Positions 1-64,000 of a stretch of 64,000 nucleotides of DNA are shown here, in pieces. Under the pieces are notes generated by a model. It searched no databases, was not told where the DNA came from, and saw nothing but the letters and a program-made list of their open reading frames with translations. The stretch comes from Bacteroidota bacterium (GTDB taxonomy: Bacteria; Bacteroidota; Bacteroidia; Cytophagales; Cyclobacteriaceae), in NCBI GenBank assembly GCA_018267285.1, contig JAFDYU010000008.1:1-64000 (forward strand). Direction: 5' to 3'. The position numbers and the translations under genes are program-made. Position 1 is the first letter of the stretch, and each line of letters opens with the position of its first letter.

Positions 1-32
1 AAAACCGAAACAACGGCCACGGAGCGGTCAAG

Positions 33-434
33 TCATTTTAATTCCTGACAAAATTCTATAAGGACACCATTTGTTGTTTTTGGGTGCATGAATATTATTT
101 GTTTATTGTCTGCACCCGGTTTGGGTTGTGGATTGAGCGGCAAAAATCCATTATCAGAATGAGAGAGAATGCTCTGTTTGATATCTGACACTTCAAAAGC
201 AAGATGATGAATACCCTCTCCTCTTTTGTCAATGAATTTTGCAATAGGCGAATCGACATTTGTTGCTTCGAGTAGTTCAATTTTTACACCGCCTATTTCG
301 AAAAAGGAAGTGCGAACCCCTTCGCTTGCGACTTCTTCAATTTTGTAGTGAGGTTTCCCCAGAAGCTTTGCAAAAAGCTTGTTGGCCACCTTCAGGTTTT
401 TTACTGCTATACCGATGTGCTCTAATTTTTTCAT
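33..434 (-). CDS. mce: Methylmalonyl-CoA epimerase
   Basis: Interconverts the 2R and 2S epimers of methylmalonyl-CoA in the propionate/succinyl-CoA route; cytosolic. The 133-residue protein has the length and two-module layout of VOC/glyoxalase-fold epimerases. It begins with an HIGIAV strand (His6), has a central GIHHLAFEV strand (His76/His77) and ends with GVLIEF (Glu127), the usual metal-ligand strands. The stop codon lies at 33-35 and nothing recognisable precedes it in the window. It is divergent from the hypothetical gene at 516. The family call is firm; substrate specificity rests on overall resemblance to epimerases rather than to other VOC enzymes. Confidence 0.85.
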   Translation of the reverse strand: MKKLEHIGIAVKNLKVANKLFAKLLGKPHYKIEEVASEGVRTSFFEIGGVKIELLEATNVDSPIAKFIDKRGEGIHHLAFEVSDIKQSILSHSDNGFLPLNPQPKPGADNKQIIFMHPKTTNGVLIEFCQELK

Positions 435-515
435 GCGACCGATTCGGTTGGTTTTATTAATTTTGAAAGAAAATTCGGAAAACTTTTTGGAGTTTCCGAA
501 AGTTTACAAAATACT

Positions 516-938
516 ATGCCTAAAATCAGTTTAGAAACAACCAGTGATGTGCACGTTGAAGCAGCGCGAGTGCAACAACAGATTAAAGATTATCTTGGTT
601 TACGCACAAGCGATTTGATGTTTGAATTCAGTAATCATGAAGGCAAAGTGAAATTGGATTTGATCACGATTAACCCAAGACACAATCAGTCGTTTTTGTT
701 CCAATCTGAAACCGGTGCTGAAAAAGTGGATGCACTAAAAAAGATGTGGGACTACGTGCAGAATTACAAAGAAAAGGAGAACTCATACACCATTCAATGG
801 ACAACTAAAAGTGACAGCGAACTTCATACATCGTATTTTAGGGCAAGTAATATTTTAGAAGCTCTTGAGAAATTATATTATGGAAGAGACCGGAACACAA
901 TTACTGTTTTTAGTGTTGTATTGAATCCGGTTTCGTAA
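516..938 (+). CDS. Conserved hypothetical protein, 140 aa
   Basis: I do not recognise a named family. The 140-residue product has no signal peptide or membrane segment, and is mixed alpha/beta with a charged middle (KKMWDYVQNYKEKEN). It ends with a helix (ILEALEKLYYGRD) followed by a hydrophobic strand. It starts 81 bases after the divergent epimerase gene and its stop is 12 bases before the Fe-S carrier gene, so the two plus-strand genes are probably co-transcribed. Codon use matches its neighbours. A role near Fe-S assembly would be a guess from position only. Confidence 0.75.
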   Translation: MPKISLETTSDVHVEAARVQQQIKDYLGLRTSDLMFEFSNHEGKVKLDLITINPRHNQSFLFQSETGAEKVDALKKMWDYVQNYKEKENSYTIQWTTKSDSELHTSYFRASNILEALEKLYYGRDRNTITVFSVVLNPVS

Positions 939-950
939 AATATTTAGTAT

Positions 951-1277
951 ATGATATCTGTAACCGATAAAGCGAAAGAGAGAATAATGGGTTTGCGTAA
1001 CGAAGAAGGCAAATCGAATGATCACAATATCCGAGTATCTGTAAAGGGAGGTGGTTGTTCGGGCTTGATGTACGATCTTGGCTTTGATGACAAAATCAAC
1101 CCTGCTGATCAGGTTTTCGAAGACAAGGGGATTAAAATACTCGTAGATAAAAAAAGCCTACTCTATCTAATTGGAACAACGCTTGATTTTTCGGATGGAT
1201 TGAATGGCAAGGGTTTTCAATTTATCAACCCCAATGCTTCACGCACCTGCGGTTGTGGTGAAAGTTTCTCGGTGTAA
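951..1277 (+). CDS. A-type iron-sulfur carrier (IscA/SufA/ErpA, HesB family)
   Basis: A small cytosolic carrier that receives and passes on Fe-S clusters. The 108-residue length is typical. The three cluster-ligating cysteines are present: Cys36 in VKGGGCSGLMY and Cys100/Cys102 in the C-terminal CGCGESF signature. The sequence alone does not separate IscA, SufA and ErpA, so no symbol is given. It follows the hypothetical gene by 12 bases and converges on the RidA-family gene, leaving only 10 bases between stop codons. No suf or isc operon genes lie nearby, so it appears to be a stand-alone carrier. Confidence 0.92.
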   Translation: MISVTDKAKERIMGLRNEEGKSNDHNIRVSVKGGGCSGLMYDLGFDDKINPADQVFEDKGIKILVDKKSLLYLIGTTLDFSDGLNGKGFQFINPNASRTCGCGESFSV

Positions 1278-1287
1278 AATCTATTTT

Positions 1288-1716
1288 TTAAATTGTTGCT
1301 ATGCACTTTAGCTCGATAGCTATAGGTGTTGGCAATGCGTTCACCTCAACCGTTGTGCGGCACGGTTGAAAGGCTTTGTTGGGAAAATACTCGGCATAGA
1401 TTTTATTGAAGACCAGAAAATCTTTTTTCATGTTGGTAAGGTAAACCGTAATGTCGACCAAGTTTTCCCACTTCGAACCGGAAGCCTCCAGTACGAATTT
1501 CACGTTTTGAAAAACGGAATGGCACTGTTCTTCGATGTTGTAACTTACAATGTTTTTATTCTCATCTAAGGTGACGCCCGGTATTTCTGTTGACCCTTTT
1601 TTGCGGGGGCCTACACCGGATAAAAAAAGCAGGCTGCCAATCTTTTTTGCGTGAGGATATGGGCCAACAGGATCGGGGGCTTTGTCAGACGAAATAGCAT
1701 TATCTATCATATTCAT
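1288..1716 (-). CDS. RidA/YjgF-family deaminase, resembling 2-aminomuconate deaminase
   Basis: RidA-family trimers hydrolyse enamines/imines; one subgroup deaminates 2-aminomuconate in the 3-hydroxyanthranilate branch of tryptophan breakdown. The protein is 142 residues, longer than housekeeping RidA (about 128). It has an extended insert after SGVGPRKKGS and a C-terminal PCRTTVEVNALPTPIAIELK stretch with the catalytic-type Arg120. From memory these features resemble the 2-aminomuconate deaminase subgroup; this is inference. Its start overlaps the stop of the upstream DUF4198 gene by 4 bases, so it is the last gene of a three-gene operon with pepP. Kynurenine-pathway genes lie 30 kb away at 31-36 kb. 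Confidence 0.8.
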   Translation of the reverse strand: MNMIDNAISSDKAPDPVGPYPHAKKIGSLLFLSGVGPRKKGSTEIPGVTLDENKNIVSYNIEEQCHSVFQNVKFVLEASGSKWENLVDITVYLTNMKKDFLVFNKIYAEYFPNKAFQPCRTTVEVNALPTPIAIELKCIATI

Positions 1717-2495
1717 TCAATACCAAAAGTTAAACTTGATTTAAAACTTTGCCAATCGGCATTCTTATTTTCAGAGGGAATCATTTTTAAAGTTGTGATC
1801 ATCCAAGACCCTTTGCTGCTGAGTGGAAATTTAATAGTTCCGTCATTCTCGGTATAGGCATTTTGCAAGATAGATGCGTTGCCAATTTTATTCCAAATTC
1901 TAACCAACTGATGCGGACTTGGTTTGCCGTTGAGTAAGATAAGACATTGTAGATAGTCTCCCGATTTTAAAAGGGTAGGGTTTTGAAGGGGGACAATTTC
2001 AAGCCGAGACCCCACCTTCTTTTTAAAAGAGTCATCGGGTTTATTTCCTATTGCAAAAATCAATTTTGTAAAATAATTTTTTTCTTCTTTTATAGACTTG
2101 CCAAGGTCATTTGTTTTTGATCGTACAGCGATAATATCGTCTTGGCTTTCTTTTTCCAGATAGTCGTTAAATACTTGCGGGTTCATTTCCTTGTTAACTA
2201 CTTCGGATTGTGCAGCGATTATAAAAGTTCCAGCCTCCGTGGTTTTGTATTTAAATTGTTCTTTAGATTCATGCTCGCTTTTAAGATCAATTTTCTTACT
2301 CAAGTGGTAGAGATCTATTTTTTGGATTTTATTTTTTATTTGATCGGGATCGTTTTCAAAATTTTCTCCAATGCAAAAACGGGATATGGTTTCTTCTCCA
2401 ACTGCATATTTAAATTTTTTAGGTTGTAACCAAAAATCTTGCCCGCAGACAGTGAAATGAATAAAAACATAAGTTGTAGCAAGAAGTATTTTCAT
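1713..2495 (-). CDS. Secreted DUF4198-like protein
   Basis: The 260-residue protein starts with a signal peptide (hydrophobic residues 3-17, then CGQDFWLQP), so it is exported. The pattern DFWLQPKKFKYAVGEE at the N-terminus resembles DUF4198. Towards the C-terminus comes GSRLEIVPLQNPTLLKSGD, then a beta-sandwich-like GKPSPHQLVRIW. DUF4198 includes NikM-like metal-uptake accessory proteins, but the function here is unknown. It overlaps pepP upstream by 4 bases and the RidA gene downstream by 4 bases, which implies translational coupling. The DUF assignment is from pattern memory. Confidence 0.65.
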   Translation of the reverse strand: MKILLATTYVFIHFTVCGQDFWLQPKKFKYAVGEETISRFCIGENFENDPDQIKNKIQKIDLYHLSKKIDLKSEHESKEQFKYKTTEAGTFIIAAQSEVVNKEMNPQVFNDYLEKESQDDIIAVRSKTNDLGKSIKEEKNYFTKLIFAIGNKPDDSFKKKVGSRLEIVPLQNPTLLKSGDYLQCLILLNGKPSPHQLVRIWNKIGNASILQNAYTENDGTIKFPLSSKGSWMITTLKMIPSENKNADWQSFKSSLTFGIE

Positions 2496-3787
2496 GAGTT
2501 CATCAGCGATTCAATTTCATCGGCTTCGATAGGTATGTTTTGCATTAAATCGAAATTTCTTTTTTCCCCAATCAATACATTGTTTTCAAGCCGAATACCA
2601 AAGCCTTCTTCTTTAATGTAAATGCCTGGCTCAATTGTCCAGACGCTGCCTGCTTGAACTTGATTGTGCATATTGCCCACATCGTGTACGTCAAGCCCCA
2701 GCATGTGTGAGGTGCCGTGATAAAAATATTTTCGAACGGCAGGGTTGTTTGGATCTTGATTTTTTATTTCTGTTTCCGTTACCAATTTTAGTTTTAGCAA
2801 TTCGCGTTCCATTATTTTTTCGATTTCTTTTTGATAATCAAAATAGACTACGGAAGGGCTGAGCATTTTAAAAGCCTCACGTTGCACGCGCAACACAGCA
2901 TTGTATACTTCTTTTTGCCGCGGTGTAAATTTTCCGCTGACGGGAATGGTACGTGTAAGGTCGGAATTATAGTTGGCATATTCAGCCGCTACGTCCAGCA
3001 GAATCAAATCACCGGTTTTGCAGGGTTGGTTGTTATCAATATAGTGAAGCACGATATTGTTTTTGCCCGAAGCGATAATAGGAGTATAGGCAAAACCTTT
3101 CGAGCCATGACGAATAAACTCGTGTGCGTATTCGGCTTCGATCTCATATTCTTTAACACCCGGTTTGGTAAATTTCAAAACTCTGCGAAATCCTTTTTCG
3201 GTGATATCGCAAGCCTTTTGTATCAAATCAATTTCCTGTTTTTGTTTAACCACCCGAAGCTTGGACATGATCGGGGCAACCCGATGGTATTGATGCAACG
3301 GGTATCGTTGTTTGCACCAGTCGATGAAGCGGGCATCGCGGGTTTGCACAACAACTTCCGAGCGATAGTGTTCATTGGTATTTAAATAAACATTTTCAGC
3401 ATTTCCCATCACAACCAGGTGATGGAAAAAGGCATCAAACTCCTGCAGCCACATCACCGTTTCAATCCCCGAAATCGCTTTGGCTTCTTCTTTGGTTAAT
3501 TTATGGCCGTACCATTTTTCGAGATGTTCGTTGGGTTGGCGTAAAAAAAGAATCTCCCTTTTTTTCTCTTCGCGAAAGCCCGGGCAAATCACTAAAATAC
3601 TTTCTTCTTGTTCGATACCCGTGAGGTAAAACAGATCGTTGTTTTGCCGGAAGGGCATGGTGCCATCGGCATTGGTGGGCATGGTGTCGTTGGAGTTGAA
3701 CACAGCGAGTGAACCCGGTCTGAGTTCACTCACCAACCGTTTCCGGTTGTTGATAAAAAACTGAGTGTCGATGGGTGAATAGCGCAT
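2492..3787 (-). CDS. pepP: Xaa-Pro aminopeptidase (M24B)
   Basis: Removes N-terminal residues that precede proline; cytosolic dinuclear-metal peptidase. The 431 residues match the aminopeptidase P two-domain layout: an N-terminal creatinase-like domain (about 1-170) and a C-terminal pita-bread domain. Metal ligands sit in LLDVAAEYANYNSDLTRT (two Asp), HGTSHMLGLDVHD (His), TIEPGIY (Glu) and RLENNVLI (Glu). It is the first gene of the minus-strand operon pepP-DUF4198-RidA with 4-base overlaps. It is divergent from the fucosidase gene at 3834, with a 46-base gap that must hold both promoters. Confidence 0.92.
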   Translation of the reverse strand: MRYSPIDTQFFINNRKRLVSELRPGSLAVFNSNDTMPTNADGTMPFRQNNDLFYLTGIEQEESILVICPGFREEKKREILFLRQPNEHLEKWYGHKLTKEEAKAISGIETVMWLQEFDAFFHHLVVMGNAENVYLNTNEHYRSEVVVQTRDARFIDWCKQRYPLHQYHRVAPIMSKLRVVKQKQEIDLIQKACDITEKGFRRVLKFTKPGVKEYEIEAEYAHEFIRHGSKGFAYTPIIASGKNNIVLHYIDNNQPCKTGDLILLDVAAEYANYNSDLTRTIPVSGKFTPRQKEVYNAVLRVQREAFKMLSPSVVYFDYQKEIEKIMERELLKLKLVTETEIKNQDPNNPAVRKYFYHGTSHMLGLDVHDVGNMHNQVQAGSVWTIEPGIYIKEEGFGIRLENNVLIGEKRNFDLMQNIPIEADEIESLMNS

Positions 3788-3833
3788 AGAATATTATTGA
3801 TAAATTAGTGGTTGGCAAGTTAATTAAACGCAA

Positions 3834-5159
3834 ATGAAGAAAATAGAATTTACAATCCGGAATTTAAAACTCAGATTAGCCATTGCGTTCGTGCTCATGG
3901 CCGGAATATTGCACGGGCAGTACAATCCCACTGATGAAAACCTGAAAAACCGGGAGTGGTTTCAAGAGGCAAAATTCGGATTGTTTATCCACTGGGGTGT
4001 TTATAGTGTATTGGGAGATGGGGAGTGGGCCATGAACAATCAACAGATTCCCATCTCCGCTTATGAAAAACTGCCTTCTTTTTTTAATCCTACCGAATAC
4101 AATCCTGCGGAATGGGTGCAGATGGCTAAAAGTGCAGGCATGAAATACATCACCATCACCACAAAGCATCACGATGGTTTTGCCATGTTCGATTCAAAAG
4201 TTTCCGGCTACAACATCGTGAAAAAAACACCTTACGGTAAAGATATTTTGAAGTTGCTGGCCGATGAATGCCACAGGCAAGGCATAAAATTATTTTTTTA
4301 TCATTCGCAGTTAGATTGGCACCACCCCGATTATTTTCCAAGAGGTTTTACCGGTGGAAGCTATACCGGGCGAAAAGAGCAGGGTGATTGGAACAAGTAT
4401 TTGGATTACATGGACGCACAGCTCACAGAATTGCTTACTAACTATGGACCGGTTGCCGGAATTTGGTTTGACGGTATGTGGGACAAAGAGAAAGCCGACT
4501 GGCGATTGCAACAAACGTATTCCCTAATCCATCGTTTGCAGCCGGGCGCATTGGTTGGCAGCAATCACCACCTTGCCCCGATTGAAGGCGAGGATTTTCA
4601 GATGTTTGAAAAAGATTTGCCGGGCCACAACACCACGGGTTTTGCCCCCGAGCAAAAAATTGGCGATTTACCCAAAGAAACCTGCGAAACCATTAACAAC
4701 TCTTGGGGCTTTAATCTGAAAGACAACCACCACAAAACCAAAAAAGAATTAGTTCAGTATTTAGTAAAGGCGGCTGGTTATGGCGCTAATTTTTTATTGA
4801 ACGTGGGGCCGATGCCCAACGGAAAAATTCAACCGGAACACCAAGCTGTGTTGAAACAAGTGGGCGACTGGCTCAAGGTTTACGGTGAAACAATTTATGA
4901 CACCCAAGGAGGCCCGCTCAGTGCACGAGATTGGGGCGTGATGACTCAAAAAAGAAATAAAATTTATGTGCACATCCTCAACTGGCAAGATGAAGCACTC
5001 ACTATTCCCGGCCTCGAAAAAAAAATTTTATCGGCAAAAATTTTTAACGACAAGTCGCCCGTAAAATTTTTAGAAAACGAATTTGGAGTTAGCCTTAAGG
5101 TAGCAAAAGAAAAACGAGACGAAGTTGATACAGTGGTGGAGTTGGAGGTAGGAGATTAA
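3834..5159 (+). CDS. Alpha-L-fucosidase, GH29
   Basis: Hydrolyses terminal alpha-L-fucose from glycans. The 441-residue protein has an export signal (hydrophobic residues about 14-28, then GQYNP) and a GH29 barrel beginning at WFQEAKFGLFIHWGVYS. The KYITITTKHHDGFAMFDS segment is characteristic of the family. The GIWFDGMWDK strand carries the expected nucleophile Asp. It is shorter than two-domain fucosidases, so the C-terminal beta-sandwich is reduced. The downstream minus-strand nitrilase gene converges with a 4-base overlap at the stop codons. No SusC/SusD pair is nearby, so this is not a classical polysaccharide utilisation locus. Confidence 0.88.
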   Translation: MKKIEFTIRNLKLRLAIAFVLMAGILHGQYNPTDENLKNREWFQEAKFGLFIHWGVYSVLGDGEWAMNNQQIPISAYEKLPSFFNPTEYNPAEWVQMAKSAGMKYITITTKHHDGFAMFDSKVSGYNIVKKTPYGKDILKLLADECHRQGIKLFFYHSQLDWHHPDYFPRGFTGGSYTGRKEQGDWNKYLDYMDAQLTELLTNYGPVAGIWFDGMWDKEKADWRLQQTYSLIHRLQPGALVGSNHHLAPIEGEDFQMFEKDLPGHNTTGFAPEQKIGDLPKETCETINNSWGFNLKDNHHKTKKELVQYLVKAAGYGANFLLNVGPMPNGKIQPEHQAVLKQVGDWLKVYGETIYDTQGGPLSARDWGVMTQKRNKIYVHILNWQDEALTIPGLEKKILSAKIFNDKSPVKFLENEFGVSLKVAKEKRDEVDTVVELEVGD

Positions 5160-5995
5160 CTCAATCCGTGCAGGAAATCGCGCTCTTCAAAAATTTCGGA
5201 TTCCACGGAAAAATCATCCGCATCGAGAAGGGCAGGGAAGCGATCGCGGTAGGCTTGCAACGCGTGCGCATTGAGTTCAATGGTTTTGGTAGCTTCAACA
5301 CCCTCTACTGTAAAAATGGGATCGCCCTTTGGGCCAATGATGGCGCTGTGGCCGTTGTATTCAATTCCATTTCCATCGGTGCCCACCCGGTTTACGCCCA
5401 CACAATAACTTAGGTTTTCTATGGCGCGTGCACGTAGCAATGTTTCCCATGCACCGGCTCTGACTTCCGGCCAGTTGGCAACGTAAACCAATAAATCGTA
5501 CGATGTTTTTTTAAGAGATGCATTCCATCGGTTGCGGCTCCACACGGGGAAGCGCAAATCGTAGCAAATCAGCGGGCAAATTCTCCAACCCTTCCAGTGG
5601 CCAATGAGCAAGCTTTCTCCTTGCGAATAGACGGTCTGTTCTTCGGCCATGCGAAAGAGATGGCGTTTGTCGTACGTTTTAAAATTGCCACCGGGCTCCA
5701 TCCAAAGCAGGCGGTTGTAGTAACGCTCGTGTACGTGGGCAATGAAGCTGCCCAATATCAAAGCCCCCGTTTGGTCGGCCATTTGCTTCATCCACTTGAA
5801 CGTGCGCATGTTCATCATTTCAGCCAATTTATTGGCTTTCATGGTGAAGCCCGTGGTAAACATTTCGGGAAGTACGATTACATCGGTAGGGCCTGTTTTC
5901 CAGATTTTCTCTTCGAACATGGCCAAATTGGCACCAATGTCTTCCCAATGAAGATCAGACTGTATGATGGTGATTTTTAAATCTTGCATGGCCAT
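5156..5995 (-). CDS. Omega-amidase, nitrilase family (YafV/Nit2-like)
   Basis: Hydrolyses omega-amides such as alpha-ketoglutaramate. The open frame begins at 6019. The conserved family start is at LKITIIQSD, so I place the start at one of two in-frame Met codons at 5995 or 5989. Counting from the longest frame, the catalytic triad is Glu52 (VIVLPEMFTTGF), Lys118 (YDKRHLF) and Cys152 (LICYDLRFPVW). The length (about 280 aa) fits YafV. It follows a methionine-type aminotransferase gene by roughly 90 bases on the same strand. Glutamine transaminase plus omega-amidase is a known tandem that pulls keto-methylthiobutyrate back to methionine. Confidence 0.85.
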   Translation of the reverse strand: MAMQDLKITIIQSDLHWEDIGANLAMFEEKIWKTGPTDVIVLPEMFTTGFTMKANKLAEMMNMRTFKWMKQMADQTGALILGSFIAHVHERYYNRLLWMEPGGNFKTYDKRHLFRMAEEQTVYSQGESLLIGHWKGWRICPLICYDLRFPVWSRNRWNASLKKTSYDLLVYVANWPEVRAGAWETLLRARAIENLSYCVGVNRVGTDGNGIEYNGHSAIIGPKGDPIFTVEGVEATKTIELNAHALQAYRDRFPALLDADDFSVESEIFEERDFLHGLS

Positions 5996-6083
5996 TGAAA
6001 CGGAGTGCAAAGAAAACAAGTTTTTACAAAAAAACCGTACCGAATCAGGCCAAGATTTAGAATAAAATTTTTTGTAGAAAGAA

Positions 6084-7226
6084 TTATATTTTTTTGAGTA
6101 TTTCCCCGGCCTTTCTTAACGTTTCTTCTGTTTTTGCAAAACAAAAACGCAAAAGCCTGTGATCGGATTGGTCTTTGTAGAATGCCGAAACCGGAATGGG
6201 TGCTACTTTCATTTCGCGGGTCATCCACTCGGCCATTTCGCGGTCTGATTTTTTGAAACGCTCATCGTAAGCCAAAAGCTGAAAATAGCTGCCGAAACAA
6301 GGCAAGGGCTGCAATGAAGTGCCTTTGATGGACTCGAGGAAAAAATCTCTTTTCTGCTGATAAAATTTTCCGAGATGGAGATAATTTTCCGGGTCGTTCA
6401 GAAATTCGGCAAGCGCCAGTTGCACGGGTGTGTTTACACTAAACGTGATAAACTGATGTGCTTTTCGGATTTCTTGTGTTAGATGTTGCGGGGCAATGGC
6501 ATAGCCTACTTTCCAACCGGTGGCGTGAAATGTTTTTCCAAAAGAAAAAATAGCAATGCTTCGCTTGGCCAGATCGGGATATTTTAAAACACTTTCGTGG
6601 ATTTTATTTTCGAAAATGATGCGTTCGTACACCTCGTCACTCAGCACGATTAAGTCGTGTTCGGCAGCGAGGGTTTCCAAAGTTTTTAAATCGGAATGAC
6701 TCAACACGGCACCTGCCGGATTGTGCGGTGTGTTGACCAAAATAAATCGGGTTCTCTTGTTTATTTTCGAGCGCACCAGATTCCAGTCAATGGAAAAGTT
6801 GGGCGGCAATAAATTGAGGTGAACCGGAACACCTCCGTTCAACCGGATGGCCGGGTCGTACGAATCGTACGAGGGGTCGAAAACAATGACTTCATCTCCC
6901 GAATTTACCAACGCTGAGATGCTGGCAAAAATAGCTTCGGTGCCGCCCGCGGTGACGGTGATTTCGGTTTCAAAATCTATTTTTTGACGGTATGTTTTTT
7001 CGATTACATCGGCTATGGTTTTGCGCAAGGGGAGTGCGCCAGGCATTGGTGCGTACTGATTATGCCCTTCCTTCATTTGTTGATGAACCAGCTCGATTAA
7101 TTTTGCCGAGACCGGAAAATCGGGAAAGCCTTGACCTAAATTTAGTGCGCTGTGTTCGAGCGCCAGCTTCGACATGATCGAGAAAATTGTTGTGCCAACT
7201 TCGGGTAGGCGGGAAGTTATGTTCAA
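6084..7226 (-). CDS. PLP aminotransferase, methionine/glutamine type (YbdL-like)
   Basis: Fold-type I class I/II aminotransferase. The 380-residue length fits. The PLP lysine is Lys231 in FSFGKTFHATGWKVGY. NTPHNPAG (about 165-172) and SDEVYERIIF (about 196-205) are the other cofactor-binding motifs. The FHATGWKVGY signature and the NLGQGFPDFP N-terminus resemble E. coli YbdL methionine aminotransferase more than aspartate aminotransferases. The neighbouring omega-amidase supports a glutamine-dependent transaminase that rescues the keto acid of methionine. def lies 24 bases upstream on the same strand, so this may be a def-aminotransferase-amidase unit linked to methionine. Confidence 0.87.
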   Translation of the reverse strand: MNITSRLPEVGTTIFSIMSKLALEHSALNLGQGFPDFPVSAKLIELVHQQMKEGHNQYAPMPGALPLRKTIADVIEKTYRQKIDFETEITVTAGGTEAIFASISALVNSGDEVIVFDPSYDSYDPAIRLNGGVPVHLNLLPPNFSIDWNLVRSKINKRTRFILVNTPHNPAGAVLSHSDLKTLETLAAEHDLIVLSDEVYERIIFENKIHESVLKYPDLAKRSIAIFSFGKTFHATGWKVGYAIAPQHLTQEIRKAHQFITFSVNTPVQLALAEFLNDPENYLHLGKFYQQKRDFFLESIKGTSLQPLPCFGSYFQLLAYDERFKKSDREMAEWMTREMKVAPIPVSAFYKDQSDHRLLRFCFAKTEETLRKAGEILKKI

Positions 7227-7249
7227 GATTTTGAATTTTGCATCCGGAA

Positions 7250-7804
7250 TTATTTTTTCAACGGAGCGAGAATTCTGTACTCCGTCTCTACATCTCCTTT
7301 GCTGATATCTGCGAGCTTGCCTTTGAGGGTTCGTTTTTTCAGCGGGCTGAGGTAGTCGATAAAAAGTTTTCCTTCAATGTGGTCGTATTCGTGCTGGATG
7401 ATGCGCGCCTTCATGCCGTCAAATTTTTCGTCTAAGGCATTCCAATTTTCATCAAAATATTTAATTCGTAGTCTTTCGGGCCGCTCTATTTTTTCGCGGA
7501 TGTTGGGAATGCTCAAACAACCTTCTTCAAAACCCCAGGGCTCGCCTTCTTCGTTTATCATGGTGGGGTTGACAAATACTTTTTTAAAATCTTTCAACTT
7601 GGGTTCGTCTTCCAAAGTTGTTCCGTCCACCACAAAGAGCCGTATGCTTTTGCCGATTTGAGGTGCCGCCAGCCCAATGCCGTGGGCAGCGTGCATCGTT
7701 TCAAACATATCTTCGACTAGTTTAATTAAATCTGTACCTTTTTCAATTTCTGCAGCTCTTTTGCGCAGCACCGAGTTGCCGTACATCACGATAGGGTAAA
7801 TCAT
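7250..7804 (-). CDS. def: Peptide deformylase
   Basis: Removes the formyl group from the N-terminal methionine of nascent proteins, acting at the ribosome. All three family motifs are present in the 184-residue protein: GIGLAAPQIG (residues 42-51), EEGCLSIP with metal ligand Cys96, and QHEYDH with His138, Glu139 and His142. It begins 51 bases after the stop of ruvX on the same strand, and the aminotransferase gene follows 24 bases later. The ruvX-def order suggests a housekeeping operon. Nothing is missing or unusual. Confidence 0.96.
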   Translation of the reverse strand: MIYPIVMYGNSVLRKRAAEIEKGTDLIKLVEDMFETMHAAHGIGLAAPQIGKSIRLFVVDGTTLEDEPKLKDFKKVFVNPTMINEEGEPWGFEEGCLSIPNIREKIERPERLRIKYFDENWNALDEKFDGMKARIIQHEYDHIEGKLFIDYLSPLKKRTLKGKLADISKGDVETEYRILAPLKK

Positions 7805-7855
7805 ATTTCTAATTTGGACGCAAAGTTAACAAGTAAGTGCGAATTGCCATTGCGC

Positions 7856-8293
7856 TTACGTGCGCTCTCCGGTGCGTGGAGTGGATTTGTCCAGCAAATA
7901 ATTTTGCAACAATAAAACGGCACTGATCTTATCTACATTGCCTTTTATCTGGCGATTTTTTTTTTTCATTCCGCCCGAAAGCATGGCATCGAGCGCGAGA
8001 GATGACGTGAATCGTTCGTCCACTTCATGGATAGGCATTTGCGGAAAATTCTTTTTGAAAATTTCTATGAATTGTTTCACACGTGCCGCGTTTTCGGATG
8101 GCGTGTTGTCCAACCGCCTGGGCATACCGATGATTACCTCATCTACGGTTTCTTTTTGAAAATAATTTTTTAAAAAGCCGATCAAAGCAGCGCTTTCGAT
8201 GGTATCCAACGCGGTGGCGATAATCTGTAACGGATCGGTTACGGCCAGCCCGGTACGTTTTTGCCCAAAATCAAGAGAGAGGATTCGGCCCAT
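7856..8293 (-). CDS. ruvX: Putative pre-16S rRNA nuclease / Holliday junction resolvase-like
   Basis: YqgF/RuvX family RNase H-fold nuclease, thought to act in 16S rRNA 5' end maturation or junction resolution. The 145-residue protein starts MGRILSLDFGQKRTGLAV, with the first catalytic Asp at residue 8. It carries IIGMPRRLDNTPSENA, the DERFTSSLA motif with acidic residues, and a late Asp in DKISAVLLLQNYL. This is the canonical YqgF pattern and size. It is upstream of def on the same strand. The upstream region to 8364 separates it from the divergent frameshifted gene. Confidence 0.92.
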   Translation of the reverse strand: MGRILSLDFGQKRTGLAVTDPLQIIATALDTIESAALIGFLKNYFQKETVDEVIIGMPRRLDNTPSENAARVKQFIEIFKKNFPQMPIHEVDERFTSSLALDAMLSGGMKKKNRQIKGNVDKISAVLLLQNYLLDKSTPRTGERT

Positions 8294-8364
8294 TTACTTA
8301 TGAGATATTTTGATATACTTTCGTAGATACAAATAACCCATTTTTCATTCTGAAGTAACAGAAC

Positions 8365-8815
8365 ATGAGAAAATTTATTCTATTATCTTTTTGCTTTTCA
8401 GTGCTAAGCCTAAGAGCACAAAACGAAAGGCCAATAAAGTACTTAACCGAAATTGAGGAGCTACTCGAAATCTATTCCAGTTCTAAATACCCACCTCGCT
8501 TTTAAAGAAGAGCAGGATAAATTTTTTCGGTTACCCGACAGCCTGATACAGGCCAGGAGAAAAAGGTACAGACATGCTGATTCGGTATATCTTTTTTCGG
8601 GTGCAAAATTGATAAGCCGCAACGTTAAATCGTTCTATTCATCTGATGAACGATTGCTTCTGAATTTAAAGCTTTCTTCATTGTTGCAAGAAATTGATTC
8701 GGCCTATAAAAAAGAATTCTATTACGAGGGGCAGTCTAAAGATTTTAAATACGAAGGGCTCCCCGCGGATTTTTTAAAAGACGTTCACCGGAAAATTGGG
8801 GAGCAGATAAAATAG
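8365..8815 (+). pseudogene. Frameshifted small secreted protein (two frames)
   Basis: An ATG at 8365 opens a frame with a clear signal peptide (MRKFILLSFCFSVLSLRAQ), but it stops at 8503-8505. The next frame is open from before 8453 to the stop at 8813-8815 and encodes a hydrophilic tail (KEEQDKFFRLPDSLIQARRK). It has no good start of its own; TTG at 8453 is the only early candidate. Joining the frames between about 8455 and 8500 gives a natural exported protein of roughly 149 residues. The shift corresponds to one extra base. It is either a real frameshift or a sequencing error. I do not recognise the family. The stop is only 3 bases from that of the convergent hemerythrin gene. Confidence 0.6.
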
Positions 8816-8818
8816 TTT

Positions 8819-9577
8819 TCAATTCATCTTTGCCCGCTCGAAGAACTCGGCCCGCACCCGGCTTTCGAGAAGCAGTGCTTTGGGAAACAGAATTTCGTTT
8901 TCGATGCGTGCATGTGCCTGCAGCGATTTTTCAAACTCCACCAATTCCGCATAGATCACCTTTACGTGCAGTGGGGCATCGGCCGTGAGGTAATAGTCTT
9001 TTGTTATTTTGCGGATGCCGGCCATCTCATCGTCATGAATTTCATGCTCGGTGGCACATTGCTGCAAAGAGTATTTTTCCATCGAGCGATAAAGTCGTGT
9101 TGGGTTGTACCTGCCCTGCAGGGCGCGCTCCAACGATTTGATGTACTTAAAAAGAGTGTCTTCTTCTTCGTAAATGTGATGGATGAAATCTTCCATAAAC
9201 AACGGAAAAAGTATTTTCAAATCTTTTTCCACGCTTTCGTATTCTTTGCAGCCGGCTTTAAAATTCTGAACAATGTTGTTGATAAACGGCAGCTTATGTT
9301 TGATAAACAGGTGGTGCGCGTGCTTGAGGTATTCAATAATTAAGTCGATGGGGCAAGATATAAGCGGCAGGTCTTCTTCTTTGTAATGCTGAAGCGAAAG
9401 CTCAAGGCCGCGTTCTATGCGCTCGGGCACCAACCCTTTGGCACGGCACACCTGGGCCAGTGTTTGATTGGGGTATTCGTAAAACGGAATGCCAAGCGAA
9501 AACAAAATGTGTGCAAAGAAATGGTCTTGATCGACCAACTCTATAATTTTTTTGTCTTTAAGGCTTCTTGAGTCCAT
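8819..9577 (-). CDS. RIC/hemerythrin-domain protein (ScdA/YtfE-like)
   Basis: Likely a di-iron protein that repairs or protects Fe-S centres under nitrosative/oxidative stress. The open frame reaches 9712, but the conserved part begins at the internal Met (residue 46 of that frame). I therefore place the start at 9577, giving 252 aa. The N-terminal segment has LVDQDHFFAHILFSLGIPFYEY then TLAQVCRAKGL, like the N-terminal domain of ScdA-type proteins. The helical remainder carries hemerythrin-type His/Glu motifs: HHIYEEEDTLF, ATEHEIHDDEM and HARIENEILFPKA. Haem and di-iron stress genes also occur near the nos region, but no direct link is shown. It is divergent from ruvB with 137 bases between. 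Confidence 0.78.
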   Translation of the reverse strand: MDSRSLKDKKIIELVDQDHFFAHILFSLGIPFYEYPNQTLAQVCRAKGLVPERIERGLELSLQHYKEEDLPLISCPIDLIIEYLKHAHHLFIKHKLPFINNIVQNFKAGCKEYESVEKDLKILFPLFMEDFIHHIYEEEDTLFKYIKSLERALQGRYNPTRLYRSMEKYSLQQCATEHEIHDDEMAGIRKITKDYYLTADAPLHVKVIYAELVEFEKSLQAHARIENEILFPKALLLESRVRAEFFERAKMN

Positions 9578-9690
9578 GTAATTGGTAAATATACAAATAA
9601 CTGCGTTCTTGTTCGCTTGAGATTTTCGCTTCCGGTATTGAATGTAACCATCGAATAAAACGAAAGGCCTAAAATCAATCCTTAAATCTC

Positions 9691-9698
9691 TATCTTTG
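9691..9698 (+). promoter_or_regulatory. Bacteroidota-type -7 box upstream of ruvB
   Basis: The sequence TATCTTTG matches the TAnnTTTG -7 consensus of Bacteroidota primary sigma promoters and lies 16 bases upstream of the ruvB ATG at 9715. A convincing -33 TTG element is not obvious at the expected spacing. Confidence 0.5.
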
Positions 9699-9714
9699 AA
9701 ATTGTTTTGCAATC

Positions 9715-10740
9715 ATGCGCGAAGATTATCTCAAAGGCGATAACGAAGGGCTCACCGCTTCCGACAAGGAGTTTGAAAAAGCATTGCGCCCGCTTTCGTT
9801 CACCGACTTTACTGGCCAGCAAAAAGTAACCGACAATCTGAAAGTGTTTGTGCAGGCGGCCAAGCAGCGCGGTGAGTCACTCGACCATGTGCTGTTGCAC
9901 GGCCCTCCCGGATTGGGCAAAACCACCCTCTCGTTTATCATTGCCAATGAATTGGGTTCCAATATTAAAATTACATCTGGGCCTGTGTTGGATAAACCCA
10001 GCGATTTGGCGGGGCTGCTCACCAATTTAGAAACCCATGATGTTTTATTTATCGATGAGATACACCGGCTCAACCCGATTGTAGAAGAATATTTGTACTC
10101 GGCTATGGAAGATTTTCGCATCGACATCATGCTCGACAGCGGGCCCAATGCGCGGTCGGTACAAATTGGGTTGAATCCGTTTACGTTGATTGGTGCCACC
10201 ACACGCGCTGGCCTGCTCACCTCACCGTTGCGCGCACGCTTCGGCATCAACGCACGATTGGAATATTACGATTCGCAACTGCTCACCAAAATAATCGGGA
10301 GGTCGTCCGTTATTTTAAACACCCCCCTTGAAGACGATGCCGCATTCGAAATTGCCCGCAGAAGCCGGGGCACTCCGCGCATTGCCAATAATTTATTAAA
10401 ACGCACACGCGATTTTGCCCAGATTAAAGGAGATGGAACGATAACCAAACCCATTGCTCAACTTGCGCTCAATGCGCTCGATGTGGACGAAAATGGTTTG
10501 GATGAAATGGACAATCGTATTTTGAATGCGATCATTGAAAAATTTAAAGGCGGCCCCGTTGGGTTGAGTACAATTGCAACTGCGGTGAGCGAAGAAGCCG
10601 AAACGATTGAAGAAGTGTACGAGCCGTTTTTAATTCAAGAAGGATACCTCAAGCGCACATCGCGCGGGCGCGAGGCAACCGAGCTGGCCTACAACCATTT
10701 GAAAATACCCAGGCCGAGAACCCAGGGGCTGTTCGATTAA
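9715..10740 (+). CDS. ruvB: Holliday junction branch migration helicase RuvB
   Basis: AAA+ motor of the RuvABC complex. The 341-residue protein matches the family length. Walker A is GPPGLGKT (residues 63-70), Walker B is [10 protein letters not shown] (111-120), and sensor/arginine-finger regions lie in [20 protein letters not shown]. The C-terminal winged-helix domain ends with [12 protein letters not shown], a RuvB hallmark. The start at 9715 gives the expected N-terminus. ruvA and ruvC are absent from the window; only the unrelated RuvX lies near. The gene is probably monocistronic, with the BlaI regulator starting 94 bases downstream behind its own operator. Confidence 0.97.
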
Positions 10741-10797
10741 TTAAAATCTCCACACCGCCATCCAGCAAAAAATATCATGAAAATCATTTGCTTTTAA

Positions 10798-10835
10798 TAA
10801 CTAATAGTTTAGTTTTACAACTAAATAAATAGTTA
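10798..10835 (+). promoter_or_regulatory. Large dyad, candidate BlaI autoregulatory operator
   Basis: An imperfect inverted repeat spans the promoter and first base of the BlaI-family gene. The 17-base arms at 10798-10814 and 10819-10835 match at 14 of 17 positions, separated by TTAC. The inner core TTTAGTT-TTAC-AACTAAA is perfect. BlaI/MecI regulators bind such dyads as dimers and repress their own operon, so autoregulation is the natural reading. The arm sequence itself has not been compared with other genomes. Confidence 0.6.
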
Positions 10836-11206
10836 TGAAGGAACTCACCAAGGCCGAAGATCAGGTTATGAATATACTTTGGCGTTTAGAAAAAGGTTTT
10901 GTAAAAGATATTGTAGACGAGATGGAGAATCCAAAACCTGCGTACAATACGGTATCTACTATTGTCCGAATTCTGGAGAAAAAAGGTTTTGTGGGTTACA
11001 AGGCCTTTGGAAAAACACACGAATATTATCCGCTCATCGATAAAACTAAGTACACTAAATTTTATTTGAACAACCTGATGAAAGGATATTTCGGTGGGTC
11101 GATCCACAGCCTGGTATCTTTTTTTGCTACCGAAAACAAACTCGACATAAATGACATTGATTCGCTTGTAAAAAAACTTCGTGAAATTAAAAAAGAGAAA
11201 TCATGA
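10835..11206 (+). CDS. BlaI/MecI-family transcriptional repressor
   Basis: Winged-helix repressor usually inactivated by proteolysis triggered by its M56 partner. The 123-residue protein starts with the family signature LTKAEDQVMNILWRLEKGFVKDI, followed by AYNTVSTIVRILEKKGFV (recognition helix and wing). The C-terminal half is a dimerisation region. The stop codon overlaps the M56 gene start at 11203 by 4 bases, so the pair is translationally coupled. A perfect-core dyad covers the promoter. No beta-lactamase gene is nearby, so the regulated genes are unknown. Confidence 0.92.
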   Translation: MKELTKAEDQVMNILWRLEKGFVKDIVDEMENPKPAYNTVSTIVRILEKKGFVGYKAFGKTHEYYPLIDKTKYTKFYLNNLMKGYFGGSIHSLVSFFATENKLDINDIDSLVKKLREIKKEKS

Positions 11207-12384
11207 CTGCTGCAACGTACTTGTTTGAAGCAAACACCGCGCTTGTGTTACTCGGTGTTTACTATTTCTTGTTTCTGAAAAATGAAACAGACTTCACATT
11301 TCAACGGCTCTTTATCTTGTTTGGAATGTTGTGCTCGGTGGCGTTTCCATTAATACAAATTAACGGTGTAACCGCAATTCCCTCAACGAGTAAACTTGCC
11401 AGCGATGTATTGCCCGAATTTACTATTTCAGAAAATCAGTTTGCTTCCGGGGCATCGAATGGTTTTGATTTTTACAATGTACTGCTCTGCGTGTATTTAT
11501 TGGTAGCTGCCGTATTGTTGCTAAAGTTGATCGATAATTCAGTAAACCTGATTATGGTTTTGAAAAGAGGTTCTCCAAAATCGTTGAACCTACCCGGTTA
11601 TGTTAGTTTTTCGTTTCTAAACAAGATGTTCATTGGCAGCGATTATTCAAGCGAAGACCAACGGATGATCTGTGCGCACGAAACGGTTCACGCTAAACTT
11701 TTGCATAGCGTTGATGTCCTTTTTATCGAACTCCTGAAAATAGCATTTTGGTTCAATCCGGTTGTTTATTTGCTCCGCAAAGAGATCAACCAAATCCACG
11801 AATTTCAGGCGGATGACGTGACCGTGAAAAGCCATGACGTTCAACAATATTGCAGTCTTTTGGCGAGGGCTGCACTCAAGTCGGCCGACTATCCTATTGC
11901 CAATCATTTTAACCAATCGTTCACACTAAAAAGAATAACTATGATTACCCACGTAAAAACAAAACTGAGTTGGTGGAAAATTATTTCATCGGCTATGCTG
12001 CTTACGCTGCTCTTTGCATTTATCTCGTGCGAAGAAGTTCGTTCGCAAAAGGATATTTCGCAAAACGATGAAGCATATGCTTTTGTTGAAGAACCTGCTG
12101 AACCCATTGGCGGTATGGATGGATTAAGAGAATACATTGCAAAAAATTTAATTTATCCGGCCACTGCAAAGCAAAACAGAATAGAAGGGAAGGTGAATGT
12201 TCAATTCATTATTAATAAAGATGGCCGCGTATCCGATGTGAGTGTTACCAAAGGAATAAGTTTAGAATGCGATGAGGCAGCCGTTAGGGTAGTGGCCAAC
12301 ACTAAATGGAAACCCGGGAAACAAGATGGCCGTGCGGTACGACAAAAATTTACCATGCCTATTTATTTCAAACTGGACAAATGA
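11203..12384 (+). CDS. BlaR1/MecR1-type M56 metallopeptidase with C-terminal TonB domain
   Basis: Membrane sensor-protease expected to cleave the coupled BlaI repressor. N-terminal membrane helices lie at about residues 8-25, 34-50 and 92-115. The zinc site is H159-E-T-V-H163 with a downstream Glu in QIHEFQAD (about 200). A further helix at about 262-277 precedes a periplasmic segment. Residues about 300-392 form a TonB C-terminal domain (YPATAKQNRIEGKVNVQF...WKPGKQDGRAVRQKF). Classical BlaR1 has a penicillin-binding sensor domain there; here it is replaced by TonB_C, as is common in Bacteroidota. The signal sensed is therefore unknown. Confidence 0.88.
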   Translation: MTAATYLFEANTALVLLGVYYFLFLKNETDFTFQRLFILFGMLCSVAFPLIQINGVTAIPSTSKLASDVLPEFTISENQFASGASNGFDFYNVLLCVYLLVAAVLLLKLIDNSVNLIMVLKRGSPKSLNLPGYVSFSFLNKMFIGSDYSSEDQRMICAHETVHAKLLHSVDVLFIELLKIAFWFNPVVYLLRKEINQIHEFQADDVTVKSHDVQQYCSLLARAALKSADYPIANHFNQSFTLKRITMITHVKTKLSWWKIISSAMLLTLLFAFISCEEVRSQKDISQNDEAYAFVEEPAEPIGGMDGLREYIAKNLIYPATAKQNRIEGKVNVQFIINKDGRVSDVSVTKGISLECDEAAVRVVANTKWKPGKQDGRAVRQKFTMPIYFKLDK

Positions 12385-12391
12385 GGTCATG

Positions 12392-12435
12392 AAAAATGAA
12401 CTTGAGCAACAGTTACTTTCTCAGGTTCATTTTTT
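12392..12435. terminator. Bidirectional rho-independent terminator
   Basis: A long hairpin lies between the convergent M56 gene and the flippase-like gene. The arm at 12392-12406 (AAAAATGAACTTGAG) pairs with the arm starting at 12420 (CTCAGGTTCATTTTTT) with one non-Watson-Crick position. A-rich and T-rich flanks suit termination in both directions. Confidence 0.75.
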
Positions 12436-12447
12436 AGAAAAAATAAT

Positions 12448-13431
12448 TTATGTTTTTCTTGAAACGATAGTGCTGCTCACCACCAGGCTGATCACGCCAA
12501 GCACGATCATTAACAACGTTTGCCAGGCGTGGAAAACAAACACAAACGCCACGGCATCGGGCTTACTGATATGGTACAATGTAGTGAGCCCCAACGGAAC
12601 CAATACATGATACGAACCTGCGCCCCCGGGAAGCGGTGCGGCCATGGCAATAGAACCAATGGCAAACAAAGTTACCACAGCGCTAAAACCAAGATGTGCG
12701 GTTTCGGGGAAAGCCAACAGTACCAGGTAGCTCATAACGAAGTACAACAGCCAAATGGAAAGGGAATAGAAAACAAAGAGCCATTTATTTTCAAGTTGAA
12801 AAATAGAGAACATCCCCTCTTTAAAGCCTTCGATAATTTTAGTAAGGCGGGGATTTTTCCGTAAGAAATAAAAAGCCACAAACAGTAGTACAACAGCAAC
12901 CAGGGCTACCCAAATCCAACCGGGCACATCCATGTCCTTCCCCGAATTGAAATCCAACGTTTTTAAAAAACCTTTCAGCTTTTCCCATTCCATAAAAAAA
13001 GAAAACGCAATGAGAACAAGCAGGCACACTACATCGGCAATCCGCTCGGTAACTACGGTGCCAAACGAAGTTTCGACCGGAGTTTTTTCCAATTGAAAAA
13101 GCGTATAGCAGCGCGATAGCTCACCTCCACGCGGCACTACCAGGTTTACGAGGTAGCCATTCATCAGCGACCAAAAGCCATTCGATAATTTTATGGTGTG
13201 GCCTGCTGGTTGTAAAAGCATCTTCCAGCGCTGGGCACGTATCAGGTGGCTGCCCAACGAGGCAAGCGCCATAAGCCAAAGATAAATTTTATCGCTTTGT
13301 TTCCACGCATTCCACAAGTATTCGAATTTGTTTTCGCCCTCTACCTGAAGCCCCCGAAGCGAAAACCAAAGTAACAACAGCGTTACCAACAGCATCACCG
13401 CATAGCGTATTGCTTTTTTGGTGTGCTGCAT
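12448..13431 (-). CDS. Lysylphosphatidylglycerol synthase TM-region / flippase-like protein
   Basis: Polytopic inner-membrane protein of the UPF0104/YbhN-AglD2 group, related to the transmembrane half of MprF, without the catalytic GNAT-like domain. The 327-residue sequence has about seven to eight hydrophobic helices. It carries family patterns SLGSHLIRAQRWKMLL (about 57-72), YLVNLVVPRGGELSRCYTL (about 93-111) and AAPLPGGAGSYH (about 270-281). The substrate is unknown; flipping of a lipid or lipid-linked intermediate is inferred from relatives. Its start codon overlaps the panD stop by 1 base, so it is the third gene of a panC-panD-flippase operon. Confidence 0.85.
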   Translation of the reverse strand: MQHTKKAIRYAVMLLVTLLLLWFSLRGLQVEGENKFEYLWNAWKQSDKIYLWLMALASLGSHLIRAQRWKMLLQPAGHTIKLSNGFWSLMNGYLVNLVVPRGGELSRCYTLFQLEKTPVETSFGTVVTERIADVVCLLVLIAFSFFMEWEKLKGFLKTLDFNSGKDMDVPGWIWVALVAVVLLFVAFYFLRKNPRLTKIIEGFKEGMFSIFQLENKWLFVFYSLSIWLLYFVMSYLVLLAFPETAHLGFSAVVTLFAIGSIAMAAPLPGGAGSYHVLVPLGLTTLYHISKPDAVAFVFVFHAWQTLLMIVLGVISLVVSSTIVSRKT

Positions 13432-13778
13432 TAGGGAAGTTTGTTATTGGGTGTGGGGAAAATAAGCGAAGGCTTGAATTTTTTGGCTTCTTCAAACTCC
13501 ATAGAAGCGTAGGAGATAACAATAACAATGTCGCCCACGTGTGCCAGACGAGCGGCCGGGCCATTTAAACAAACCATGCCGCTGTTGCGCTCGCCCTTGA
13601 TTACGTACGTTTCCAGCCGTTCACCGTTGTTTACGTTTACCACTTGCACTTTTTCTCCTTCAATAATATTGGCGGCCTCCATCAGGGTTTCGTCAATGGT
13701 GATGCTGCCTACGTAATGCAGTTCAGCTTGCGTGATTTTCACCCGGTGGATTTTAGATTTTAAAACATCAATTCTCAT
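13431..13778 (-). CDS. panD: Aspartate 1-decarboxylase
   Basis: Makes beta-alanine from aspartate for pantothenate synthesis. The 115-residue proenzyme carries the self-processing site Gly24-Ser25 within HYVGSITID. Cleavage there would produce the pyruvoyl-bearing chain. [16 protein letters not shown] at the start and [22 protein letters not shown] later are typical. It overlaps panC by 4 bases upstream and the flippase-like gene by 1 base downstream, indicating a translationally coupled operon. No separate PanZ-like maturation factor is seen, consistent with autonomous processing outside enterobacteria. Confidence 0.95.
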
Positions 13779-14614
13779 TCCGTCATTAATAAATTATCAA
13801 TCAATCTTGTTTCTCCTACAAAACCGGCAATTAATAACACCGTGTTGTCGGTAACGTTCTCTACAGCCTTTAAGTTGTTGCACTCGGCCAATTCAAAATA
13901 CTCAAGTTTTACGCTTTCAACTCTCTCACAAATTTTGGCAACAGTTTCTTTTGCGCTGGAAATGGATTCTCCGGCTTTCAATAACTTCCGGGCTTCTGTG
14001 AGAGCCCGGTAAAAAACAACGGCATCCGTTCGTTGCTTGCTGTTCAGGCGGCTGTTGCGCGAAGACATTGCCAGCCCGTCTGCTTCGCGGAGGATCGGCA
14101 TGGCTTTCAACTTAAGATCGAACTTCAATTCGTTCACCAGCCTTTCGATGATTTTAAACTGTTGGAAATCTTTTTGGCCAAAGTACGCTACAGTAGGTTT
14201 GATAAGGTGAAAAAGTTTGGAGACCACAAGCGCAACCCCACTGAAGTGGCCGGGTCTGAATTTCCCTTCCAAAACTTTGTCGAGCTCACCAAAATCAAAT
14301 TTGATCAAGGGTTCTGTTTCGTACATTTCCATTGCCTCGGGCACAAACACCACATCGCATCCTGCTTTGTTCAGCATTTCAAGATCTTGATCGAGGGTGC
14401 GCGGATATTTTTCTAAATCGTTGGCATTGTTGAATTGAGCCGGGTTAACGAAAATACTGCACGCAGTAAACTTGTTTTCGTGCCTGGAAGCTTTAATAAG
14501 TGAGATGTGGCCGGCATGCAAGGCACCCATAGTGGGCACAAACCCGAGGGATGCAGAATCTGAATTTTTACTCAGGAAGGCTCGTAAGGGCGCGATTTCC
14601 TTGAAAATTTGCAT
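13775..14614 (-). CDS. panC: Pantothenate synthetase
   Basis: ATP-dependent ligation of pantoate and beta-alanine. The 279-residue enzyme has the nucleotidyltransferase motif [16 protein letters not shown] (about 26-41). It also has the pantoate-binding FVNPAQFN, the [13 protein letters not shown] segment and the MSSRNSRL loop (KMSKS equivalent). It is first in the minus-strand panC-panD-flippase operon and overlaps panD by 4 bases. It is divergent from the GT5-like gene at 14731. This panC/GT5-like head-to-head arrangement recurs in Bacteroidota as I recall it. Confidence 0.95.
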
Positions 14615-14663
14615 TTCTGGCCTTTTTTAAGCCCGCAAATATAAGGCTATGTTTAAAACAATG

Positions 14664-14694
14664 TTGAACGGGGGGTGAATTTTCCGTACCTTTG
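14664..14694 (+). promoter_or_regulatory. Bacteroidota promoter for the GT5-like gene
   Basis: A TTG at 14664-14666 and a -7 box TACCTTTG at 14687-14694 are separated by 20 bases, matching the TTG-N~19-21-TAnnTTTG architecture. The box lies 36 bases upstream of the ATG at 14731. Confidence 0.65.
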
Positions 14695-14730
14695 TGCTCC
14701 CGTTTTTTGTCTTATTAAAATTCAACAGAT

Positions 14731-15534
14731 ATGTCAAAGATCCGCATTCTCTATGTAGCCAGTGAGATAAATCCGTTTTTGCAAACCACCGAGGTAGCCG
14801 ATTTTGTGAGGAAGTTGCCCCAGGCCATGCAAGAACGTGGGATGGAGATCCGCATTTTGGTGCCGCGCTTTGGTTTGATCAACGAGCGCAAAAACAGACT
14901 GCATGAAGTGGTTCGTCTTTCGGGTATCAACATTGCCGTGGGCGATGAAGAAAAACCGCTGATTATTAAAGTGGCCTCCATACCCAATGCCAAGCTGCAA
15001 GTCTATTTTATCGATAACGAAGATTACTTCCACCGCAAGTCCATGTTTCACGACAAAGAGAATAAATTCTTTGAAGACAACGATGAGCGCGCCATTTTCT
15101 TCTGCAAAGGAGTGATTGAAACCGTGAAGAAACTCGGCTGGGGGCCGGACATCGTTCATTGCAACGACTGGATCACCAGCTTCATACCTTTGTATTTAAA
15201 AACGACTTACAAAAACGATCCGTTGTTCAAAAATTCGAAATCGGTATTCACTATTTACAACAACAGTTTCTCTTACAAATTCAAAGGCGATTTGATGGGC
15301 AAAGTGCGGATGTTGGATATTGAAGACAACATGCTGGGACACTTGAAGACAGCCGACTACGAAGGGTTTATTAAACTGGGTGCACAGTGGGCCGATGTGG
15401 TAAACGTGGCAGGCGATGGCAAGAAACTGGAAGGCCTCGTGAAAAAAATCAAAGAGAAAAAAGTTTCGGCTATCGAAAAAGACGATGATTATACCGAATC
15501 GTTCTATAATATTTATACCGAGTTGGTAGGCTGA
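14731..15534 (+). CDS. Stand-alone GT5 N-domain-like protein (annotated glycogen/starch synthase)
   Basis: Resembles only the N-terminal Rossmann domain of GT5 glycogen/starch synthases. The IRILYVASEINPF start, ILVPRFGLINERKNRLHEVVRL, DIVHCNDWITSFIPLYL and SVFTIYNNSFSYKF correspond to conserved synthase stretches. Full synthases are about 470-500 residues; this one is 267. The ADP-glucose-binding KTGGL motif expected after the first strand is replaced by LQTTEVADF, and the C-terminal nucleotide-binding domain is absent. It is therefore unlikely to be a functional synthase. The tail is charged (KKIKEKKVSAIEKDDDYTE). Function unknown; it may be a regulatory or scaffold derivative. Confidence 0.8.
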   Translation: MSKIRILYVASEINPFLQTTEVADFVRKLPQAMQERGMEIRILVPRFGLINERKNRLHEVVRLSGINIAVGDEEKPLIIKVASIPNAKLQVYFIDNEDYFHRKSMFHDKENKFFEDNDERAIFFCKGVIETVKKLGWGPDIVHCNDWITSFIPLYLKTTYKNDPLFKNSKSVFTIYNNSFSYKFKGDLMGKVRMLDIEDNMLGHLKTADYEGFIKLGAQWADVVNVAGDGKKLEGLVKKIKEKKVSAIEKDDDYTESFYNIYTELVG

Positions 15535-15563
15535 TTACGTTTAATCCGCAAATCGCATAAAAG

Positions 15564-15600
15564 GTCAGGTGTGAAAATAGTTCGCCCTGGCTTTTTAATT
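15564..15600 (+). terminator. Probable rho-independent terminator
   Basis: A short hairpin (GTCAGG at 15564-15569 with CCTGGC at 15586-15591, one G-U pair) is followed by TTTTTAATTTT. It lies 30 bases after the GT5-like stop codon and before glmS. Confidence 0.6.
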
Positions 15601-15644
15601 TTACGTAACTTTTAAATGTGATTCTAAAACAAAATAGATAACCT

Positions 15645-17480
15645 ATGTGTGGAATTGTAGCTTATGTAGGCCAACGTCAGGCCAGCGATATTATCATTAA
15701 AGGATTGAAACGGTTGGAGTACCGGGGTTACGACAGTGCCGGTATTGCCTTGCTGAACGGAGGGCTCAATGTTTACAAAAAGAAAGGTAAGGTTTCCGAA
15801 CTCGAAAATTTTATTAAAGGTCAAAACCTGAGCAGCACCATCGGTATGGGGCACACGCGTTGGGCCACACACGGAGAGCCTAACGATGAAAACGCGCACC
15901 CTCATTATTCGGCCACTAAAAAACTGGCGATCATTCATAACGGCATTATCGAGAATTACAATTCGTTAAAGCAAGATCTGCTGAGCAAAGGCCATCGTTT
16001 TGAAAGCGAGACCGACACCGAAGTTTTCATCCATTTTATTGAAGACATTAAGAACAACGAGAAATGTTCGTTGGACGAGGCCGTTCGGCTGGCATTGACC
16101 AAAGTTGTTGGGGCGTACGCCATCGTAGTGATGTCGCTGGAAAACCCAAACTTACTGATTGCCGCGCGCAAAGGAAGCCCGCTGGTGGTGGGTGTGGGTA
16201 AAGGCGAATTTTTTATGGCCTCGGATGCCACCCCCATCATCGAATATACCAACGAAGTGGTTTATCTCAACGATCAGGAAATTGCCGTGGTTAACAACGG
16301 AGCGCTTACGGTAAAAAATACGGCCAACCTTCCGCTCACTCCGTATGTACAAACGGTTGACTTGGAATTAGAGGCTATTGAAAAAGGCGGCTATGAGCAT
16401 TTCATGTTGAAAGAAATTTTTGAGCAGGTGCGCTCCATAAAAGATTGTATGCGCGGTCGGCTCGATTCAAACTCAGGCAGATTAACGCTTGGTGGCTTGC
16501 GTGAGTATGTAAATAAATTAGTGAATGCCGATCGTATTTTGATTGTAGCCTGCGGCACATCGTGGCATGCCGGCCTAGTGGCAGAATATTTCTTTGAAGA
16601 GTTTTGCCGCATTCCGGTAGAAGTGGAGTACGCTTCCGAGTTTCGCTATCGCAACCCGGTGATTCGCGAAGGCGATGTAGTTATAGCGATTTCACAATCC
16701 GGGGAAACGGCCGATACGCTGGCGGCCATAGAACTGGCCAAATCGAAAGGGGCAATAATTTTTGGCGTGTGCAATGTGGTGGGCTCTTCCATTCCTCGGC
16801 TAACGCATGCCGGAGCCTACACCCATGCCGGACCCGAGATAGGCGTGGCGAGTACCAAAGCCTTTACGGCACAACTTACTGTGCTCAACATGATTGCGTT
16901 GATCGTGGCTCAGAAAAAAGGCACCATCACCGAACAGAAATTCCACGAGATGCTTGTGGAGATGGAAACCATTCCGGATAAAGTGGAAAAGGCATTGAAG
17001 CTCAATGCACAAATCCAGGTTATTGCCGATGAATTTAAAAATGCGCGCAATTTTATATACCTCGGCCGCGGCTATAATTTTCCGGTTGCCCTTGAGGGGG
17101 CGCTGAAGCTGAAAGAGATTTCGTACATCCACGCGGAAGGCTACCCGGCCGCAGAGATGAAACACGGCCCCATTGCTTTGATTGACGAAGAAATGCCTGT
17201 GGCGTTTATAGCCACCAAAGATGCTTCGTATGAAAAAGTGGTTTCCAATATTCAGGAAGTGAAAGCCCGCAAAGGCCGGGTGATTGCGATCGTTACCGAA
17301 GGAGATACGCACATACCCAAAATGGCTGAGTTTGTGATTGAGGTGCCCGACACTGTGGATGCATTGATGCCGATGGTTTCCGTAATTCCGTTGCAACTAC
17401 TTTCTTACCACATCGCAGTGATGCGCGGCTGCAATGTAGATCAACCCAGGAATTTAGCGAAGAGTGTAACGGTGGAGTAG
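15645..17480 (+). CDS. glmS: Glutamine-fructose-6-phosphate aminotransferase (isomerising)
   Basis: First step of UDP-N-acetylglucosamine synthesis. The 611-residue length is standard. After Met removal Cys2 is the N-terminal nucleophile (MCGIVAYVG), and LEYRGYDSAGIAL and GHTRWATHGEPNDENAHPH belong to the glutaminase domain. Two SIS domains follow with CGTSWHAGLVAEYFFEE, SQSGETADTLAAIELAK and ASTKAFTAQL. It ends with the conserved DQPRNLAKSVTVE tail that shuttles ammonia. The gene appears monocistronic. No glmS-ribozyme-like structure was recognised in the 110-base leader. Confidence 0.97.
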   Translation: MCGIVAYVGQRQASDIIIKGLKRLEYRGYDSAGIALLNGGLNVYKKKGKVSELENFIKGQNLSSTIGMGHTRWATHGEPNDENAHPHYSATKKLAIIHNGIIENYNSLKQDLLSKGHRFESETDTEVFIHFIEDIKNNEKCSLDEAVRLALTKVVGAYAIVVMSLENPNLLIAARKGSPLVVGVGKGEFFMASDATPIIEYTNEVVYLNDQEIAVVNNGALTVKNTANLPLTPYVQTVDLELEAIEKGGYEHFMLKEIFEQVRSIKDCMRGRLDSNSGRLTLGGLREYVNKLVNADRILIVACGTSWHAGLVAEYFFEEFCRIPVEVEYASEFRYRNPVIREGDVVIAISQSGETADTLAAIELAKSKGAIIFGVCNVVGSSIPRLTHAGAYTHAGPEIGVASTKAFTAQLTVLNMIALIVAQKKGTITEQKFHEMLVEMETIPDKVEKALKLNAQIQVIADEFKNARNFIYLGRGYNFPVALEGALKLKEISYIHAEGYPAAEMKHGPIALIDEEMPVAFIATKDASYEKVVSNIQEVKARKGRVIAIVTEGDTHIPKMAEFVIEVPDTVDALMPMVSVIPLQLLSYHIAVMRGCNVDQPRNLAKSVTVE

Positions 17481-17482
17481 GG

Positions 17483-17514
17483 CGAGTAAATTAGATCCAA
17501 TTCAAATTTACTCG
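17483..17514. terminator. Hairpin downstream of glmS, possible terminator
   Basis: A perfect 10-base stem (CGAGTAAATT at 17483-17492 with AATTTACTCG at 17505-17514) begins 3 bases after the glmS stop codon. No T-run follows on the plus strand, so intrinsic termination is uncertain. It lies between glmS and the convergent nosY. Confidence 0.4.
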
Positions 17515-17588
17515 ACAGAAAAAACTATATGAAAATATTTAAAAACAGCGAGTATATCATGAAAAAATGTGGATAACATTTTTTGTCC

Positions 17589-18356
17589 TCACAAATCGTT
17601 TTGTTTAAACCTTCTCAAGGCCAGCAGCAAAGGCCAGACCGCCCACAAGGAAAGCACCCCAAAAGCATAGATCATCCCCAGGTTGCTGCCAAAAAAACTT
17701 TTAAAGAAAGCCCCTGTATAGCCCATCAATGTAGAGATGTCCATAGACAGGAGCATCAGGATGCGCGACAGATCGATCGGGTTTAAACCGGAGAGAATTA
17801 GAGTGGGCAGTTCGAGCGGGTAATCGTTGAAGGTATAAATCACCCACAACAACAGGCCGTCATAGATTAATGTGAAGTAAAACCAGAATAGTAACGAGAT
17901 GCCGATGGCCTTGGCCTTATCGCGCGTGAGGCTGGACGCAAGAAAGCCGAGTGAAACAAAAATTATGGTGATGAACAGACTGTTAACAAGCAACGGGAGT
18001 ACTTGCGAAACCGCCCCAAAGACAAGCGCGGGCAGGCCTATACCTATCAATACCGAAAGGCAAAGCGAAGTAGCAACTCCCAAATATTGACTTAGAAAAA
18101 CAGATTTCCGGTTGATGGGCTGCGCCATTAGCAGGAGAATAAATTCGTACGAATTAAAATAATGAATGGTGGTGAATACAATGCTTACCAACGGTATCAC
18201 CAGGAGGGCAACATTCAATAAACTGGCAACCACCTTGGCCGAGTCGCCATCAATTTGAAAAAGAAGAATAGTTACGGCCAGCATAAAAGTGGTGTAAAAA
18301 ATTACAAACCTTGCGCGCAGCACATCTTGCAAAACATATTTAAGCATGGCGGTCAT
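17589..18356 (-). CDS. nosY: NosY-type ABC transporter permease
   Basis: Membrane component of the NosDFY complex that matures the CuZ centre of nitrous oxide reductase. The 255-residue protein has about six hydrophobic helices (for example about 14-34, 53-70, 97-118, 127-147, 160-183, 226-245) and no ATPase motifs. It resembles ABC-2 permeases of the NosY/copper group. The ATG overlaps the nosF stop codon by 4 bases. It is the last gene of the nos operon; a hairpin lies between it and the convergent glmS. Assignment relies on position as well as sequence. Confidence 0.88.
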   Translation of the reverse strand: MTAMLKYVLQDVLRARFVIFYTTFMLAVTILLFQIDGDSAKVVASLLNVALLVIPLVSIVFTTIHYFNSYEFILLLMAQPINRKSVFLSQYLGVATSLCLSVLIGIGLPALVFGAVSQVLPLLVNSLFITIIFVSLGFLASSLTRDKAKAIGISLLFWFYFTLIYDGLLLWVIYTFNDYPLELPTLILSGLNPIDLSRILMLLSMDISTLMGYTGAFFKSFFGSNLGMIYAFGVLSLWAVWPLLLALRRFKQNDL

Positions 18357-19087
18357 GGTGTTACCAGTTCTTTGATTTGTAAATCCTGATTTTTTATAAG
18401 AGATGAAATGGCTTTGGCAAAGGAAGCTTCGTGTGTTTCTGTTTTTAAATCTTCCACGGGGCTGTTGTATCGAACCGTACCTTCGAACAAATAGATCATA
18501 TCGGTAACAATTTCTTCAAGATCGCTGAGGATGTGCGAAGTGATGATGAAAAGTTTCCCCGCCTTTTTTTCTTCTACTAATTTTTGTTTCAGAATTTCTA
18601 CCGCCACCGGATCAAGCCCTGCGGTGGGTTCGTCTAAAATGAGAATGGAAGGCCGGAATAAGAACGTAAGGGCAGCGCTTACTTTTTGACGCGTGCCACC
18701 CGATAACGAATACATTCGTTTGTTCATCAGTGGTTGTAGCCCCAGAGTTTCAATCAATTCGTTGTCGGTATTTCTTACTTCGGGGCGGAGGCCTTTCACC
18801 ATATCAAAGAGTTGTGCCATGCTAAGCCCCGGAGGGTATTGGCCGATTTGCGGCATGTAGCCGATTTGTTTCCTATAAATAAATTGACCCAAAATAGTTT
18901 GATTGTTGATTTTAATTTCACCGCTGTCTGGAATCACCATTCCCAGAATTGATTTAATCAGTGTGGTTTTGCCCGAGCCGTTGGGGCCAAGCAGCGCATA
19001 GCAATGCCCCATCTTTAAGTCAAGATTTACCTCGCTCAGGGTTTTTAATTTTCCATACGTTTTATTTACGCGATGAAACGAAATCAT
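18353..19087 (-). CDS. nosF: NosF-type ABC transporter ATPase
   Basis: Cytosolic ATPase of the NosDFY maturation machine. The 244-residue protein has Walker A GPNGSGKTT (residues 34-42), a Q-loop near GYMPQIGQYP, signature YSLSGGTRQKVSAAL and Walker B SILILDEPTAGLDP, with an H-loop in IITSHIL. The start overlaps the end of nosD by 26 bases, with no later in-frame Met in a conserved position. It overlaps nosY by 4 bases. The order nosD-nosF-nosY is the standard one. Confidence 0.92.
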   Translation of the reverse strand: MISFHRVNKTYGKLKTLSEVNLDLKMGHCYALLGPNGSGKTTLIKSILGMVIPDSGEIKINNQTILGQFIYRKQIGYMPQIGQYPPGLSMAQLFDMVKGLRPEVRNTDNELIETLGLQPLMNKRMYSLSGGTRQKVSAALTFLFRPSILILDEPTAGLDPVAVEILKQKLVEEKKAGKLFIITSHILSDLEEIVTDMIYLFEGTVRYNSPVEDLKTETHEASFAKAISSLIKNQDLQIKELVTP

Positions 19088-20306
19088 AGGGTTTCATTGA
19101 AGGTTTATTGTCCAGTAAATTTTCGGGAGTAATGGCCGGAAAATTTTTTTCGGCACGGTCGAGGAGAAACACCATGAAGCTTCTCCAAAGCAATATGGAA
19201 ACCGGGATGCGCTCCACAATCATAGAATAAAGATTTACAGGTCTGTAGAACGTATCTCCAAAACCATCTTTGTTTAAATCGTAGCCTTCGTATTTGTCCC
19301 AATAATTTTTTTCGAAGGTATTAAGCACCATCGACCCGTTGGTGGCAATGTCGAAGGTATTTGCTTTCAGGTTATTTTTTTCAAAAACATTTTGATCGCA
19401 ACTCGCCTGGATGCGCAACGCATATCCGTTGCCGTTAAATTCGTTGTTGCGGAAATTGATGCGGCTGCTGCCTTCCATATAAATCCCCATGGTGTTGTTG
19501 ATGAACCGATTGTGATTTACTTCGCTGTCGCGGATATCTTTTAAAAGCAAGCCGTAGGCAGAAGCACCCCAGTTATTGGCAAAAAGATTTCCGGTCATGG
19601 TTACCGAGTGCGTGTACATCACGGCCACACCCGCTCCATTATTTACAAACTCGTTATCGATGTACTGATCTTGGTTTGAGAACATGAAGTGAAGCCCGTA
19701 GCGCAAGTTTTTTTCACTGTGATTTTTTTTAATGATGGAGTTGGTTACAAATTCAAAGTAAATTCCATCGCGATGATTGGATACCCGGTTTTGTTCGATT
19801 AAGGCGTGATCACTTTTCCAAAGATGGATAGCATTGCCAATAGAGGTTTCGGAATTTTCTGTCGATGTTCTGGAGATATAATTTTTAACAATCGTAGCAT
19901 GCGAAGTGTTGGAAATGTGAATTCCAAAATAGGCATCAATTATACGGTTGTTTAGAACGCACAACCCGTCCGCATCGTAGGCTTTAATGGCGGCAAAATC
20001 CAGCGTGGTGGATTTGCCGGTATTGATAAACCGGATTCCCTGAATAGTTACTCGTTTTGCGGTGATGGTAAAAAGTTCGTACTTGTTCTCACCGTCAATA
20101 GTTGGCATGCCTTCACCGATGATAGTCAGCGGTTTGTTGATAATTACATTTCTGGGTTTATAATATCCGGGTTTAATGATGAGCGTGTCTCCGGGTTTAG
20201 CTGATTGAATTGCCTTTGAAAATAATTTATCCCGTACAACTAAAGTTGTTGCAGTAGTAGCGAACGATGCTGTTAAAAAAACGGATAGGATAAAAAAGAT
20301 TTTCAT
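19062..20306 (-). CDS. nosD: NosD periplasmic maturation protein, parallel beta-helix
   Basis: Periplasmic partner of NosFY, required to build the copper cluster of N2O reductase. The open frame starts at 20333, but the signal peptide MKIFFILSVFLTASFA begins at the ATG at 20306. That ATG follows a GGAGGA-like ribosome site and overlaps the nosL stop (ATGA). The mature part is a right-handed beta-helix of repeated N-x-x-x-N-turns (CASH/NosD repeats, residues about 100-330). The C-terminal segment is the NosD family tail. At about 414 residues it is typical in size. Confidence 0.93.
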   Translation of the reverse strand: MKIFFILSVFLTASFATTATTLVVRDKLFSKAIQSAKPGDTLIIKPGYYKPRNVIINKPLTIIGEGMPTIDGENKYELFTITAKRVTIQGIRFINTGKSTTLDFAAIKAYDADGLCVLNNRIIDAYFGIHISNTSHATIVKNYISRTSTENSETSIGNAIHLWKSDHALIEQNRVSNHRDGIYFEFVTNSIIKKNHSEKNLRYGLHFMFSNQDQYIDNEFVNNGAGVAVMYTHSVTMTGNLFANNWGASAYGLLLKDIRDSEVNHNRFINNTMGIYMEGSSRINFRNNEFNGNGYALRIQASCDQNVFEKNNLKANTFDIATNGSMVLNTFEKNYWDKYEGYDLNKDGFGDTFYRPVNLYSMIVERIPVSILLWRSFMVFLLDRAEKNFPAITPENLLDNKPSMKPYDFVSSRK

Positions 20307-20743
20307 TGGAAATCCTCCTTCACTTCGTTCCAATCTAATTTCGACCCATTGGATTTTTTCAAATAATTTACTCGATCAGTTTCATTTTTAAATGCGGCAA
20401 CGTTACCGCCCATCGGAGACTTTACACTCTCCGAAAAACAATAGTGAGCCTCGGTAGCTGCAATTAATTCGTTTGCATCATCGGGGTGGGCATAATCGGT
20501 CACCATTTCAAAAGCATATTCATTGGCTTTACCTTCGGCCGACTTCAAAAAAGAAACCATGCACTTGATGTCGTCAAATTTAAACACCTTACCCTTGGTG
20601 GTAACCAGCTCAGCGCCAAACTTGTCGTCCATTAACGTCATCTTACAGAAGTAACAATTATCCGTGGCATATTTAAGTTGTTCCGGTTTTACCGAACAGC
20701 CAGTACAAAACAGAAGCAACAGAAAAGCTAAATTCTTTTTCAT
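20303..20743 (-). CDS. nosL: NosL copper-binding lipoprotein
   Basis: Outer-membrane or periplasmic-face lipoprotein that carries Cu(I) for NosZ maturation. The frame is open from 20821, but the lipoprotein signal MKKNLAFLLLLFCTGC begins at the ATG at 20743. That ATG overlaps the stop of the upstream membrane-protein gene (ATGA). The mature protein has the NosL motif CYFCKMTLMDDKFGAELVT with Cys and Met copper ligands, then VFKFDDIKCMVSFL. It is about 146 residues. Both ends are translationally coupled to neighbours in the nos operon. Confidence 0.92.
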   Translation of the reverse strand: MKKNLAFLLLLFCTGCSVKPEQLKYATDNCYFCKMTLMDDKFGAELVTTKGKVFKFDDIKCMVSFLKSAEGKANEYAFEMVTDYAHPDDANELIAATEAHYCFSESVKSPMGGNVAAFKNETDRVNYLKKSNGSKLDWNEVKEDFQ

Positions 20744-21327
20744 ATTGTTTTGCGCTTCATAAAAAATTGTTCGGCAACGAGAGCTCCGAAAGAAGTTAGA
20801 ACGACAACAATGAATATCCAACCGCCTACGTCAGGGCCAGAAAAAGCGGTAAAATTCAATAGTTGTTTTGTGCCGATTACAGGGGGTTGGTACGTCATGC
20901 CCGGTACTTTAATGGGCGCATCGGGATTTAAGTTGTGGCCATACTCATACCCCCACATATAGAAATCAATCAGTAACGCTAAGCCGGCAGAGCACAAAAC
21001 AATAACAAATGCGAGCAAAGCCCAACGCTTGTTAATCAAAGCGGCAAGCAACCCAATCAATATCAGTACACCTACACAATAGATCATGTATTTAAATTCC
21101 GGGAACATAGACACTTCGATGGTGTGCATACCAATGTAGTGATTAAGCGCACTGATTATTTTTACATTACCGGTTAGGTTGTTGATCCAGATTTTCATCT
21201 CAAGCCCTTCGGGGTACTGAGGCGCCCACATTAGTATTTGCCATAGTGGAGTGAAATATGCGGAGGTTAATGCGATAGCACAAATGGCTACCGTGATTCT
21301 GCTTATTACATGAAGTGAGTTTTTCAT
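20740..21327 (-). CDS. Four-helix membrane protein of the nos operon, function unknown
   Basis: The 195-residue protein has four hydrophobic helices (about 8-30, 80-100, 105-125, 163-186). A long exposed loop lies between helices 1 and 2 (PQYPEGLEMKIWINNLTGNVK). A second loop, rich in Pro and Gly, precedes helix 4. No CxxCH, CxxxC or ATPase motif is present. It sits between nosZ (85-base gap) and nosL (4-base overlap), so it should be expressed with them. Clade II nos clusters often carry a small membrane protein after nosZ (called nosB in some), and this may be the equivalent. The function is unknown; copper handling or electron transfer to NosZ are possibilities only. Confidence 0.8.
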   Translation of the reverse strand: MKNSLHVISRITVAICAIALTSAYFTPLWQILMWAPQYPEGLEMKIWINNLTGNVKIISALNHYIGMHTIEVSMFPEFKYMIYCVGVLILIGLLAALINKRWALLAFVIVLCSAGLALLIDFYMWGYEYGHNLNPDAPIKVPGMTYQPPVIGTKQLLNFTAFSGPDVGGWIFIVVVLTSFGALVAEQFFMKRKTI

Positions 21328-21412
21328 AAATTCTTTTTTGTTTAAGGAGTGCTGACAATGACATCAGCACTCCTGACCTGAACTGATCCAAACCCTGTAA
21401 ACCATGAACAGG

Positions 21413-23398
21413 TCACTTCCCGCTGGGCTCGGCTTCAACCTTTCCGGTTGAAAAAGTCAGCGGTACGTTGCTGCTCGCTCCGGATACACGAATGTATCCT
21501 TGCATTTCCTGATGCAGTGCAGAACAAAAGTCGGTACAGTAGAAGGGGAAGACACCCACTTCCTGCGGTTTCCATTTTAACGTTTGTGTTTCACCGGGCA
21601 TAATCAGGAGCTCTGCCGTGTTAGCAGCTTTGATTGCAAAGCCATGAGGTACATCCCAGTCTTGCTCAAGATTAGTAACGTGGAAATAAACTTCGTCTCC
21701 CAATTTTACACCTTCAATATTGTCGGGTGTTAGGTGCGAGCGTATGGCCGTCATATACACATGAACCTGATTTCCTTTGCGCTCAACTTTAGTATACTTT
21801 TCACCTTTTGCTGCGTACGCATGTTGGTTCTCCTCGATCTTGTAGATCTTTTGGGTGTTGGGCATAATCATACTTGCCGGAATTGCCTCGCCATAGTGCG
21901 GCTCGCCCACGGTGGGGAAATCGAGCAGAAGCTGCATTTTGTCTCCATCTATCGAATAAAGCTGAGCGCTTTGTGCCAGTTCAGGACCGGTGGGCAGGTA
22001 GCGATCTTTAGTGATTTTGTTGTAGGCAATTACATATTTGCCGTACGGTTTTTTAGTAGGCCCGCCCGGAACAGACAAGTGACCGATTGAATAATAAGTG
22101 GGAACACGATCCAATACTTTTAACGACTTAACCTCCCACTTCACAATTTCTGAGGACACAAAGAATGAAGTGTAGGCGTTTCCGTTTCCATCAAATTCGG
22201 TGTGCAACGGACCAAGCCCCGGCTTTTGCACTTCGCCATGAAGGGCCGCTTCGTATTTGATAATCGGTATGCCGCTATAATCTCCGTCAAAAGTTTTGTC
22301 GGCAATAGCTTTCTGAATTTTTGCAAAAGAGAACACCGGCAGTGTTGCCGCTAATTTTCCGCTGGCCACAATGTATTCTCCGCTCGGGTCGGTATCGCAA
22401 CCGTGTGGTGATTTTGGACAAGGGATGAAGTAGGCCAAATCTTTTAATTCGGCAATGTCGAGTTGCAACACTTCATTCAACATTTCAGAAGTAGCAACAC
22501 CTGTTTTTTCATCTAAAGAATTATGAGCGTATTTCAAGTTCGATACTTTTTTTCCCTTCCCTTGCTTAATGTATTCTTCCGCTTTTTTCCAATTCACGGC
22601 AAGGATAAAATCCTTATCGCGCTGAGAAGCATTTACTTCCAACAGTGTGTGTGCCTGTTCGGTATTGTAGCAAGAGAAGAAGAACCAACCGTGAGATGGA
22701 CCTTTACCCGCCCTCGCCAAATCAAAATCGATACCGGGAGTCAATAGCTGAAAGGCGATTTTCATGTTTCCATCTTTCGGGTCAACGCTGATAAGACTAA
22801 TTGTGCCTGTGAAATTCTTTTTGTACGAACTGATGGGCACATCTTTATTTTCACCCAACGGCACACTGAAACGAGTGCCCGCCACAACGTATTCGCTGTT
22901 CTCGGTGATGAAGGGCGATGAGTGATTGCCAGCACTGTTGGGGAGTTCCAGAATTTCTACCGTGCGAAAGGTTTTCATGTCGATGCGCCCCACGCGTGGG
23001 GTGTTGTTGGCATTGCAAAACGCCCAACGTCCATCGTGTTCGCCATTGGTTTGCGACAGCGCTATGTGGTGGAGGTCGTCCCACGGAATAAAACCGTGCG
23101 AAGTGTTCAACATGGCTTTGCTCTCTTCGCTAAAGCCGTAACCATTTTCCGGAAAAACAGAGAACACCGGAATGATTCGGAACAAACGGCCGGAGGGCAG
23201 CCCGTAAATCGACATCTGACCGTTAAACCCGCCCGATACAATGTTGTAGAACTCATCGTATTTGCCGGGGGCAACGTAAACTTTTTCGGCAGCACCGCTG
23301 GTCGTTACGGCCTGTGGCCCCTGCGGTTTACAACTGCTGAACAAAACCGCAGCAACACCGAGTGCGGTTGCAGTGGATATAATTTTATTGAGTTTCAT
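21413..23398 (-). CDS. nosZ: Nitrous oxide reductase, clade II (Sec-exported lipoprotein)
   Basis: Reduces N2O to N2, the last step of denitrification. The 661-residue protein starts with a Sec lipoprotein signal (lipobox Cys23 in LFSSCK) and no twin-arginine motif, the mark of clade II enzymes. The beta-propeller holds CuZ histidines, including His110/His111 in DDLHHIALS, His121 in NGEHDGRW, and SPHGCDTDPSG. The C-terminal cupredoxin domain carries the CuA ligands Cys621, Cys625, His629 and Met632 in FYCTDFCSALHQEM. All catalytic motifs look intact. It lies between a cytochrome c lipoprotein gene and the accessory genes. As a lipoprotein the enzyme is probably membrane-tethered. Confidence 0.97.
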   Translation of the reverse strand: MKLNKIISTATALGVAAVLFSSCKPQGPQAVTTSGAAEKVYVAPGKYDEFYNIVSGGFNGQMSIYGLPSGRLFRIIPVFSVFPENGYGFSEESKAMLNTSHGFIPWDDLHHIALSQTNGEHDGRWAFCNANNTPRVGRIDMKTFRTVEILELPNSAGNHSSPFITENSEYVVAGTRFSVPLGENKDVPISSYKKNFTGTISLISVDPKDGNMKIAFQLLTPGIDFDLARAGKGPSHGWFFFSCYNTEQAHTLLEVNASQRDKDFILAVNWKKAEEYIKQGKGKKVSNLKYAHNSLDEKTGVATSEMLNEVLQLDIAELKDLAYFIPCPKSPHGCDTDPSGEYIVASGKLAATLPVFSFAKIQKAIADKTFDGDYSGIPIIKYEAALHGEVQKPGLGPLHTEFDGNGNAYTSFFVSSEIVKWEVKSLKVLDRVPTYYSIGHLSVPGGPTKKPYGKYVIAYNKITKDRYLPTGPELAQSAQLYSIDGDKMQLLLDFPTVGEPHYGEAIPASMIMPNTQKIYKIEENQHAYAAKGEKYTKVERKGNQVHVYMTAIRSHLTPDNIEGVKLGDEVYFHVTNLEQDWDVPHGFAIKAANTAELLIMPGETQTLKWKPQEVGVFPFYCTDFCSALHQEMQGYIRVSGASSNVPLTFSTGKVEAEPSGK

Positions 23399-23418
23399 AT
23401 TTGTTTGGGGTAACTAGT

Positions 23419-23898
23419 TTATTTCTCGCCATCGTTTTGCCGCATAAACTCCAAAACATCGCGGGCATCACCTATGGAAACATTTTGGTTGGGCATTCTG
23501 GTTAAACAAAGTTCAAGCAGCTTTTGAGCTTCGGCATCTTTGTCGAGCATAACATCAACATTGGTCACCATATTCATAATCCACTCGGGCCTTCTTCTTT
23601 TTGTGATGCCGTTCCACCCGGGGCCAACGAGGCGATCGGTATTGAGTTTGTGGCACGCGCTGCATTTCATTTCATAAATTGCGTTGCCGCGCTTCACACG
23701 ATCTTGCTCAAGGGGTGTGTTGAGGGTTACCGATTTCACTGATCCAATTCCTTTGCCGGGATCCATCAGGTTGGCAGCCGGAACCGGCTCCGACTGAACT
23801 TCATTATTCTCCGGGTACTCTTCTTGAGTTTTTGGTTTATCGGGCGAGCAATTGAAAAGCATAACTGCGATTCCGAGAAATAAGGCTATTTTTTTCAT
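23419..23898 (-). CDS. Monohaem cytochrome c lipoprotein, probable NosZ electron donor
   Basis: The 159-residue protein has a lipoprotein signal (lipobox Cys17 in MLFNCSP), an acidic low-complexity linker (about 25-45), and a class I cytochrome c domain. The haem site is C79-S-A-C82-H83. A likely distal Met follows in CLTRMPNQNVS. It is the first gene of the nos operon, 20 bases before nosZ. This arrangement suggests it carries electrons from the quinol pool side to NosZ. No nosR is visible, which fits clade II systems that use cytochromes instead. Confidence 0.88.
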   Translation of the reverse strand: MKKIALFLGIAVMLFNCSPDKPKTQEEYPENNEVQSEPVPAANLMDPGKGIGSVKSVTLNTPLEQDRVKRGNAIYEMKCSACHKLNTDRLVGPGWNGITKRRRPEWIMNMVTNVDVMLDKDAEAQKLLELCLTRMPNQNVSIGDARDVLEFMRQNDGEK

Positions 23899-23908
23899 AG
23901 GGCTTTTT

Positions 23909-23926
23909 TTTGATTTTCACATCAAA
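23909..23926. promoter_or_regulatory. Short dyad just upstream of the nos operon
   Basis: The inverted repeat TTTGAT-TTTCAC-ATCAAA lies 11-28 bases before the start codon of the first nos gene. The TGA/TCA cores are 8 bases apart, two more than an FNR box, so it is not a standard CRP/FNR site. It could be an operator or a structure in the mRNA leader. Confidence 0.35.
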
Positions 23927-23973
23927 CATATAATTGGATGATAAGCCCGGTTATGATTGATGTTAACGGGAAA

Positions 23974-23989
23974 GATGATTTTAGTCATC
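23974..23989. promoter_or_regulatory. FNR/FixK-like palindrome upstream of the nos operon
   Basis: GATGA-TTTTAG-TCATC is a perfect 5-base inverted repeat with the TGA-N6-TCA core and spacing used by CRP/FNR-family regulators. It ends 76 bases upstream of the first nos start codon, a distance compatible with activation. A very similar site lies in the kinase/stress-protein promoter. The 209-base gap 23899-24107 otherwise holds no gene. Confidence 0.6.
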
Positions 23990-24107
23990 CTTGAGATTTT
24001 ATCAATTTTAGGCAGGGTGCGACATCTAAAAACCAACTTGGCAGGCAAAACGTGGCTTTAAACATCGGATAGATGCTAAAAAAACCTCTCAATGATGTTG
24101 AAAAATT

Positions 24108-24959
24108 TTAACCTTTAACCATAAAGGTTAAAACCGGGCGAGATGAACTTTTCACAACATCTTCGGCAATACTTCGTGCAAACAGATGTGCGAAGCCGGT
24201 GCGTCCGTGGGTAGCCATGGCGATGGCATCGGCATGGATGGAAGTTGCAAAACTTACAATGCCGGCTTCTTCCTCATAATCGCTAAACACATTGATCGTG
24301 CAATTGGTAAGCTTGTTCTTCTCCACAAACAGTTCCATAGCCTGACGGTTAACGTAGTCGGGCTGAAAATCCATAGGTGTGTTGATGCGCACCAGGTGTA
24401 AGGTGGCATCGTATGTTTCTTGCATTTGTTTTACAATACTGATAAACGATTTCTCGCCTTCATCGAGAGAGCTTGCAAACACAATGTTTTTGAATTCGGT
24501 TGAACTCGGTTTTCCGCGAACGGAGAAAACCGGGCATCGGGAGTACCGCACAACTTTTTCTGCAATGGAGCCGATCAAACTTTCTTCCAAGTTGGTGCGG
24601 CCGGCTGTGCCAATAACAATCAAGTCGGCCTGATGGTCGGTAATGGTGGTGCGAATGCCGTGAAACGGATTACCCAACCGCAGTTCCGGTTTTACGGTTA
24701 TCCCTAAATTTTGTGCATACAGAGCAGCATGTGTTAAATCTTGTTTACTCTTTTTTATTAATTGCAACATGTACAGCTTGCCCTCACCATCGGCAAAGTC
24801 GATAACCTGCCCCTCCACGTTGAAAGATCCCTCCATGGGCTGTTCAATCACATTTAATAAAATTATTTCCGATCCTGTTTTCTTGGCTATGCCCACGGCT
24901 GTTTCAAGTGCCCACTGCGAATACGTAGAGAAATCAGTTGGAACCAGTATTTTTTTCAT
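24108..24959 (-). CDS. Tandem universal stress protein
   Basis: Two UspA domains in one 283-residue polypeptide (about 1-145 and 150-283), as common in Bacteroidota. Each ends with an ATP-binding-type motif: GTAGRTNLEESLIGSIAEKV and ATHGRTGFAHLFARSIAEDV. Both keep the G-x2-G pattern less strictly than MJ0577-type ATP binders. It follows the single-domain Usp gene by 12 bases on the same strand, so it shares that gene's promoter with the FNR-like palindrome. Likely role: stress or low-oxygen survival, inferred from the family. Confidence 0.88.
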   Translation of the reverse strand: MKKILVPTDFSTYSQWALETAVGIAKKTGSEIILLNVIEQPMEGSFNVEGQVIDFADGEGKLYMLQLIKKSKQDLTHAALYAQNLGITVKPELRLGNPFHGIRTTITDHQADLIVIGTAGRTNLEESLIGSIAEKVVRYSRCPVFSVRGKPSSTEFKNIVFASSLDEGEKSFISIVKQMQETYDATLHLVRINTPMDFQPDYVNRQAMELFVEKNKLTNCTINVFSDYEEEAGIVSFATSIHADAIAMATHGRTGFAHLFARSIAEDVVKSSSRPVLTFMVKG

Positions 24960-24971
24960 GATCGAAAAAAT

Positions 24972-25373
24972 TTAGGGTACAATAATCAACGGTCTATTGA
25001 GGTTTTCAACTAGTTCTTCAATGGATTGTTTTTGTAAAGTATTCAGTTTTTTGCCCACTACCAAAAAATCGATTTTAATTTTCTTGGCATGTTCTTTAAC
25101 GCGGTCGGTTAAAAATCCAACTTCCGTTTTGAAATCATAAGCCACCCCGGCATCACTCAAGAACTCCTTCTCCAGGTCTGAGAATTTTTTTAATGCATCG
25201 AGTTCTATCTGCTTTTTCATTTTCACTGCCTCGCCTTCCATAGGCTGCAATAACCGATAGGTAAACAAAATAGACAAAGGGTCATTGAGTTTTTTTGCCA
25301 GGCTTACAGCACAACGCAAAGCATCCTTTGAAGGTTCGGTAAAATCAATGACGCAGAGTATTCCTTTAGCCAT
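24972..25373 (-). CDS. Universal stress protein, single domain
   Basis: The frame is open from 25412, but the UspA fold starts at MAKGILCVIDFTEPSKDAL, so I place the start at 25373 (133 aa). It has the first beta-strand/helix pair, DFKTEVGFLTDRVKEHAKKIKIDFLVVGKK in the middle, and a short tail. The usual GSVS glycine-rich ATP motif after VVGKK is absent (LNTLQKQSIEE), so ATP binding is doubtful. It is first in a two-gene usp unit divergent from the PAS kinase. The FNR-like palindrome at 25442-25455 lies 69-82 bases upstream of this start. Confidence 0.8.
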   Translation of the reverse strand: MAKGILCVIDFTEPSKDALRCAVSLAKKLNDPLSILFTYRLLQPMEGEAVKMKKQIELDALKKFSDLEKEFLSDAGVAYDFKTEVGFLTDRVKEHAKKIKIDFLVVGKKLNTLQKQSIEELVENLNRPLIIVP

Positions 25374-25441
25374 GAGATACTTTTCGATCAAACTTAGCCG
25401 GGTCGTACACATTGCCTGCTATTCAAATGTCAGGCGAAAAA

Positions 25442-25455
25442 ATGATTTTTATCAT
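25442..25455. promoter_or_regulatory. FNR/FixK-like palindrome in the usp/kinase divergent promoter
   Basis: ATGAT-TTTT-ATCAT is a perfect inverted repeat with TGA-N6-TCA spacing, one base per arm different from the FNR consensus TTGAT-N4-ATCAA. It lies between the divergent usp gene (start 25373) and the PAS kinase gene (start 25498). It could serve both directions. It closely resembles the site at 23974-23989 upstream of the nos operon. Confidence 0.65.
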
Positions 25456-25497
25456 GAGCGAGGTTTACTAAATTGGACAGTTTGAAGTTATATAGAT

Positions 25498-26739
25498 ATG
25501 GATTCCTCTCTTTTACCTAGCGAAGCATACCGCGAGATTTTTCAGAGCATGTCGGAAGGCATCATTATGGTTGACGAAAAAGGCGAAATAGCCATAGCCA
25601 ACCCTGTGGCCGAACAACTTTTTGGATACAACCACAACGAACTCAACGGCAAATTCCTTGAAAACCTATTGCCCGACAGGTTTAGAAAAGGACACATGAA
25701 CTTTAGGATGGCCTTTAACACAGACCCTCATCCTCGCAAGATGGGGCTCGGTAGGGATTTAGTGGCGCTTAAGAAAAACGGCACCGAATTTCCGGTAGAG
25801 ATCAGCCTGAGCTATACGCGAATGAACGGAAACCTGCTGGTGATGGCCTTTATCAGCGACATTTCGCAGCGAAAAAAAACGGAAGACGCACTCAAACAAA
25901 GCGAAGAACAGTTGATTGTGTACGCCACCGAACTGGAGAAGAAAGTTGAGCTTAGAACCGAAGCGTTGAATGCCAGCGTCAATAAACTGGAGCGCGAGGT
26001 GCAAGAGCGAAAAAAAGCCGAAGAAGAGGCCAAGAAATCGCTTGAAAAAGAACGCGAGTTAAATGAATTGAAAACAAAATTTGTTTCGATTGCCTCGCAC
26101 GAGTTCAGAACTCCGCTCAGCACCATACTCAGCTCCACATCGCTCATCAAGCAGTACAGCGACAAAGGTGAAATGGAAAAAGCCGGTAAGCATATTCAAC
26201 GAATTAAATCATCGGTTAACCACCTCACCATGATTTTAAACGATTTGCTTTCCGTAGGGAAATTGGAAGAAGGAAATGTGAAAGCTCAACCCGAATCAAT
26301 CCATATTAAAGAATTTTTTAACGAAGTGTTTGAAGAGGTGCAGCCCTTGCTGAAAGAAGGCCAGGTTTTAGAGTTGCAAGGAAATACAAATAGCAAATCG
26401 ATCGAAAGCGACCCCAGGATTTTGCGGAACATTATGTTTAACCTTATCTCCAATGCGAGTAAATATTCGCATGTTGGAAAAAAGATTTCGTTGATCTGTT
26501 CTCAAAAAGATTCGCACATCCGGTTTACCGTGAAAGACGAGGGCATCGGAATTTTAAAAGAAGAGCAAAAACATTTGTTCGATCGGTTTTTCAGAGCGAG
26601 CAATGCCGGAAATATACAAGGCACAGGGTTGGGATTAAATATTGTTAAACGCTATGCCGAGCTATTGAAAGGAACCGTCACTTTCGAAAGTGAGTATGGC
26701 GTGGGCAGCAGTTTCACATTAGACATTCCGATAAAATAA
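25498..26739 (+). CDS. Soluble PAS histidine kinase, FixL-like
   Basis: Cytosolic sensor kinase with no membrane helix. Order: PAS domain (about 8-125), coiled coil (about 128-195), HisKA with phospho-acceptor His201 in IASHEFRTPLSTI, HATPase_c with NLISNASKYS, VKDEGIGI and GTGLGLNIVKRY. The PAS domain matches the FixL layout. LPDRFRKGHMNF places His66 at the FixL haem-ligand position, and KMGLGRDLVALKKNG places Arg86 at the O2-contact arginine. These residues also occur in non-haem PAS domains, so oxygen sensing is a hypothesis. The receiver-CRP gene starts 7 bases after the stop and is the evident cognate regulator. Confidence 0.92.
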   Translation: MDSSLLPSEAYREIFQSMSEGIIMVDEKGEIAIANPVAEQLFGYNHNELNGKFLENLLPDRFRKGHMNFRMAFNTDPHPRKMGLGRDLVALKKNGTEFPVEISLSYTRMNGNLLVMAFISDISQRKKTEDALKQSEEQLIVYATELEKKVELRTEALNASVNKLEREVQERKKAEEEAKKSLEKERELNELKTKFVSIASHEFRTPLSTILSSTSLIKQYSDKGEMEKAGKHIQRIKSSVNHLTMILNDLLSVGKLEEGNVKAQPESIHIKEFFNEVFEEVQPLLKEGQVLELQGNTNSKSIESDPRILRNIMFNLISNASKYSHVGKKISLICSQKDSHIRFTVKDEGIGILKEEQKHLFDRFFRASNAGNIQGTGLGLNIVKRYAELLKGTVTFESEYGVGSSFTLDIPIK

Positions 26740-26745
26740 ATTGAA

Positions 26746-27807
26746 ATGAAAAAAATATTATTGATCGAGGATAATTTAGAAGTTCGGGAAAATACCGGTG
26801 AGATACTCGAGCTGGCGGGTTACGCTGTGGTAACAGCACCCAACGGAAAAATTGGTGTAGAACTTGCCCAAAGCGAAAAACCGGATCTTATCATCTGCGA
26901 CATAATGATGCCCGAGTTGGATGGCTATGGCGTGCTCCACATTTTGAGCAAGCGAAACGAAACATCTGCTATTCCATTCATCTTCTTAACGGCAAAAACA
27001 GAAAAATCTGATTTGCGCAAAGGCATGGAACTTGGAGCAGACGATTACCTCACCAAACCGTTCGATGAAACCGAACTGTTAAACGCCATACAAACCAGGC
27101 TACGCAAACACGACATACGGCTGAAAGAATATGCCCCAAATGCCGATGGCTTCGAAGACTTCATAAAAGACGCTCAAAAAATTATCCGCACGTACGATTT
27201 GTGTAAAGACAGGAAAATAAAATTAATCAAGAAACGAGGAGAACTATTTTTAGAAGGCGATTTGCCTCTGTCAGTTTTCTTTTTAAAATCGGGTGAAGTA
27301 AAAACCTACAAAGCTAACCAAGACGGAAAAGAGTTGATTACCAACATTTACAAGGCAAATGATTTTTTTGGATTTGAACCGGTGCTCGAAAATACAAACT
27401 ATCAGGAATCTGCAGCTGCATTACAAGACTGTGAAGTGATCAGTGTTCCCAAACAAGATTTCCTTACGCTGGTGTATGGCCAAAAAGATGTTTCGGCAAG
27501 TTTCATTGGCCTGCTTTGCAAAAAAGTGGCAGAAAAAGAAAGGCAACTTCTTAATCTGGCCTACAATTCCGTTCGGCAGCGCACCGCTGAAGCGCTTTTA
27601 ACTATGATGCGCCTGAAAGACGGGCAGACTAAAATGCAAATTTCGCGCGATGATTTAGCGAAGATGGTAGGCACCGCACCGGAGTCGGTAATACGTGTGC
27701 TTTCCGATTTTAAAGACGAAGAATTGATTAAAATTGATGGCGGCAAAATTTCAGTTACCCAGCCCGCCCGATTAGAAAAAGTAGTGCGGTGGAATGTGGC
27801 GCTTTAA
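26746..27807 (+). CDS. Receiver-CRP/FNR fusion response regulator
   Basis: A 353-residue regulator joins a CheY-like receiver (1-120, phospho-acceptor Asp52 in IICDIMMPELDG, Lys104 in YLTKPF) to a cNMP-binding-type beta-roll (about 150-245) and a CRP-type winged helix (about 265-345). The recognition helix MVGTAPESVIRVLSDFK keeps Glu313 and Arg317, the CRP/FNR residues that contact a TGA half-site. No FNR-type N-terminal cysteine cluster is seen, so the input is probably phosphorylation by the adjacent kinase. It thus combines FixJ-like and FixK-like functions in one protein. Likely targets are the TGA-N6-TCA sites at 25442 and 23974. Confidence 0.93.
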   Translation: MKKILLIEDNLEVRENTGEILELAGYAVVTAPNGKIGVELAQSEKPDLIICDIMMPELDGYGVLHILSKRNETSAIPFIFLTAKTEKSDLRKGMELGADDYLTKPFDETELLNAIQTRLRKHDIRLKEYAPNADGFEDFIKDAQKIIRTYDLCKDRKIKLIKKRGELFLEGDLPLSVFFLKSGEVKTYKANQDGKELITNIYKANDFFGFEPVLENTNYQESAAALQDCEVISVPKQDFLTLVYGQKDVSASFIGLLCKKVAEKERQLLNLAYNSVRQRTAEALLTMMRLKDGQTKMQISRDDLAKMVGTAPESVIRVLSDFKDEELIKIDGGKISVTQPARLEKVVRWNVAL

Positions 27808-27818
27808 AGCACACCTGT

Positions 27819-28190
27819 CTAATTATTTTCCATCAATCCCATTCGGAATTGAAAAATGCCGGCAATCGACTCAGCCCGTTGCTTTGCTTCTTCCGCTATT
27901 TGGCCGGAAAAATTTTGGTCAATGGTTTCCATAAAAAGAAAAAGCCATTGTTTAAAATGAGTTTGGTCGATGGCTAAAGGCAAGTGTTTTTGTAACGGAT
28001 TGCCGCGATATGATTGATCGCCCAAAAGAGCAGATGCCCAAAAGTTGTACATCACGGGTAAGTGAGCGGGCCAATTTACATGGCTGAATACAGGCGCAAG
28101 CAATGTATCGGCTTTTACTTTATCGTAAAATCGGTTTACCAAAATCTCTATTTCTTTGCGGCCTTCAATATCTTTTTTTACAACATCCAT
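27819..28190 (-). CDS. Group III truncated haemoglobin
   Basis: Small haem protein of the 2/2 globin fold; the group III members are poorly understood and have been linked to microaerobic life and NO handling. The 123-residue sequence has RFYDKVKADTLLAPVFSHV (B/C helices), YNFWASALLGDQSYRGNPLQKH (E region) and the proximal-His segment LAIDQTHFKQWLFLF. It converges on the receiver-CRP gene with 11 bases between stop codons, and prmC lies upstream on the same strand. No FNR-like palindrome was found in its short upstream gap. Confidence 0.85.
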   Translation of the reverse strand: MDVVKKDIEGRKEIEILVNRFYDKVKADTLLAPVFSHVNWPAHLPVMYNFWASALLGDQSYRGNPLQKHLPLAIDQTHFKQWLFLFMETIDQNFSGQIAEEAKQRAESIAGIFQFRMGLMENN

Positions 28191-28215
28191 GAGTTACATT
28201 TTTTTTGCAAAGCTA

Positions 28216-29061
28216 TCATTTTTGAATTCTACTGGCACGAATCACCCTGTCTTTTCCATCCAAGTCTTTAATGATAGTGACCTGATTAAAATCATAATTC
28301 ACAAATAAGTTCTTTACCGCTGAGCCAAACTGTTGGTTGATCTCTACAAAAATATCACCTTGAGGGGCAAGCTTCTGTTTAGCCTTTTCAGCAATTGCTC
28401 GATAAAAAACCAAAGGGTCGTCATCGGGAACAAAGAGTGCCTGATGGGGCTCGTAGTCTATAACATTTGGTTGCATGTATTTTTTTTCAAGCTCGCGCAC
28501 ATAAGGTGGATTGCTTACAAGAATGTCGATCGGGCTAAGGTTTACTTCATCTTTTAAAAAATCAGTTTGCAGAAATTCAATATTCGCGCTGTGTTTCTTT
28601 GCATTTTCATTCGCAACATGTAAAGCCTCTTTGCTAATATCCAAAGCAATGATTTTTGACTGAGGTATTTCCAGGCTTAGTGTAATGGCAATACATCCGC
28701 TGCCGGTACCTACATCCAGAATAACGGGCGTTTGCTGTTTCGCTTTCAATACTTCATGAACCAGTATTTCTGTTTCGGGTCTTGGAATTAACACCGCAGG
28801 CGTTACGTTGAATTTACGACCATAAAATCCGGCTTCTCCCAAAACGTATTGCACGGGTTCGTGCTGATTCAACCGGCTAATGATTTTAGAAAAATCGATG
28901 ACTTCAATTTCTTTCTCTAAGAGGATGTCTGCCAGCGAAAGCGAAAAATAGCTCTCCATTAACAACAACGCAATGGCCTGAATTTCATCGGGATCGGTAA
29001 GCGTTAATCTTGATTTTATTGCATTAAAAACAACTTTGGAATTGGTTAACTTGCGAATCAT
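28216..29061 (-). CDS. prmC: Release factor glutamine methyltransferase
   Basis: Methylates the GGQ glutamine of peptide chain release factors. The frame is open from 29238, but the upstream stretch is not PrmC-like. The family N-terminus begins at the ATG at 29061 (MIRKLTNSKVVFNAI), giving 281 residues. The S-adenosylmethionine motif VILDVGTGSGCIAITL and the catalytic NPPY (in ILVSNPPYVRE) are present, followed by YEPHQALFVPDDDPL. It is divergent from ribD with only 24 bases between start codons and precedes the truncated haemoglobin gene by 25 bases. Confidence 0.94.
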   Translation of the reverse strand: MIRKLTNSKVVFNAIKSRLTLTDPDEIQAIALLLMESYFSLSLADILLEKEIEVIDFSKIISRLNQHEPVQYVLGEAGFYGRKFNVTPAVLIPRPETEILVHEVLKAKQQTPVILDVGTGSGCIAITLSLEIPQSKIIALDISKEALHVANENAKKHSANIEFLQTDFLKDEVNLSPIDILVSNPPYVRELEKKYMQPNVIDYEPHQALFVPDDDPLVFYRAIAEKAKQKLAPQGDIFVEINQQFGSAVKNLFVNYDFNQVTIIKDLDGKDRVIRASRIQK

Positions 29062-29085
29062 TTTTGCAATGATACTAAAAAGCCG

Positions 29086-30111
29086 ATGACACCCGATGAG
29101 TTTTTTATGTTGCGTGCCATGGAGCTCGCCAAAAAAGGGATAGGTGCAGTGAGCCCCAACCCACGCGTGGGCTGTGTAATTGTGCATAATAACAAAATAA
29201 TTGGTGAAGGCTGGCATAAAAAATTTGGCGAAGCTCATGCCGAGGTCAACGCAGTTAACGCGGTTGAAGACAAATCTCTTTTAAAGGAAAGCACCGTTTA
29301 TGTTAATCTGGAGCCGTGCGCACACGTTGGCAAAACACCACCTTGTGCGGATCTGCTCATTAAACACCAAGTGAAAAAAGTAGTTATCGCCAACGTAGAC
29401 ACTAATCCGCTCGTGAGCAGAAACGGAATTAAAAAAATTGAAGAAGCAGGAATAGAAGTGGTGACGGGTGTTTTTGAAAAAGAAGGACGAGAGCTAAACA
29501 AACGTTTTTTTACTTTGGTAGAGAAACAAAGACCTTATATTATTTTAAAATGGGCACAGACCGCTGATGGATTTATTGCACAAAAGAATTTCGAGTCGAA
29601 ATGGATCAGCAATGAATACGCCCGCCAGCTTGTTCACCGTTGGCGGAGCGAAGAAGATGCCGTACTGGTGGGCACCCGAACGGCTTCGCACGATAATCCA
29701 TTGCTTACCGTGCGCGATTGGAGCGGAAGAAACCCGGTAAGAATTGTTGTAGATCGTTTTCTGCGATTGACTTCTCACCTTCACGTGTTTGATAAAAAAG
29801 TAAAAACAATATGCTACAATGTGCTGAAGCATGAAGAACATAAGAATTTACTTTTTATCCGGTTAGACGAAAATAATTTTTTGAATGATTTGGTTGCCGA
29901 TCTTGCGAAGCAAAAAATTCAATCGGTAATCATTGAAGGAGGCGCACAAACCCTTCAACTTGTTATCGATTCGGGATTATGGGATGAAGCTCGTGTTTTT
30001 GTTTCCTCACGTACTTTTGGTGAGGGAATCTCTTCTCCTAAGTTTAATGGGAAGCTTATTGTTCAACAATTTATGCATGGAGATCACCTCAACATCTTTA
30101 CTCCTGTGTAA
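29086..30111 (+). CDS. ribD: Bifunctional riboflavin biosynthesis deaminase/reductase
   Basis: Catalyses the second and third steps of riboflavin synthesis. The N-terminal deaminase domain has His51-Ala-Glu53 (HAEVNAV) and zinc Cys78 and Cys87 in EPCAHVGKTPPCADL. The C-terminal reductase domain starts near RPYIILKWAQTADGFIA and includes SNEYARQLVHRWRSEEDAVLVG. At 341 residues it is complete. A second in-frame Met lies at 29107, but the first start gives the normal N-terminus. It is divergent from prmC. No other rib genes are adjacent, and no FMN riboswitch was recognised in the 24-base gap. Confidence 0.95.
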   Translation: MTPDEFFMLRAMELAKKGIGAVSPNPRVGCVIVHNNKIIGEGWHKKFGEAHAEVNAVNAVEDKSLLKESTVYVNLEPCAHVGKTPPCADLLIKHQVKKVVIANVDTNPLVSRNGIKKIEEAGIEVVTGVFEKEGRELNKRFFTLVEKQRPYIILKWAQTADGFIAQKNFESKWISNEYARQLVHRWRSEEDAVLVGTRTASHDNPLLTVRDWSGRNPVRIVVDRFLRLTSHLHVFDKKVKTICYNVLKHEEHKNLLFIRLDENNFLNDLVADLAKQKIQSVIIEGGAQTLQLVIDSGLWDEARVFVSSRTFGEGISSPKFNGKLIVQQFMHGDHLNIFTPV

Positions 30112-30237
30112 GTCTCGCTTGCGAACAGTTTTGTCCGAGATCGAACGGCACATTTGATTCGAAATGTTTAATTCGAGAAATTGAGAATAACATATAAGGC
30201 ACAATTTTTGTAAAAGCTAAATTGAAATTTCTAAACT

Positions 30238-30489
30238 ATGGAAACTCAAAAAGTAAAAACCTGTTTTACGATAACCTTTACCAACGAACAATATGTTCAT
30301 GCCAAGGCTTACGTTGAAGATATGAAGAAGCACCCGCAGCGTGTTTTCTGGCAAGGCAAAAAAAATAAGTCGGACGATGAATTGGTGATTGAACAAATTG
30401 CACACCGCATACTTTCGGGGTTCTATAACGATGACCCATTTAAAGCAGGTAAACATATCTTGCGCATGGACAGCATGGTAAATGCTTAG
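30238..30489 (+). CDS. Small hypothetical protein, 83 aa
   Basis: I do not recognise the family. The product is soluble and rich in charged residues (KKNKSDDELVIEQIAHRIL), with an N-terminal strand (VKTCFTITFTNE) followed by helices, and no signal peptide. The 126-base leader after ribD is AT-rich. It contains CAATTTTTG, a poor match to the -7 box, so independent transcription is possible. It converges on the nucleoside phosphorylase gene with 29 bases between. Codon use resembles neighbours, which supports a real gene. Confidence 0.6.
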   Translation: METQKVKTCFTITFTNEQYVHAKAYVEDMKKHPQRVFWQGKKNKSDDELVIEQIAHRILSGFYNDDPFKAGKHILRMDSMVNA

Positions 30490-30518
30490 GGTGTTATGAA
30501 GACTTTTTTAGATGGAGT

Positions 30519-31376
30519 TTAAATCCGTTCAAGTACTTTCTCGATCAGGTTCTCCACAACTTTGTTGGGGTCTTTGGCAAATTTATTTTTTATCCTGTTG
30601 GCGAGTATGGCATTTACACTTAGTGCTTCATGCCCCAGCAAACGAGCCATAGCGTAATAGCCGGCAGTTTCCATTTCGAAGTTGGTTAGCCAAAAATCGC
30701 CTTTGTGGTAATAATTCAAGTCTTCCAATAAATTGGGTAGGCGGGAGGGAGCCCGAAGGGTTCTGCCTTGCGGAGCATAAAACCCCGGACTTGTTACGGT
30801 GTTGCCTTTTGGCAAATCAAAACAAATTTGTTTGTATAAAGATTCAGAACCCTTCACCACGTACGGCATAAAGGGCAGGTTTATTTTTTTCTGAAGATCG
30901 TGCGCCAGGCCAGCTTCTTCATCAGTCATGTGCAGATCGTAAAAATTCATCAGGTTGTCGAGGCCCACCGCATACTCAGAGGCAAGGCACGAACCCACGG
31001 CAAGGTCTTCTTGCAAAGCCCCCGAAGTGCCAATACGTATTACTTTTAATTTTTTCTTTCTTGCCTTCGGCTCACGCGTTTTTAAATCTATGTTAACGAG
31101 TGCATCCAATTCAGAAAAAAATATTTCTACATTATCGGTGCCGATGCCGGTACTGATAACTGTAATTTTTTTTTCGTTGAACCGCCCCACGTGTGTGATA
31201 AACTCCCGTTTATTCATTTCAAATTCCACATCATCAAAAAACTGGCTGACCATGTACACCCGGCTGGGATCGCCCACGGCTATGACGGTATCGCTGACGT
31301 GTTTGGGTAATAAATTAAGATGATAGACACTCCCATCCGGGTTAAGCAGCAAATCGGTTTCCGAAATTTTAGACAT
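30519..31376 (-). CDS. Nucleoside phosphorylase, uridine phosphorylase-like
   Basis: Phosphorolysis of nucleosides for salvage. The 285-residue protein has the family phosphate/ribose motifs: VGDPSRVYMVSQFF (about 34-47), VISTGIGTDNVEIFFSEL (about 74-91), IRIGTSGALQ and the late ATFEMET-type motif seen here as LTNFEMETAGYYAMA. It is longer than E. coli Udp (253), matching a Bacteroidota subgroup. Uridine or purine specificity cannot be told from sequence. It is the last gene of the kynurenine-pathway operon, starting 1 base after the kmo stop, with no evident metabolic link. Confidence 0.85.
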   Translation of the reverse strand: MSKISETDLLLNPDGSVYHLNLLPKHVSDTVIAVGDPSRVYMVSQFFDDVEFEMNKREFITHVGRFNEKKITVISTGIGTDNVEIFFSELDALVNIDLKTREPKARKKKLKVIRIGTSGALQEDLAVGSCLASEYAVGLDNLMNFYDLHMTDEEAGLAHDLQKKINLPFMPYVVKGSESLYKQICFDLPKGNTVTSPGFYAPQGRTLRAPSRLPNLLEDLNYYHKGDFWLTNFEMETAGYYAMARLLGHEALSVNAILANRIKNKFAKDPNKVVENLIEKVLERI

Positions 31377-31377
31377 C

Positions 31378-32706
31378 TTACAAGTTACTCACTATGTTTT
31401 CAAAATTCAATTGCTCCCAACTGGTTTCTATGTTAGGAAGCCGCATCACCTCATCCATAATCTGCTTTTGTTTTTGCCCTACAGCCAAAGCGTGCGAGTA
31501 GCGGATGTCATCTCGAAAGGTGACCATGGTGTACAGCGGTATCCATTTTTCAGGAAAAAGCTGATTTAGTTTAGCTTCAATTTTTTTTCGTAACAAAAAT
31601 TTCGGGTCGCCCACCAAGTCGCGCATTTCAATAAAATTATCGAGCGCCAAATCGGCTATGGCATCGGCATCGGGTTTTCGTTTATGTTGAAATTCGGTAA
31701 AAACTTCTGTCCAGTTATTTTTGGTTGTAATCAGTTCGTTTAGAATCCGACAGTCTTCAAAGCCCGCGTTCATTCCCTGGCCATAAAATGGTACAATGCC
31801 GTGAGCCGCATCGCCAATCAACAAGGTTTTGTTTTTTGCCCAGGGGAAACATTTAACCGTTACAAGGGATGAAGCCGAGTTGGTAATAAAACTTTCTATC
31901 GGACTTTCCATTAATGCAAAGGCATCGGAGAAAGTTTCTTTCAAGAAATTCTCGACTTCGGTTTTTGTTGATAATGAATCAAATGACGGGTTGCCTTCAA
32001 AGGGAAAAAACAAAGTGCACGTAAAGCTCCCATCGGGGTTGGGCAAAGCAATGAGCATAAAACTTTCGCGTGGCCAAATGTGCAGCGAATTTTTTTCCAA
32101 CTTAAAATTCCCGGCAGTATCAGCCGGTATGTGCAATTCCTTGTAGCCGTGTGCAATGTAGTTCTGGGCATAATCAAACCGATCGGTAATCTGCATAGCC
32201 CCCCGCACGGCTGAGAATGCACCATCTGCTCCAACGATTGCATCGAAAGCAAGCTGCTGGAGGTTAGCTGCAGAAGGTTGGATACTGAGCGTTGTTTTAT
32301 CAAAGTCGGCAGAAACAATTCGATGTTCGAAAAAAAACTCTACGCCCAACGACTCGGCTTTATTCATCAACACCATGTTTAGGTTGCTGCGAGAGACCGA
32401 GTTGATGTATTGCCCTTCTTTTCCATAAGGCTGAAAGGTGAGTTGCCCCTGGCGGTTGTGCATGGTTCGGCCATGCATAGGTATCGCTACTTTTTTCAAT
32501 TCTTCGGCAAGCTCAACTTCTTCCAGCGCACGTATGCCTCGGTTGCTCAGCGCGAGATTAATTGAACGCCCCCGATCGAGAAGATTTTTGCGCATATCGG
32601 GCCTGCGTTCGAAAACAGAAATTTGAAACCCTCGTTTGGCGAGGTAGATGGAAAGCAGCGAACCTACAAGCCCGGCTCCCGCTATGGCAACGTGTTGTTT
32701 ATTCAT
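31378..32706 (-). CDS. kmo: Kynurenine 3-monooxygenase
   Basis: FAD enzyme that hydroxylates L-kynurenine to 3-hydroxykynurenine. The 442 residues include the dinucleotide motif VAIAGAGLVGSLLSIYLAKRG at the N-terminus. DG-type VGADGAFSAVRGAM and the second FAD motif LLIGDAAHGIVPFYGQGMNAGFED follow. HGRTMHNRQG and the YINSVSRSNLN region match bacterial KMO. The C-terminal part (YTMVTFRDDIRYSHAL) fits the family's membrane/substrate helix. It follows kynU by 37 bases on the minus strand. Confidence 0.95.
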   Translation of the reverse strand: MNKQHVAIAGAGLVGSLLSIYLAKRGFQISVFERRPDMRKNLLDRGRSINLALSNRGIRALEEVELAEELKKVAIPMHGRTMHNRQGQLTFQPYGKEGQYINSVSRSNLNMVLMNKAESLGVEFFFEHRIVSADFDKTTLSIQPSAANLQQLAFDAIVGADGAFSAVRGAMQITDRFDYAQNYIAHGYKELHIPADTAGNFKLEKNSLHIWPRESFMLIALPNPDGSFTCTLFFPFEGNPSFDSLSTKTEVENFLKETFSDAFALMESPIESFITNSASSLVTVKCFPWAKNKTLLIGDAAHGIVPFYGQGMNAGFEDCRILNELITTKNNWTEVFTEFQHKRKPDADAIADLALDNFIEMRDLVGDPKFLLRKKIEAKLNQLFPEKWIPLYTMVTFRDDIRYSHALAVGQKQKQIMDEVMRLPNIETSWEQLNFENIVSNL

Positions 32707-32743
32707 GTTTCGAGTCTATAGCCTGAGGCGTACGCAGTCGGTT

Positions 32744-34012
32744 TTACTTCAAAGCGTTTCTAAAAATCTCAGTAAATAAAAATACTTCTTCAAACGTGTT
32801 ATACAATGGAACAGGTGCAACCCGGATTACATCGGGCTCGCGCCAGTCGGCAATCACTCCGGCTTTTGTAAGTTTATCAAATACTTTTTTTCCATTTTTC
32901 TTCATCAACAACGAGAGCTGACAGCCTCTTTCGTTTGGATTGGAGGGGGTGATGATCGAGAAGTGGTTTTCGTAGCCCTCAATCGATTTCAATAAAAATT
33001 CAAAATAGCCCGTGAGCAAAACACTTTTTTTCCGCAGCTCAGTAATTCCAACCTCGTCAAAAATGTTGAGCGAAGCCAACTGAGCAGCACCCGAAAGAAT
33101 GGGGAAATTGGAAAGCTGCCAGCCGTCAACTCCGGGCATGGGTTTAAATCCTTTTTTCATCTGAAACCGTTCTTTTTCATCATGGCCCCACCAACCTGCA
33201 AAGTGGGGAAGTTCAAAATTCCGAGCATGATTGTCGTGAACGAATGCGCCCGCCAATCCGCCCGGCCCTGAGTTCAAATATTTATAGCCGCACCAAACGG
33301 CAAAATCAACTTCGTCTTTGTGCAAATGAAGAGGTACGTTGCCAATGGCATGAGCCAAATCAAACCCAACTAAGGCACCTGCCCGATGCGTGGCTTGTGC
33401 TATTTTTTTGATATCGAAAAATTGACCGGTGTAATATTGTACCGCTCCGAAAACGACAAGGGCAATTTCGTTTTTATGCTCTTCGATTGATTTTAAAATA
33501 TCCTCGGTTCGCAAACAGAATTCTCCGTTTCGAGGAGATAATTCAATAATCGTTTCAGAAGGATTTAGCCCATGAAATTTTATCTGAGATTCGAACGCAT
33601 ATTGATCCGAGCCAAAGGCGCCCGCTTCAATTAATATTTTAAATCTCGTTTTGGTGGGACGATAAAACGAAACCAACATCAGATGCAAATTCACCGTGAG
33701 CTGATTCATGGCCACCACCTCGCTTGGCTTTGCGCCAACCAACTTTGCCAACGCTTTTTTACTAAACTTGTGGTAATACAGCCACGGACGCCTGGCGTGA
33801 ATGTGCCCCTCTACACCCAACTTTGCCCAATCTTCTAATTCTTCGGCTATAAAATTTTTTGTTGTTTTGGGTTGAAGCCCCAGCGAGTTACCCGTAAAAT
33901 AAATGGCAGTCTTATTATTAATTTTCGGAAGAAGAAATTTTGACCGATAAGGTCGCAGTGGATCTTGTTGGTCTAATTTTTTTGCAGAAAATATAGCTGA
34001 ATCGAATTTCAT
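32744..34012 (-). CDS. kynU: Kynureninase
   Basis: PLP enzyme that cleaves 3-hydroxykynurenine to 3-hydroxyanthranilate and alanine. The open frame reaches 34075, but the family N-terminus starts at the ATG at 34012 (MKFDSAIFSAKKLDQQDPL), giving 422 residues. AIYFTGNSLGLQPK, DLAHAIGNVPL and FAVWCGYKYLNSGPGG (PLP lysine in GYKYLN) are characteristic. It begins 7 bases after the PIN toxin stop codon, so it is read in the same operon despite the unrelated genes upstream. Confidence 0.95.
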   Translation of the reverse strand: MKFDSAIFSAKKLDQQDPLRPYRSKFLLPKINNKTAIYFTGNSLGLQPKTTKNFIAEELEDWAKLGVEGHIHARRPWLYYHKFSKKALAKLVGAKPSEVVAMNQLTVNLHLMLVSFYRPTKTRFKILIEAGAFGSDQYAFESQIKFHGLNPSETIIELSPRNGEFCLRTEDILKSIEEHKNEIALVVFGAVQYYTGQFFDIKKIAQATHRAGALVGFDLAHAIGNVPLHLHKDEVDFAVWCGYKYLNSGPGGLAGAFVHDNHARNFELPHFAGWWGHDEKERFQMKKGFKPMPGVDGWQLSNFPILSGAAQLASLNIFDEVGITELRKKSVLLTGYFEFLLKSIEGYENHFSIITPSNPNERGCQLSLLMKKNGKKVFDKLTKAGVIADWREPDVIRVAPVPLYNTFEEVFLFTEIFRNALK

Positions 34013-34019
34013 GTGCGAT

Positions 34020-34436
34020 TTATTTCCAATACCGATCCCAATATTCTTTAGGTGAGAGTATTTGAGTTTTTTCAAATTGTGGAAACGGAAAATGTTTTAG
34101 ATTGCCTGTAACCAAAAAATCGGCTTTACAAGTCGAAGCCAGATCTAGAAATTTATTATCCGAAGGATCGTGTAGGATTTTATGCGATGTCCTAGGTACT
34201 ATTGAAATAGAAAGTTCTTCGATAGACTCAAGCAGGCCTTTAACTTCTTCAGAAAAATACGTGTGTACTTGAAATTTCTTTCTTGATAAAACCCCACTAT
34301 ATTCTCTCAATATATCTTGAGAAGTAAAAAAAATAACTTTGCCATTGAGGATTACGTCAAAGACTATTTTGTGTGGATAACTCTTTCCTAAAAGAGATGA
34401 AACTAACACGTTTGTATCAATGATAAGCTTTTGCAC
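34020..34436 (-). CDS. PIN-domain putative toxin
   Basis: VapC-like RNase fold of the COG1569 type. The 138-residue protein begins LIIDTNVLVSSLLG with the first acidic residue. It then has SQDILREYSGVL, and DPSDNKFLDLASTCKADFLVTGN, which carries the other acidic residues. Its start at 34436 lies inside the end of the preceding small gene (20-base overlap), the usual antitoxin-toxin layout. Target RNA is unknown. The pair is embedded between ogt and kynU with almost no spacing, so it is co-transcribed with metabolic genes. Confidence 0.85.
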   Translation of the reverse strand: MQKLIIDTNVLVSSLLGKSYPHKIVFDVILNGKVIFFTSQDILREYSGVLSRKKFQVHTYFSEEVKGLLESIEELSISIVPRTSHKILHDPSDNKFLDLASTCKADFLVTGNLKHFPFPQFEKTQILSPKEYWDRYWK

Positions 34437-34653
34437 TTCTGCGGTAAGCTTTTATTTCAGCTTCAATTTCATTGGATGTCATTTTAGATAAACCAGTTTG
34501 GCGAGCAGCACGGACAACCTGCTTCATCCTGTCTCTTGCTATGGAAAGTTTAACCAGTTGTTCAAGGTCTGAAAAGTCTATTTCTTTATTTTTTATCTTG
34601 AGCCGTCTCCTGTCCGTACTCGATATTTTTACTTTTAAGGTATCCATAAACAA
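34417..34653 (-). CDS. Putative antitoxin of the PIN toxin
   Basis: The 78-residue protein (or 76 from the Met at residue 3) is basic and helical. A hydrophobic-charged first half includes VKISSTDRRRLKIKNKEIDF. The tail, MTSNEIEAEIKAYRRSAKAYH, is the sort that docks into PIN toxins. Length, overlap with the toxin gene and gene order support the antitoxin role; I see no clear ribbon-helix-helix or AbrB signature. It starts 6 bases after the ogt stop codon, so it has no promoter space of its own. Confidence 0.7.
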   Translation of the reverse strand: MFMDTLKVKISSTDRRRLKIKNKEIDFSDLEQLVKLSIARDRMKQVVRAARQTGLSKMTSNEIEAEIKAYRRSAKAYH

Positions 34654-34659
34654 AGATAT

Positions 34660-35136
34660 TTAAAAAATCGAAAGTTGTTTTTGTAGAAAACCTTCGTGCT
34701 CAAGCAACCATATCTTCCGGTCGAGGCCACCTCCGTAGCCCACCAAATCACCACTCTTCCCAATTACCCGGTGGCATGGCACAACAATGGCAATTGGATT
34801 TTGCCCATTGGCGAGGCCCACAGCCCGAATGGATTTAACATCACCGATTCGTACGGCCAGTTCTTGGTACGAAACGGTTTTACCAAAAGGGATGTTGAGC
34901 AACTCATTCCAAACTTTTTGTTGAAAATCGGAGCCGCGCAGGTCTATCTCGAAAGAAAAAAATTTTCTCCTGCCTGTAAAATATTCGTCAAGTTCCGAAA
35001 CACCTTGTTCTATAACGGGAGTTCTCACTTCTTCCTGTTTTGAATTCCGGAGAAATCCCAGAAAAATTATTTTCTCATTTTCAGATTCGATGTGCAGTTC
35101 TCCTACCGGAGACGAGTAGTAGGCAAGGCCGTGCAT
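34660..35136 (-). CDS. ogt: Methylated-DNA-protein cysteine methyltransferase
   Basis: Suicidal repair of O6-methylguanine. The 158-residue protein has the acceptor Cys121 in IVVPCHRVIG. The helix-turn-helix segment FGKTVSYQELAVRIGDVKSIRAVGLANGQNP contains the arginine finger region. It lacks the N-terminal Ada metal domain, as for Ogt. The start is 3 bases after the stop of the 3-hydroxyanthranilate dioxygenase gene, and the antitoxin gene follows 6 bases downstream. It is therefore co-transcribed with kynurenine genes. Confidence 0.94.
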   Translation of the reverse strand: MHGLAYYSSPVGELHIESENEKIIFLGFLRNSKQEEVRTPVIEQGVSELDEYFTGRRKFFSFEIDLRGSDFQQKVWNELLNIPFGKTVSYQELAVRIGDVKSIRAVGLANGQNPIAIVVPCHRVIGKSGDLVGYGGGLDRKIWLLEHEGFLQKQLSIF

Positions 35137-35139
35137 GGG

Positions 35140-35670
35140 TCACACAAACCGTGCGTCTGCCTCCATCTCTGCACCGCATTTTTTGCAAGTGCGCAACTCT
35201 TTAGAGCCGTAGAATTCGCGGAAGCGCGGAAGAAAATCTTTTTCGATGTTGTCTAAATGAAAGCGGTACTCGTGCAGTTGGTTGTTGCAATTTTCGCAAA
35301 ACCAGATTAAACCATCCTGATACGTATTGGCCGAGCGTTTGCATTCAATCACCAACCCAACGGAATGGGCGGGGCGCTCGGGGCGATGCGGTGTGTTGGC
35401 GGGCAGCAAAAACATTTCTCCTTCTTTAATTGGGATGTCAACCGCTTTTCCATCTTCCTGAATGCGCACATTGATATTGCCTTGCAACTGATAAAATAAT
35501 TCTTCGGTTTGGTTGAAGTGATAATCTTTTCGCGCGTTAGGTCCGCCCACAATCATCACAATGTAATCGCCTGCATCGGCATACAAATTTTTGTTTCCCA
35601 CTGGGGGTTTCAACAGATCGCGGTTGTCGTTGATCCATTGATTGAGGTTAAAGGGTCTGCGAATCGACAT
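35140..35670 (-). CDS. 3-hydroxyanthranilate 3,4-dioxygenase
   Basis: Opens the ring of 3-hydroxyanthranilate. The frame is open from 35709, but the family N-terminus begins at the ATG at 35670 (MSIRRPFNLNQWIND), giving 176 residues. The cupin core has VGGPNARKDYHFNQTEELFYQL (His/Glu iron ligands), FLLPANTPHRPERP, and a C-terminal rubredoxin-like iron site made of CENC and CKKC. This site is found in bacterial and fungal enzymes. It is the first gene of the operon with ogt, the toxin-antitoxin pair, kynU, kmo and the phosphorylase. Confidence 0.94.
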   Translation of the reverse strand: MSIRRPFNLNQWINDNRDLLKPPVGNKNLYADAGDYIVMIVGGPNARKDYHFNQTEELFYQLQGNINVRIQEDGKAVDIPIKEGEMFLLPANTPHRPERPAHSVGLVIECKRSANTYQDGLIWFCENCNNQLHEYRFHLDNIEKDFLPRFREFYGSKELRTCKKCGAEMEADARFV

Positions 35671-35737
35671 AGAAATAAAATTTGATATTTTAAAGTTAAG
35701 GAATCTCAAGTGATAATCTCAAGTGTTTGTTCCTTGG

Positions 35738-36931
35738 TTAAATACTTTCATAAATCACGGCAGCACCTTGGCCTACACCAATACACATGGTAGCCAATCC
35801 GTATTTTACGTTTCGTTTTTTCATTTCATGTAGTAACGTTGCACTGATGCGTACGCCACTGCAACCCAGCGGATGACCGATAGCGATCGAACCTCCATTT
35901 ACATTTACGATCGATGGATCCAATTGAAGATTGCGCATACAGGCCAAGGCCTGCGAGGCAAACGCTTCGTTCAGTTCGATCAGACCAAGATCAGAAATTT
36001 TTAACCCTGCACGTTGCAGTGCTTTTTGTGTGGCCGGCACCGGGCCGATGCCCATGTGTGCCGGGTCAACACCCGCAATGGCGGTGGCAACAACTCGTGC
36101 CAACGGTTTTAAGTTATTTTTTTTGGCGAAGGTTTCACTCACCACCAGACTTGCCGCAGCCCCGTCATTAATACCCGATGAATTTCCAGCCGTAACGCTT
36201 CCTCCTTCTTTGAAAGCAGGTTTTAAAGCGGCCAGTTTTTCCAGCGAGGTTTCGCGCGGGTATTCGTCTTTTCCGAAAACAAAACTTTCTTTCCCTTTCG
36301 TTACGGTTACTTCAACCAGTTCTTCGTTGAATTTATTTTCAGATTGAGCTTTGAAATATTTGTGCTGCGAAGCCAACGCAAACGTATCCTGATCTTCGCG
36401 GCTCACCTTCCAGTTGGTGGCAACGTTTTCGGCAGTTTCGCCCATGCTGAATGGGTGATACAGTTTCGCCAGCTTGACATTGGTAAACCGCCATCCAATG
36501 GTGGTATCGAAAATTTCGGCTTTGCGCGAAAAACTTTCTTCACTTTTGCTCATTACAAAAGGTGCGCGCGTCATGCTCTCCACGCCACCGGCAATGTACG
36601 CTTCGCCATCGCCATGATGGATGGCGCGCGAGGCATCTACGATAGCCTGCAAGCCCGAAGCACACAGGCGGTTTACGGTAACGCCTCCAACCGAAGTGGG
36701 CAACCCGGCCAGCAACGCGGCCATGCGTGCCACATTTCTATTGTCTTCGCCCGCTTGGTTGGCAGCACCGAAAATTACATCTTCAATTTGATGGGCATCA
36801 ACCGAAGGATTGCGCTCCAATAATTTTTTAATTACCAAAGCGGCCATATCGTCCGGGCGAACGGAGGCAAGCGAGCCGCCATATTTTCCGATAGGTGTGC
36901 GGAGGATGTCAACAAGGTAAGCGGTTTGCAT
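35738..36931 (-). CDS. Acetyl-CoA acyltransferase (thiolase)
   Basis: Thiolysis of 3-ketoacyl-CoA or the reverse condensation. The 397-residue protein has the acyl-enzyme Cys90 in VNRLCASGLQAI. It also has GGVESMTRAPFV, the catalytic His in GGSIAIGHPLGCSGVR, and the second Cys in ATMCIGVGQGAAV. It resembles FadA/PcaF/PaaJ-type degradative thiolases; a PcaF-like beta-ketoadipyl role cannot be excluded. It is on the same strand as the kynurenine operon with a 67-base gap, so it may or may not be co-transcribed. Confidence 0.93.
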   Translation of the reverse strand: MQTAYLVDILRTPIGKYGGSLASVRPDDMAALVIKKLLERNPSVDAHQIEDVIFGAANQAGEDNRNVARMAALLAGLPTSVGGVTVNRLCASGLQAIVDASRAIHHGDGEAYIAGGVESMTRAPFVMSKSEESFSRKAEIFDTTIGWRFTNVKLAKLYHPFSMGETAENVATNWKVSREDQDTFALASQHKYFKAQSENKFNEELVEVTVTKGKESFVFGKDEYPRETSLEKLAALKPAFKEGGSVTAGNSSGINDGAAASLVVSETFAKKNNLKPLARVVATAIAGVDPAHMGIGPVPATQKALQRAGLKISDLGLIELNEAFASQALACMRNLQLDPSIVNVNGGSIAIGHPLGCSGVRISATLLHEMKKRNVKYGLATMCIGVGQGAAVIYESI

Positions 36932-36995
36932 GATTGAGCTTGTTAAATGGATTGGTTATTTTTGCCGAACGAGTGCAAGTTAAACCAACCCCTGT

Positions 36996-37460
36996 ATGTG
37001 GCAAAGAGTTCAAACGATATTTCTGGCAGTGGCAATTGCCTGCTTAGTGGCCATGATTTTTTTTCCGGTGTGGGAAGCGAAAGCAGAAGCCACACGCCTT
37101 ACTTTATACCCTTTATATTATAGGGTTCAGCTCGGAGAATCGATTTCTGAAATTTATTTTCCGTACAGCCTGATTGCCATGCTTGGTCTGGCGGCCGCTA
37201 CGGTAGCCATGATCTCGATTCAAAAATTTGAAAACCGCATGCTTCAGTTAAAATTAGGAGCTCTTAATTCATTGTTGATGGCGAGTTGCGGATTTGCCGC
37301 TGCTTATTTCTCTATTAAGCTCGCCCGATCAAATCAGTCTCCGGGCGACTTTGGTTTAGCACTTTATCTTCCCTTTGCTGCCATGATCTGCAATGCCATT
37401 GCCAACCGACTTATCAAGCGCGATGAAAATTTGGTTAAAGATTCCGACCGATTAAGGTAA
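36996..37460 (+). CDS. DUF4293 membrane protein
   Basis: The 154-residue protein has four hydrophobic segments (about 5-25, 55-75, 87-107, 120-138). It starts MWQRVQTIFLAVA and ends FAAMICNAIANRLIKRDENLVKDSDRLR, the pattern of DUF4293, a family restricted to Bacteroidota as far as I recall. The basic C-terminal tail is probably cytosolic. Function is unknown. It is divergent from the thiolase gene (64 bases). Confidence 0.85.
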   Translation: MWQRVQTIFLAVAIACLVAMIFFPVWEAKAEATRLTLYPLYYRVQLGESISEIYFPYSLIAMLGLAAATVAMISIQKFENRMLQLKLGALNSLLMASCGFAAAYFSIKLARSNQSPGDFGLALYLPFAAMICNAIANRLIKRDENLVKDSDRLR

Positions 37461-37573
37461 ATCTTATTCGTGCCAGCCATCATACAGAAATTTATATAAA
37501 CTATTAATCGGTTACCAAAACCGGATTTCTTAAATTCAGGTTACTGATTTTGTTTACACCAAACCTAAATTAT

Positions 37574-38635
37574 ATGAAACCAATCAAATTTCTTATTGTT
37601 GCTGCCTGCTTTGGCTTATTGGCGTCTTGCAGTAAAAGTAGTTCGCCAGCACCGTTAAGCCCATCCGATGCCCAAGCCTCGCTTACTTCGAGTAACTCTA
37701 CCTTGTCATCGGAATTGACTTCGGTTACACAAACTACGGGCTACACTTCGTTGAATACGTTTTCTGCACTTACCAGCGGAACGGGGATAAGCCCTTTTAG
37801 CCGTATTGCATACGCTAATCACAATGAAGTTGCCAATCAACTAAAAATAGCTCTTGCCAACGTTCATGTAATGATGGTTCATGCTACGGCTACGGCACGT
37901 ATCAATGGAGACGAGCCATTTAACTACAACGATAAAAAAGGAATTTACACGTATAATTTTAATACTAAAAAATTTGACTACTCTTCCCAGTCGGATATTG
38001 TTGAAATTAAATACCCTTCCGATAGTACTAAAAAAACAAACAACGCAGATTTTCAATTGACGGCTTATAGCGAGGTAAAACTCAGCGATGGTACGTACGG
38101 TGCTACCAATGTGCAAGCCACACTTTCCGTTGATGGAACCAAACAAGCAGAAGTGAAATTCACTGCCAATTACGATGATAAAGACGACCCGAATTTGGTT
38201 AGCCTTAATTTATACCTGAACCCTTACACGTGGACCATTGACTTCGACAACACGAAACCAACTTCCACTTCAGAGTCAGTAAGTCTTTCAAAAAATGAAA
38301 AATTACTTATAGGTACAGGAATATCGGCCACGTATGCATCGGCCAGCGATAAGGAAGGAGGAAGCCCTTCTTCGGCAAGCGGTTACATTCAACTGGTTGA
38401 TGTGCGCTTTACCATTTCCTTAAATATGTCTGCGCCCAACGCCAACCCCAACGATCCAAATACGTTTGTGTTCATCACCATCACCGTTAACGGCAGTGCA
38501 GCAGGCAAAGTAATATTCGACCAAACCGATCCTCAAAACCCTGTTCCTTATGTGCAATTCAATGACGGAACAAAAACTAAACTGGAAACACTATTTCAGA
38601 GCTTTGGCGATGAGTTGAGCAAAATGTTCAGTTAA
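37574..38635 (+). CDS. Hypothetical lipoprotein, 353 aa
   Basis: The lipoprotein signal MKPIKFLIVAACFGLLASCSK starts at the ATG at 37574; the frame is open slightly upstream at 37550. Lipidation would be at the Cys of LASC. A Ser/Thr-rich linker follows (SLTSSNSTLSSELTSVTQ), then a beta-rich domain of repeated strands (AYSEVKLSDGTYGATNVQATLSVDG). It ends with YVQFNDGTKTKLETLFQSF. I do not recognise the family. It has its own terminator and appears monocistronic. Confidence 0.85.
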   Translation: MKPIKFLIVAACFGLLASCSKSSSPAPLSPSDAQASLTSSNSTLSSELTSVTQTTGYTSLNTFSALTSGTGISPFSRIAYANHNEVANQLKIALANVHVMMVHATATARINGDEPFNYNDKKGIYTYNFNTKKFDYSSQSDIVEIKYPSDSTKKTNNADFQLTAYSEVKLSDGTYGATNVQATLSVDGTKQAEVKFTANYDDKDDPNLVSLNLYLNPYTWTIDFDNTKPTSTSESVSLSKNEKLLIGTGISATYASASDKEGGSPSSASGYIQLVDVRFTISLNMSAPNANPNDPNTFVFITITVNGSAAGKVIFDQTDPQNPVPYVQFNDGTKTKLETLFQSFGDELSKMFS

Positions 38636-38658
38636 TATTTTTTTTTGAATTGAATATA

Positions 38659-38690
38659 AAGGAGGCTTTTAACACGGCCTCCTTTTTTAT
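38659..38690 (+). terminator. Rho-independent terminator
   Basis: AAGGAGGC (38659-38666) pairs with GCCTCCTT (38677-38684), followed by a T-rich tail (TTTTTTATTTT). It lies 24 bases after the lipoprotein stop codon and before pyrH. Confidence 0.85.
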
Positions 38691-38737
38691 TTTGCAAAAC
38701 CTGAAAATCCATTTGATATTTGCCGAAACAATCCCGC

Positions 38738-39442
38738 ATGAAATACAAACGCATTCTTTTAAAGCTCAGTGGTGAAGCACTGATGGGCACCAAAAACAGC
38801 AACATCGACCCGTCCGTGCTCGAACAATATTGCGAAGAGATAAAATTGGTTAAAGAACAAGGTGTTGAGTTGGCCATAGTTATTGGAGGAGGAAATATTT
38901 TTAGGGGTGGCCAGGCCGAAACACTTGGCATAGATCGGGTGCAAGGAGATTATATGGGCATGTTGGCTACGGTAATAAATGCCATGGCATTGCAAAGTGC
39001 TCTTGAACGACACGGGCTTTATACCCGGTTGATGGCCGGCATTAAGATGGAGCAAGTCTGCGAACCGTTTATCAGGCGCAGGGCGATCCGCCACTTGGAA
39101 AAAGGACGGATCGTAATTTTTGGCGCAGGCATAGGTAACCCTTATTTTACTACCGACTCTACCGCCAGCTTGCGCGCCATTGAAGTGCAGGCCGATGTGG
39201 TGCTGAAAGGCACCCGCGTGGATGGGGTCTATACAAAAGATCCGCTAAAATTTCCGGATGCCGTTCGCTATTCAAAACTTACCTTTCAAGAAGCGTATGA
39301 AAAAAATTTGAACATCATGGATATGACGGCCTTTACGCTGTGTATGGAAAACAAATTGCCGATCATTGTTTTCGATATGAATAAAAAAGGAAATCTTTTG
39401 CTCATTGCCAAAGGCGAGGAGGCCGGAACCCTGATTAGTTAA
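38738..39442 (+). CDS. pyrH: UMP kinase
   Basis: Phosphorylates UMP to UDP; hexameric, allosterically regulated. The family N-terminus [17 protein letters not shown] begins at the ATG at 38738, although the frame is open from 38720; this gives 234 residues. [50 protein letters not shown] and VDGVYTKDP are canonical. frr starts 42 bases downstream, the common pyrH-frr order. Confidence 0.96.
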
Positions 39443-39483
39443 AAAATGTCTTGCTACTTTTGTTTCACTACTTAAGTCTATTT

Positions 39484-40038
39484 ATGGAAGAAATTGAATT
39501 ATACCTTGACGATGCCAAAGACCAGATGAACAAGGCCATTGCCCACGTTGGAAATGAGCTTACCAAAATCCGTGCAGGCAAAGCCAACCCCTCGATGCTG
39601 GACGGAATTCAAGTTTCCTACTACGGAGCCATGAGCCCCCTCAACCAGGTGTCGTCCATCACCGCCCCCGATGCCCGCAGTATTTTTATCAAACCCTGGG
39701 AAAAAACCCTTATCCAGGAAATTGAAAAAGCAATTATGGCGGCCAACATCGGGCTTACCCCTCAAAACGATGGCCAGCAAGTAATCATAAACATACCCAT
39801 GCTTACCGAAGAAAGACGTAAGCAATTGGTGAAGCAAGTACATGGCGAATGCGAACACGGCAAGGTGAGTGTACGCAGCATCCGCAAAGAGACGAACGAA
39901 TCGTTGAAAAAAATTAAAGGTGCTTCGGAAGACGATATCAAAAACGCAGAAGAGAGCGTGCAAAAACTCACCGATGATTTTATTGTTAAAATCGATGGAT
40001 TGATGAAAAAGAAAGAGGCCGAGATTATGACGGTGTAA
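39484..40038 (+). CDS. frr: Ribosome recycling factor
   Basis: Splits post-termination ribosomes with EF-G. Start at the ATG at 39484 (MEEIELYLDDAKDQM), giving 184 residues, normal for RRF; the longer frame from 39451 adds a non-conserved hydrophobic stretch. ELTKIRAGKANPSMLDGIQVSYYG, PLNQVSSITAPDARSIFIKPWEK and MLTEERRKQLVKQVH are standard. The neighbour at 40041 starts 3 bases after the stop codon. Confidence 0.96.
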   Translation: MEEIELYLDDAKDQMNKAIAHVGNELTKIRAGKANPSMLDGIQVSYYGAMSPLNQVSSITAPDARSIFIKPWEKTLIQEIEKAIMAANIGLTPQNDGQQVIINIPMLTEERRKQLVKQVHGECEHGKVSVRSIRKETNESLKKIKGASEDDIKNAEESVQKLTDDFIVKIDGLMKKKEAEIMTV

Positions 40039-40040
40039 AT

Positions 40041-40310
40041 ATGGAAACCCGTGCAGAAATATTGAAGCGCATCAACTGGGATTACAATTATTCCACCGAA
40101 GAGATCGATTCTTTTATTAAAGGAAAAAATTTCTTAGAAAAAAAACCTTTCCTAATTAAGATATTAATGTTCGTTAGCTGGTACAATATTTTAAAAACTT
40201 TTTCTACACACGAAATCAAAGAAATTTTATCAGAAGAAGTGGTAGATAATTTGCACATCGATTCCTTGCGCAAGAAATATACTTATGCAAGACACCTATT
40301 ATTCGGATAA
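40041..40310 (+). CDS. Small hypothetical protein paired with an AbiEii-type toxin
   Basis: The 89-residue product is helical and basic-acidic mixed (INWDYNYSTEEIDSFIKGKNF...SLRKKYTYARHLLFG). It overlaps the start of the nucleotidyltransferase gene by 26 bases and lies in the same operon after frr. By position it looks like the antitoxin of an AbiEii/AbiGii-type system. I recall similar short upstream genes beside such toxins, but this identification is inference. Its function may persist even if the toxin is broken. Confidence 0.65.
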   Translation: METRAEILKRINWDYNYSTEEIDSFIKGKNFLEKKPFLIKILMFVSWYNILKTFSTHEIKEILSEEVVDNLHIDSLRKKYTYARHLLFG

Positions 40311-40960
40311 ACTCTATCCGCTCCAAGATGAAATACTCCGAATTGTAGAGTCGGTTAATTCAATATTCTATATGACCGGTGGGACGGTTTTAAGTCGGGC
40401 CTATCTTCACCACCGTTATTCCGATGATCTTGATTTTTTTGTTAACCAAAAGAGTGATTTTCTAAAGGAAGTTTGGCCGAATTTTGGTAGAGCTGGAAAA
40501 AAAATTTAAAATTAAAATTCCAGTTCGTGAAGAGGCTTATGTGCTTGCCTTTGTTGATGAAAAAGAGATTTCGCTCAAAATATATTTCGTAAATGATATT
40601 GGCCTTCACGAGGGTGAAATCGTCAATCATCCTTTTTTTAACCGAATTGATTCATGGCAAAATATCTTATCGAATAAAATAACAGCACTCACACGGAGCG
40701 AAGGAAAGGATATTGCAGACATTCTTGAACTTTCAAAAAAGTACCCTTTCAATTGGATGGATGTAATCAGTCAAGCTTACAATAAAGATACATGGGTAGA
40801 AGAGGTGCGTGTATCTCAATATATTCATGATTTCCCAATGGAGAAATTAGAAAAGGTGAAATGGATTCGCCAACCTGATTTAACTCAAATGGCAGCTACC
40901 CTTAAAATAATTGCCAAAGATATTCTTCTCGGGGCTGAAAATTCTCTTTGCAAAAAATAA
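40285..40960 (+). pseudogene. Frameshifted AbiEii/AbiGii-type nucleotidyltransferase toxin
   Basis: The first frame (40285-40509) encodes FYMTGGTVLSRAYLHHRYSDDLDFFVN, with the GG and D-x-D pattern of the nucleotidyltransferase core, and then stops. The second frame, open from 40466 to the stop at 40958-40960, continues VELEKKFKIKIPVREEAYVL through RSEGKDIADILELSKKYPFNW. Joining the two near 40466-40484 by dropping one base gives an intact protein of about 225 residues. An eight-A run lies just after the junction. As assembled the gene is disrupted; a sequencing error is possible. lgt starts within the toxin stop codon (TAATG). Confidence 0.75.
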
Positions 40961-41736
40961 TGCACCCCGTTCTTTTTAAAATAGGTTCACTCACCATTTA
41001 TACATACGGATTTTTTATTGCGCTCGGGGCTGTGTTGGGTGCACTGGTTATGTGGCGTCAAGGTTACAAACGCTACGGCATGACGTTCGATCAAGCCAAC
41101 CAGCTTTTTCTACTACTGATGTTGGCAGGAGTTGTAGGTGGAAAATTTTTTCTAATCTTTGAAAACCCTTCGCTATACTGGGCGCATCCCTCCTATTTAA
41201 TTTCGAAAAACGGATTTGTATTTTACGGCTCCTTGCTGGCTTGTATACCGACTATGCTGTGGTATTTTAAAAAAAATAATTTGCCCGTGCTTGGCATGCT
41301 CGATGTAATGGCGATGGTCACCTGCATTGTTCACGGGTTCGGGCGAATCGGCTGTTTCAATGCCGGCTGCTGTTACGGCAAACCAACCGAAAGCATTTTA
41401 GGTGTAACCTTTACCGACTCCGCTTGCCAGGCGCCTTTGAATGTGTCGTTGCACCCCACACAGCTTTACGAAGCTTTTTTCGTTTTTTTAATTTTGATTT
41501 TTTTGTACCTCAAGGACAAAACCAAAAATTTTGATGGGCAAGTTTTCCTGATGTATTTGATGCTCTACGCCACCGGCAGAAGCATACTTGAAGTTTTCAG
41601 GGGAGACGAGGAGCGGGGGTTTGTGGTGAAAGATTGGATTTCGAATTCGCAATCCATTTCAATTATACTGATTATAGTTGCTCTGTATTTTTATGTAATG
41701 TTGAACCGAAAGCGTACCTTCCATAAAAAAATATAG
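40960..41736 (+). CDS. lgt: Prolipoprotein diacylglyceryl transferase
   Basis: Attaches diacylglycerol to the lipobox cysteine of prolipoproteins such as the NosZ and NosL types here. The family N-terminus begins at the ATG at 40960 (MHPVLFKIGSLTIYTYG), overlapping the preceding stop by 1 base. About seven hydrophobic helices are present, with the signature HGFGRIGCFNAGCCYGKPT and LHPTQLYEAFFVF. At 258 residues it is complete. Downstream the single-helix protein at 41739 starts 2 bases after the stop codon. Confidence 0.94.
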   Translation: MHPVLFKIGSLTIYTYGFFIALGAVLGALVMWRQGYKRYGMTFDQANQLFLLLMLAGVVGGKFFLIFENPSLYWAHPSYLISKNGFVFYGSLLACIPTMLWYFKKNNLPVLGMLDVMAMVTCIVHGFGRIGCFNAGCCYGKPTESILGVTFTDSACQAPLNVSLHPTQLYEAFFVFLILIFLYLKDKTKNFDGQVFLMYLMLYATGRSILEVFRGDEERGFVVKDWISNSQSISIILIIVALYFYVMLNRKRTFHKKI

Positions 41737-41738
41737 AT

Positions 41739-42158
41739 ATGGAAAACGCAACCTTTGGCCAGCGTGTAGCTCAAACCACAAAAAAAATAGTGAAACGCAT
41801 TATTATTTTTGCCGTGATCATTGGCATAGCTGTATTTGCGTTTCTGTATTGGGGCGTTTACGAACGCGGAGTGATGGCCGGTAAAATTTTACGTATCACG
41901 GAGAAGGGTATCCTCTTCAAAACCTACGAAGGCAAACTTAATCTCGAAACTTTTGGTGCGTTGAAAGGCGCAAGTCCAATTGCCGAGTCGTTTGATTTTT
42001 CGGTAGAGAGCGATCAGGTTGCGCTGATCAAAGAACTGGAACAAATTGCACTAAGTGGCGAACGCGTGAATTTGAAATTTGTAAAACGCTACACCACATT
42101 TCCCTGGCGTGGTGAAACAAAATACTTTGTTGTGGAAATTGAACGGGCGGCTAAATAA
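41739..42158 (+). CDS. Small single-helix membrane protein
   Basis: The 139-residue protein has one membrane helix (about 20-42, IIIFAVIIGIAVFAFLYWGVY) preceded by a basic segment. A soluble domain follows with RGVMAGKILRITEKGILFKTYEGKLN and the C-terminal ERVNLKFVKRYTTFPWRGETKYFVV. I recall this type as a conserved Bacteroidota protein sometimes mislabelled 6-phosphogluconate dehydrogenase; it has no such domain. It is coupled to lgt (2-base gap). Function unknown. Confidence 0.75.
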   Translation: MENATFGQRVAQTTKKIVKRIIIFAVIIGIAVFAFLYWGVYERGVMAGKILRITEKGILFKTYEGKLNLETFGALKGASPIAESFDFSVESDQVALIKELEQIALSGERVNLKFVKRYTTFPWRGETKYFVVEIERAAK

Positions 42159-42246
42159 ACGCTATTTTTAATACCCGTGAGGGCAACCATTTTTGTGATT
42201 AAGCCCTTTAATTTCCGATAATAAAATTATCGCATTTAGTTCAGTC

Positions 42247-42294
42247 AAATTGTCTTGATTGTCAGGTGATTAGGCAATCAAACGAGACAAATTT
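42247..42294. promoter_or_regulatory. Imperfect inverted repeat upstream of clpB
   Basis: The arm AAATTGTCTTGATTGTC (42247-42263) pairs imperfectly with GCAATCAAACGAGACAAATTT (42274-42294), with a 4-base interruption in the second arm. It lies 65-112 bases before the clpB ATG, within the 200-base gap 42159-42358. It is not a CIRCE element. Operator function is speculative. Confidence 0.3.
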
Positions 42295-42358
42295 TCTTAT
42301 TTTTTGTTCTTTTCATAAATGGATAGTGATTTGATGGCATGTTACCAAAACTGGAAAT

Positions 42359-44974
42359 ATGAACTTCGAAAAATTCACTATAAAATCTCAAGAAGCCCTG
42401 CAAAAAGCGGCTGCCATTGCTTCGGGCAACCAACAGCAAGCTATTGAACCGGGGCATTTGCTACAGGCAATTTTGGAAACCGATGAAAACGTATCGAACT
42501 ACATCATCAAAAAACTTAACATCAACGATGCGATTCTCAAAACCAAGCTCCATGAAATTGTAACCGGCTACCCGCGCGTATCGGGCCAGCAGGCGTACCT
42601 GTCTCACACGGCAAACTCGGTTTTGCAAAATGCGGAGAAAGAGTTGCGCGAATTCAAAGATGAATTTGTTTCGGTAGAACATTTGCTTTTGGCGTTACTG
42701 TCAACCAAAGATAAAATCTCCTCTTTGATGAAAGCCGTAGGTTTCGAGCGTGCCCAGCTGATCAAAGCCATAAAAGAGTTGCGTGGCGGATCGAACGTGA
42801 CAGACCAAAATGCGGAGGCCAAATACAAATCGCTGGAGCGGTATTCGAAAAATTTAAACGACTTAGCAAAGAAAGGAAAAATAGACCCGGTTATTGGCCG
42901 CGATGAAGAAATCAGACGCGTGCTTCAAATTCTTTCGCGCAGAACAAAAAACAACCCCATTCTTTTGGGCGAACCGGGCGTGGGTAAAACGGCTATTGTA
43001 GAAGGCATGGCACAACGTATTGTTAGTGGCGATGTGCCCGAAAACCTGAAAACAAAAACGCTTGTTTCCCTCGACATGGGCTTGCTCGTGGCGGGCGCAA
43101 AATACAAAGGCGAATTTGAAGAGCGCTTGAAAGCCGTGATCAAAGAAGTGACGGATTCCAACGGTGAAATTATATTATTCATTGATGAGATACACACGCT
43201 GATTGGTGCCGGTGGGGGCGAAGGCGCCATGGATGCCGCCAATTTATTGAAGCCCGCTCTGGCACGCGGAGAGTTGCACGCCATCGGGGCAACCACGTTG
43301 AAAGAATATCAAAAGCATATTGAAAAAGACAAAGCGTTGGAACGCAGGTTTCAGACTGTGCTGGTGGATGAGCCCAACGTGGAAGATTCGATTTCTATTT
43401 TGCGGGGCATCAAAGACAAATACGAATTGCACCACGGAGTAAGAATTAAAGACGATGCCGTAATATCGGCTGTAGAACTTTCAAGCCGATACATCAGCGA
43501 TCGTTTCTTGCCGGATAAAGCAATCGACTTGATGGACGAAGCGGCAGCCAAACTTCGCCTGGAAATGGATTCGCTTCCCGAAGAATTGGATGAGCTCAAT
43601 CGAAAAATTATGCAGCTCGAAATCGAGCGCGAAGCCATCCGCAGGGAAAAAGACAAAGACAAAGAAGGGGTGTTGAGCAAAGATATTGCAGAGCTTTCGG
43701 GCGAACGCAATTCGCTTAAAGCAAAATGGGACAGCGAGAAATCGGTGGTGCACGATATTCAAAAGGAAAAAGAAACTATCGACAAACTGAAATTTGAAGC
43801 GGAGCAAGCCGAAAAATCGGGCGACTATGGTAAGGTTGCGGAGATTCGTTACGGAAAAATAGCCGAAGCCGAAAAAAATTTAATGTCGCTTCAAACTAAA
43901 ATAAAAGAAATGCAAGGCGATCATTCGTTGTTGAAAGAAGAAGTGGACAGCGAAGACATTGCCGAAGTTGTAGCCAAGTGGACGGGCATACCGGTTTCTA
44001 AAATGCTGCAAAGCGAGCGCGAAAAATTATTGAACCTGGAAGAAGAGCTGAGCAAGCGTGTAGCCGGGCAAGAAGAGGCCATCAAAGCGTTGAGCGATGC
44101 CGTGCGCAGAAGTCGCGCAGGCCTGCAAGACCCGAAGCGGCCCATTGGTTCGTTTATTTTTATGGGCACCACGGGCGTGGGCAAAACAGAGTTGAGCAAA
44201 GCGCTAGCGGAATATTTGTTCAACGATGAGAACGCCATGGTGCGCATAGATATGAGCGAATACCAGGAGAGCCACAGCGTAAGTCGGCTGATTGGTGCGC
44301 CACCCGGTTATGTGGGCTACGATGAAGGCGGGCAACTGACCGAAGCGGTGCGCAGAAAACCTTATTCGGTTATTCTGCTCGATGAAATTGAGAAAGCACA
44401 CCCAGATGTGTTCAATATTTTGTTGCAGGTGTTAGACGATGGACGCCTCACCGACAACAAAGGCCGTGTGGCAAACTTTAAAAATACCATTATCATCATG
44501 ACCACCAATATTGGTTCGGTAATGATTCAGGAAAATTTCGAAAAAATAACGGATGAAAATTATTTTGACGTGATCGAGCATACGAAAGACGAAGTGGTGG
44601 CGTTATTAAAGAAATCGGTGCGCCCTGAATTTATTAACCGCATTGACGAGATTATCATGTTCAGGCCGTTGACGAAAAGCGACATTCGCAAAATTGTACA
44701 GATACAATTTGAGTTGGTGAAAAAACGGTTGGCCGAAAGTGGAATTACCCTTGAAATTGCCGATGCCGCATTAGAGCGGTTGGCTAAACTGGGTTTTGAT
44801 CCTCAATTTGGCGCCCGCCCCCTAAAAAGGGTGATGCAACGAGAAATATTAAACGAATTGTCGAAACAAATTTTAGCCGGGAAAGTGAACAAGGACTCGA
44901 CAATTTTCGTTGATATGAAAAATGACGTTGAATTTGAGTTTATTAATGGTGAACAGGTTACCATTACAGGTTAA
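42359..44974 (+). CDS. clpB: Chaperone ClpB disaggregase
   Basis: Hsp100 ATPase that extracts proteins from aggregates with DnaK. The 871-residue protein is full length: N-domain repeats (1-150), NBD1 with GEPGVGKTA and [15 protein letters not shown]-type Walker B (LFIDEIHTL), and a middle coiled-coil domain (about 400-540). NBD2 has [15 protein letters not shown] and [15 protein letters not shown]. The long coiled coil distinguishes ClpB from ClpA/ClpC. The promoter region holds an imperfect inverted repeat but no recognised heat-shock element. A double hairpin follows the stop codon. Confidence 0.97.
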
Positions 44975-45005
44975 GTAAGATTGTTGGTTTGTGGGGTTTG
45001 GTAAT

Positions 45006-45026
45006 ATCCTGCCGTCCGTGCAGGAT
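45006..45026 (+). terminator. Hairpin downstream of clpB
   Basis: ATCCTGC (45006-45012) pairs with GCAGGAT (45020-45026) around a 7-base loop; only a short T-run (GGTTTTTGG) follows. It may be an auxiliary hairpin before the main terminator. Confidence 0.45.
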
Positions 45027-45041
45027 AGGTTTTTGGGGTTA

Positions 45042-45073
45042 GGGCGTGCAGAGGTGCACGCCCTTCTTTTTTG
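45042..45073 (+). terminator. Strong rho-independent terminator of clpB
   Basis: A perfect 9-base stem, GGGCGTGCA (45042-45050) and TGCACGCCC (45055-45063), has a 4-base loop and is followed by TTCTTTTTTG. The remaining intergenic stretch to 45266 is AT-rich and shows no gene. Confidence 0.9.
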
Positions 45074-45266
45074 TTTTTTGCAAAATTCTTCCTTAAGTGC
45101 AGGCTCCGACCGCTTCAAGAACGAAAATATTTCTTTTAGAATTTAACTCCGTATTGAATTGTAAATCATAATAAGTATTGTGCAACAATGAATATTGTCT
45201 GGTACAGTATAATTAATCTTATTTAGCTTTTTTGATCTTTTTAAACTTCTGACTCTTCCATATGCA

Positions 45267-46322
45267 CTAAATCCCTTCTTCAATATGAAACAACTTGCCC
45301 AGCTTGTTTTTTCCTTTGGCGTCCATCATCATCACGAGGTAATCGCCTGCTTCTATTTTTACGGAGCCTTCGGGGTTTTTTAGGAGCTTCCGTTGACCGT
45401 TGCTGTTTTTTACTAGGCCGATTAATATTACGTTGTATTCTTTTTTCAATTCAAAAAAAGCTTTGTCGTAGGGTGTGCCTGCGTAGGGGTTATCCGGGCG
45501 CACCAAAAATTGTTTCATATCGTACTCATCGTCTTCGTGGGCGTAGGCAATGAGCTCTTCGCTGAAGAAGGCCACATCGGGTTCGTAGATGTAGCTCGCC
45601 AACAGTTTGGAAGAGATTTCGTTTTTGGAGATGGTGTAGGTAACACCTGCGTGGATGAATGTGCTTTTTAAATTCCCGTTGTCGAGGGTAACCACGTAAT
45701 TGAGATCGGCAAAATGTTTTTTGATGTTGATGATGTACACCAGTTTTTCGGTGTCGTCATTCAGGTTTACAAACACAATAGATGCCTGCCGAATGTTGGC
45801 TTTCTCTAATTGCTCAAAATTGTTGTAGTCGGAAAAAAGTGTGTAGACTTCATCCATGGGATAATACTCGCGGATGATGTCGATGTGGCCGCGGTCTTTG
45901 GTGATGATGGCCACCTGGCGGCCTGCGCCAATTAAATGGCTGATCACGGATTGACCGAAATCATTCCACCCGATGATCACCACGTGGTTTTTAAAGTTAG
46001 TACCATTGAGGCCCAACTCTTTTTGTTCGCGTATTGTGCTCATAAAATTTGCAATCTGTCCGATAATAAAACCATATACACCCAAGCTGGAAAGTAAGAA
46101 AATAAAACCGATCATGCGGCCCCAATACGTTACGGGCAGTGCATCGCCATAGCCTACTGTGGTGAGTGTCTCCACCAGGTACCACATGGCGTCTTGCCAG
46201 TCATTGAGTTTGCTCTGGGGTACGCCCGCTTCAATTTTTAACAACAGCGCAAGCAACCCACCGTAAATGCAGGTGAAAACAAAAATGCTGGCGAAAATTT
46301 TGCGGTAGTTGGGGCCCTTCAT
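45267..46322 (-). CDS. Potassium channel with RCK domain
   Basis: Two-helix K+ channel. Helix 1 (about 10-29), selectivity filter TVGYGD (residues 55-60) and helix 2 (about 70-95) are followed by an RCK/TrkA-N Rossmann domain starting VVIIGWNDFGQSVISHLIGAG (glycine-rich nucleotide loop). A C-terminal TrkA-C-like domain (about 265-350) ends GDYLVMMMDAKGKNKL. The MthK-like layout without extra membrane segments is complete. Ligand (nucleotide or Ca2+) is unknown. It is on the minus strand and converges with clpB across the terminator region. Confidence 0.9.
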   Translation of the reverse strand: MKGPNYRKIFASIFVFTCIYGGLLALLLKIEAGVPQSKLNDWQDAMWYLVETLTTVGYGDALPVTYWGRMIGFIFLLSSLGVYGFIIGQIANFMSTIREQKELGLNGTNFKNHVVIIGWNDFGQSVISHLIGAGRQVAIITKDRGHIDIIREYYPMDEVYTLFSDYNNFEQLEKANIRQASIVFVNLNDDTEKLVYIINIKKHFADLNYVVTLDNGNLKSTFIHAGVTYTISKNEISSKLLASYIYEPDVAFFSEELIAYAHEDDEYDMKQFLVRPDNPYAGTPYDKAFFELKKEYNVILIGLVKNSNGQRKLLKNPEGSVKIEAGDYLVMMMDAKGKNKLGKLFHIEEGI

Positions 46323-46381
46323 GTGTGAAAACGGGACTTAAGTAAATTAAAATGCAACAGAAAAAAAAATCGGTGAAAAAC

Positions 46382-46825
46382 TCACGGTGTATCGCAGGCG
46401 TTAAGGGCTTTGCTTACCTCCGAAATCGAGATTATTTCTTGTTGGACGCCCCAAGCGTTGCCAACGTAAGTGGCTATTTCGGCAATTTCAAGTTCGGTGA
46501 GCGATGGAATACCGGGCATGGGTTTATTGAAATTTTTTCCGTTCACCGTAATCTCTCCGCTCACCCCATACTTCATGATGCAAAATGATTTTTCGAGATT
46601 ATTAGTAAAATAGTCGCTGTGCGCAAGCGGAGGGTAAACGAGCCCCAAACCTTCGCCATTTTTTTGGTGGCAGTTACTGCAATTTTTTTCGTAAAGTACC
46701 TGGCCGTTGGAATAGTATTGTTGAAACTTAGCGTCTTTAGTGGAACATGAACACATACACCGTACGCCAACTGAAACCCAGAACAAAAAAAATACTGACC
46801 GTTGGCTGTTAAGCAGTTTCCTCAT
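46382..46825 (-). CDS. Exported monohaem cytochrome c
   Basis: The 147-residue protein has an N-terminal export signal (hydrophobic 11-22, then CMCSCS, possibly a lipobox). The class I haem motif is C49-S-N-C52-H53 in YEKNCSNCHQKNGEGLG, followed by YPPLAHSDYF and a Met-containing FNKPMPGIPSL. The ATG overlaps the stop of the SCO1-like gene by 4 bases, so the two are coupled. Such cytochromes often occur beside SCO proteins, sometimes serving a terminal oxidase; none is visible here. Confidence 0.88.
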   Translation of the reverse strand: MRKLLNSQRSVFFLFWVSVGVRCMCSCSTKDAKFQQYYSNGQVLYEKNCSNCHQKNGEGLGLVYPPLAHSDYFTNNLEKSFCIMKYGVSGEITVNGKNFNKPMPGIPSLTELEIAEIATYVGNAWGVQQEIISISEVSKALNACDTP

Positions 46826-47475
46826 TCCTTTCTTAATTTTTTAATGTCATCGATCAGCAGATTTACATCCTCTTCTTTGGTGCCGTCATATTTCCCGCGG
46901 ATGCGGCCTCGTTTGTCGATCAACAAAAACGCACCACTGTGAATGTAGCCATCGGGCTCGGCTTTATCTTCCATGGCAGTGGCGTAATAACTGGTTTGTG
47001 CGATTTTAAAAATGGAATCTCTCACGCCCGTTACAAAGTGCCAACGTTCGCTTTTTATTTTGTCGGGGTAGCCAAGTCGTTCGGCATAGTCGTGAAGCAA
47101 TGCCACGGTATCGTATTCCGGATCGATGGAGTGCGATAATATCAACACATCGTCCATGCCTTCGGTGGCTTTGTAAACTCGCAACATCTGCGTTTTCATT
47201 ATGGGGCAAATGGTGCGGCACGATGTGAAGAAAAAATCGGCCACGTAAATTTTATCTTTAAAGGTTGCGTTGCTCACCATAGCGCTGTCCTGATCGACAA
47301 ATTGAAATGGGGCAATGGTGTGAAAGATGGTGTCTTTGCCAATGAAATTTCGCACACCAAGTATGGGAAGTTTCTCTTTCTTTGGGCTGCAAGCTGTAAA
47401 CAACAACGAGCAAATTGTGGCTGTAAATAAAAGCTTACTCCAAAATAATTTCATCGCCTTCAAAAACTTCTTCAT
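46822..47475 (-). CDS. SCO1/SenC-family copper chaperone/thiol-disulfide protein
   Basis: Thioredoxin-fold protein that delivers copper to or reduces cysteines in the CuA site of oxidases, and perhaps of NosZ. The 217-residue protein has a lipoprotein signal (lipobox Cys29 in LFTACSPK). The copper/redox motif is Cys86-x3-Cys90 in FFFTSCRTICPIM, and the distal His is probably in YIHSGAFLLID. An alternative start at 47454 (MKLFWSKLLF) is possible. The first bases overlap the end of the MOSC gene by about 40. The cytochrome gene follows with a 4-base overlap. Confidence 0.9.
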   Translation of the reverse strand: MKKFLKAMKLFWSKLLFTATICSLLFTACSPKKEKLPILGVRNFIGKDTIFHTIAPFQFVDQDSAMVSNATFKDKIYVADFFFTSCRTICPIMKTQMLRVYKATEGMDDVLILSHSIDPEYDTVALLHDYAERLGYPDKIKSERWHFVTGVRDSIFKIAQTSYYATAMEDKAEPDGYIHSGAFLLIDKRGRIRGKYDGTKEEDVNLLIDDIKKLRKE

Positions 47476-48229
47476 ATTTCAGTGCTATTAAATTCTGACC
47501 AAATAAAACTTTATTTTCTTTTTTTCTAAACGTGGAGAGCGTGGCCAGGGGTTCTATTCCTTTTTCGCCCGTAAGTTGATCTACCGTAGTGAGCACACAG
47601 CGGGCGCAGGGCTTAACCACGGCAAATTTATTTTTACCAATCGAAAATTGTTTCCACGAATCTTCATCAAAAGCGTTCCCTCCCGAAAAAACAAAGTTGG
47701 GGCGGAAGCGGTTCATCGGCACGGGTGTTTCCAATCTTGTGTTCAATTCCGCTAAAGATTGCTCGCCAATTATTAAGCACGGAAATGCGTCCGCAAGACT
47801 AACCTGTTCCTGATTAATTTGAAAATTTAAATCAACCGGCCTCCTCTTTTCTTCGGGGAAGGAAACCAGCTTGCAATTAATTTCTAATCGCGCAGAAATC
47901 CATCGACTCAACTCGTCACTCACCTCATTTACTTCCACTTCATCATTCCAGATGGTTGCATGTATTGATTTAGTATTTTCGGACTGAGCTGGTAAGCTCA
48001 CCGATTCATTTTTGAAATGAATTGAAAATTGAGAACCAACCATCGACAGTTTGAAGATCGCCATCTTCGGAAAAACGCGCTGTGTCATAAACTGATTGTG
48101 CTCGTCAATCAGCATCCAACGCCTGTCGAACTCCAGCCCCTTTTGGAAAAGTTTAGCTGACTTTACGCGAATGCCGCCAAAAGATTTAACGGGGTAGATC
48201 CAAATTTCGGTGAGTGTTAAATTGGCCAC
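47435..48229 (-). CDS. MOSC-domain protein, YcbX-like
   Basis: Molybdenum-cofactor sulfurase-type beta-barrel protein. N-terminal MOSC_N domain begins LTEIWIYPVKSFGGIRVKSAKL with DRRWMLIDEHNQFMTQR. The C-terminal MOSC domain has FRPNFVFSGGNAFDEDSW and the conserved cysteine in VVKPCARCVLTTVD. The 264-residue length fits YcbX/YiiM-like reductase partners that detoxify N-hydroxylated bases, though the 2Fe-2S domain of E. coli YcbX is absent. It shares an operon with SCO1 and cytochrome c. It is divergent from the Crp/Fnr gene (51 bases). Confidence 0.87.
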   Translation of the reverse strand: MANLTLTEIWIYPVKSFGGIRVKSAKLFQKGLEFDRRWMLIDEHNQFMTQRVFPKMAIFKLSMVGSQFSIHFKNESVSLPAQSENTKSIHATIWNDEVEVNEVSDELSRWISARLEINCKLVSFPEEKRRPVDLNFQINQEQVSLADAFPCLIIGEQSLAELNTRLETPVPMNRFRPNFVFSGGNAFDEDSWKQFSIGKNKFAVVKPCARCVLTTVDQLTGEKGIEPLATLSTFRKKENKVLFGQNLIALKYEEVFEGDEIILE

Positions 48230-48280
48230 AACCTGTTTTTGAAAATATTTTTCCGCAACTTAGTCAATAAATTACGAACC

Positions 48281-48961
48281 ATGTCAGACGCCTCCGCCCT
48301 TTGGTATTTTGAAAGCTCAAACCTCTACGATATCCTTTGTCCGCACAAAGTTAAAGCGATGGCCGAACGGCACACGTTTAATTATTTTAAGAAAGACCAG
48401 TTTATCTATTTTCCCGATGAACCCGCTCAATACATTTATATGATTGCGGATGGGCGTGTGCGTATCGGTCATTATTTGGATGACGGCAAGGAAGTGGTAA
48501 ATGCCATTTTGGGCATGGGCGAAATTTTTGGCGAACTCGCCCTGGCTGGCGAAGAAAAACGAAAAGGATTCGCCCAGGCGATGGACGATAAAACCACCAT
48601 TTGCCCGCTGAGCATTGATGAACTGAAACAACTGATGTGGGAAAATAAAGAGCTGAGCTTTAAAATGCTGAAACTGGTTGGCCTTAGGTTGATGAAATTA
48701 GAAAGAAAACTTGAGCTGCTGGTTTTTAAAGACGCACGCACCCGCATTGTTGAATTTATTAAAGACTCTGCTACTTGGAAAGGAAAAAAAGTAGGCTTTG
48801 AAACGTTGGTGCCCACTCAGCTAACACACAAAGATATTGCAGCCTTAACCGGCACAAGCCGCCAAACCGTAACTACCGTACTTAACGAACTGAAAGAAAA
48901 GAACCTAATCAATTTTGATCGTAAGAAAATTTTGGTGCGCGATCTCGCCAATTTAAAATAA
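48281..48961 (+). CDS. Crp/Fnr-family transcriptional regulator
   Basis: The open frame begins at 48239, but the conserved protein starts MSDASALWYFESS at 48281 (226 aa). A cNMP-binding-type beta-roll (about 20-130, DEPAQYIYMIADGRVRIGHY...GEIFGELALAGEEKR) precedes a dimer helix. A winged helix follows, with recognition segment DIAALTGTSRQTVTTVLNELKEKN. The effector is unknown; no FNR-type cysteine cluster is seen. It is divergent from the MOSC-SCO1-cytochrome operon and may regulate it. Confidence 0.9.
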   Translation: MSDASALWYFESSNLYDILCPHKVKAMAERHTFNYFKKDQFIYFPDEPAQYIYMIADGRVRIGHYLDDGKEVVNAILGMGEIFGELALAGEEKRKGFAQAMDDKTTICPLSIDELKQLMWENKELSFKMLKLVGLRLMKLERKLELLVFKDARTRIVEFIKDSATWKGKKVGFETLVPTQLTHKDIAALTGTSRQTVTTVLNELKEKNLINFDRKKILVRDLANLK

Positions 48962-49025
48962 AAAAACCTGATTTTTGGAAGTGTGTCAATGCACACCTTT
49001 ATATTGGCCTCCGAAAAATAGCACC

Positions 49026-50921
49026 ATGAAAAAAATACTTCTTTTCAATCTTTGTCTGTTGTTCGTTGCAAGCAGTTGGGCGCAAGAGCTCTCTATTATT
49101 CCACAACCGGTTTTGGTTCAATCCCAGCCGGGCTCGTTTATATTGAAGAATAATTTTACGGTGGGGGTTTCATCGAACGATGAAGTAACAGCGCGAGTGG
49201 TTAATTATATTACAAAAAAATTATCTGTATCAACCGGGTTTGCATTTTCAACCGGAAAAATTGAAAAGAATTCAATCTTCCGATTTCATCTTTCAAGATT
49301 AAAAAATTCAGAACTAGGCACAGAGGGCTACCAACTTAACGTGTACCCCGATTCGGTTTCTATCACGGCCAACCAACCCGCAGGGTTATTTTACGCAGTG
49401 CAGACGTTTCTTCAGTTGCTTCCCAAAGAGATTGAAAGCAAAGACCCGGTGAAAAATTTTTCGTGGTCGGCACCCTGTGTTCGCATAACCGATTACCCCC
49501 GGTTTGCTTGGCGTGGTTTGATGCTCGATGTGTCGCGTCATTTTTTTACCAAAGATCAAGTGAAACAATTTATCGATGAGATGGTACGCTACAAATACAA
49601 CAGGTTTCATTGGCATTTAACCGATGACGAAGGCTGGCGCATCGAAATCAAGAGTTTGCCTAAACTCACACAGGTGGGTGCTTGGCGAGTTCCGCGCGTT
49701 GGCCGTTGGGCCGAGTTTTCTCCGCCCACTCCCGATGAACCCCGAAATTACGGTGGCTTCTACACGCAGGAAGAAATTAAAGAGGTGGTTCAGTATGCGA
49801 AAGACAATTTTGTGGAAGTGTTGCCCGAAATAGACATGCCCGGCCACAGCCTTGCCTTCATCGCTTCGTATCCTGAGATATGCGGTACGCCCGGAACGTA
49901 CCAAGTCAACTCAGGAGAACGGCTGATCGATTGGACCTTGCCCGGCCATCCGGCTGTAGTCAATAACACCATCGACCCCTCTAACGAAAAGGCCTACGAG
50001 CTGATCGACAAAGTGATGGGTGAAGTAGCCAATCTTTTTCCGTTCGAATACATACACATGGGCGGTGACGAATGCTCTAAAAACTTTTGGGAGAAAAACG
50101 AATCCATTGCCAAGCTCATGAAAAAAGAGAAGCTGCAAGATATGAACGAAGTGCAAAGCTATTTTGTAAAACGCATGGAAAAAATAATTGAATCGAAGAA
50201 GAAAAAAATGATTGGCTGGGACGAAATTTTAGAAGGAGGCTTGAAAGGAAACGCTGCCGTGATGAGCTGGCGCGGATCGAAGGGAGGGATTGAAGCCGCC
50301 AAACTTGGGCACCAGGTGGTGATGTCGCCCAACGATTTTGCCTATCTCGATTTGCGTCAGGGCGATGCACTGACGGAGCCGCCCATTTATTCGTCAGTAC
50401 GGCTCAATCAATCGTATCGGTTTGAACCCGTGCCCGAAGGTGTGGATCCAAAATTGATTCTTGGCGGACAAGGCAATTTGTGGAGCGAGCGCCTAACAAC
50501 TTGGCGCAGTGTGCAGTATATGGTTTACCCTCGGGCACTTTCTATTGCCGAAACATTGTGGTCGCCAAAGGAAAGCAAAAACTGGGATTCGTTTGTGCGC
50601 AAAACCGAAAACCATTTTAAGCGGCTTGATGTATCGGAAACAAAATATTCTACAGCCTTATACGATTGTGTTTTCGAACCCCAAAAAGACGATCACGGAA
50701 AATTGCAGATCGAACTCTCAACCGAAATTTCGGGCTTGGATATTTTCTATACATTCGATGAAACCAACCCCGATCAATTTTATCCAAAGTATGTTGCCCC
50801 GCTCTCTGTACCCAAAGATGCCGTTACATTAAAAGTGGTAACCTATCGCAACAGAAAACAGATAGGCAAGCAAATTAATATGCCTATTGATGAGTTAAAG
50901 AAAAGAGCGGGTATAAAATAG
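49026..50921 (+). CDS. Beta-N-acetylhexosaminidase, GH20
   Basis: Removes terminal N-acetylglucosamine/galactosamine from glycans; exported. The signal peptide MKKILLFNLCLLFVASSWAQ starts at the ATG at 49026; the frame is open from 48975 with no conserved residues. GH20b domain (about 20-150) is followed by the barrel beginning FAWRGLMLDVSRHFF. The catalytic pair Asp348-Glu349 lies in YIHMGGDECSKNFW, and HLTDDEGWRIEIKSLP is present. A C-terminal beta domain (CHB_HEX_C-like) follows about residue 540. It is 631 residues. Confidence 0.94.
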   Translation: MKKILLFNLCLLFVASSWAQELSIIPQPVLVQSQPGSFILKNNFTVGVSSNDEVTARVVNYITKKLSVSTGFAFSTGKIEKNSIFRFHLSRLKNSELGTEGYQLNVYPDSVSITANQPAGLFYAVQTFLQLLPKEIESKDPVKNFSWSAPCVRITDYPRFAWRGLMLDVSRHFFTKDQVKQFIDEMVRYKYNRFHWHLTDDEGWRIEIKSLPKLTQVGAWRVPRVGRWAEFSPPTPDEPRNYGGFYTQEEIKEVVQYAKDNFVEVLPEIDMPGHSLAFIASYPEICGTPGTYQVNSGERLIDWTLPGHPAVVNNTIDPSNEKAYELIDKVMGEVANLFPFEYIHMGGDECSKNFWEKNESIAKLMKKEKLQDMNEVQSYFVKRMEKIIESKKKKMIGWDEILEGGLKGNAAVMSWRGSKGGIEAAKLGHQVVMSPNDFAYLDLRQGDALTEPPIYSSVRLNQSYRFEPVPEGVDPKLILGGQGNLWSERLTTWRSVQYMVYPRALSIAETLWSPKESKNWDSFVRKTENHFKRLDVSETKYSTALYDCVFEPQKDDHGKLQIELSTEISGLDIFYTFDETNPDQFYPKYVAPLSVPKDAVTLKVVTYRNRKQIGKQINMPIDELKKRAGIK

Positions 50922-50986
50922 CTCGGCAGAATAAGTCTTTTGTTTCCTAAACGTTGCACTTAAACCAAAAGCTGTACGCATACGCT

Positions 50987-51607
50987 TTACTTATTTGTCA
51001 GTCGGTATCTCAAGTGCGTGGTTAGGTTGGAGGGTATTACTTCCGCTATTCGAATATCGTATTTATTGTTGTCGATGTTGTCGAACAGCCGGATGCCACT
51101 TCCTAAAAAAACTGGGGTGATGTGAATGAAAAATTCGTCTACGAGCCCCGCGTTGAGAAATTGCTGTATGGTATTTGCACCACCCTGTATTCTTATGTCT
51201 TTTCCGTTGGCCGATTGTTTTGCTTTTTCTAATGCGCTTTGTATTCCATCATTTACGAAATAAAAAGTTGTTGTTCCTTTTTGAATCCAGGGCTCTCGCT
51301 TCTCATGTGTTAATACATAAACATCTGCTTTGTATAGATCGTTTGGCCAACTTACTTCGCCCTCCTCAAACATACGTTTTCCCATAATGAATGAACCGGT
51401 GCGTTCAATGGTTTCTCGAATATATTTTCCATCGGGTCCATCTTCTTTCCCACCTTCTAATCCTAAATATTTCCAGAAAGCTTTTTGATTGAACATCCAC
51501 GAATGAATTTGCCCCGAAACGCCACCCATAGGGTTTTTAGGACTTCTGTTATCTCCTGCAAAATAACCGTCAAGAGATATTCCGCTGTCGAAAATAATTT
51601 TACTCAT
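50987..51607 (-). CDS. RibD C-terminal/dihydrofolate reductase-family protein
   Basis: NADPH-binding reductase fold of the RibD_C (DHFR-like) family. The 206-residue protein starts SKIIFDSGISLDGYFAG and has RTGSFIMGKRMFEEG, DVYVLTHEKREP and IRIQGGANTIQQFLNAGLVDEFFIHITP. The substrate is unknown; it is not the riboflavin enzyme by context. Its start overlaps the stop of the ECF42-type sigma factor gene by 8 bases. It is the last gene of the AhpD-DGPF-sigma operon and so a candidate member of that regulon. Confidence 0.88.
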   Translation of the reverse strand: MSKIIFDSGISLDGYFAGDNRSPKNPMGGVSGQIHSWMFNQKAFWKYLGLEGGKEDGPDGKYIRETIERTGSFIMGKRMFEEGEVSWPNDLYKADVYVLTHEKREPWIQKGTTTFYFVNDGIQSALEKAKQSANGKDIRIQGGANTIQQFLNAGLVDEFFIHITPVFLGSGIRLFDNIDNNKYDIRIAEVIPSNLTTHLRYRLTNK

Positions 51608-52856
51608 ATTTTTTTGTTAATGATTGAAGTTGATTAAGGTTTATGCGAATGTCTTGCTTCTCGGTTTCTGTCTTGGCCAGTGCATAAGCTTTTTCCAAAT
51701 TGAGCTTGGATTTTTCGTTGTCTATCCCTTTGTACAGTTCTCCCAGTAGAAGAAAATAAAAGTGGTTGTTTTCAAGCCTTAGTTTTTCCGCCTGAGTAAT
51801 CGCTTCTTCTCTGCCGTTAGCTTTGTATAGGGCATACGTTCTGTTAAGTGCCACACTGGGGGAATAATTGAGGATGAGCAACTGGTTATACAGTTGCAAA
51901 ATACTTTCCCATTTTTGGGGTATGTCGTCTTTGCTACAATGGTGAAATGCAATCTGTGCTTCCAGATGATAGGATGTTAATTCATCGCCTTGTGCTGAGA
52001 GATTCAGGTAGTGAATACCCCGGTTGATTAAATCTATGTTCCACAAAGTTTCGTTTTGTTTTTCGTAAAGAATAAAATCATTTTCTGTTGTCTGTCGAGC
52101 TTCAAACCGTGATGAATGAAAGCACATTAAGGCAATGAGTGCATTTACTTTTGGGAGATTTGTTGGGTTGTATTCGGCAAGCATCATGGCCATCCGCAGC
52201 GCTTCAGTGCACAAATCTTTTCTCAAAACCTGGTTTTGAGTTTTGGAGTAATATCCTTCGCTGAAGAGCAGGTAGAGGATGTGTAGTACATTGTCAACCC
52301 GAACAGCAATTTCATTTGCCGCTGGCATTTCCATTACTATTTTCTCTTCCCTTAATTTTTCTTTTGCACGGAACAATCTTTTGTTGATAGTTTCCTTGTT
52401 TGACAAAAATGCTTCAGCAATTTCATCAATACCAAATCCGCAAAGAATCCGCAATGCCAAGCCAATTTGCGCTTCGTTTGCAATGGCAGGATTGCAAACG
52501 GCAAATAGCATTTGCAACTGGCTGTCTTTAATATCTTGCTCTGAAAAGTTTATGTCGGGTTGCTGCAAAGCAATTTCTCCCTTCGATTTTATGTTCGGAA
52601 TTATTTTTTTGGTGAAAATTTTATTTCTTCTAAAATTGTAAAGGGTCTTTTGCTTAGCCACTGCGTACAGCCATGCCACAGGGTTGGGCGGAATGCCCTT
52701 CTGCTCCCAGGTTTCGGTGGCCTGTAAAAAAGTTTCGCTAACTATATCTTCGGCAATTTCAATATGTTCTAACCCAAAAAGGTTGCTGATGACGGCAACC
52801 ATCCTGGAAAATTCCTGGCGGTATAAATCCTTTAACGATATATTTTGTTCATCCAT
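51600..52856 (-). CDS. ECF42-type RNA polymerase sigma factor with C-terminal extension
   Basis: Extracytoplasmic-function sigma factor whose sigma2/sigma4 regions occupy about residues 10-180. NLFGLEHIEIAEDIVSETFLQATE is region 2; FGIDEIAEAFLSNKETINKRLFRAKEKLR is region 4. A long TPR-like tail (residues about 185-418) is typical of the ECF42/DUF6596 group. The start is at 52856 (MDEQNISLKDLYRQE) rather than 52874. No anti-sigma factor is seen. A DGPF protein gene lies immediately upstream, the classic ECF42 partner. It overlaps the RibD-C gene downstream. Confidence 0.93.
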   Translation of the reverse strand: MDEQNISLKDLYRQEFSRMVAVISNLFGLEHIEIAEDIVSETFLQATETWEQKGIPPNPVAWLYAVAKQKTLYNFRRNKIFTKKIIPNIKSKGEIALQQPDINFSEQDIKDSQLQMLFAVCNPAIANEAQIGLALRILCGFGIDEIAEAFLSNKETINKRLFRAKEKLREEKIVMEMPAANEIAVRVDNVLHILYLLFSEGYYSKTQNQVLRKDLCTEALRMAMMLAEYNPTNLPKVNALIALMCFHSSRFEARQTTENDFILYEKQNETLWNIDLINRGIHYLNLSAQGDELTSYHLEAQIAFHHCSKDDIPQKWESILQLYNQLLILNYSPSVALNRTYALYKANGREEAITQAEKLRLENNHFYFLLLGELYKGIDNEKSKLNLEKAYALAKTETEKQDIRINLNQLQSLTKKYE

Positions 52857-52913
52857 GTTGAAAGAAAACCCCACCCATGCCGGTGAGTGAGGTTTTGTAA
52901 TTGAAAAAATAGT

Positions 52914-53249
52914 TTATCCAAAGATAGGACGAATTTCAACGCTCCCGCCTTGCCCCAAGGCCGGGCACCCATGAGCTAATGTAGTAGCTTCTTCCAAGCT
53001 GTCGGCTTTCACGATGATGAAGCTTCCGAGCATTTCCCTTATCTCAACGAAAGGCCCATCTGTAATGATGCCCCCGGCTTTCAGCACTTTACCCGCAGTG
53101 GCAAGGCGTATTCCGTTGCCAGATAATTTTCCTTGAGCGGCAATGCTGCCCGACCAGTCCTGCCATTTTTTTGTAAGCGCCTGCATTTCTTCCTTTGAGG
53201 CTTTGCTATAGTCAAAACTTGGTTGACGAAATAGTAATGCAAATTCCAT
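52914..53249 (-). CDS. DGPF/YCII-family protein, ECF42 partner
   Basis: The frame opens at 53276; the family start is at 53249 (MEFALLFRQPSFDYS), giving 111 residues. It has the defining IITDGPFVEIREMLGSFIIV motif and ends with GCPALGQGGSVEIRPIF. YCII-related DGPF proteins are encoded beside ECF42 sigma factors and are thought to be targets or partners of them. The mechanism is unknown. It lies 57 bases before the sigma factor start and 27 bases after the AhpD-like gene. Confidence 0.9.
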   Translation of the reverse strand: MEFALLFRQPSFDYSKASKEEMQALTKKWQDWSGSIAAQGKLSGNGIRLATAGKVLKAGGIITDGPFVEIREMLGSFIIVKADSLEEATTLAHGCPALGQGGSVEIRPIFG

Positions 53250-53276
53250 TTGATTTTTTTGTTTTATGTTCAACAA

Positions 53277-53729
53277 TTAACCCCATTGACCAATTTGATA
53301 ACTGCCCACTATAGGTCGGAAGGCATGATTGATTTTTGTCCAAGTGTTCACACTAGTAATAGCCAAAGTTAAGTCTATAACTTCTTGTTCTGAGAAGTGC
53401 TTACTTGTTTCATCAAAAATTTCATCGGGTACATGGTTGGCGGTAACGGCTTCGGTGTAAGCAAGTGCAGCCCGTTCTTTGTTGGTGTAAAAAGGGGTTT
53501 CACGCCAGCCACTAAGAACAAAAATACGTTGTTCGGTTTCGCCATGTGCCCTGAGGTCTTTGGAGTGCATGTCCATGCAATACGCGCAATTGTTAATCTG
53601 TGCTACACGGTAACTGAGTAAATCCTGAAGATGCTTGTCTACCGATGATTTCATCAGATAACCACCAATTCCGTAAAGCGCTTTGAGGGCATTTCCTCCT
53701 TTTGTCACGATGTCAATTCTTTGTTCCAT
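53277..53729 (-). CDS. AhpD-like carboxymuconolactone decarboxylase-family protein
   Basis: Alkylhydroperoxidase-type fold. The 150-residue protein has Cys-x2-Cys and His in NNCAYCMDMHSKDLRA, the redox centre of AhpD-like proteins, with RAALAYTEAVTANHVPDE before a second helical half. It probably reduces peroxides with an unknown electron donor. It is the first gene of the operon with DGPF, the ECF42-type sigma factor and a RibD-C reductase. The 181-base upstream gap (53730-53910) is AT-rich and carries no gene. Confidence 0.88.
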   Translation of the reverse strand: MEQRIDIVTKGGNALKALYGIGGYLMKSSVDKHLQDLLSYRVAQINNCAYCMDMHSKDLRAHGETEQRIFVLSGWRETPFYTNKERAALAYTEAVTANHVPDEIFDETSKHFSEQEVIDLTLAITSVNTWTKINHAFRPIVGSYQIGQWG

Positions 53730-53910
53730 TTCAGTCTTGTTTAATTTTTATGATTTGAATTACACAGCGATAATGACCGGGAAGGTTAAAATTGGACACC
53801 ATGTGAAAAAAATATTTAAAACTTTATTTTTTTAAAGCGGTAAGCCTTGGCCCTATCTGCTGCGACCTGTAACAAAAGGGTTATCTAATAAAAGAATACC
53901 ACAGTGGCCG

Positions 53911-54333
53911 TTAGCCCAATGTCTTTTCAATCTCCTCTAATGCTTGCATAATATTTTTGTCGTTTCTACTCCAATAGTCAGTAATTTTCCCGCCATTCAA
54001 ATGAAAAATCTCAAGCCCTTGAATTGTAATTTCTTTTCCAGTTGCTTTATGTCCTAAAATATTTTTTGAATGAAGAGCATGAAGATTTCTCCTAACCGCA
54101 ACCGAATTGTTCTCGGCAATCATTTCAGTAATTTCAATTTCGAAATTCGAAAAGCCTTCATGCATTATCTGTGCAAATTTTATTAGTCCGGTTATGTCGT
54201 TAGGAAAGTTGTCGGGTGCGGTATGATTTTTAAAACTGTCTCCCACTATCTGTTTTGTTACATCAATATTTCCTTGTTGAATAAATTCATTAAGGAATCT
54301 AAGAACTATTTTTTTATTTTCAGTTGTTGTCAT
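53911..54333 (-). CDS. SnoaL-like ester cyclase-family protein
   Basis: NTF2-like fold of about 140 residues. Patterns VLRFLNEFIQQGNIDVTKQIVGDSFKNH, MHEGFSNFEIEITEMIAENNSVAVR and GKEITIQGLEIFHLNGGKITDYWSRND are typical of SnoaL-like/ester cyclase proteins. The enzyme activity is unknown and many members bind small hydrophobic molecules. It is on the minus strand 71 bases after the SRPBCC gene, which may place the two in one transcript. Confidence 0.85.
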   Translation of the reverse strand: MTTTENKKIVLRFLNEFIQQGNIDVTKQIVGDSFKNHTAPDNFPNDITGLIKFAQIMHEGFSNFEIEITEMIAENNSVAVRRNLHALHSKNILGHKATGKEITIQGLEIFHLNGGKITDYWSRNDKNIMQALEEIEKTLG

Positions 54334-54404
54334 AATTGGTTTTTGAAATATCCAAAGAAAGTTTTCTCCTTCTACAGTAGAAACCGTTCAATCGCTCGTT
54401 GTTT

Positions 54405-54827
54405 TCAATTTGTTTCGGCTAATTGTTTTAACATTTTCAAAATGGGGTTATCTTCACCTTGAACTTCTTCTTGAACTGAATTTGGCCTGTTGTCTTCTTG
54501 TACAATTTCAAGGTTGGTTTGTCCGTTTTGTTCTGTCAAAGTATAAACCATTTCAAAATAATTTTCTGGTTTATCTTCAAGATCAGGCCTTGGAGCAAAT
54601 AATGAATAACGAAGTTTCGTATTTGGCGTAAATTCTAAAACAGTTCCCCATTGTTCAAATATTTTGCCTTCCCACTCGGTTACGAATTTTATTTTGCTGC
54701 CGATACCCCAACTTGTCTGCAAGTTGCTTCCATATTGCCATTGTTTTACTAATTCAGGTTTCGTTAGTGTGTCCCAAACCTTTTGCAGTGACGCATTTAT
54801 TGTTACTCTAGAAATATTTGTTGCCAT
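54405..54827 (-). CDS. SRPBCC/AHSA1-domain protein
   Basis: START-like ligand-binding fold. The 140-residue protein begins MATNISRVTINASLQKVWDTLTKPELVKQWQYG and continues KIKFVTEWEGKIFEQWGTVLEF, the AHSA1 pattern. Ligand and partner are unknown. The start codon region shares a 21-base exact match with sequence at 59869-59889 in front of the outer-membrane barrel gene, so the start segment MATNI may have been copied. Confidence 0.86.
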   Translation of the reverse strand: MATNISRVTINASLQKVWDTLTKPELVKQWQYGSNLQTSWGIGSKIKFVTEWEGKIFEQWGTVLEFTPNTKLRYSLFAPRPDLEDKPENYFEMVYTLTEQNGQTNLEIVQEDNRPNSVQEEVQGEDNPILKMLKQLAETN

Positions 54828-54833
54828 TATTTT
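54813..54833. repeat. First copy of a 21-base repeat over a start codon
   Basis: The sequence AATATTTGTTGCCATTATTT plus a final T is identical to 59869-59889. Similarity continues weakly for about 12 bases beyond. On the minus strand it carries the MATNI start of the SRPBCC gene. Confidence 0.7.
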
Positions 54834-55002
54834 TTGTTATTTTAATAAACTGATGTTACGCAAACCACATAGTTTGGTTGCCAGGTTGACCTGATTTAGG
54901 TACACTAATTCGCCTTCGAGTGTACTTAAAATCTGATCAGGACGCAAACGTTTGTAGAGGGGCTGGCGTTCAGTCCGCTTTCGTTAGTAATCGCATGGTT
55001 TT

Positions 55003-56055
55003 CTATTTCCCTCCGTAATCACTTTTTCGATCTCGCCAAATAGAATGAGGATGATTCGTACCCGGAAAATCACGACTGGGTTGAGCGGAATATTCGATCC
55101 AAAGACTCGGACCGTCTAAGCGAATGTAATCGCTGGCTTGATTCATCGTTCCACTTCCCGAATACGCAATGAAAGTATCTTCTATCTCATCGATGTATTT
55201 TTTCATGAATTGATTTGCCGTTTCCGTGTTGAGGTCGTTTACATACAGTCCTATTGCCAAAATTATTTTTTCAATTTCATCTTTATTCAAATTACCGATA
55301 CGGATTCCTTGCTTTGTTGTGGGAAATGAATCGTCTTCACCCGGACCTAAAAGAATGTCATCGGGGGAAGAAATTTTTGCTGCTTTCTTTTCTTCGCTGT
55401 TGAGCAAATTGATTATATCCGCGAAGGCTTCGCGCTCTTGCGCGAGCGGTTGATAAACATGACCGTTGTTATGGACAGGGGCAATGGGTTCAACACCTCG
55501 GAACGAAGGAGTTGCTCCGATCAACTTTCCTTTATCATATGTATTGGCGAATGCAAAGTGATGGCCGCCAAACATCAATTCCCAAAGTTGTGTTGTGCTC
55601 GGCTTACCGAGAAAGACCACCACATAGTAATTTGAACCAAATGTATTTGTCTTATTAGTTTGTTGGCCGAAATAAGTATCTACTGCCAGATTCCCTTCCA
55701 TCTCATCAAAACCTTCGTTGGGCTTACCCTCCGCTAATACCGAAGCCATAAGTGCTTTGAAAGCGGAAAGTTGGGTTGCCGTAAGCGAACCTAAGTTCAA
55801 CCCCACCCGGCTTGGCCGCGCAAATGCCTGAGGAAAATTTGACCAACGTTTTGCATCTCCTTTAGAATACGCTAACTGCACCAAAGCCAGTTGTTCTTTG
55901 TTAAGAGTAGCTTTAAAAGCCTCTGCAAAACAAACAACCTTTGAAAGCCCCGATTCCCCCGAACAATCTTTTGAAACAGGAGCATTAGACTGGCAGGCAA
56001 CATGAATGGGCTCGGCAAACATTGTTGCTATAAAGAAGATTAAAATTTTTTTCAT
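55003..56055 (-). CDS. Secreted DUF3500-like protein
   Basis: The signal peptide MKKILIFFIATMFAEPIHVAC starts at the ATG at 56055; the frame is open from 56079. The mature part resembles DUF3500: GSNYYVVVFLGKPSTTQLWELMFGGHHFAFANTYD, with HH and later GVEPIAPVHNNGHVYQPLAQE. It ends with a YIRLDGPSLWIEYSAQPSRDFPGTNHPHSIWRD segment. Function is unknown. It is a single gene with AT-rich flanks (about 117 bases upstream). Confidence 0.82.
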   Translation of the reverse strand: MKKILIFFIATMFAEPIHVACQSNAPVSKDCSGESGLSKVVCFAEAFKATLNKEQLALVQLAYSKGDAKRWSNFPQAFARPSRVGLNLGSLTATQLSAFKALMASVLAEGKPNEGFDEMEGNLAVDTYFGQQTNKTNTFGSNYYVVVFLGKPSTTQLWELMFGGHHFAFANTYDKGKLIGATPSFRGVEPIAPVHNNGHVYQPLAQEREAFADIINLLNSEEKKAAKISSPDDILLGPGEDDSFPTTKQGIRIGNLNKDEIEKIILAIGLYVNDLNTETANQFMKKYIDEIEDTFIAYSGSGTMNQASDYIRLDGPSLWIEYSAQPSRDFPGTNHPHSIWRDRKSDYGGK

Positions 56056-56172
56056 GCTGTTGATTTGTAGATTAGACAATTTTCATTTACTAACGTTGCA
56101 AAATATCTGAATCAATTTTGAAGAGATTCTGAATTTAATAGCTGGGGGCTCTCTTTATTGAAACCGGGCTCT

Positions 56173-56915
56173 CTATTGGTCCTTGTGATTGTACAGGCTA
56201 AATAAATGTGACATATCTTCGTGAGCGGCTAAACCAAGTAAATTTCCAAACATATATTTTAGATCAAACTCTTGGTCGTAGCCTTTGTTTTGAAATACTT
56301 CAAATTCAGGCACAACATGACAAGTATTTAAATACGAAGCTTCTCCTTCAATGCGCATCAAAATGCTACTGTCCTGTTCATTTTCATATATGAAAACATT
56401 CATATTGGCCCCCTGTTCCAACAATTTTTTTGTCTCCATAAAATCAAAACATTCTGCGCGGTTATGTAATCGTAAGTCAATTTCCCAAAATCCTTTATTT
56501 AAGAAATTAGACATTGACTCCCACGACACTTCATCATATATTTTTGGATCATCGCAATGGAAATATTCATAATATTGATTGTATTCCATATTGCGTAGCA
56601 AGTTTTGATGACCATATTCTGTACGCCAAAAATCCAACATACGCCTTGTTCTTTCTCTATTCTTTTTGACGAGTAGTATTGTTTCTTCTATCCACCCATC
56701 ACCTTTCCATAGGTTTGATTGAAAAAAGTCAAGTTTATCAAATCAAAGGATACCGTATCATCTATCAAAAAATTATTTTTCTTCGCATACGTTTCGGGAT
56801 GCCGATTTTTAAATTCGATTACCTTTTCTAAGTCGTTGAAAAAAACGGCAAGAAACAATTCCTCCAACTTTTTGTTTTCGGTTTCCGTTGTTATGTTTCC
56901 CAACTGACTTGCCAT
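56173..56915 (-). pseudogene. Frameshifted ankyrin-type hypothetical protein
   Basis: The 5' part (56915 to 56688) encodes LEELFLAVFFNDLEKVIEFKNRHPETYAK, an ankyrin-like helix pair, and stops at 56688-56690. The 3' part (56640 to 56173, open on its strand up to about 56720) continues KGDGWIEETILLVKKNRERTRRMLDFWRTEYG and ends with a helical domain. A one-base shift near a six-base A/T run (about 56712) restores one frame of about 247 residues. It resembles a Bacteroidota hypothetical family with the FWRTEYG and EYFHCDDP segments, as I recall it. It may be a pseudogene or an assembly error. Confidence 0.7.
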
Positions 56916-57082
56916 AGTTTAGAGCTTGTTAAAAATGGCCATCTGTCATGACAAGCGCGATCTTTTTAATACCTACACCGAGCACCGTAAAAAACCAGAT
57001 ACTGTTATCGATGATTCAAATTTATCATATTGTGGTATTCGTTGATAACACCGACCACGGGCAAATTAAAGGTAAACGCCAC

Positions 57083-58387
57083 CTACTTTTCCTTCTCATA
57101 CCATCGACTCATCGTAGATTTAATACTGTCAAGCAGAAAGTCTAATCTTATATTCTTTGCAATAACCTTACCATTGGGTTCTATAAGGATGGTAGTAGGG
57201 TACGATGCAATACTATAATCTTTTACGATGGGGGAATCCTCGCTTACCAAAGCCTGTTTCCATGGTAATGGTTCTTTCGATAGGTACTTCTCAAGCGCTT
57301 CGAAGTCATCAACCGCAACTCCAACAAAATCTATTTTAGTTTTGTCAAGTTGGTTATATACTGATTTAAGCTGAGGAAATTCATGCCGGCAAGGCGCACA
57401 CCAACTTCCCCAAAAATTAAGTAAAAGAAATTTCCCGGCATACTGGCTCAAGCTAATCTCTTTTGTTGATTTAAATTCTTGAAGTCTAAACTTAGGTGCA
57501 TTTAACTGAACTTGCCCAGAGAAAACCAAAGAATCGTTCGGAATAGTCTTCAGGAGAAGCAGTTCCTTATCAAGGTTTACGCCTACAATTTGAAATCTAT
57601 TTGAGTTAATCGAAAAGAATTGATTCATTTTGTAAGGGCCTATTCCACGGTCTCCTTCAAAACAAATAGCTACCTGATCAAAATCCAGCGATCCAAAATT
57701 AGCAGAACTGACATCTATCCTTTTATTTTCAATGGTTGCTTCTCCATGAACCGGTATGTTTACCATGATGCTGCCTTTATGCTGAAGTACTAATACAGGG
57801 GCGATTAAGTTGATTGTTTTACTGTTTCGATACGCTTGATATGTTACTTGTTGTTTATTTTTAGTATCGAGAAGGGAATCCAGTTTTTGAAGATTCAGCT
57901 CTGCCGGTGCCACTTCTTCCTCATCGGAAAAATCCAAATTATTATTGGCATCCAACTTATATCGTATTTCTCCATCGGGGGTTTTGCCATAAATTATATT
58001 TACAAAACAATGTATGGGATCGGATGAATAGGCGTGGCCGGAATGCGAATAACCGGGGTCAAAAAATTCCTTTACTGTTTCCTCAGAAACAAGACCCTGT
58101 CGAAAATTTTGATAGGCGAATTGCCGAAAATCAAAAAAAATTTGGCGCTTAGTAATTTGGTTCCACGAATCTGGAATACCTGTAATGGGGCTTTCGGTCC
58201 TTGCCCAATCAGGGGCTATACTGTGCCATCCTAATACCCGAAAGCCAATGTTGGGTTTTTTAAAAGATCCATACCCATCTTGAAACCTGATTGGTAATTG
58301 AACAAGCCTTGATTTATTTTCTATACGTCCTGAAAAATTGAGGACAGAAAACGAAAGAAGTAACAAAAGGAATACTGGTGTTTTCAT
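57083..58387 (-). CDS. TlpA-like thioredoxin-family protein with N-terminal extension
   Basis: Exported thiol-disulfide oxidoreductase. The start is at 58387 (MKTPVFLLLLLSFSVLNFSG); the frame opens at 58402. The first 290 residues form an uncharacterised beta-rich domain. The last 140 are a TlpA/AhpC-TSA-type thioredoxin domain with FWGSWCAPCRHEFPQLKSVY (Cys-Ala-Pro-Cys). It includes DFVGVAVDDFEALEKYL and SYPTTILIEPNGKVI. It probably keeps cysteines reduced in the periplasm. Upstream lies a gene remnant at 58411-58542. Confidence 0.85.
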   Translation of the reverse strand: MKTPVFLLLLLSFSVLNFSGRIENKSRLVQLPIRFQDGYGSFKKPNIGFRVLGWHSIAPDWARTESPITGIPDSWNQITKRQIFFDFRQFAYQNFRQGLVSEETVKEFFDPGYSHSGHAYSSDPIHCFVNIIYGKTPDGEIRYKLDANNNLDFSDEEEVAPAELNLQKLDSLLDTKNKQQVTYQAYRNSKTINLIAPVLVLQHKGSIMVNIPVHGEATIENKRIDVSSANFGSLDFDQVAICFEGDRGIGPYKMNQFFSINSNRFQIVGVNLDKELLLLKTIPNDSLVFSGQVQLNAPKFRLQEFKSTKEISLSQYAGKFLLLNFWGSWCAPCRHEFPQLKSVYNQLDKTKIDFVGVAVDDFEALEKYLSKEPLPWKQALVSEDSPIVKDYSIASYPTTILIEPNGKVIAKNIRLDFLLDSIKSTMSRWYEKEK

Positions 58388-58410
58388 TTTTAATGAACTC
58401 AAATCATTTT

Positions 58411-58542
58411 CTAATTAGCTTCTATATAAGACTGCATAGCCTCCAATTCTTTTTTAATATTTAGAGCAGTCAATGAAATCACCTTTGAAACAATCTCACC
58501 CTCAACATAATAAATCTTAGATTCCACTGCCAGTGGTAGGTG
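58411..58542 (-). pseudogene. Short coding remnant, C-terminal-like
   Basis: A 43-codon open stretch without a good start reads AVESKIYYVEGEIVSKVISL followed by TALNIKKELEAMQSYIEAN and a stop. It looks like the C-terminus of a longer protein because it begins after an in-frame stop. The rest of the 236-base gap (58403-58638) holds no other coding signal. It could be a remnant of the region's rearrangement; chance cannot be excluded. Confidence 0.35.
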
Positions 58543-58638
58543 TTATCACCGCACCACGCATTCACTTAATTGCGTATTGTCCCTCTGTTGCTGATTGAAG
58601 TTAATAAAAAATTACAGAAAGCTCCCTCTGGATTGTTA

Positions 58639-59862
58639 TTAAAACAGAGAATATCCAAATACTAATGTCATTGTTTTACAGTCAGATCCCCAAAACGAAT
58701 AGCCTCCTAATATATTCCTGCTTACACCGTATCTCATTTCAATACTATAAGTGTCATTAAATTTGTAACCAACACCCATGGCTATATAGGGTTTCGATTT
58801 AATTTCTAATGAAGAAAGGACTGAATTATCTCGTCTTGAAAATTCAACCGTTGAATTACGAGCAAAATCTATAACGTAAGAAAGGTTTGCAAAAAGTTTT
58901 GATTTATCATTTAAATAAAAATAGTGTCGTACGCCTAATGGCAACACAATTGATTTGTAATCAACTTTTGAAACAAGAATTCCGCCAGAAACATAGCTTG
59001 CATTTTTTGATTGTTCTGATTTATAGTATTGGTAAGTTGGTTCTAAAATTAGACTCCATTTATTTTTATTAAACGGTAAAATAAACTCAGCCTCAATCCC
59101 AAACCTGACTGCAACATTACTACCAAAATCAGTAGATTCTGAACCCGTTATTAAATCTTGTATTTTTAAACTGCTATAATTTAATCCTGGCCTTATAGTT
59201 AAATTAAATAAATCCTTCTTTTGTTTTGATTCATAGTTGATATAATTATAACCTGTACAAGTATAATATTTAGCAAACAATCGTTCTAAGTCTTTTTCAG
59301 CATATCTGAGATGCTTTATATCACTTATATCAATTTCTTTGCACTTCAACTTAACGAAAAGTTCCTGTTTAAAAGAATTGTTTTCTGCAATTTTATGGTC
59401 AGTTAAATATTTTTTATACACTAATGGATTTATTTCTGAATCGTTTAGTTTATAAAAAAATCGAGTCAAATTACTGTCAACATATTGAAATAATGATGCC
59501 TGTCCTTCAATGAGCACCTTTAAAAAAAGCAATTCTTCCTTAAAGCTGGGATTTCTTTCAGAACTCATTTTATCTATCTGGTCGCTGGACCTGTCTATAT
59601 TGACCTTAACTCTGATATATTTTGAAACATTATTAATTCCAAATTCCTTTACCTTCTGAATATTGGCTACCAGCACTGGCTCATTTTCGGTGAGCTTATA
59701 TTCGAATCCCAGAGGATTATTTTTCCAATCGACATTTTTTATTAGACATTCATTTTTTTTGTTTGATTCATCTATAAAATAGCCATTTTCAAATATAATT
59801 TGAGAATATGATTCAGGGCATGAAATGATAATCAATGCAGTTACAATTATTTGTTTTCTCAT
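58639..59862 (-). CDS. Predicted outer-membrane beta-barrel protein
   Basis: The signal peptide MRKQIIVTALIIISCPESYS starts at the ATG at 59862; a longer in-frame start at 59883 (MATNIEH) exists. The N-terminal half (about 20-210) is mixed alpha/beta and unrecognised. From RPGLNYSSLKIQDLITGSE onward there are alternating hydrophobic strands: VRFGIEAEFILPFNKNKW, WSLILEPTYQYYKSEQ and LFANLSYVIDFARNS. It ends with the aromatic VFGYSLF, as in PorT/OmpA-barrel-like proteins. The function is unknown. A 21-base sequence at its start is repeated in front of the SRPBCC gene. Confidence 0.75.
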   Translation of the reverse strand: MRKQIIVTALIIISCPESYSQIIFENGYFIDESNKKNECLIKNVDWKNNPLGFEYKLTENEPVLVANIQKVKEFGINNVSKYIRVKVNIDRSSDQIDKMSSERNPSFKEELLFLKVLIEGQASLFQYVDSNLTRFFYKLNDSEINPLVYKKYLTDHKIAENNSFKQELFVKLKCKEIDISDIKHLRYAEKDLERLFAKYYTCTGYNYINYESKQKKDLFNLTIRPGLNYSSLKIQDLITGSESTDFGSNVAVRFGIEAEFILPFNKNKWSLILEPTYQYYKSEQSKNASYVSGGILVSKVDYKSIVLPLGVRHYFYLNDKSKLFANLSYVIDFARNSTVEFSRRDNSVLSSLEIKSKPYIAMGVGYKFNDTYSIEMRYGVSRNILGGYSFWGSDCKTMTLVFGYSLF

Positions 59863-59868
59863 ATGCTC

Positions 59869-59889
59869 AATATTTGTTGCCATTATTTT
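59869..59889. repeat. Second copy of the 21-base repeat over a start codon
   Basis: Identical to 54813-54833. On the minus strand it includes the MATNI start codon in frame with the outer-membrane barrel gene. The shared stretch is 21 bases exact with further partial identity, unlikely by chance beside two start codons. Confidence 0.7.
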
Positions 59890-60042
59890 GTCGTTATTTT
59901 ATAAAAGTTGTTCATGCTACTGTCGGCCACATTTAATGTAATCAGAAACGCATGAACCTGTCTTTGATCTTCCGCACTATTTGCAATGACTTTTTTTTCT
60001 TTCAATCTACACACAAAAATTCCGCAAACACATATTTCCTTA

Positions 60043-61236
60043 TCAAGGTGTATTCACTTCATGAAAACCGCCTGCCTCGTTGTCGGTCCAGCTCATCGGG
60101 TAGTTTTTATCGAGGTACGGCAAGGCATCTTCCGTTAGGTGCAGCGGGTGGAAGGTATCGATCATCACGGCCAGTTCGTGGGTTTCTCTGGCGCCAATAC
60201 TTTTTTCTACGGTGCCCGGGTGTGGGCCGTGCGGCAAACCGCCCGGATGGAGCGTGAACGATCCGCGCTCGATGCCCCTGCGGCTCATGAAATTCCCTTC
60301 GGCATAATACAGCACCTCATCACTGTCGATGTTGCTGTGGTTGTACGGTGCCGGTATGGCTTGCGGGTGGTAATCGAACAACCGCGGCACAAACGAGCAG
60401 ATCACAAAATTATGAGCTTGAAACGTTTGATGCACGGGCGGTGGCTGATGGATTCTTCCGGTTATGGGCTCGAAATCGTGAATAGAAAAAGCATACGGCC
60501 ATAAAAAACCATCCCAGCCAATCAAGTCGAGTGGGGAATGATCGTAAACATAGTGGTGCAGGTAGCCTTGCTTTTTTATTTTGATGAGGTGCTCGCCTTT
60601 TTTTGTATCGGTAACCAGTTCGTGCGGAGCACGGATGTCGCGCTCGCAATACGGGGAGTGCTCAAGCAGCTGGCCGAGCTGGTTGCGGTAGCGTTTCACG
60701 GTTTCAACAGGCGAAGCCGACTCAATGATTAAAAGACGAAGCGTGCCGGGCTCAAAATCTAATTTATAGATTACGGTGCGCGGAATCACAACATAATCAC
60801 CTTGCTTCACTTCTAATTTCCCAAACTGCGAAGTGAGCGTGCCGTTGCCATCGTGTACAAAAATCACTTCATCGCCTTCGGCATTTTTATAGAAATAATC
60901 CATCGTGCGTTTTTTTGGTGCACAGATGGAAAGCGAGCAATCGTTGTTGGTAAGCAACACTTTGCGGGCACTCAAATAGTCTTCTCCGGTTTCGGTTACC
61001 TTAGACGTGTTCAGGTGCGTTTGTAAAAGTTTGTACTCGCCTATGCGTTTGGTTGCAAACTTTTCGGGTGTTCTTACTTCCTTAATCTTCGTGGGAGGGT
61101 GAATGTGGTAGAGGTTGGAATAAATTCCGGAAAAGCCTTCAGAACTCACCAATTCTTCTTTGTATAAACTTCCATCGGGCTGACGGAATTGAGTGTGGCG
61201 CTTGGGTGGAATCTGGCCGAGTTTGTGATAGTACAT
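60043..61236 (-). CDS. hmgA: Homogentisate 1,2-dioxygenase
   Basis: Opens the ring of homogentisate in tyrosine/phenylalanine breakdown. The 397-residue protein matches the family: the N-terminal RQPDGSLYKEELVSSEGFSG, the cupin-like MDYFYKNAEGDEVIFVHDG region, and the iron-site region near VLYYAEGNFMSRRGIERGSFTLHPGGLPHGPHPG. It is slightly shorter than the roughly 440-residue animal enzyme, as in other bacteria. The C-terminus is intact. No adjacent hpd or maleylacetoacetate isomerase genes are in the window. Confidence 0.92.
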   Translation of the reverse strand: MYYHKLGQIPPKRHTQFRQPDGSLYKEELVSSEGFSGIYSNLYHIHPPTKIKEVRTPEKFATKRIGEYKLLQTHLNTSKVTETGEDYLSARKVLLTNNDCSLSICAPKKRTMDYFYKNAEGDEVIFVHDGNGTLTSQFGKLEVKQGDYVVIPRTVIYKLDFEPGTLRLLIIESASPVETVKRYRNQLGQLLEHSPYCERDIRAPHELVTDTKKGEHLIKIKKQGYLHHYVYDHSPLDLIGWDGFLWPYAFSIHDFEPITGRIHQPPPVHQTFQAHNFVICSFVPRLFDYHPQAIPAPYNHSNIDSDEVLYYAEGNFMSRRGIERGSFTLHPGGLPHGPHPGTVEKSIGARETHELAVMIDTFHPLHLTEDALPYLDKNYPMSWTDNEAGGFHEVNTP

Positions 61237-61431
61237 ACGTGTGAAAATTTTTTTGAAGCCTAAATTTACGAATTGTTTTTTTTAGGGCTGCACTCGATTG
61301 TGCGATTCACGCGGTTAACTGGTTTTTCTTCTTTCGCAAGAACTACTGTATCACGAATGTTACGCAAGCCTTTCGGACCGAAAGCGAAACTGTTGTTTTG
61401 AGTAACATTAATAATTCAATTAAAAAATATT

Positions 61432-64000
61432 CTATTCGCACCGCAGGGTATCTACGGCATTTACTCTTGCTGCTTTTATGGTTTGCGAGAAAATGGTGGA
61501 AAGGCCGAGCACAAAGAGTATTAACAGGCTGCCCGCAATTTCAGTAAAGCCCACCGTGATGTGATAATATTGGGTTTGTAAATACAGATTGTTGAAAAAC
61601 ACATACCCAATAGGTATGGCAATGAGGGCGGCAAGCAACATCAGCTTGACAAAATCTTTCGAGAGCACCACTGTAATGTTCAGTGTTGAGGCGCCCATCA
61701 CTTTTCGTACCCCAATTTCTTTCATCCGGTTTTCAACCGTGAAAACCACCATGCCCAGCAAGCCGAGGCACGAGATGGTGATGGCCAGCATGCCCAGGAA
61801 ACCAAAGAGCTTAACGATCACAAAATAAAAGGAATAGGATTCTTCAATCTCATCGTCAAAAAACTGGGCTGCAAATTTTGCCTCGGTATCTAATTTTTTC
61901 CACGAGGCTTCAATACCTCCAACCGTTTCAATCAGATCCGTTGAAGTTAGATTCAAGTTGGCGTACCTGAACTCTTGTGGATTGTAGCGGAAAAAGAAGC
62001 TTCTGATGGGCGAACGCAAATCGGTGTAATGAAAATCTTTCACCACACCAATCACGGTTAATTCGTTGCCATTGGGCAATGTAATCCGTTGCCCTATGGC
62101 GCTAGCAGGGGTGGGTAGTTTAAATGATTTTAAAAATTGTTCGTTAACGATTACCCATTCTTTGCTGAGCGAATCATCGGCAAACGTTTTTCCGGCCAAC
62201 AGGGTTAAGTGCAGATTGTCGAGAAACGAGCCGTCAGCATAAAATTGCGCTACTTCTGTGGAGTCTGCAGTTGCATTTTTTACCCAGATCGTTTCGGAAG
62301 CCGATGACCCGATAATGCCCGAAGACATAGAAATGGATTTAACCGCAGCCAGTTTGGCGAACTCGTTTTTTGCATGCTGTGGGTTTACACCCTGCAACGC
62401 TACATCGAGAATATTTTTTTGATTAAACCCGAAATCAAAATTAACGGTATAACGATATTGACTGATAACCGTAACCACACCCATGATGAAGCCCAGCGAC
62501 AAAGCAAATTGCAGCACGATCAATGTCTTTCGTAGGTTGAATTTAGCAATGCCTTTTCCGATGGGTTGAAGTTTTAATGCCTGAATGGGATTAAGTTTTG
62601 CAAAATAAGTGGCCGGCACAGCCCCGGCAATAAGCCCTACTACGAGTGCAAATAAAATAAACGCAGTGATGGACCGTGCATCTAAGTTGAGGCTGAGTGT
62701 GCTGCTTCCGCCCACAATCATCGAAAGAAATTCTTTGCGCACTAAGATGAAGATGTAGCACGAAAAGCCAAATGCAAGGAAGGTGATGAGTATCGTTTCA
62801 ATGATAAATTGGCTAAAGATGTGCTGGCGTGTGCCGCCCAGCGTTTTTCGCAGCCCAATTTCCTTCATGCGCTTGAGCGCTCTGGAAATGGAAATGTTGG
62901 CGTAGTTAAAACATGCCGGGATAAGGATGAGCAACGTCAACACCAAGAAAATGGAAAGTGAGGCATAGCTCCAATCGGGCCCGATATCGTTATACAATTC
63001 CCTCCCCGGTGCTATTGCCGGCAACGCCTGAAGTTCGTACCCGATCTCGTAGTTTGCCTTTTGCGTGTAGCTATTTTTAGGGATGCGGTTTAGGAAATCT
63101 TGAATTTGATCGAGCGTACTTTTTGGAGACAAAAACAAATAGACGTACGAGTTGCGGTGCTCCCAAACGTCATCCACGGGTGCAGTGGGCTGGTTGCGAT
63201 TTAAGTTTACGAAAGCCTCGTAAGGGGCAAGCACTTCAAACTGCATGTGCGAGTTTTTAGGAATGTTTTGCAGCACTCCGGTGATTTCAACCAATCCTAA
63301 GTTGGTGAGTTCGATCACTTTGCCCAACGGATCTTCTTGATTGAATAATTTGGTGGCAGCCGATTCGGTGATTACCACACCGTTTGGTTTGTTGAGTGCC
63401 GTGTGTGGGTTGCCTTTGGTCAACGGGAAAGAGAAAACATTTAGAAAAACAGGATCAACAAAATATCCGTTAAGCGGTATTTCATTGTTGTCTTTTTTGG
63501 CATTCACCGACAGGGTTGAATTTACCCTAACCACAGCCTCCACACCTGAAATATCGTGCGAAAGTTTATCGGCAAGTGCTGCCGGAGCAGAAGCAAACTC
63601 GCGGTTGCGCTGTTTGTCGTCTGTTTTAGAAATTACCCTATAAATACGATCCTTGTTCGTGTGAAAATTGTCGTAGGTCCACAGGAAAGACATCATAGCT
63701 ATAAACAGCAACCCGATAGACATGCCTACCGCTAAACCCATTACATTGATGGCGGTAAAAAACTTGTGCTTTATTAAACTGCGGGTGGCAATAACAAAAT
63801 AATTTTTGAACATGGTCAGTTGAAATAAGTTTGATGAATAGTGAGGATAGGCTGCATTTTTTTTTCGTTTCTTCAAGGCATAAGAAAAAATAAGCGACAG
63901 CGTATTTTTCCAGTAATCGGCTTTGGCTCGTGCGGCAGACATGTGCGTAAGGTTGCGGTAAAAATTTTCGTGTGCATCGCCCTGCAGGTCTTCGATAGGC
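61432..64000 (-). CDS. MacB/FtsX-type ABC transporter permease, 5' end outside window
   Basis: The frame is open to the window edge and the N-terminus lies beyond 64000, so the gene is partial. An internal Met at 63942 is not the start: in-frame residues upstream (PIEDLQGDAHENFYRN, then MSAARAKADYWKN) resemble a permease prefix domain followed by a basic linker. The core begins MFKNYFVIATRSLIKHKFFTAINVMGLAVG. It has two FtsX-type modules, each a periplasmic MacB-like domain plus four helices, with EIGLRKTLGGTRQHIF and EIGVRKVMGAS coupling motifs. The substrate is unknown; no ATPase gene is in view. Confidence 0.9.
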   Translation of the reverse strand, partial: PIEDLQGDAHENFYRNLTHMSAARAKADYWKNTLSLIFSYALKKRKKNAAYPHYSSNLFQLTMFKNYFVIATRSLIKHKFFTAINVMGLAVGMSIGLLFIAMMSFLWTYDNFHTNKDRIYRVISKTDDKQRNREFASAPAALADKLSHDISGVEAVVRVNSTLSVNAKKDNNEIPLNGYFVDPVFLNVFSFPLTKGNPHTALNKPNGVVITESAATKLFNQEDPLGKVIELTNLGLVEITGVLQNIPKNSHMQFEVLAPYEAFVNLNRNQPTAPVDDVWEHRNSYVYLFLSPKSTLDQIQDFLNRIPKNSYTQKANYEIGYELQALPAIAPGRELYNDIGPDWSYASLSIFLVLTLLILIPACFNYANISISRALKRMKEIGLRKTLGGTRQHIFSQFIIETILITFLAFGFSCYIFILVRKEFLSMIVGGSSTLSLNLDARSITAFILFALVVGLIAGAVPATYFAKLNPIQALKLQPIGKGIAKFNLRKTLIVLQFALSLGFIMGVVTVISQYRYTVNFDFGFNQKNILDVALQGVNPQHAKNEFAKLAAVKSISMSSGIIGSSASETIWVKNATADSTEVAQFYADGSFLDNLHLTLLAGKTFADDSLSKEWVIVNEQFLKSFKLPTPASAIGQRITLPNGNELTVIGVVKDFHYTDLRSPIRSFFFRYNPQEFRYANLNLTSTDLIETVGGIEASWKKLDTEAKFAAQFFDDEIEESYSFYFVIVKLFGFLGMLAITISCLGLLGMVVFTVENRMKEIGVRKVMGASTLNITVVLSKDFVKLMLLAALIAIPIGYVFFNNLYLQTQYYHITVGFTEIAGSLLILFVLGLSTIFSQTIKAARVNAVDTLRCE

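Follow-up and report, generated by a model that had tools for sequence, protein, structure and literature searches.

How does a member of the Bacteroidota with genes for N2O reduction adjust its gene expression to low oxygen? FixL–FixJ–FixK and FNR are two textbook low-oxygen switches for high-affinity oxidase, haem synthesis and denitrification genes. In a stretch of 64,000 nucleotides from a Cyclobacteriaceae genome (the window, meaning the whole stretch analysed), a histidine kinase gene and a gene fusing a receiver to a CRP/FNR protein lie beside a nos operon. A first-pass annotation, made from these letters alone, had read the pair as a condensed Fix cascade. We find it likely that the pair is a two-component low-oxygen switch and, because its relatives often adjoin low-oxygen respiration genes, that by analogy it probably does in two proteins the work of rhizobial FixL, FixJ and FixK.

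25498..26739, + strand: soluble PAS histidine kinase, 413 amino acids (open reading frame and Pfam)
25525..25863, + strand: PAS domain of the kinase, with His66, Met82 and Arg86
26746..27807, + strand: receiver–CRP/FNR fusion regulator, 353 amino acids (open reading frame and Pfam)

Open reading frames and Pfam matches bear out the adjacency of a PAS kinase and a receiver–CRP/FNR fusion. The kinase comprises PAS (residues 10–122), HisKA (192–259) and HATPase_c (305–412) domains, with the His-box SHEFRTP starting at residue 200 within HisKA; with a top 19-residue mean hydropathy of only 0.88, it should lack membrane segments and is soluble, as first proposed. The fusion gene follows 3′ after a spacer of 6 nt (the 7 bases reported earlier count to the A of ATG) and encodes Response_reg (4–116), cNMP_binding (162–242) and HTH_Crp_2 (278–345) domains. 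It has the acidic pocket, phospho-acceptor Asp, Thr and Lys of response regulators (D9, D52, T82 and K104), and its recognition helix keeps the TGA-reading Glu and Arg (E313 and R317); all six residues are invariant among 22 aligned fusions. The first-pass annotation had placed His66, Arg86, Asp52, Glu313 and Arg317 correctly. The full-length regulator model is only fair (pLDDT 84, pTM 0.48).

The PAS domain of the kinase is probably a haem-based sensor. As in FixL, it precedes HisKA and HATPase domains, and alignment places His66 at the proximal haem-ligand position of FixL and FG214 and Arg86 at the distal Arg position of FixL. Searches of solved structures used the single window PAS sequence, because the rows of alignment A2 had been picked for a His at the His66 position and included four FixL-type rows; on the same grounds the invariance of His66 in A2 was discarded as evidence, and an A2 profile search (FixL 1e-30, DosP 1e-24, LOV 1e-8) was set aside. 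The single sequence retrieved 14 sequences at E ≤ 4e-9, all 10jx (FG214), FixL or DosP, followed from 4e-4 by partial matches to sensors that are not known to be haem proteins. An AlphaFold model of the PAS domain (pLDDT 92), itself built on A2, likewise finds 10jx, FixL and DosP at ranks 1–31 of its structure matches, with LOV domains from rank 32. FG214 of Fimbriimonas ginsengisoli (PDB 10jx/10jy) is a one-component HTH–PAS protein in which His156 is assigned as the proximal haem ligand (PMC13060918); by residue spacing His156 corresponds to window His66, and Met172 to Met82.

Among PAS rows from relatives (233, or 198 once identical rows were dropped, some partial), the His66 position is His in 98 of 104 rows from partner kinases, some of these also partial. 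His66 and Arg86 occur together in 27 of 72 non-partner rows as well, so that the two residues are weak evidence alone and were rejected as stand-alone proof of haem, in keeping with the original caution that similar residues occur in non-haem PAS domains. The FixL signature MPEP is carried by 10 of the 104 partner rows, one of which was tested and matched FixL at 5e-29; the full FixL-type signature (MPEP...IIGxGR) was not found in the window PAS, which reads LLPD...KMGLGR. The idea of a FixL-like haem PAS thus survives in the aligned His66 and Arg86 and in the haem binding of the nearest solved domains, but not in conservation of Arg86, since only 55 of the 104 partner rows have Arg at position 86 (Met in 18, Leu in 11, Ile in 6, Phe in 5). 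Because Arg86 varies and the distal His175 of FG214 corresponds to Gly85 here, ligand and signal may differ from those of FixL.

This variability would suit a reading in which the haem-binding PAS domain senses not O2 but redox state, NO or the supply of haem, making the pair a nitrosative, redox or haem sensor. FG214, the nearest solved PAS, has a mainly bis-His haem that is six-coordinate when oxidised and altered by reduction, and switching of the protein by redox state or by gas has been proposed (PMC13060918); nos and globin genes also adjoin the pair in the window. We nevertheless regard such a sensor as unlikely, given Gly85 in place of the distal His of FG214, the FixL-like Arg86 of the window PAS, the FixL-type PAS domains of some partner kinases, and cbb3 and hemN-like neighbours that suggest low oxygen. 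Less probable still is a PAS domain without haem that serves dimerisation or binds a small ligand while the signal enters elsewhere; it would fit the frequency of His plus Arg in PAS domains of the order (those 27 non-partner rows), and haem binding is not readable from sequence, but it sits poorly with the near-constant His66 of partner kinases and with 14 close solved relatives that are all FG214, FixL or DosP.

The pair is not peculiar to its source genome. Of 148 genomes sampled from the order, 66 have the fusion, and at 77 of 80 named loci a related kinase (judged by its catalytic part) immediately precedes it. The commonest identified neighbours are cbb3-oxidase genes (fixNO-P-G-H), accompanied by hemN-like and universal-stress genes: among the 80 named loci, many of which ended at contig edges, we counted ccoNO in 29 (one weak), ccoP in 25, uspA-like genes in 22 and a hemN-like gene in 11, and Pfam assigned FixP_N, COX1+FixO, FixH and FixG_C to representative neighbours. 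These are the kind of genes that FixK controls in rhizobia. In 25 of 56 genomes with both, no more than 15 kb separates ccoNO from the best-scoring fusion copy (fewer than one expected, an estimate); ccoNO was not found in 10 of the 66 fusion genomes, the source genome included. Forty neighbourhoods, two of which (L107 and L113) yielded no regulator under the open-reading-frame rule, were hand-picked from 83 places; the unnamed and named locus sets overlap in part, L117 and L184, for example, appearing to be one contig. The window itself holds a different set of neighbours:

17589..23898, − strand: nos operon
23419-23898, − strand: cytochrome c of the nos operon
21413-23398, − strand: Sec-type NosZ
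20740-21327, − strand: nos-operon protein without a family match
20303-20821, − strand: NosL
19062-20333, − strand: NosD
18353-19087, − strand: nos ATPase (named by eye)
17589-18356, − strand: nos permease (named by eye)
24108..25412, − strand: two genes for universal stress proteins, transcribed away from the kinase gene
27819..28190, − strand: bacterial globin gene, its 3′ end facing that of the regulator gene

Genes like usp adjoin the pair in relatives too. Within the fetched flanks, nosZ and globin genes each appear at 3 of the 80 named loci, and in 17 further genomes that have the fusion as well as nosZ the two lie on one contig at least 45 kb apart (8 genomes, measured from the best-scoring fusion copy) or on different contigs of draft assemblies (9 genomes). 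These distances led us to reject nos as the defining partner of the pair: its position beside nos is true of the window and rare in relatives. The condensed Fix cascade accordingly keeps its two-protein architecture and FixK-type neighbours, but nos is not the usual one.

25442-25455: operator-like palindrome ATGATTTTTATCAT, in the gap separating the kinase gene from the divergent usp genes
23975-23988: operator-like palindrome ATGATTTTAGTCAT, in front of the nos operon and ~84 bp from the start codon of cytochrome c
23954..23965: degenerate copy TGATTGATGTTA with 7/8 motif positions, partner of the nos palindrome at a distance of exactly 22 bp
28282..28295: possible additional site CTGATTAAAATCAT, in the last part of the upstream coding sequence and ~92 bp ahead of the globin start

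Palindromes had been described upstream of nos and of the pair itself, and both exist. Within the window alone the counts do not stand out from chance (TGAYN4RTCA: 5 in 64 kb, 3.4 expected; WTGATN4ATCAW, allowing one mismatch: 18, 13.8 expected), and it is the comparison of genomes that gives the palindromes their significance. An unguided dyad search ranks TGAT-N4-ATCA first (54 of 213 upstream regions against 1.9). The motif TGAY-N4-RTCA stands upstream of 64 of 110 kinase genes (1.8 expected), its strict form being absent from the other 46, and of 13 of 13 uspB genes (0.3 expected), the two sets sharing regions where those genes diverge; it also precedes hemN-like and cbb3 genes far above chance. 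Upstream sets left out regions under 120 bases and, for non-kinase genes, matches short of the protein start, and cbb3 regions were taken in from 40 of 43 fusion-less genomes and 20 of 31 fusion genomes with a non-adjacent oxidase. Sites are often doubled: 89 of 195 distinct sites, counted as sites and not as pairings, have an exact partner at 22 bp, against 0.45 expected from shuffled flanks (identical regions were dropped when pairing was compared between regions). In the window, a partner 22 bp from ATGATTTTTATCAT on the usp side matches at just 5/8 positions, within chance, and the CTGATTAAAATCAT site has none; a conserved site before globin genes was not found among relatives (1 of 6 globin matches; weak). 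A genome-wide scan with WTGATN4ATCAW gave 33 palindromes against 9 for a control pattern, and was rejected as a guide to the regulon because nearly all palindromes read fall in coding sequence. The comparison shows TGAY-N4-RTCA to be an operator shared by usp, hemN, cbb3, nos and kinase genes, to which the fusion is predicted to bind, and both palindromes of the window match it.

For nos, the motif occurs within 1.5 kb before nosZ at 17 of 23 nos loci (2.4 expected) and in 15 of 18 fusion-bearing genomes, the window being included in both counts, and in many of these genomes it falls shortly before the cytochrome c gene. The alternative that nos lies near the pair by accident and is no target here draws on the 17 other genomes in which nos is never near the fusion and on the scarcity of nosZ in the flanks of named loci; the motif retained before nosZ and the 7/8 partner at 22 bp in the window make this improbable. 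By its motif, nos would be one conserved target of the pair and not the main one.

The same motif precedes ccoNO in 23 of 40 fusion-less genomes, with a 22-bp partner in 17 of 29 ccoNO regions that have a site, and we therefore rejected the idea that it is specific to the fusion. Because the motif persisted there, we examined FNR-like stand-alone regulators, defined as matches from query residue ≤13 in an open frame of up to 340 amino acids and counted among the matches listed (E to about 1e-29). At least 40 of 43 sampled genomes with cbb3 and no fusion carry such a regulator, in many cases alongside the same operator, and the fusion accordingly looks like a two-component substitute for FNR. 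An N-terminal CxxC is present in 23 of the 27 stand-alone proteins read for a Cys cluster, their recognition helix (GTA.E..IR) is similar to that of the fusion, and a tree of CRP/FNR domains sets the two kinds on either side of one branch (98/100), with long branches (the other window CRP protein and L392) placed unreliably. Strict mutual exclusion was rejected, as at least 16 of the 56 genomes that have both cbb3 and the fusion carry a stand-alone FNR-like relative as well. In fusion-less genomes the operator before cbb3 is probably bound by the FNR-like protein; since the same site occurs there, palindromes alone do not identify the regulator, nor do they prove that the fusion binds them. 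The palindromes first noted are thus conserved in relatives without being fusion-specific. That they belong to another, FNR-like regulator while the fusion controls something else is very unlikely for the source genome, despite motif and pairing in fusion-less genomes whose regulators have a similar helix, as only two HTH_Crp_2 proteins were found in it at E ≤ 0.001, one being the fusion and the other (48239-48961) having a helix, GTSRQTVTTVL, without the Glu and Arg, and as 64 of 110 regions ahead of the fusion's own operon contain the motif.

Oxygen control, phosphotransfer and DNA binding by the pair are predictions from sequence, and we propose the following low-oxygen switch. The PAS domain would hold haem through His66; loss of bound gas, or reduction of the haem, would turn the kinase on; and the kinase would pass phosphate to Asp52 of the adjacent regulator. 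The phosphorylated fusion would then bind TGAY-N4-RTCA, in many cases as a pair of dimers occupying sites at a 22-bp distance, and activate its own operon and the usp genes together with cbb3 oxidase, hemN and nos where present, a single protein, free of cAMP and of an Fe–S cluster, covering the steps of both FixJ and FixK. Because the usual (fused) ccoNO was not found in the source genome, local targets there would be usp, nos and perhaps globin. Where relatives have no fusion, a stand-alone regulator of FNR-like type probably plays this part at the same operator. More tentatively, and at somewhat less than an even chance, the lineage may have swapped its oxygen-sensing part, FNR-like Fe–S protein against haem-PAS kinase plus fusion, while keeping operator and regulon (paired sites before cbb3, hemN, usp and nos), with phosphorylation of the fusion seating two dimers 22 bp apart. 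If the proposed switch is right, the pair would add a third arrangement to the textbook ones: a CRP/FNR protein, widespread in one bacterial class, that is phosphorylated and can do without a second transcription step and without an Fe–S cluster. It would offer a natural experiment in which the sensor is exchanged and the regulon kept, and make control of N2O reduction in bacteria with Sec-type NosZ directly testable. A full-text literature search, in which subscription journals were thinly covered and some phrases narrow, did not find this arrangement by title or abstract start.

Among known systems, the cascade of Bradyrhizobium has targets that include cbb3 oxidase, hemN and nos, and FixJ, whose HTH is of LuxR type, switches on fixK. 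Compared with FixJ, the fusion shares the receiver but has cNMP_binding and HTH_Crp_2 output in place of the LuxR/GerE-type HTH; compared with FixK and other stand-alone CRP/FNR proteins, which have no receiver, it gains an N-terminal Response_reg. One transcription step is therefore gone here, because receiver and CRP/FNR domain are one protein. The cAMP contacts of E. coli CRP, Glu72 and Arg82, are not conserved at the aligned fusion positions. DosP (EcDOS), whose haem PAS fold is among the best structure matches, has a phosphodiesterase output, and the position of its distal Met95 would be Leu84 in the window PAS; FG214, although the nearest solved PAS with His156 and Met172 on His66 and Met82, is not a kinase. 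The FixL–FixJ–FixK2 cascade (the subject of PMC5582078) is alike in combining a haem-PAS kinase (predicted here), a receiver and a CRP/FNR-type activator, and the fusion differs in an operator, TGAY-N4-RTCA, that is often doubled at 22 bp. FNR and its stand-alone kin share with the fusion the CRP/FNR fold, a helix like GTA.E..IR and an operator before cbb3, whereas the fusion, with Cys only at C51, C153, C229 and C258, has no N-terminal Cys cluster for a [4Fe–4S] centre and carries instead a receiver that would be fed by its kinase.

The pair under study couples a soluble PAS histidine kinase (the kinase) to a receiver–CRP/FNR regulator (the fusion), with features from open reading frames and domain searches as follows.

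25498–26739, + strand: kinase, 413 amino acids, PAS–HisKA–HATPase
26746–27807, + strand: fusion, 353 amino acids, receiver, cyclic-nucleotide-binding fold and CRP-type helix-turn-helix (HTH), starting 6 nt downstream of the kinase
Upstream of the kinase, divergent: two universal stress protein (usp) genes
Upstream, beyond the usp genes: nos operon with Sec-type NosZ (TIGR04246, 924 bits)
Downstream of the fusion: globin gene

Re-reading the translated sequences confirmed every residue that the first-pass annotation had named in the two proteins. The fusion lacks both the FNR cysteine cluster and the cAMP contacts on sequence comparison, so its receiver is its likely input. We consider it probable that the pair is a two-component low-oxygen switch, in which the kinase PAS domain would hold haem, O2 (or redox state or NO) would control the kinase, phosphate would pass to the fusion, and the fusion would bind its operator and then activate.

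The fusion is a conserved family and no oddity of one genome. Among 148 genomes of the order, 66 carry it (E ≤ 1e-40), and in a phylum sample it matches 61 of 395; 56 of these matches lie in the same class or nearer and cover most of its length, and the 5 elsewhere in the phylum cover the receiver part only. Named genomes carrying it (at least 80 loci) include Chryseolinea, Ohtaekwangia, Dyadobacter, Hymenobacter, Pontibacter and Runella, and at 77 of the 80 named loci listed a related kinase's catalytic part is found directly upstream. Residues D9, D52, T82, K104, E313 and R317 are invariant across 22 aligned fusions. At six loci (L106, L111, L112, L159, L163 and L185) the fusion ends a longer cluster, which runs from a kinase whose PAS domains, frequently a tandem pair, are of the FixL type through a second kinase, in several cases with a single-domain receiver between the two kinases, and looks like a branched phosphorelay.

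The neighbours of the fusion are FixK-type targets. Across 41 neighbourhoods (the window and 40 relatives), with kinase and receiver clusters set aside, the commonest clusters are ccoP (15), fused ccoNO (14), ccoG (13) and ccoH (13), followed by a DsbD_2 protein (11), a ccoI-like ATPase (9), and then hemN-like and usp genes; names derive from Pfam, and the hemN-like protein is there only 'Radical_SAM', HemN being our reading. Among the 80 named loci listed, the counts are ccoNO 29, ccoP 25, uspA-like 22, hemN-like 11 and uspB-like 9. Of 56 genomes that carry both ccoNO and the fusion, 25 have the two no more than 15 kb apart, where we estimate that chance would give fewer than one in genomes of several Mb. 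One study describes strong induction of cbb3 under oxygen limitation in Flavobacterium psychrophilum (PMC9723704), which points to oxygen-responsive cbb3-type genes in the phylum. No fused ccoNO of this type came up at E ≤ 1e-100 in the window's genome, an assembly that is 97.7% complete and has a different ccoN, with a separate ccoO-like gene, on another contig; two genomes of its genus carry the usual ccoNO-type gene, and in one same-genus genome (L091) cbb3 genes directly adjoin the pair. That divergent ccoN and the ccoO/cytochrome c-like gene of the window's genome (L213:8061–10948, contig C3) sit next to two genes whose products were named by eye as a regulator of the Rrf2 type and a hemerythrin-like protein of iron-sulfur repair. 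The position beside the nos operon, true of the window, proved unusual in relatives: nosZ is close in the window's genome and in 3 of the 80 named loci listed. In the 17 further genomes of the order that carry both genes, it lies on the same contig at 45 kb or more (8) or on another contig (9), measured from the best-scoring fusion copy of each genome. In a near relative (L139), fusion, globin, nos and ccoH genes share one stretch.

Palindromes had been proposed before the nos operon and the pair's own operon; TGAYN4RTCA is not enriched in the window alone but is enriched in relatives. When 213 upstream regions were searched for every possible 4-bp dyad with a spacer of 2–10, TGAT-N4-ATCA ranked first (54 regions versus 1.9 in shuffles). 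Of 110 kinase genes, 64 have TGAYN4RTCA upstream (expected 1.8), as do all 13 uspB-like (0.3) and 20 of 36 uspA-like genes (0.6), kinase and usp counts not being independent because the divergent genes share upstream regions. It also precedes 11 of 15 hemN-like genes (0.3), 19 of 39 fusion-adjacent ccoNO (0.7) and 14 of 20 non-adjacent ccoNO (0.5), and occurs within 1.5 kb before nosZ at 17 of 23 nos loci (2.4), namely in 15 of 18 genomes with the fusion, the window counted, and 2 of 5 without. Among 195 distinct sites, 89 are accompanied at exactly 22 bp by another that is at most slightly degenerate (0.45 expected from shuffled flanks), a spacing of about two helix turns that suggests two dimers on one DNA face. 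Of the two window sites, the one before nos is matched at exactly 22 bp by a partner with 7 of 8 motif positions, and the partner of the one between the kinase and usp genes reaches just 5 of 8, which is within chance. Palindromes paired at 21–23 bp precede cbb3 or nos genes at loci without the fusion (L318, L320) and with it (L337, L339, L345, L055, L058, L062); pairing is therefore independent of the receiver fusion.

The window's genome encodes two HTH_Crp_2 proteins at E ≤ 0.001, and only the fusion has the helix Glu and Arg that we take to be the TGA-reading contacts. The sole other CRP/FNR-type protein found there (48239–48961; recognition helix GTSRQTVTTVL) is encoded near SCO1/SenC-protein and cytochrome c genes. 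In genomes without the fusion, the motif precedes ccoNO in 23 of 40 and is paired in 17 of the 29 regions having a site. The CRP part has a closer relative that stands alone, an FNR-like regulator without a receiver, in 22 of 24 fusion-less genomes searched; among 27 such proteins whose sequence was read, 23 carry an N-terminal CxxC, and the helix GTA.E..IR is common to most. Among 99 ccoNO genomes, the fusion occurs without the stand-alone regulator in 40 and the reverse holds in another 40; 16 have both and 3 neither (Fisher p 3e-11, a value that ignores relatedness). In a tree, one branch separates the fusions from the stand-alone regulators (98/100). We infer that they are two alternative sensors over one operator.

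His66 and Arg86 of the PAS domain do align with the FixL haem positions, as first proposed, but argue only weakly for haem because the pair is frequent elsewhere (27 of 72 other PAS domains of the order); among 104 PAS sequences of fusion-paired kinases, Arg86 is present in 55. Stronger evidence comes from His66 by itself, which 98 of the 104 retain, and from the matches to solved structures given below. Invariance of His66 in one alignment, whose rows had been picked for it, was dropped as circular, which slightly lowered our confidence in the low-oxygen switch. Searched alone against solved sequences, the window PAS gives 14 matches at E ≤ 4e-9, all 10jx, FixL or DosP, and the next only at 4e-4; with its AlphaFold model (pLDDT 92) these three fill ranks 1–31, ahead of the first LOV. 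The entry 10jx is titled as the haem-binding PAS domain of FG214, for which PMC13060918 assigns His156 as proximal and His175 as distal ligand; by residue spacing in the alignment these correspond to His66 and Gly85 of the window PAS, the latter followed directly by the FixL-like Arg86. The FixL signature MPEP occurs in 10 of the 104 sequences, with 15 further MPEP rows encoded within about 4.5 kb, and one partner PAS tested against FixL matched at 5e-29. At position 86, 18 of the 104 have Met and 11 have Leu, and several partner kinases have His at 84 or 85. This variation at positions 84–86, of which L097, L117 and L168 are examples, suggests varied distal haem ligands within one kinase family.

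Literature searches, judged by titles and abstract openings and covering few subscription journals, found no published description of such a kinase with a receiver–CRP fusion. The pair would work in the manner of the FixL–FixJ–FixK cascade, yet the fusion is neither a FixJ nor a FixK nor an FNR: FixJ has a LuxR-type HTH, which the fusion lacks, and from FixK and FNR the fusion differs in having a receiver and no cluster.
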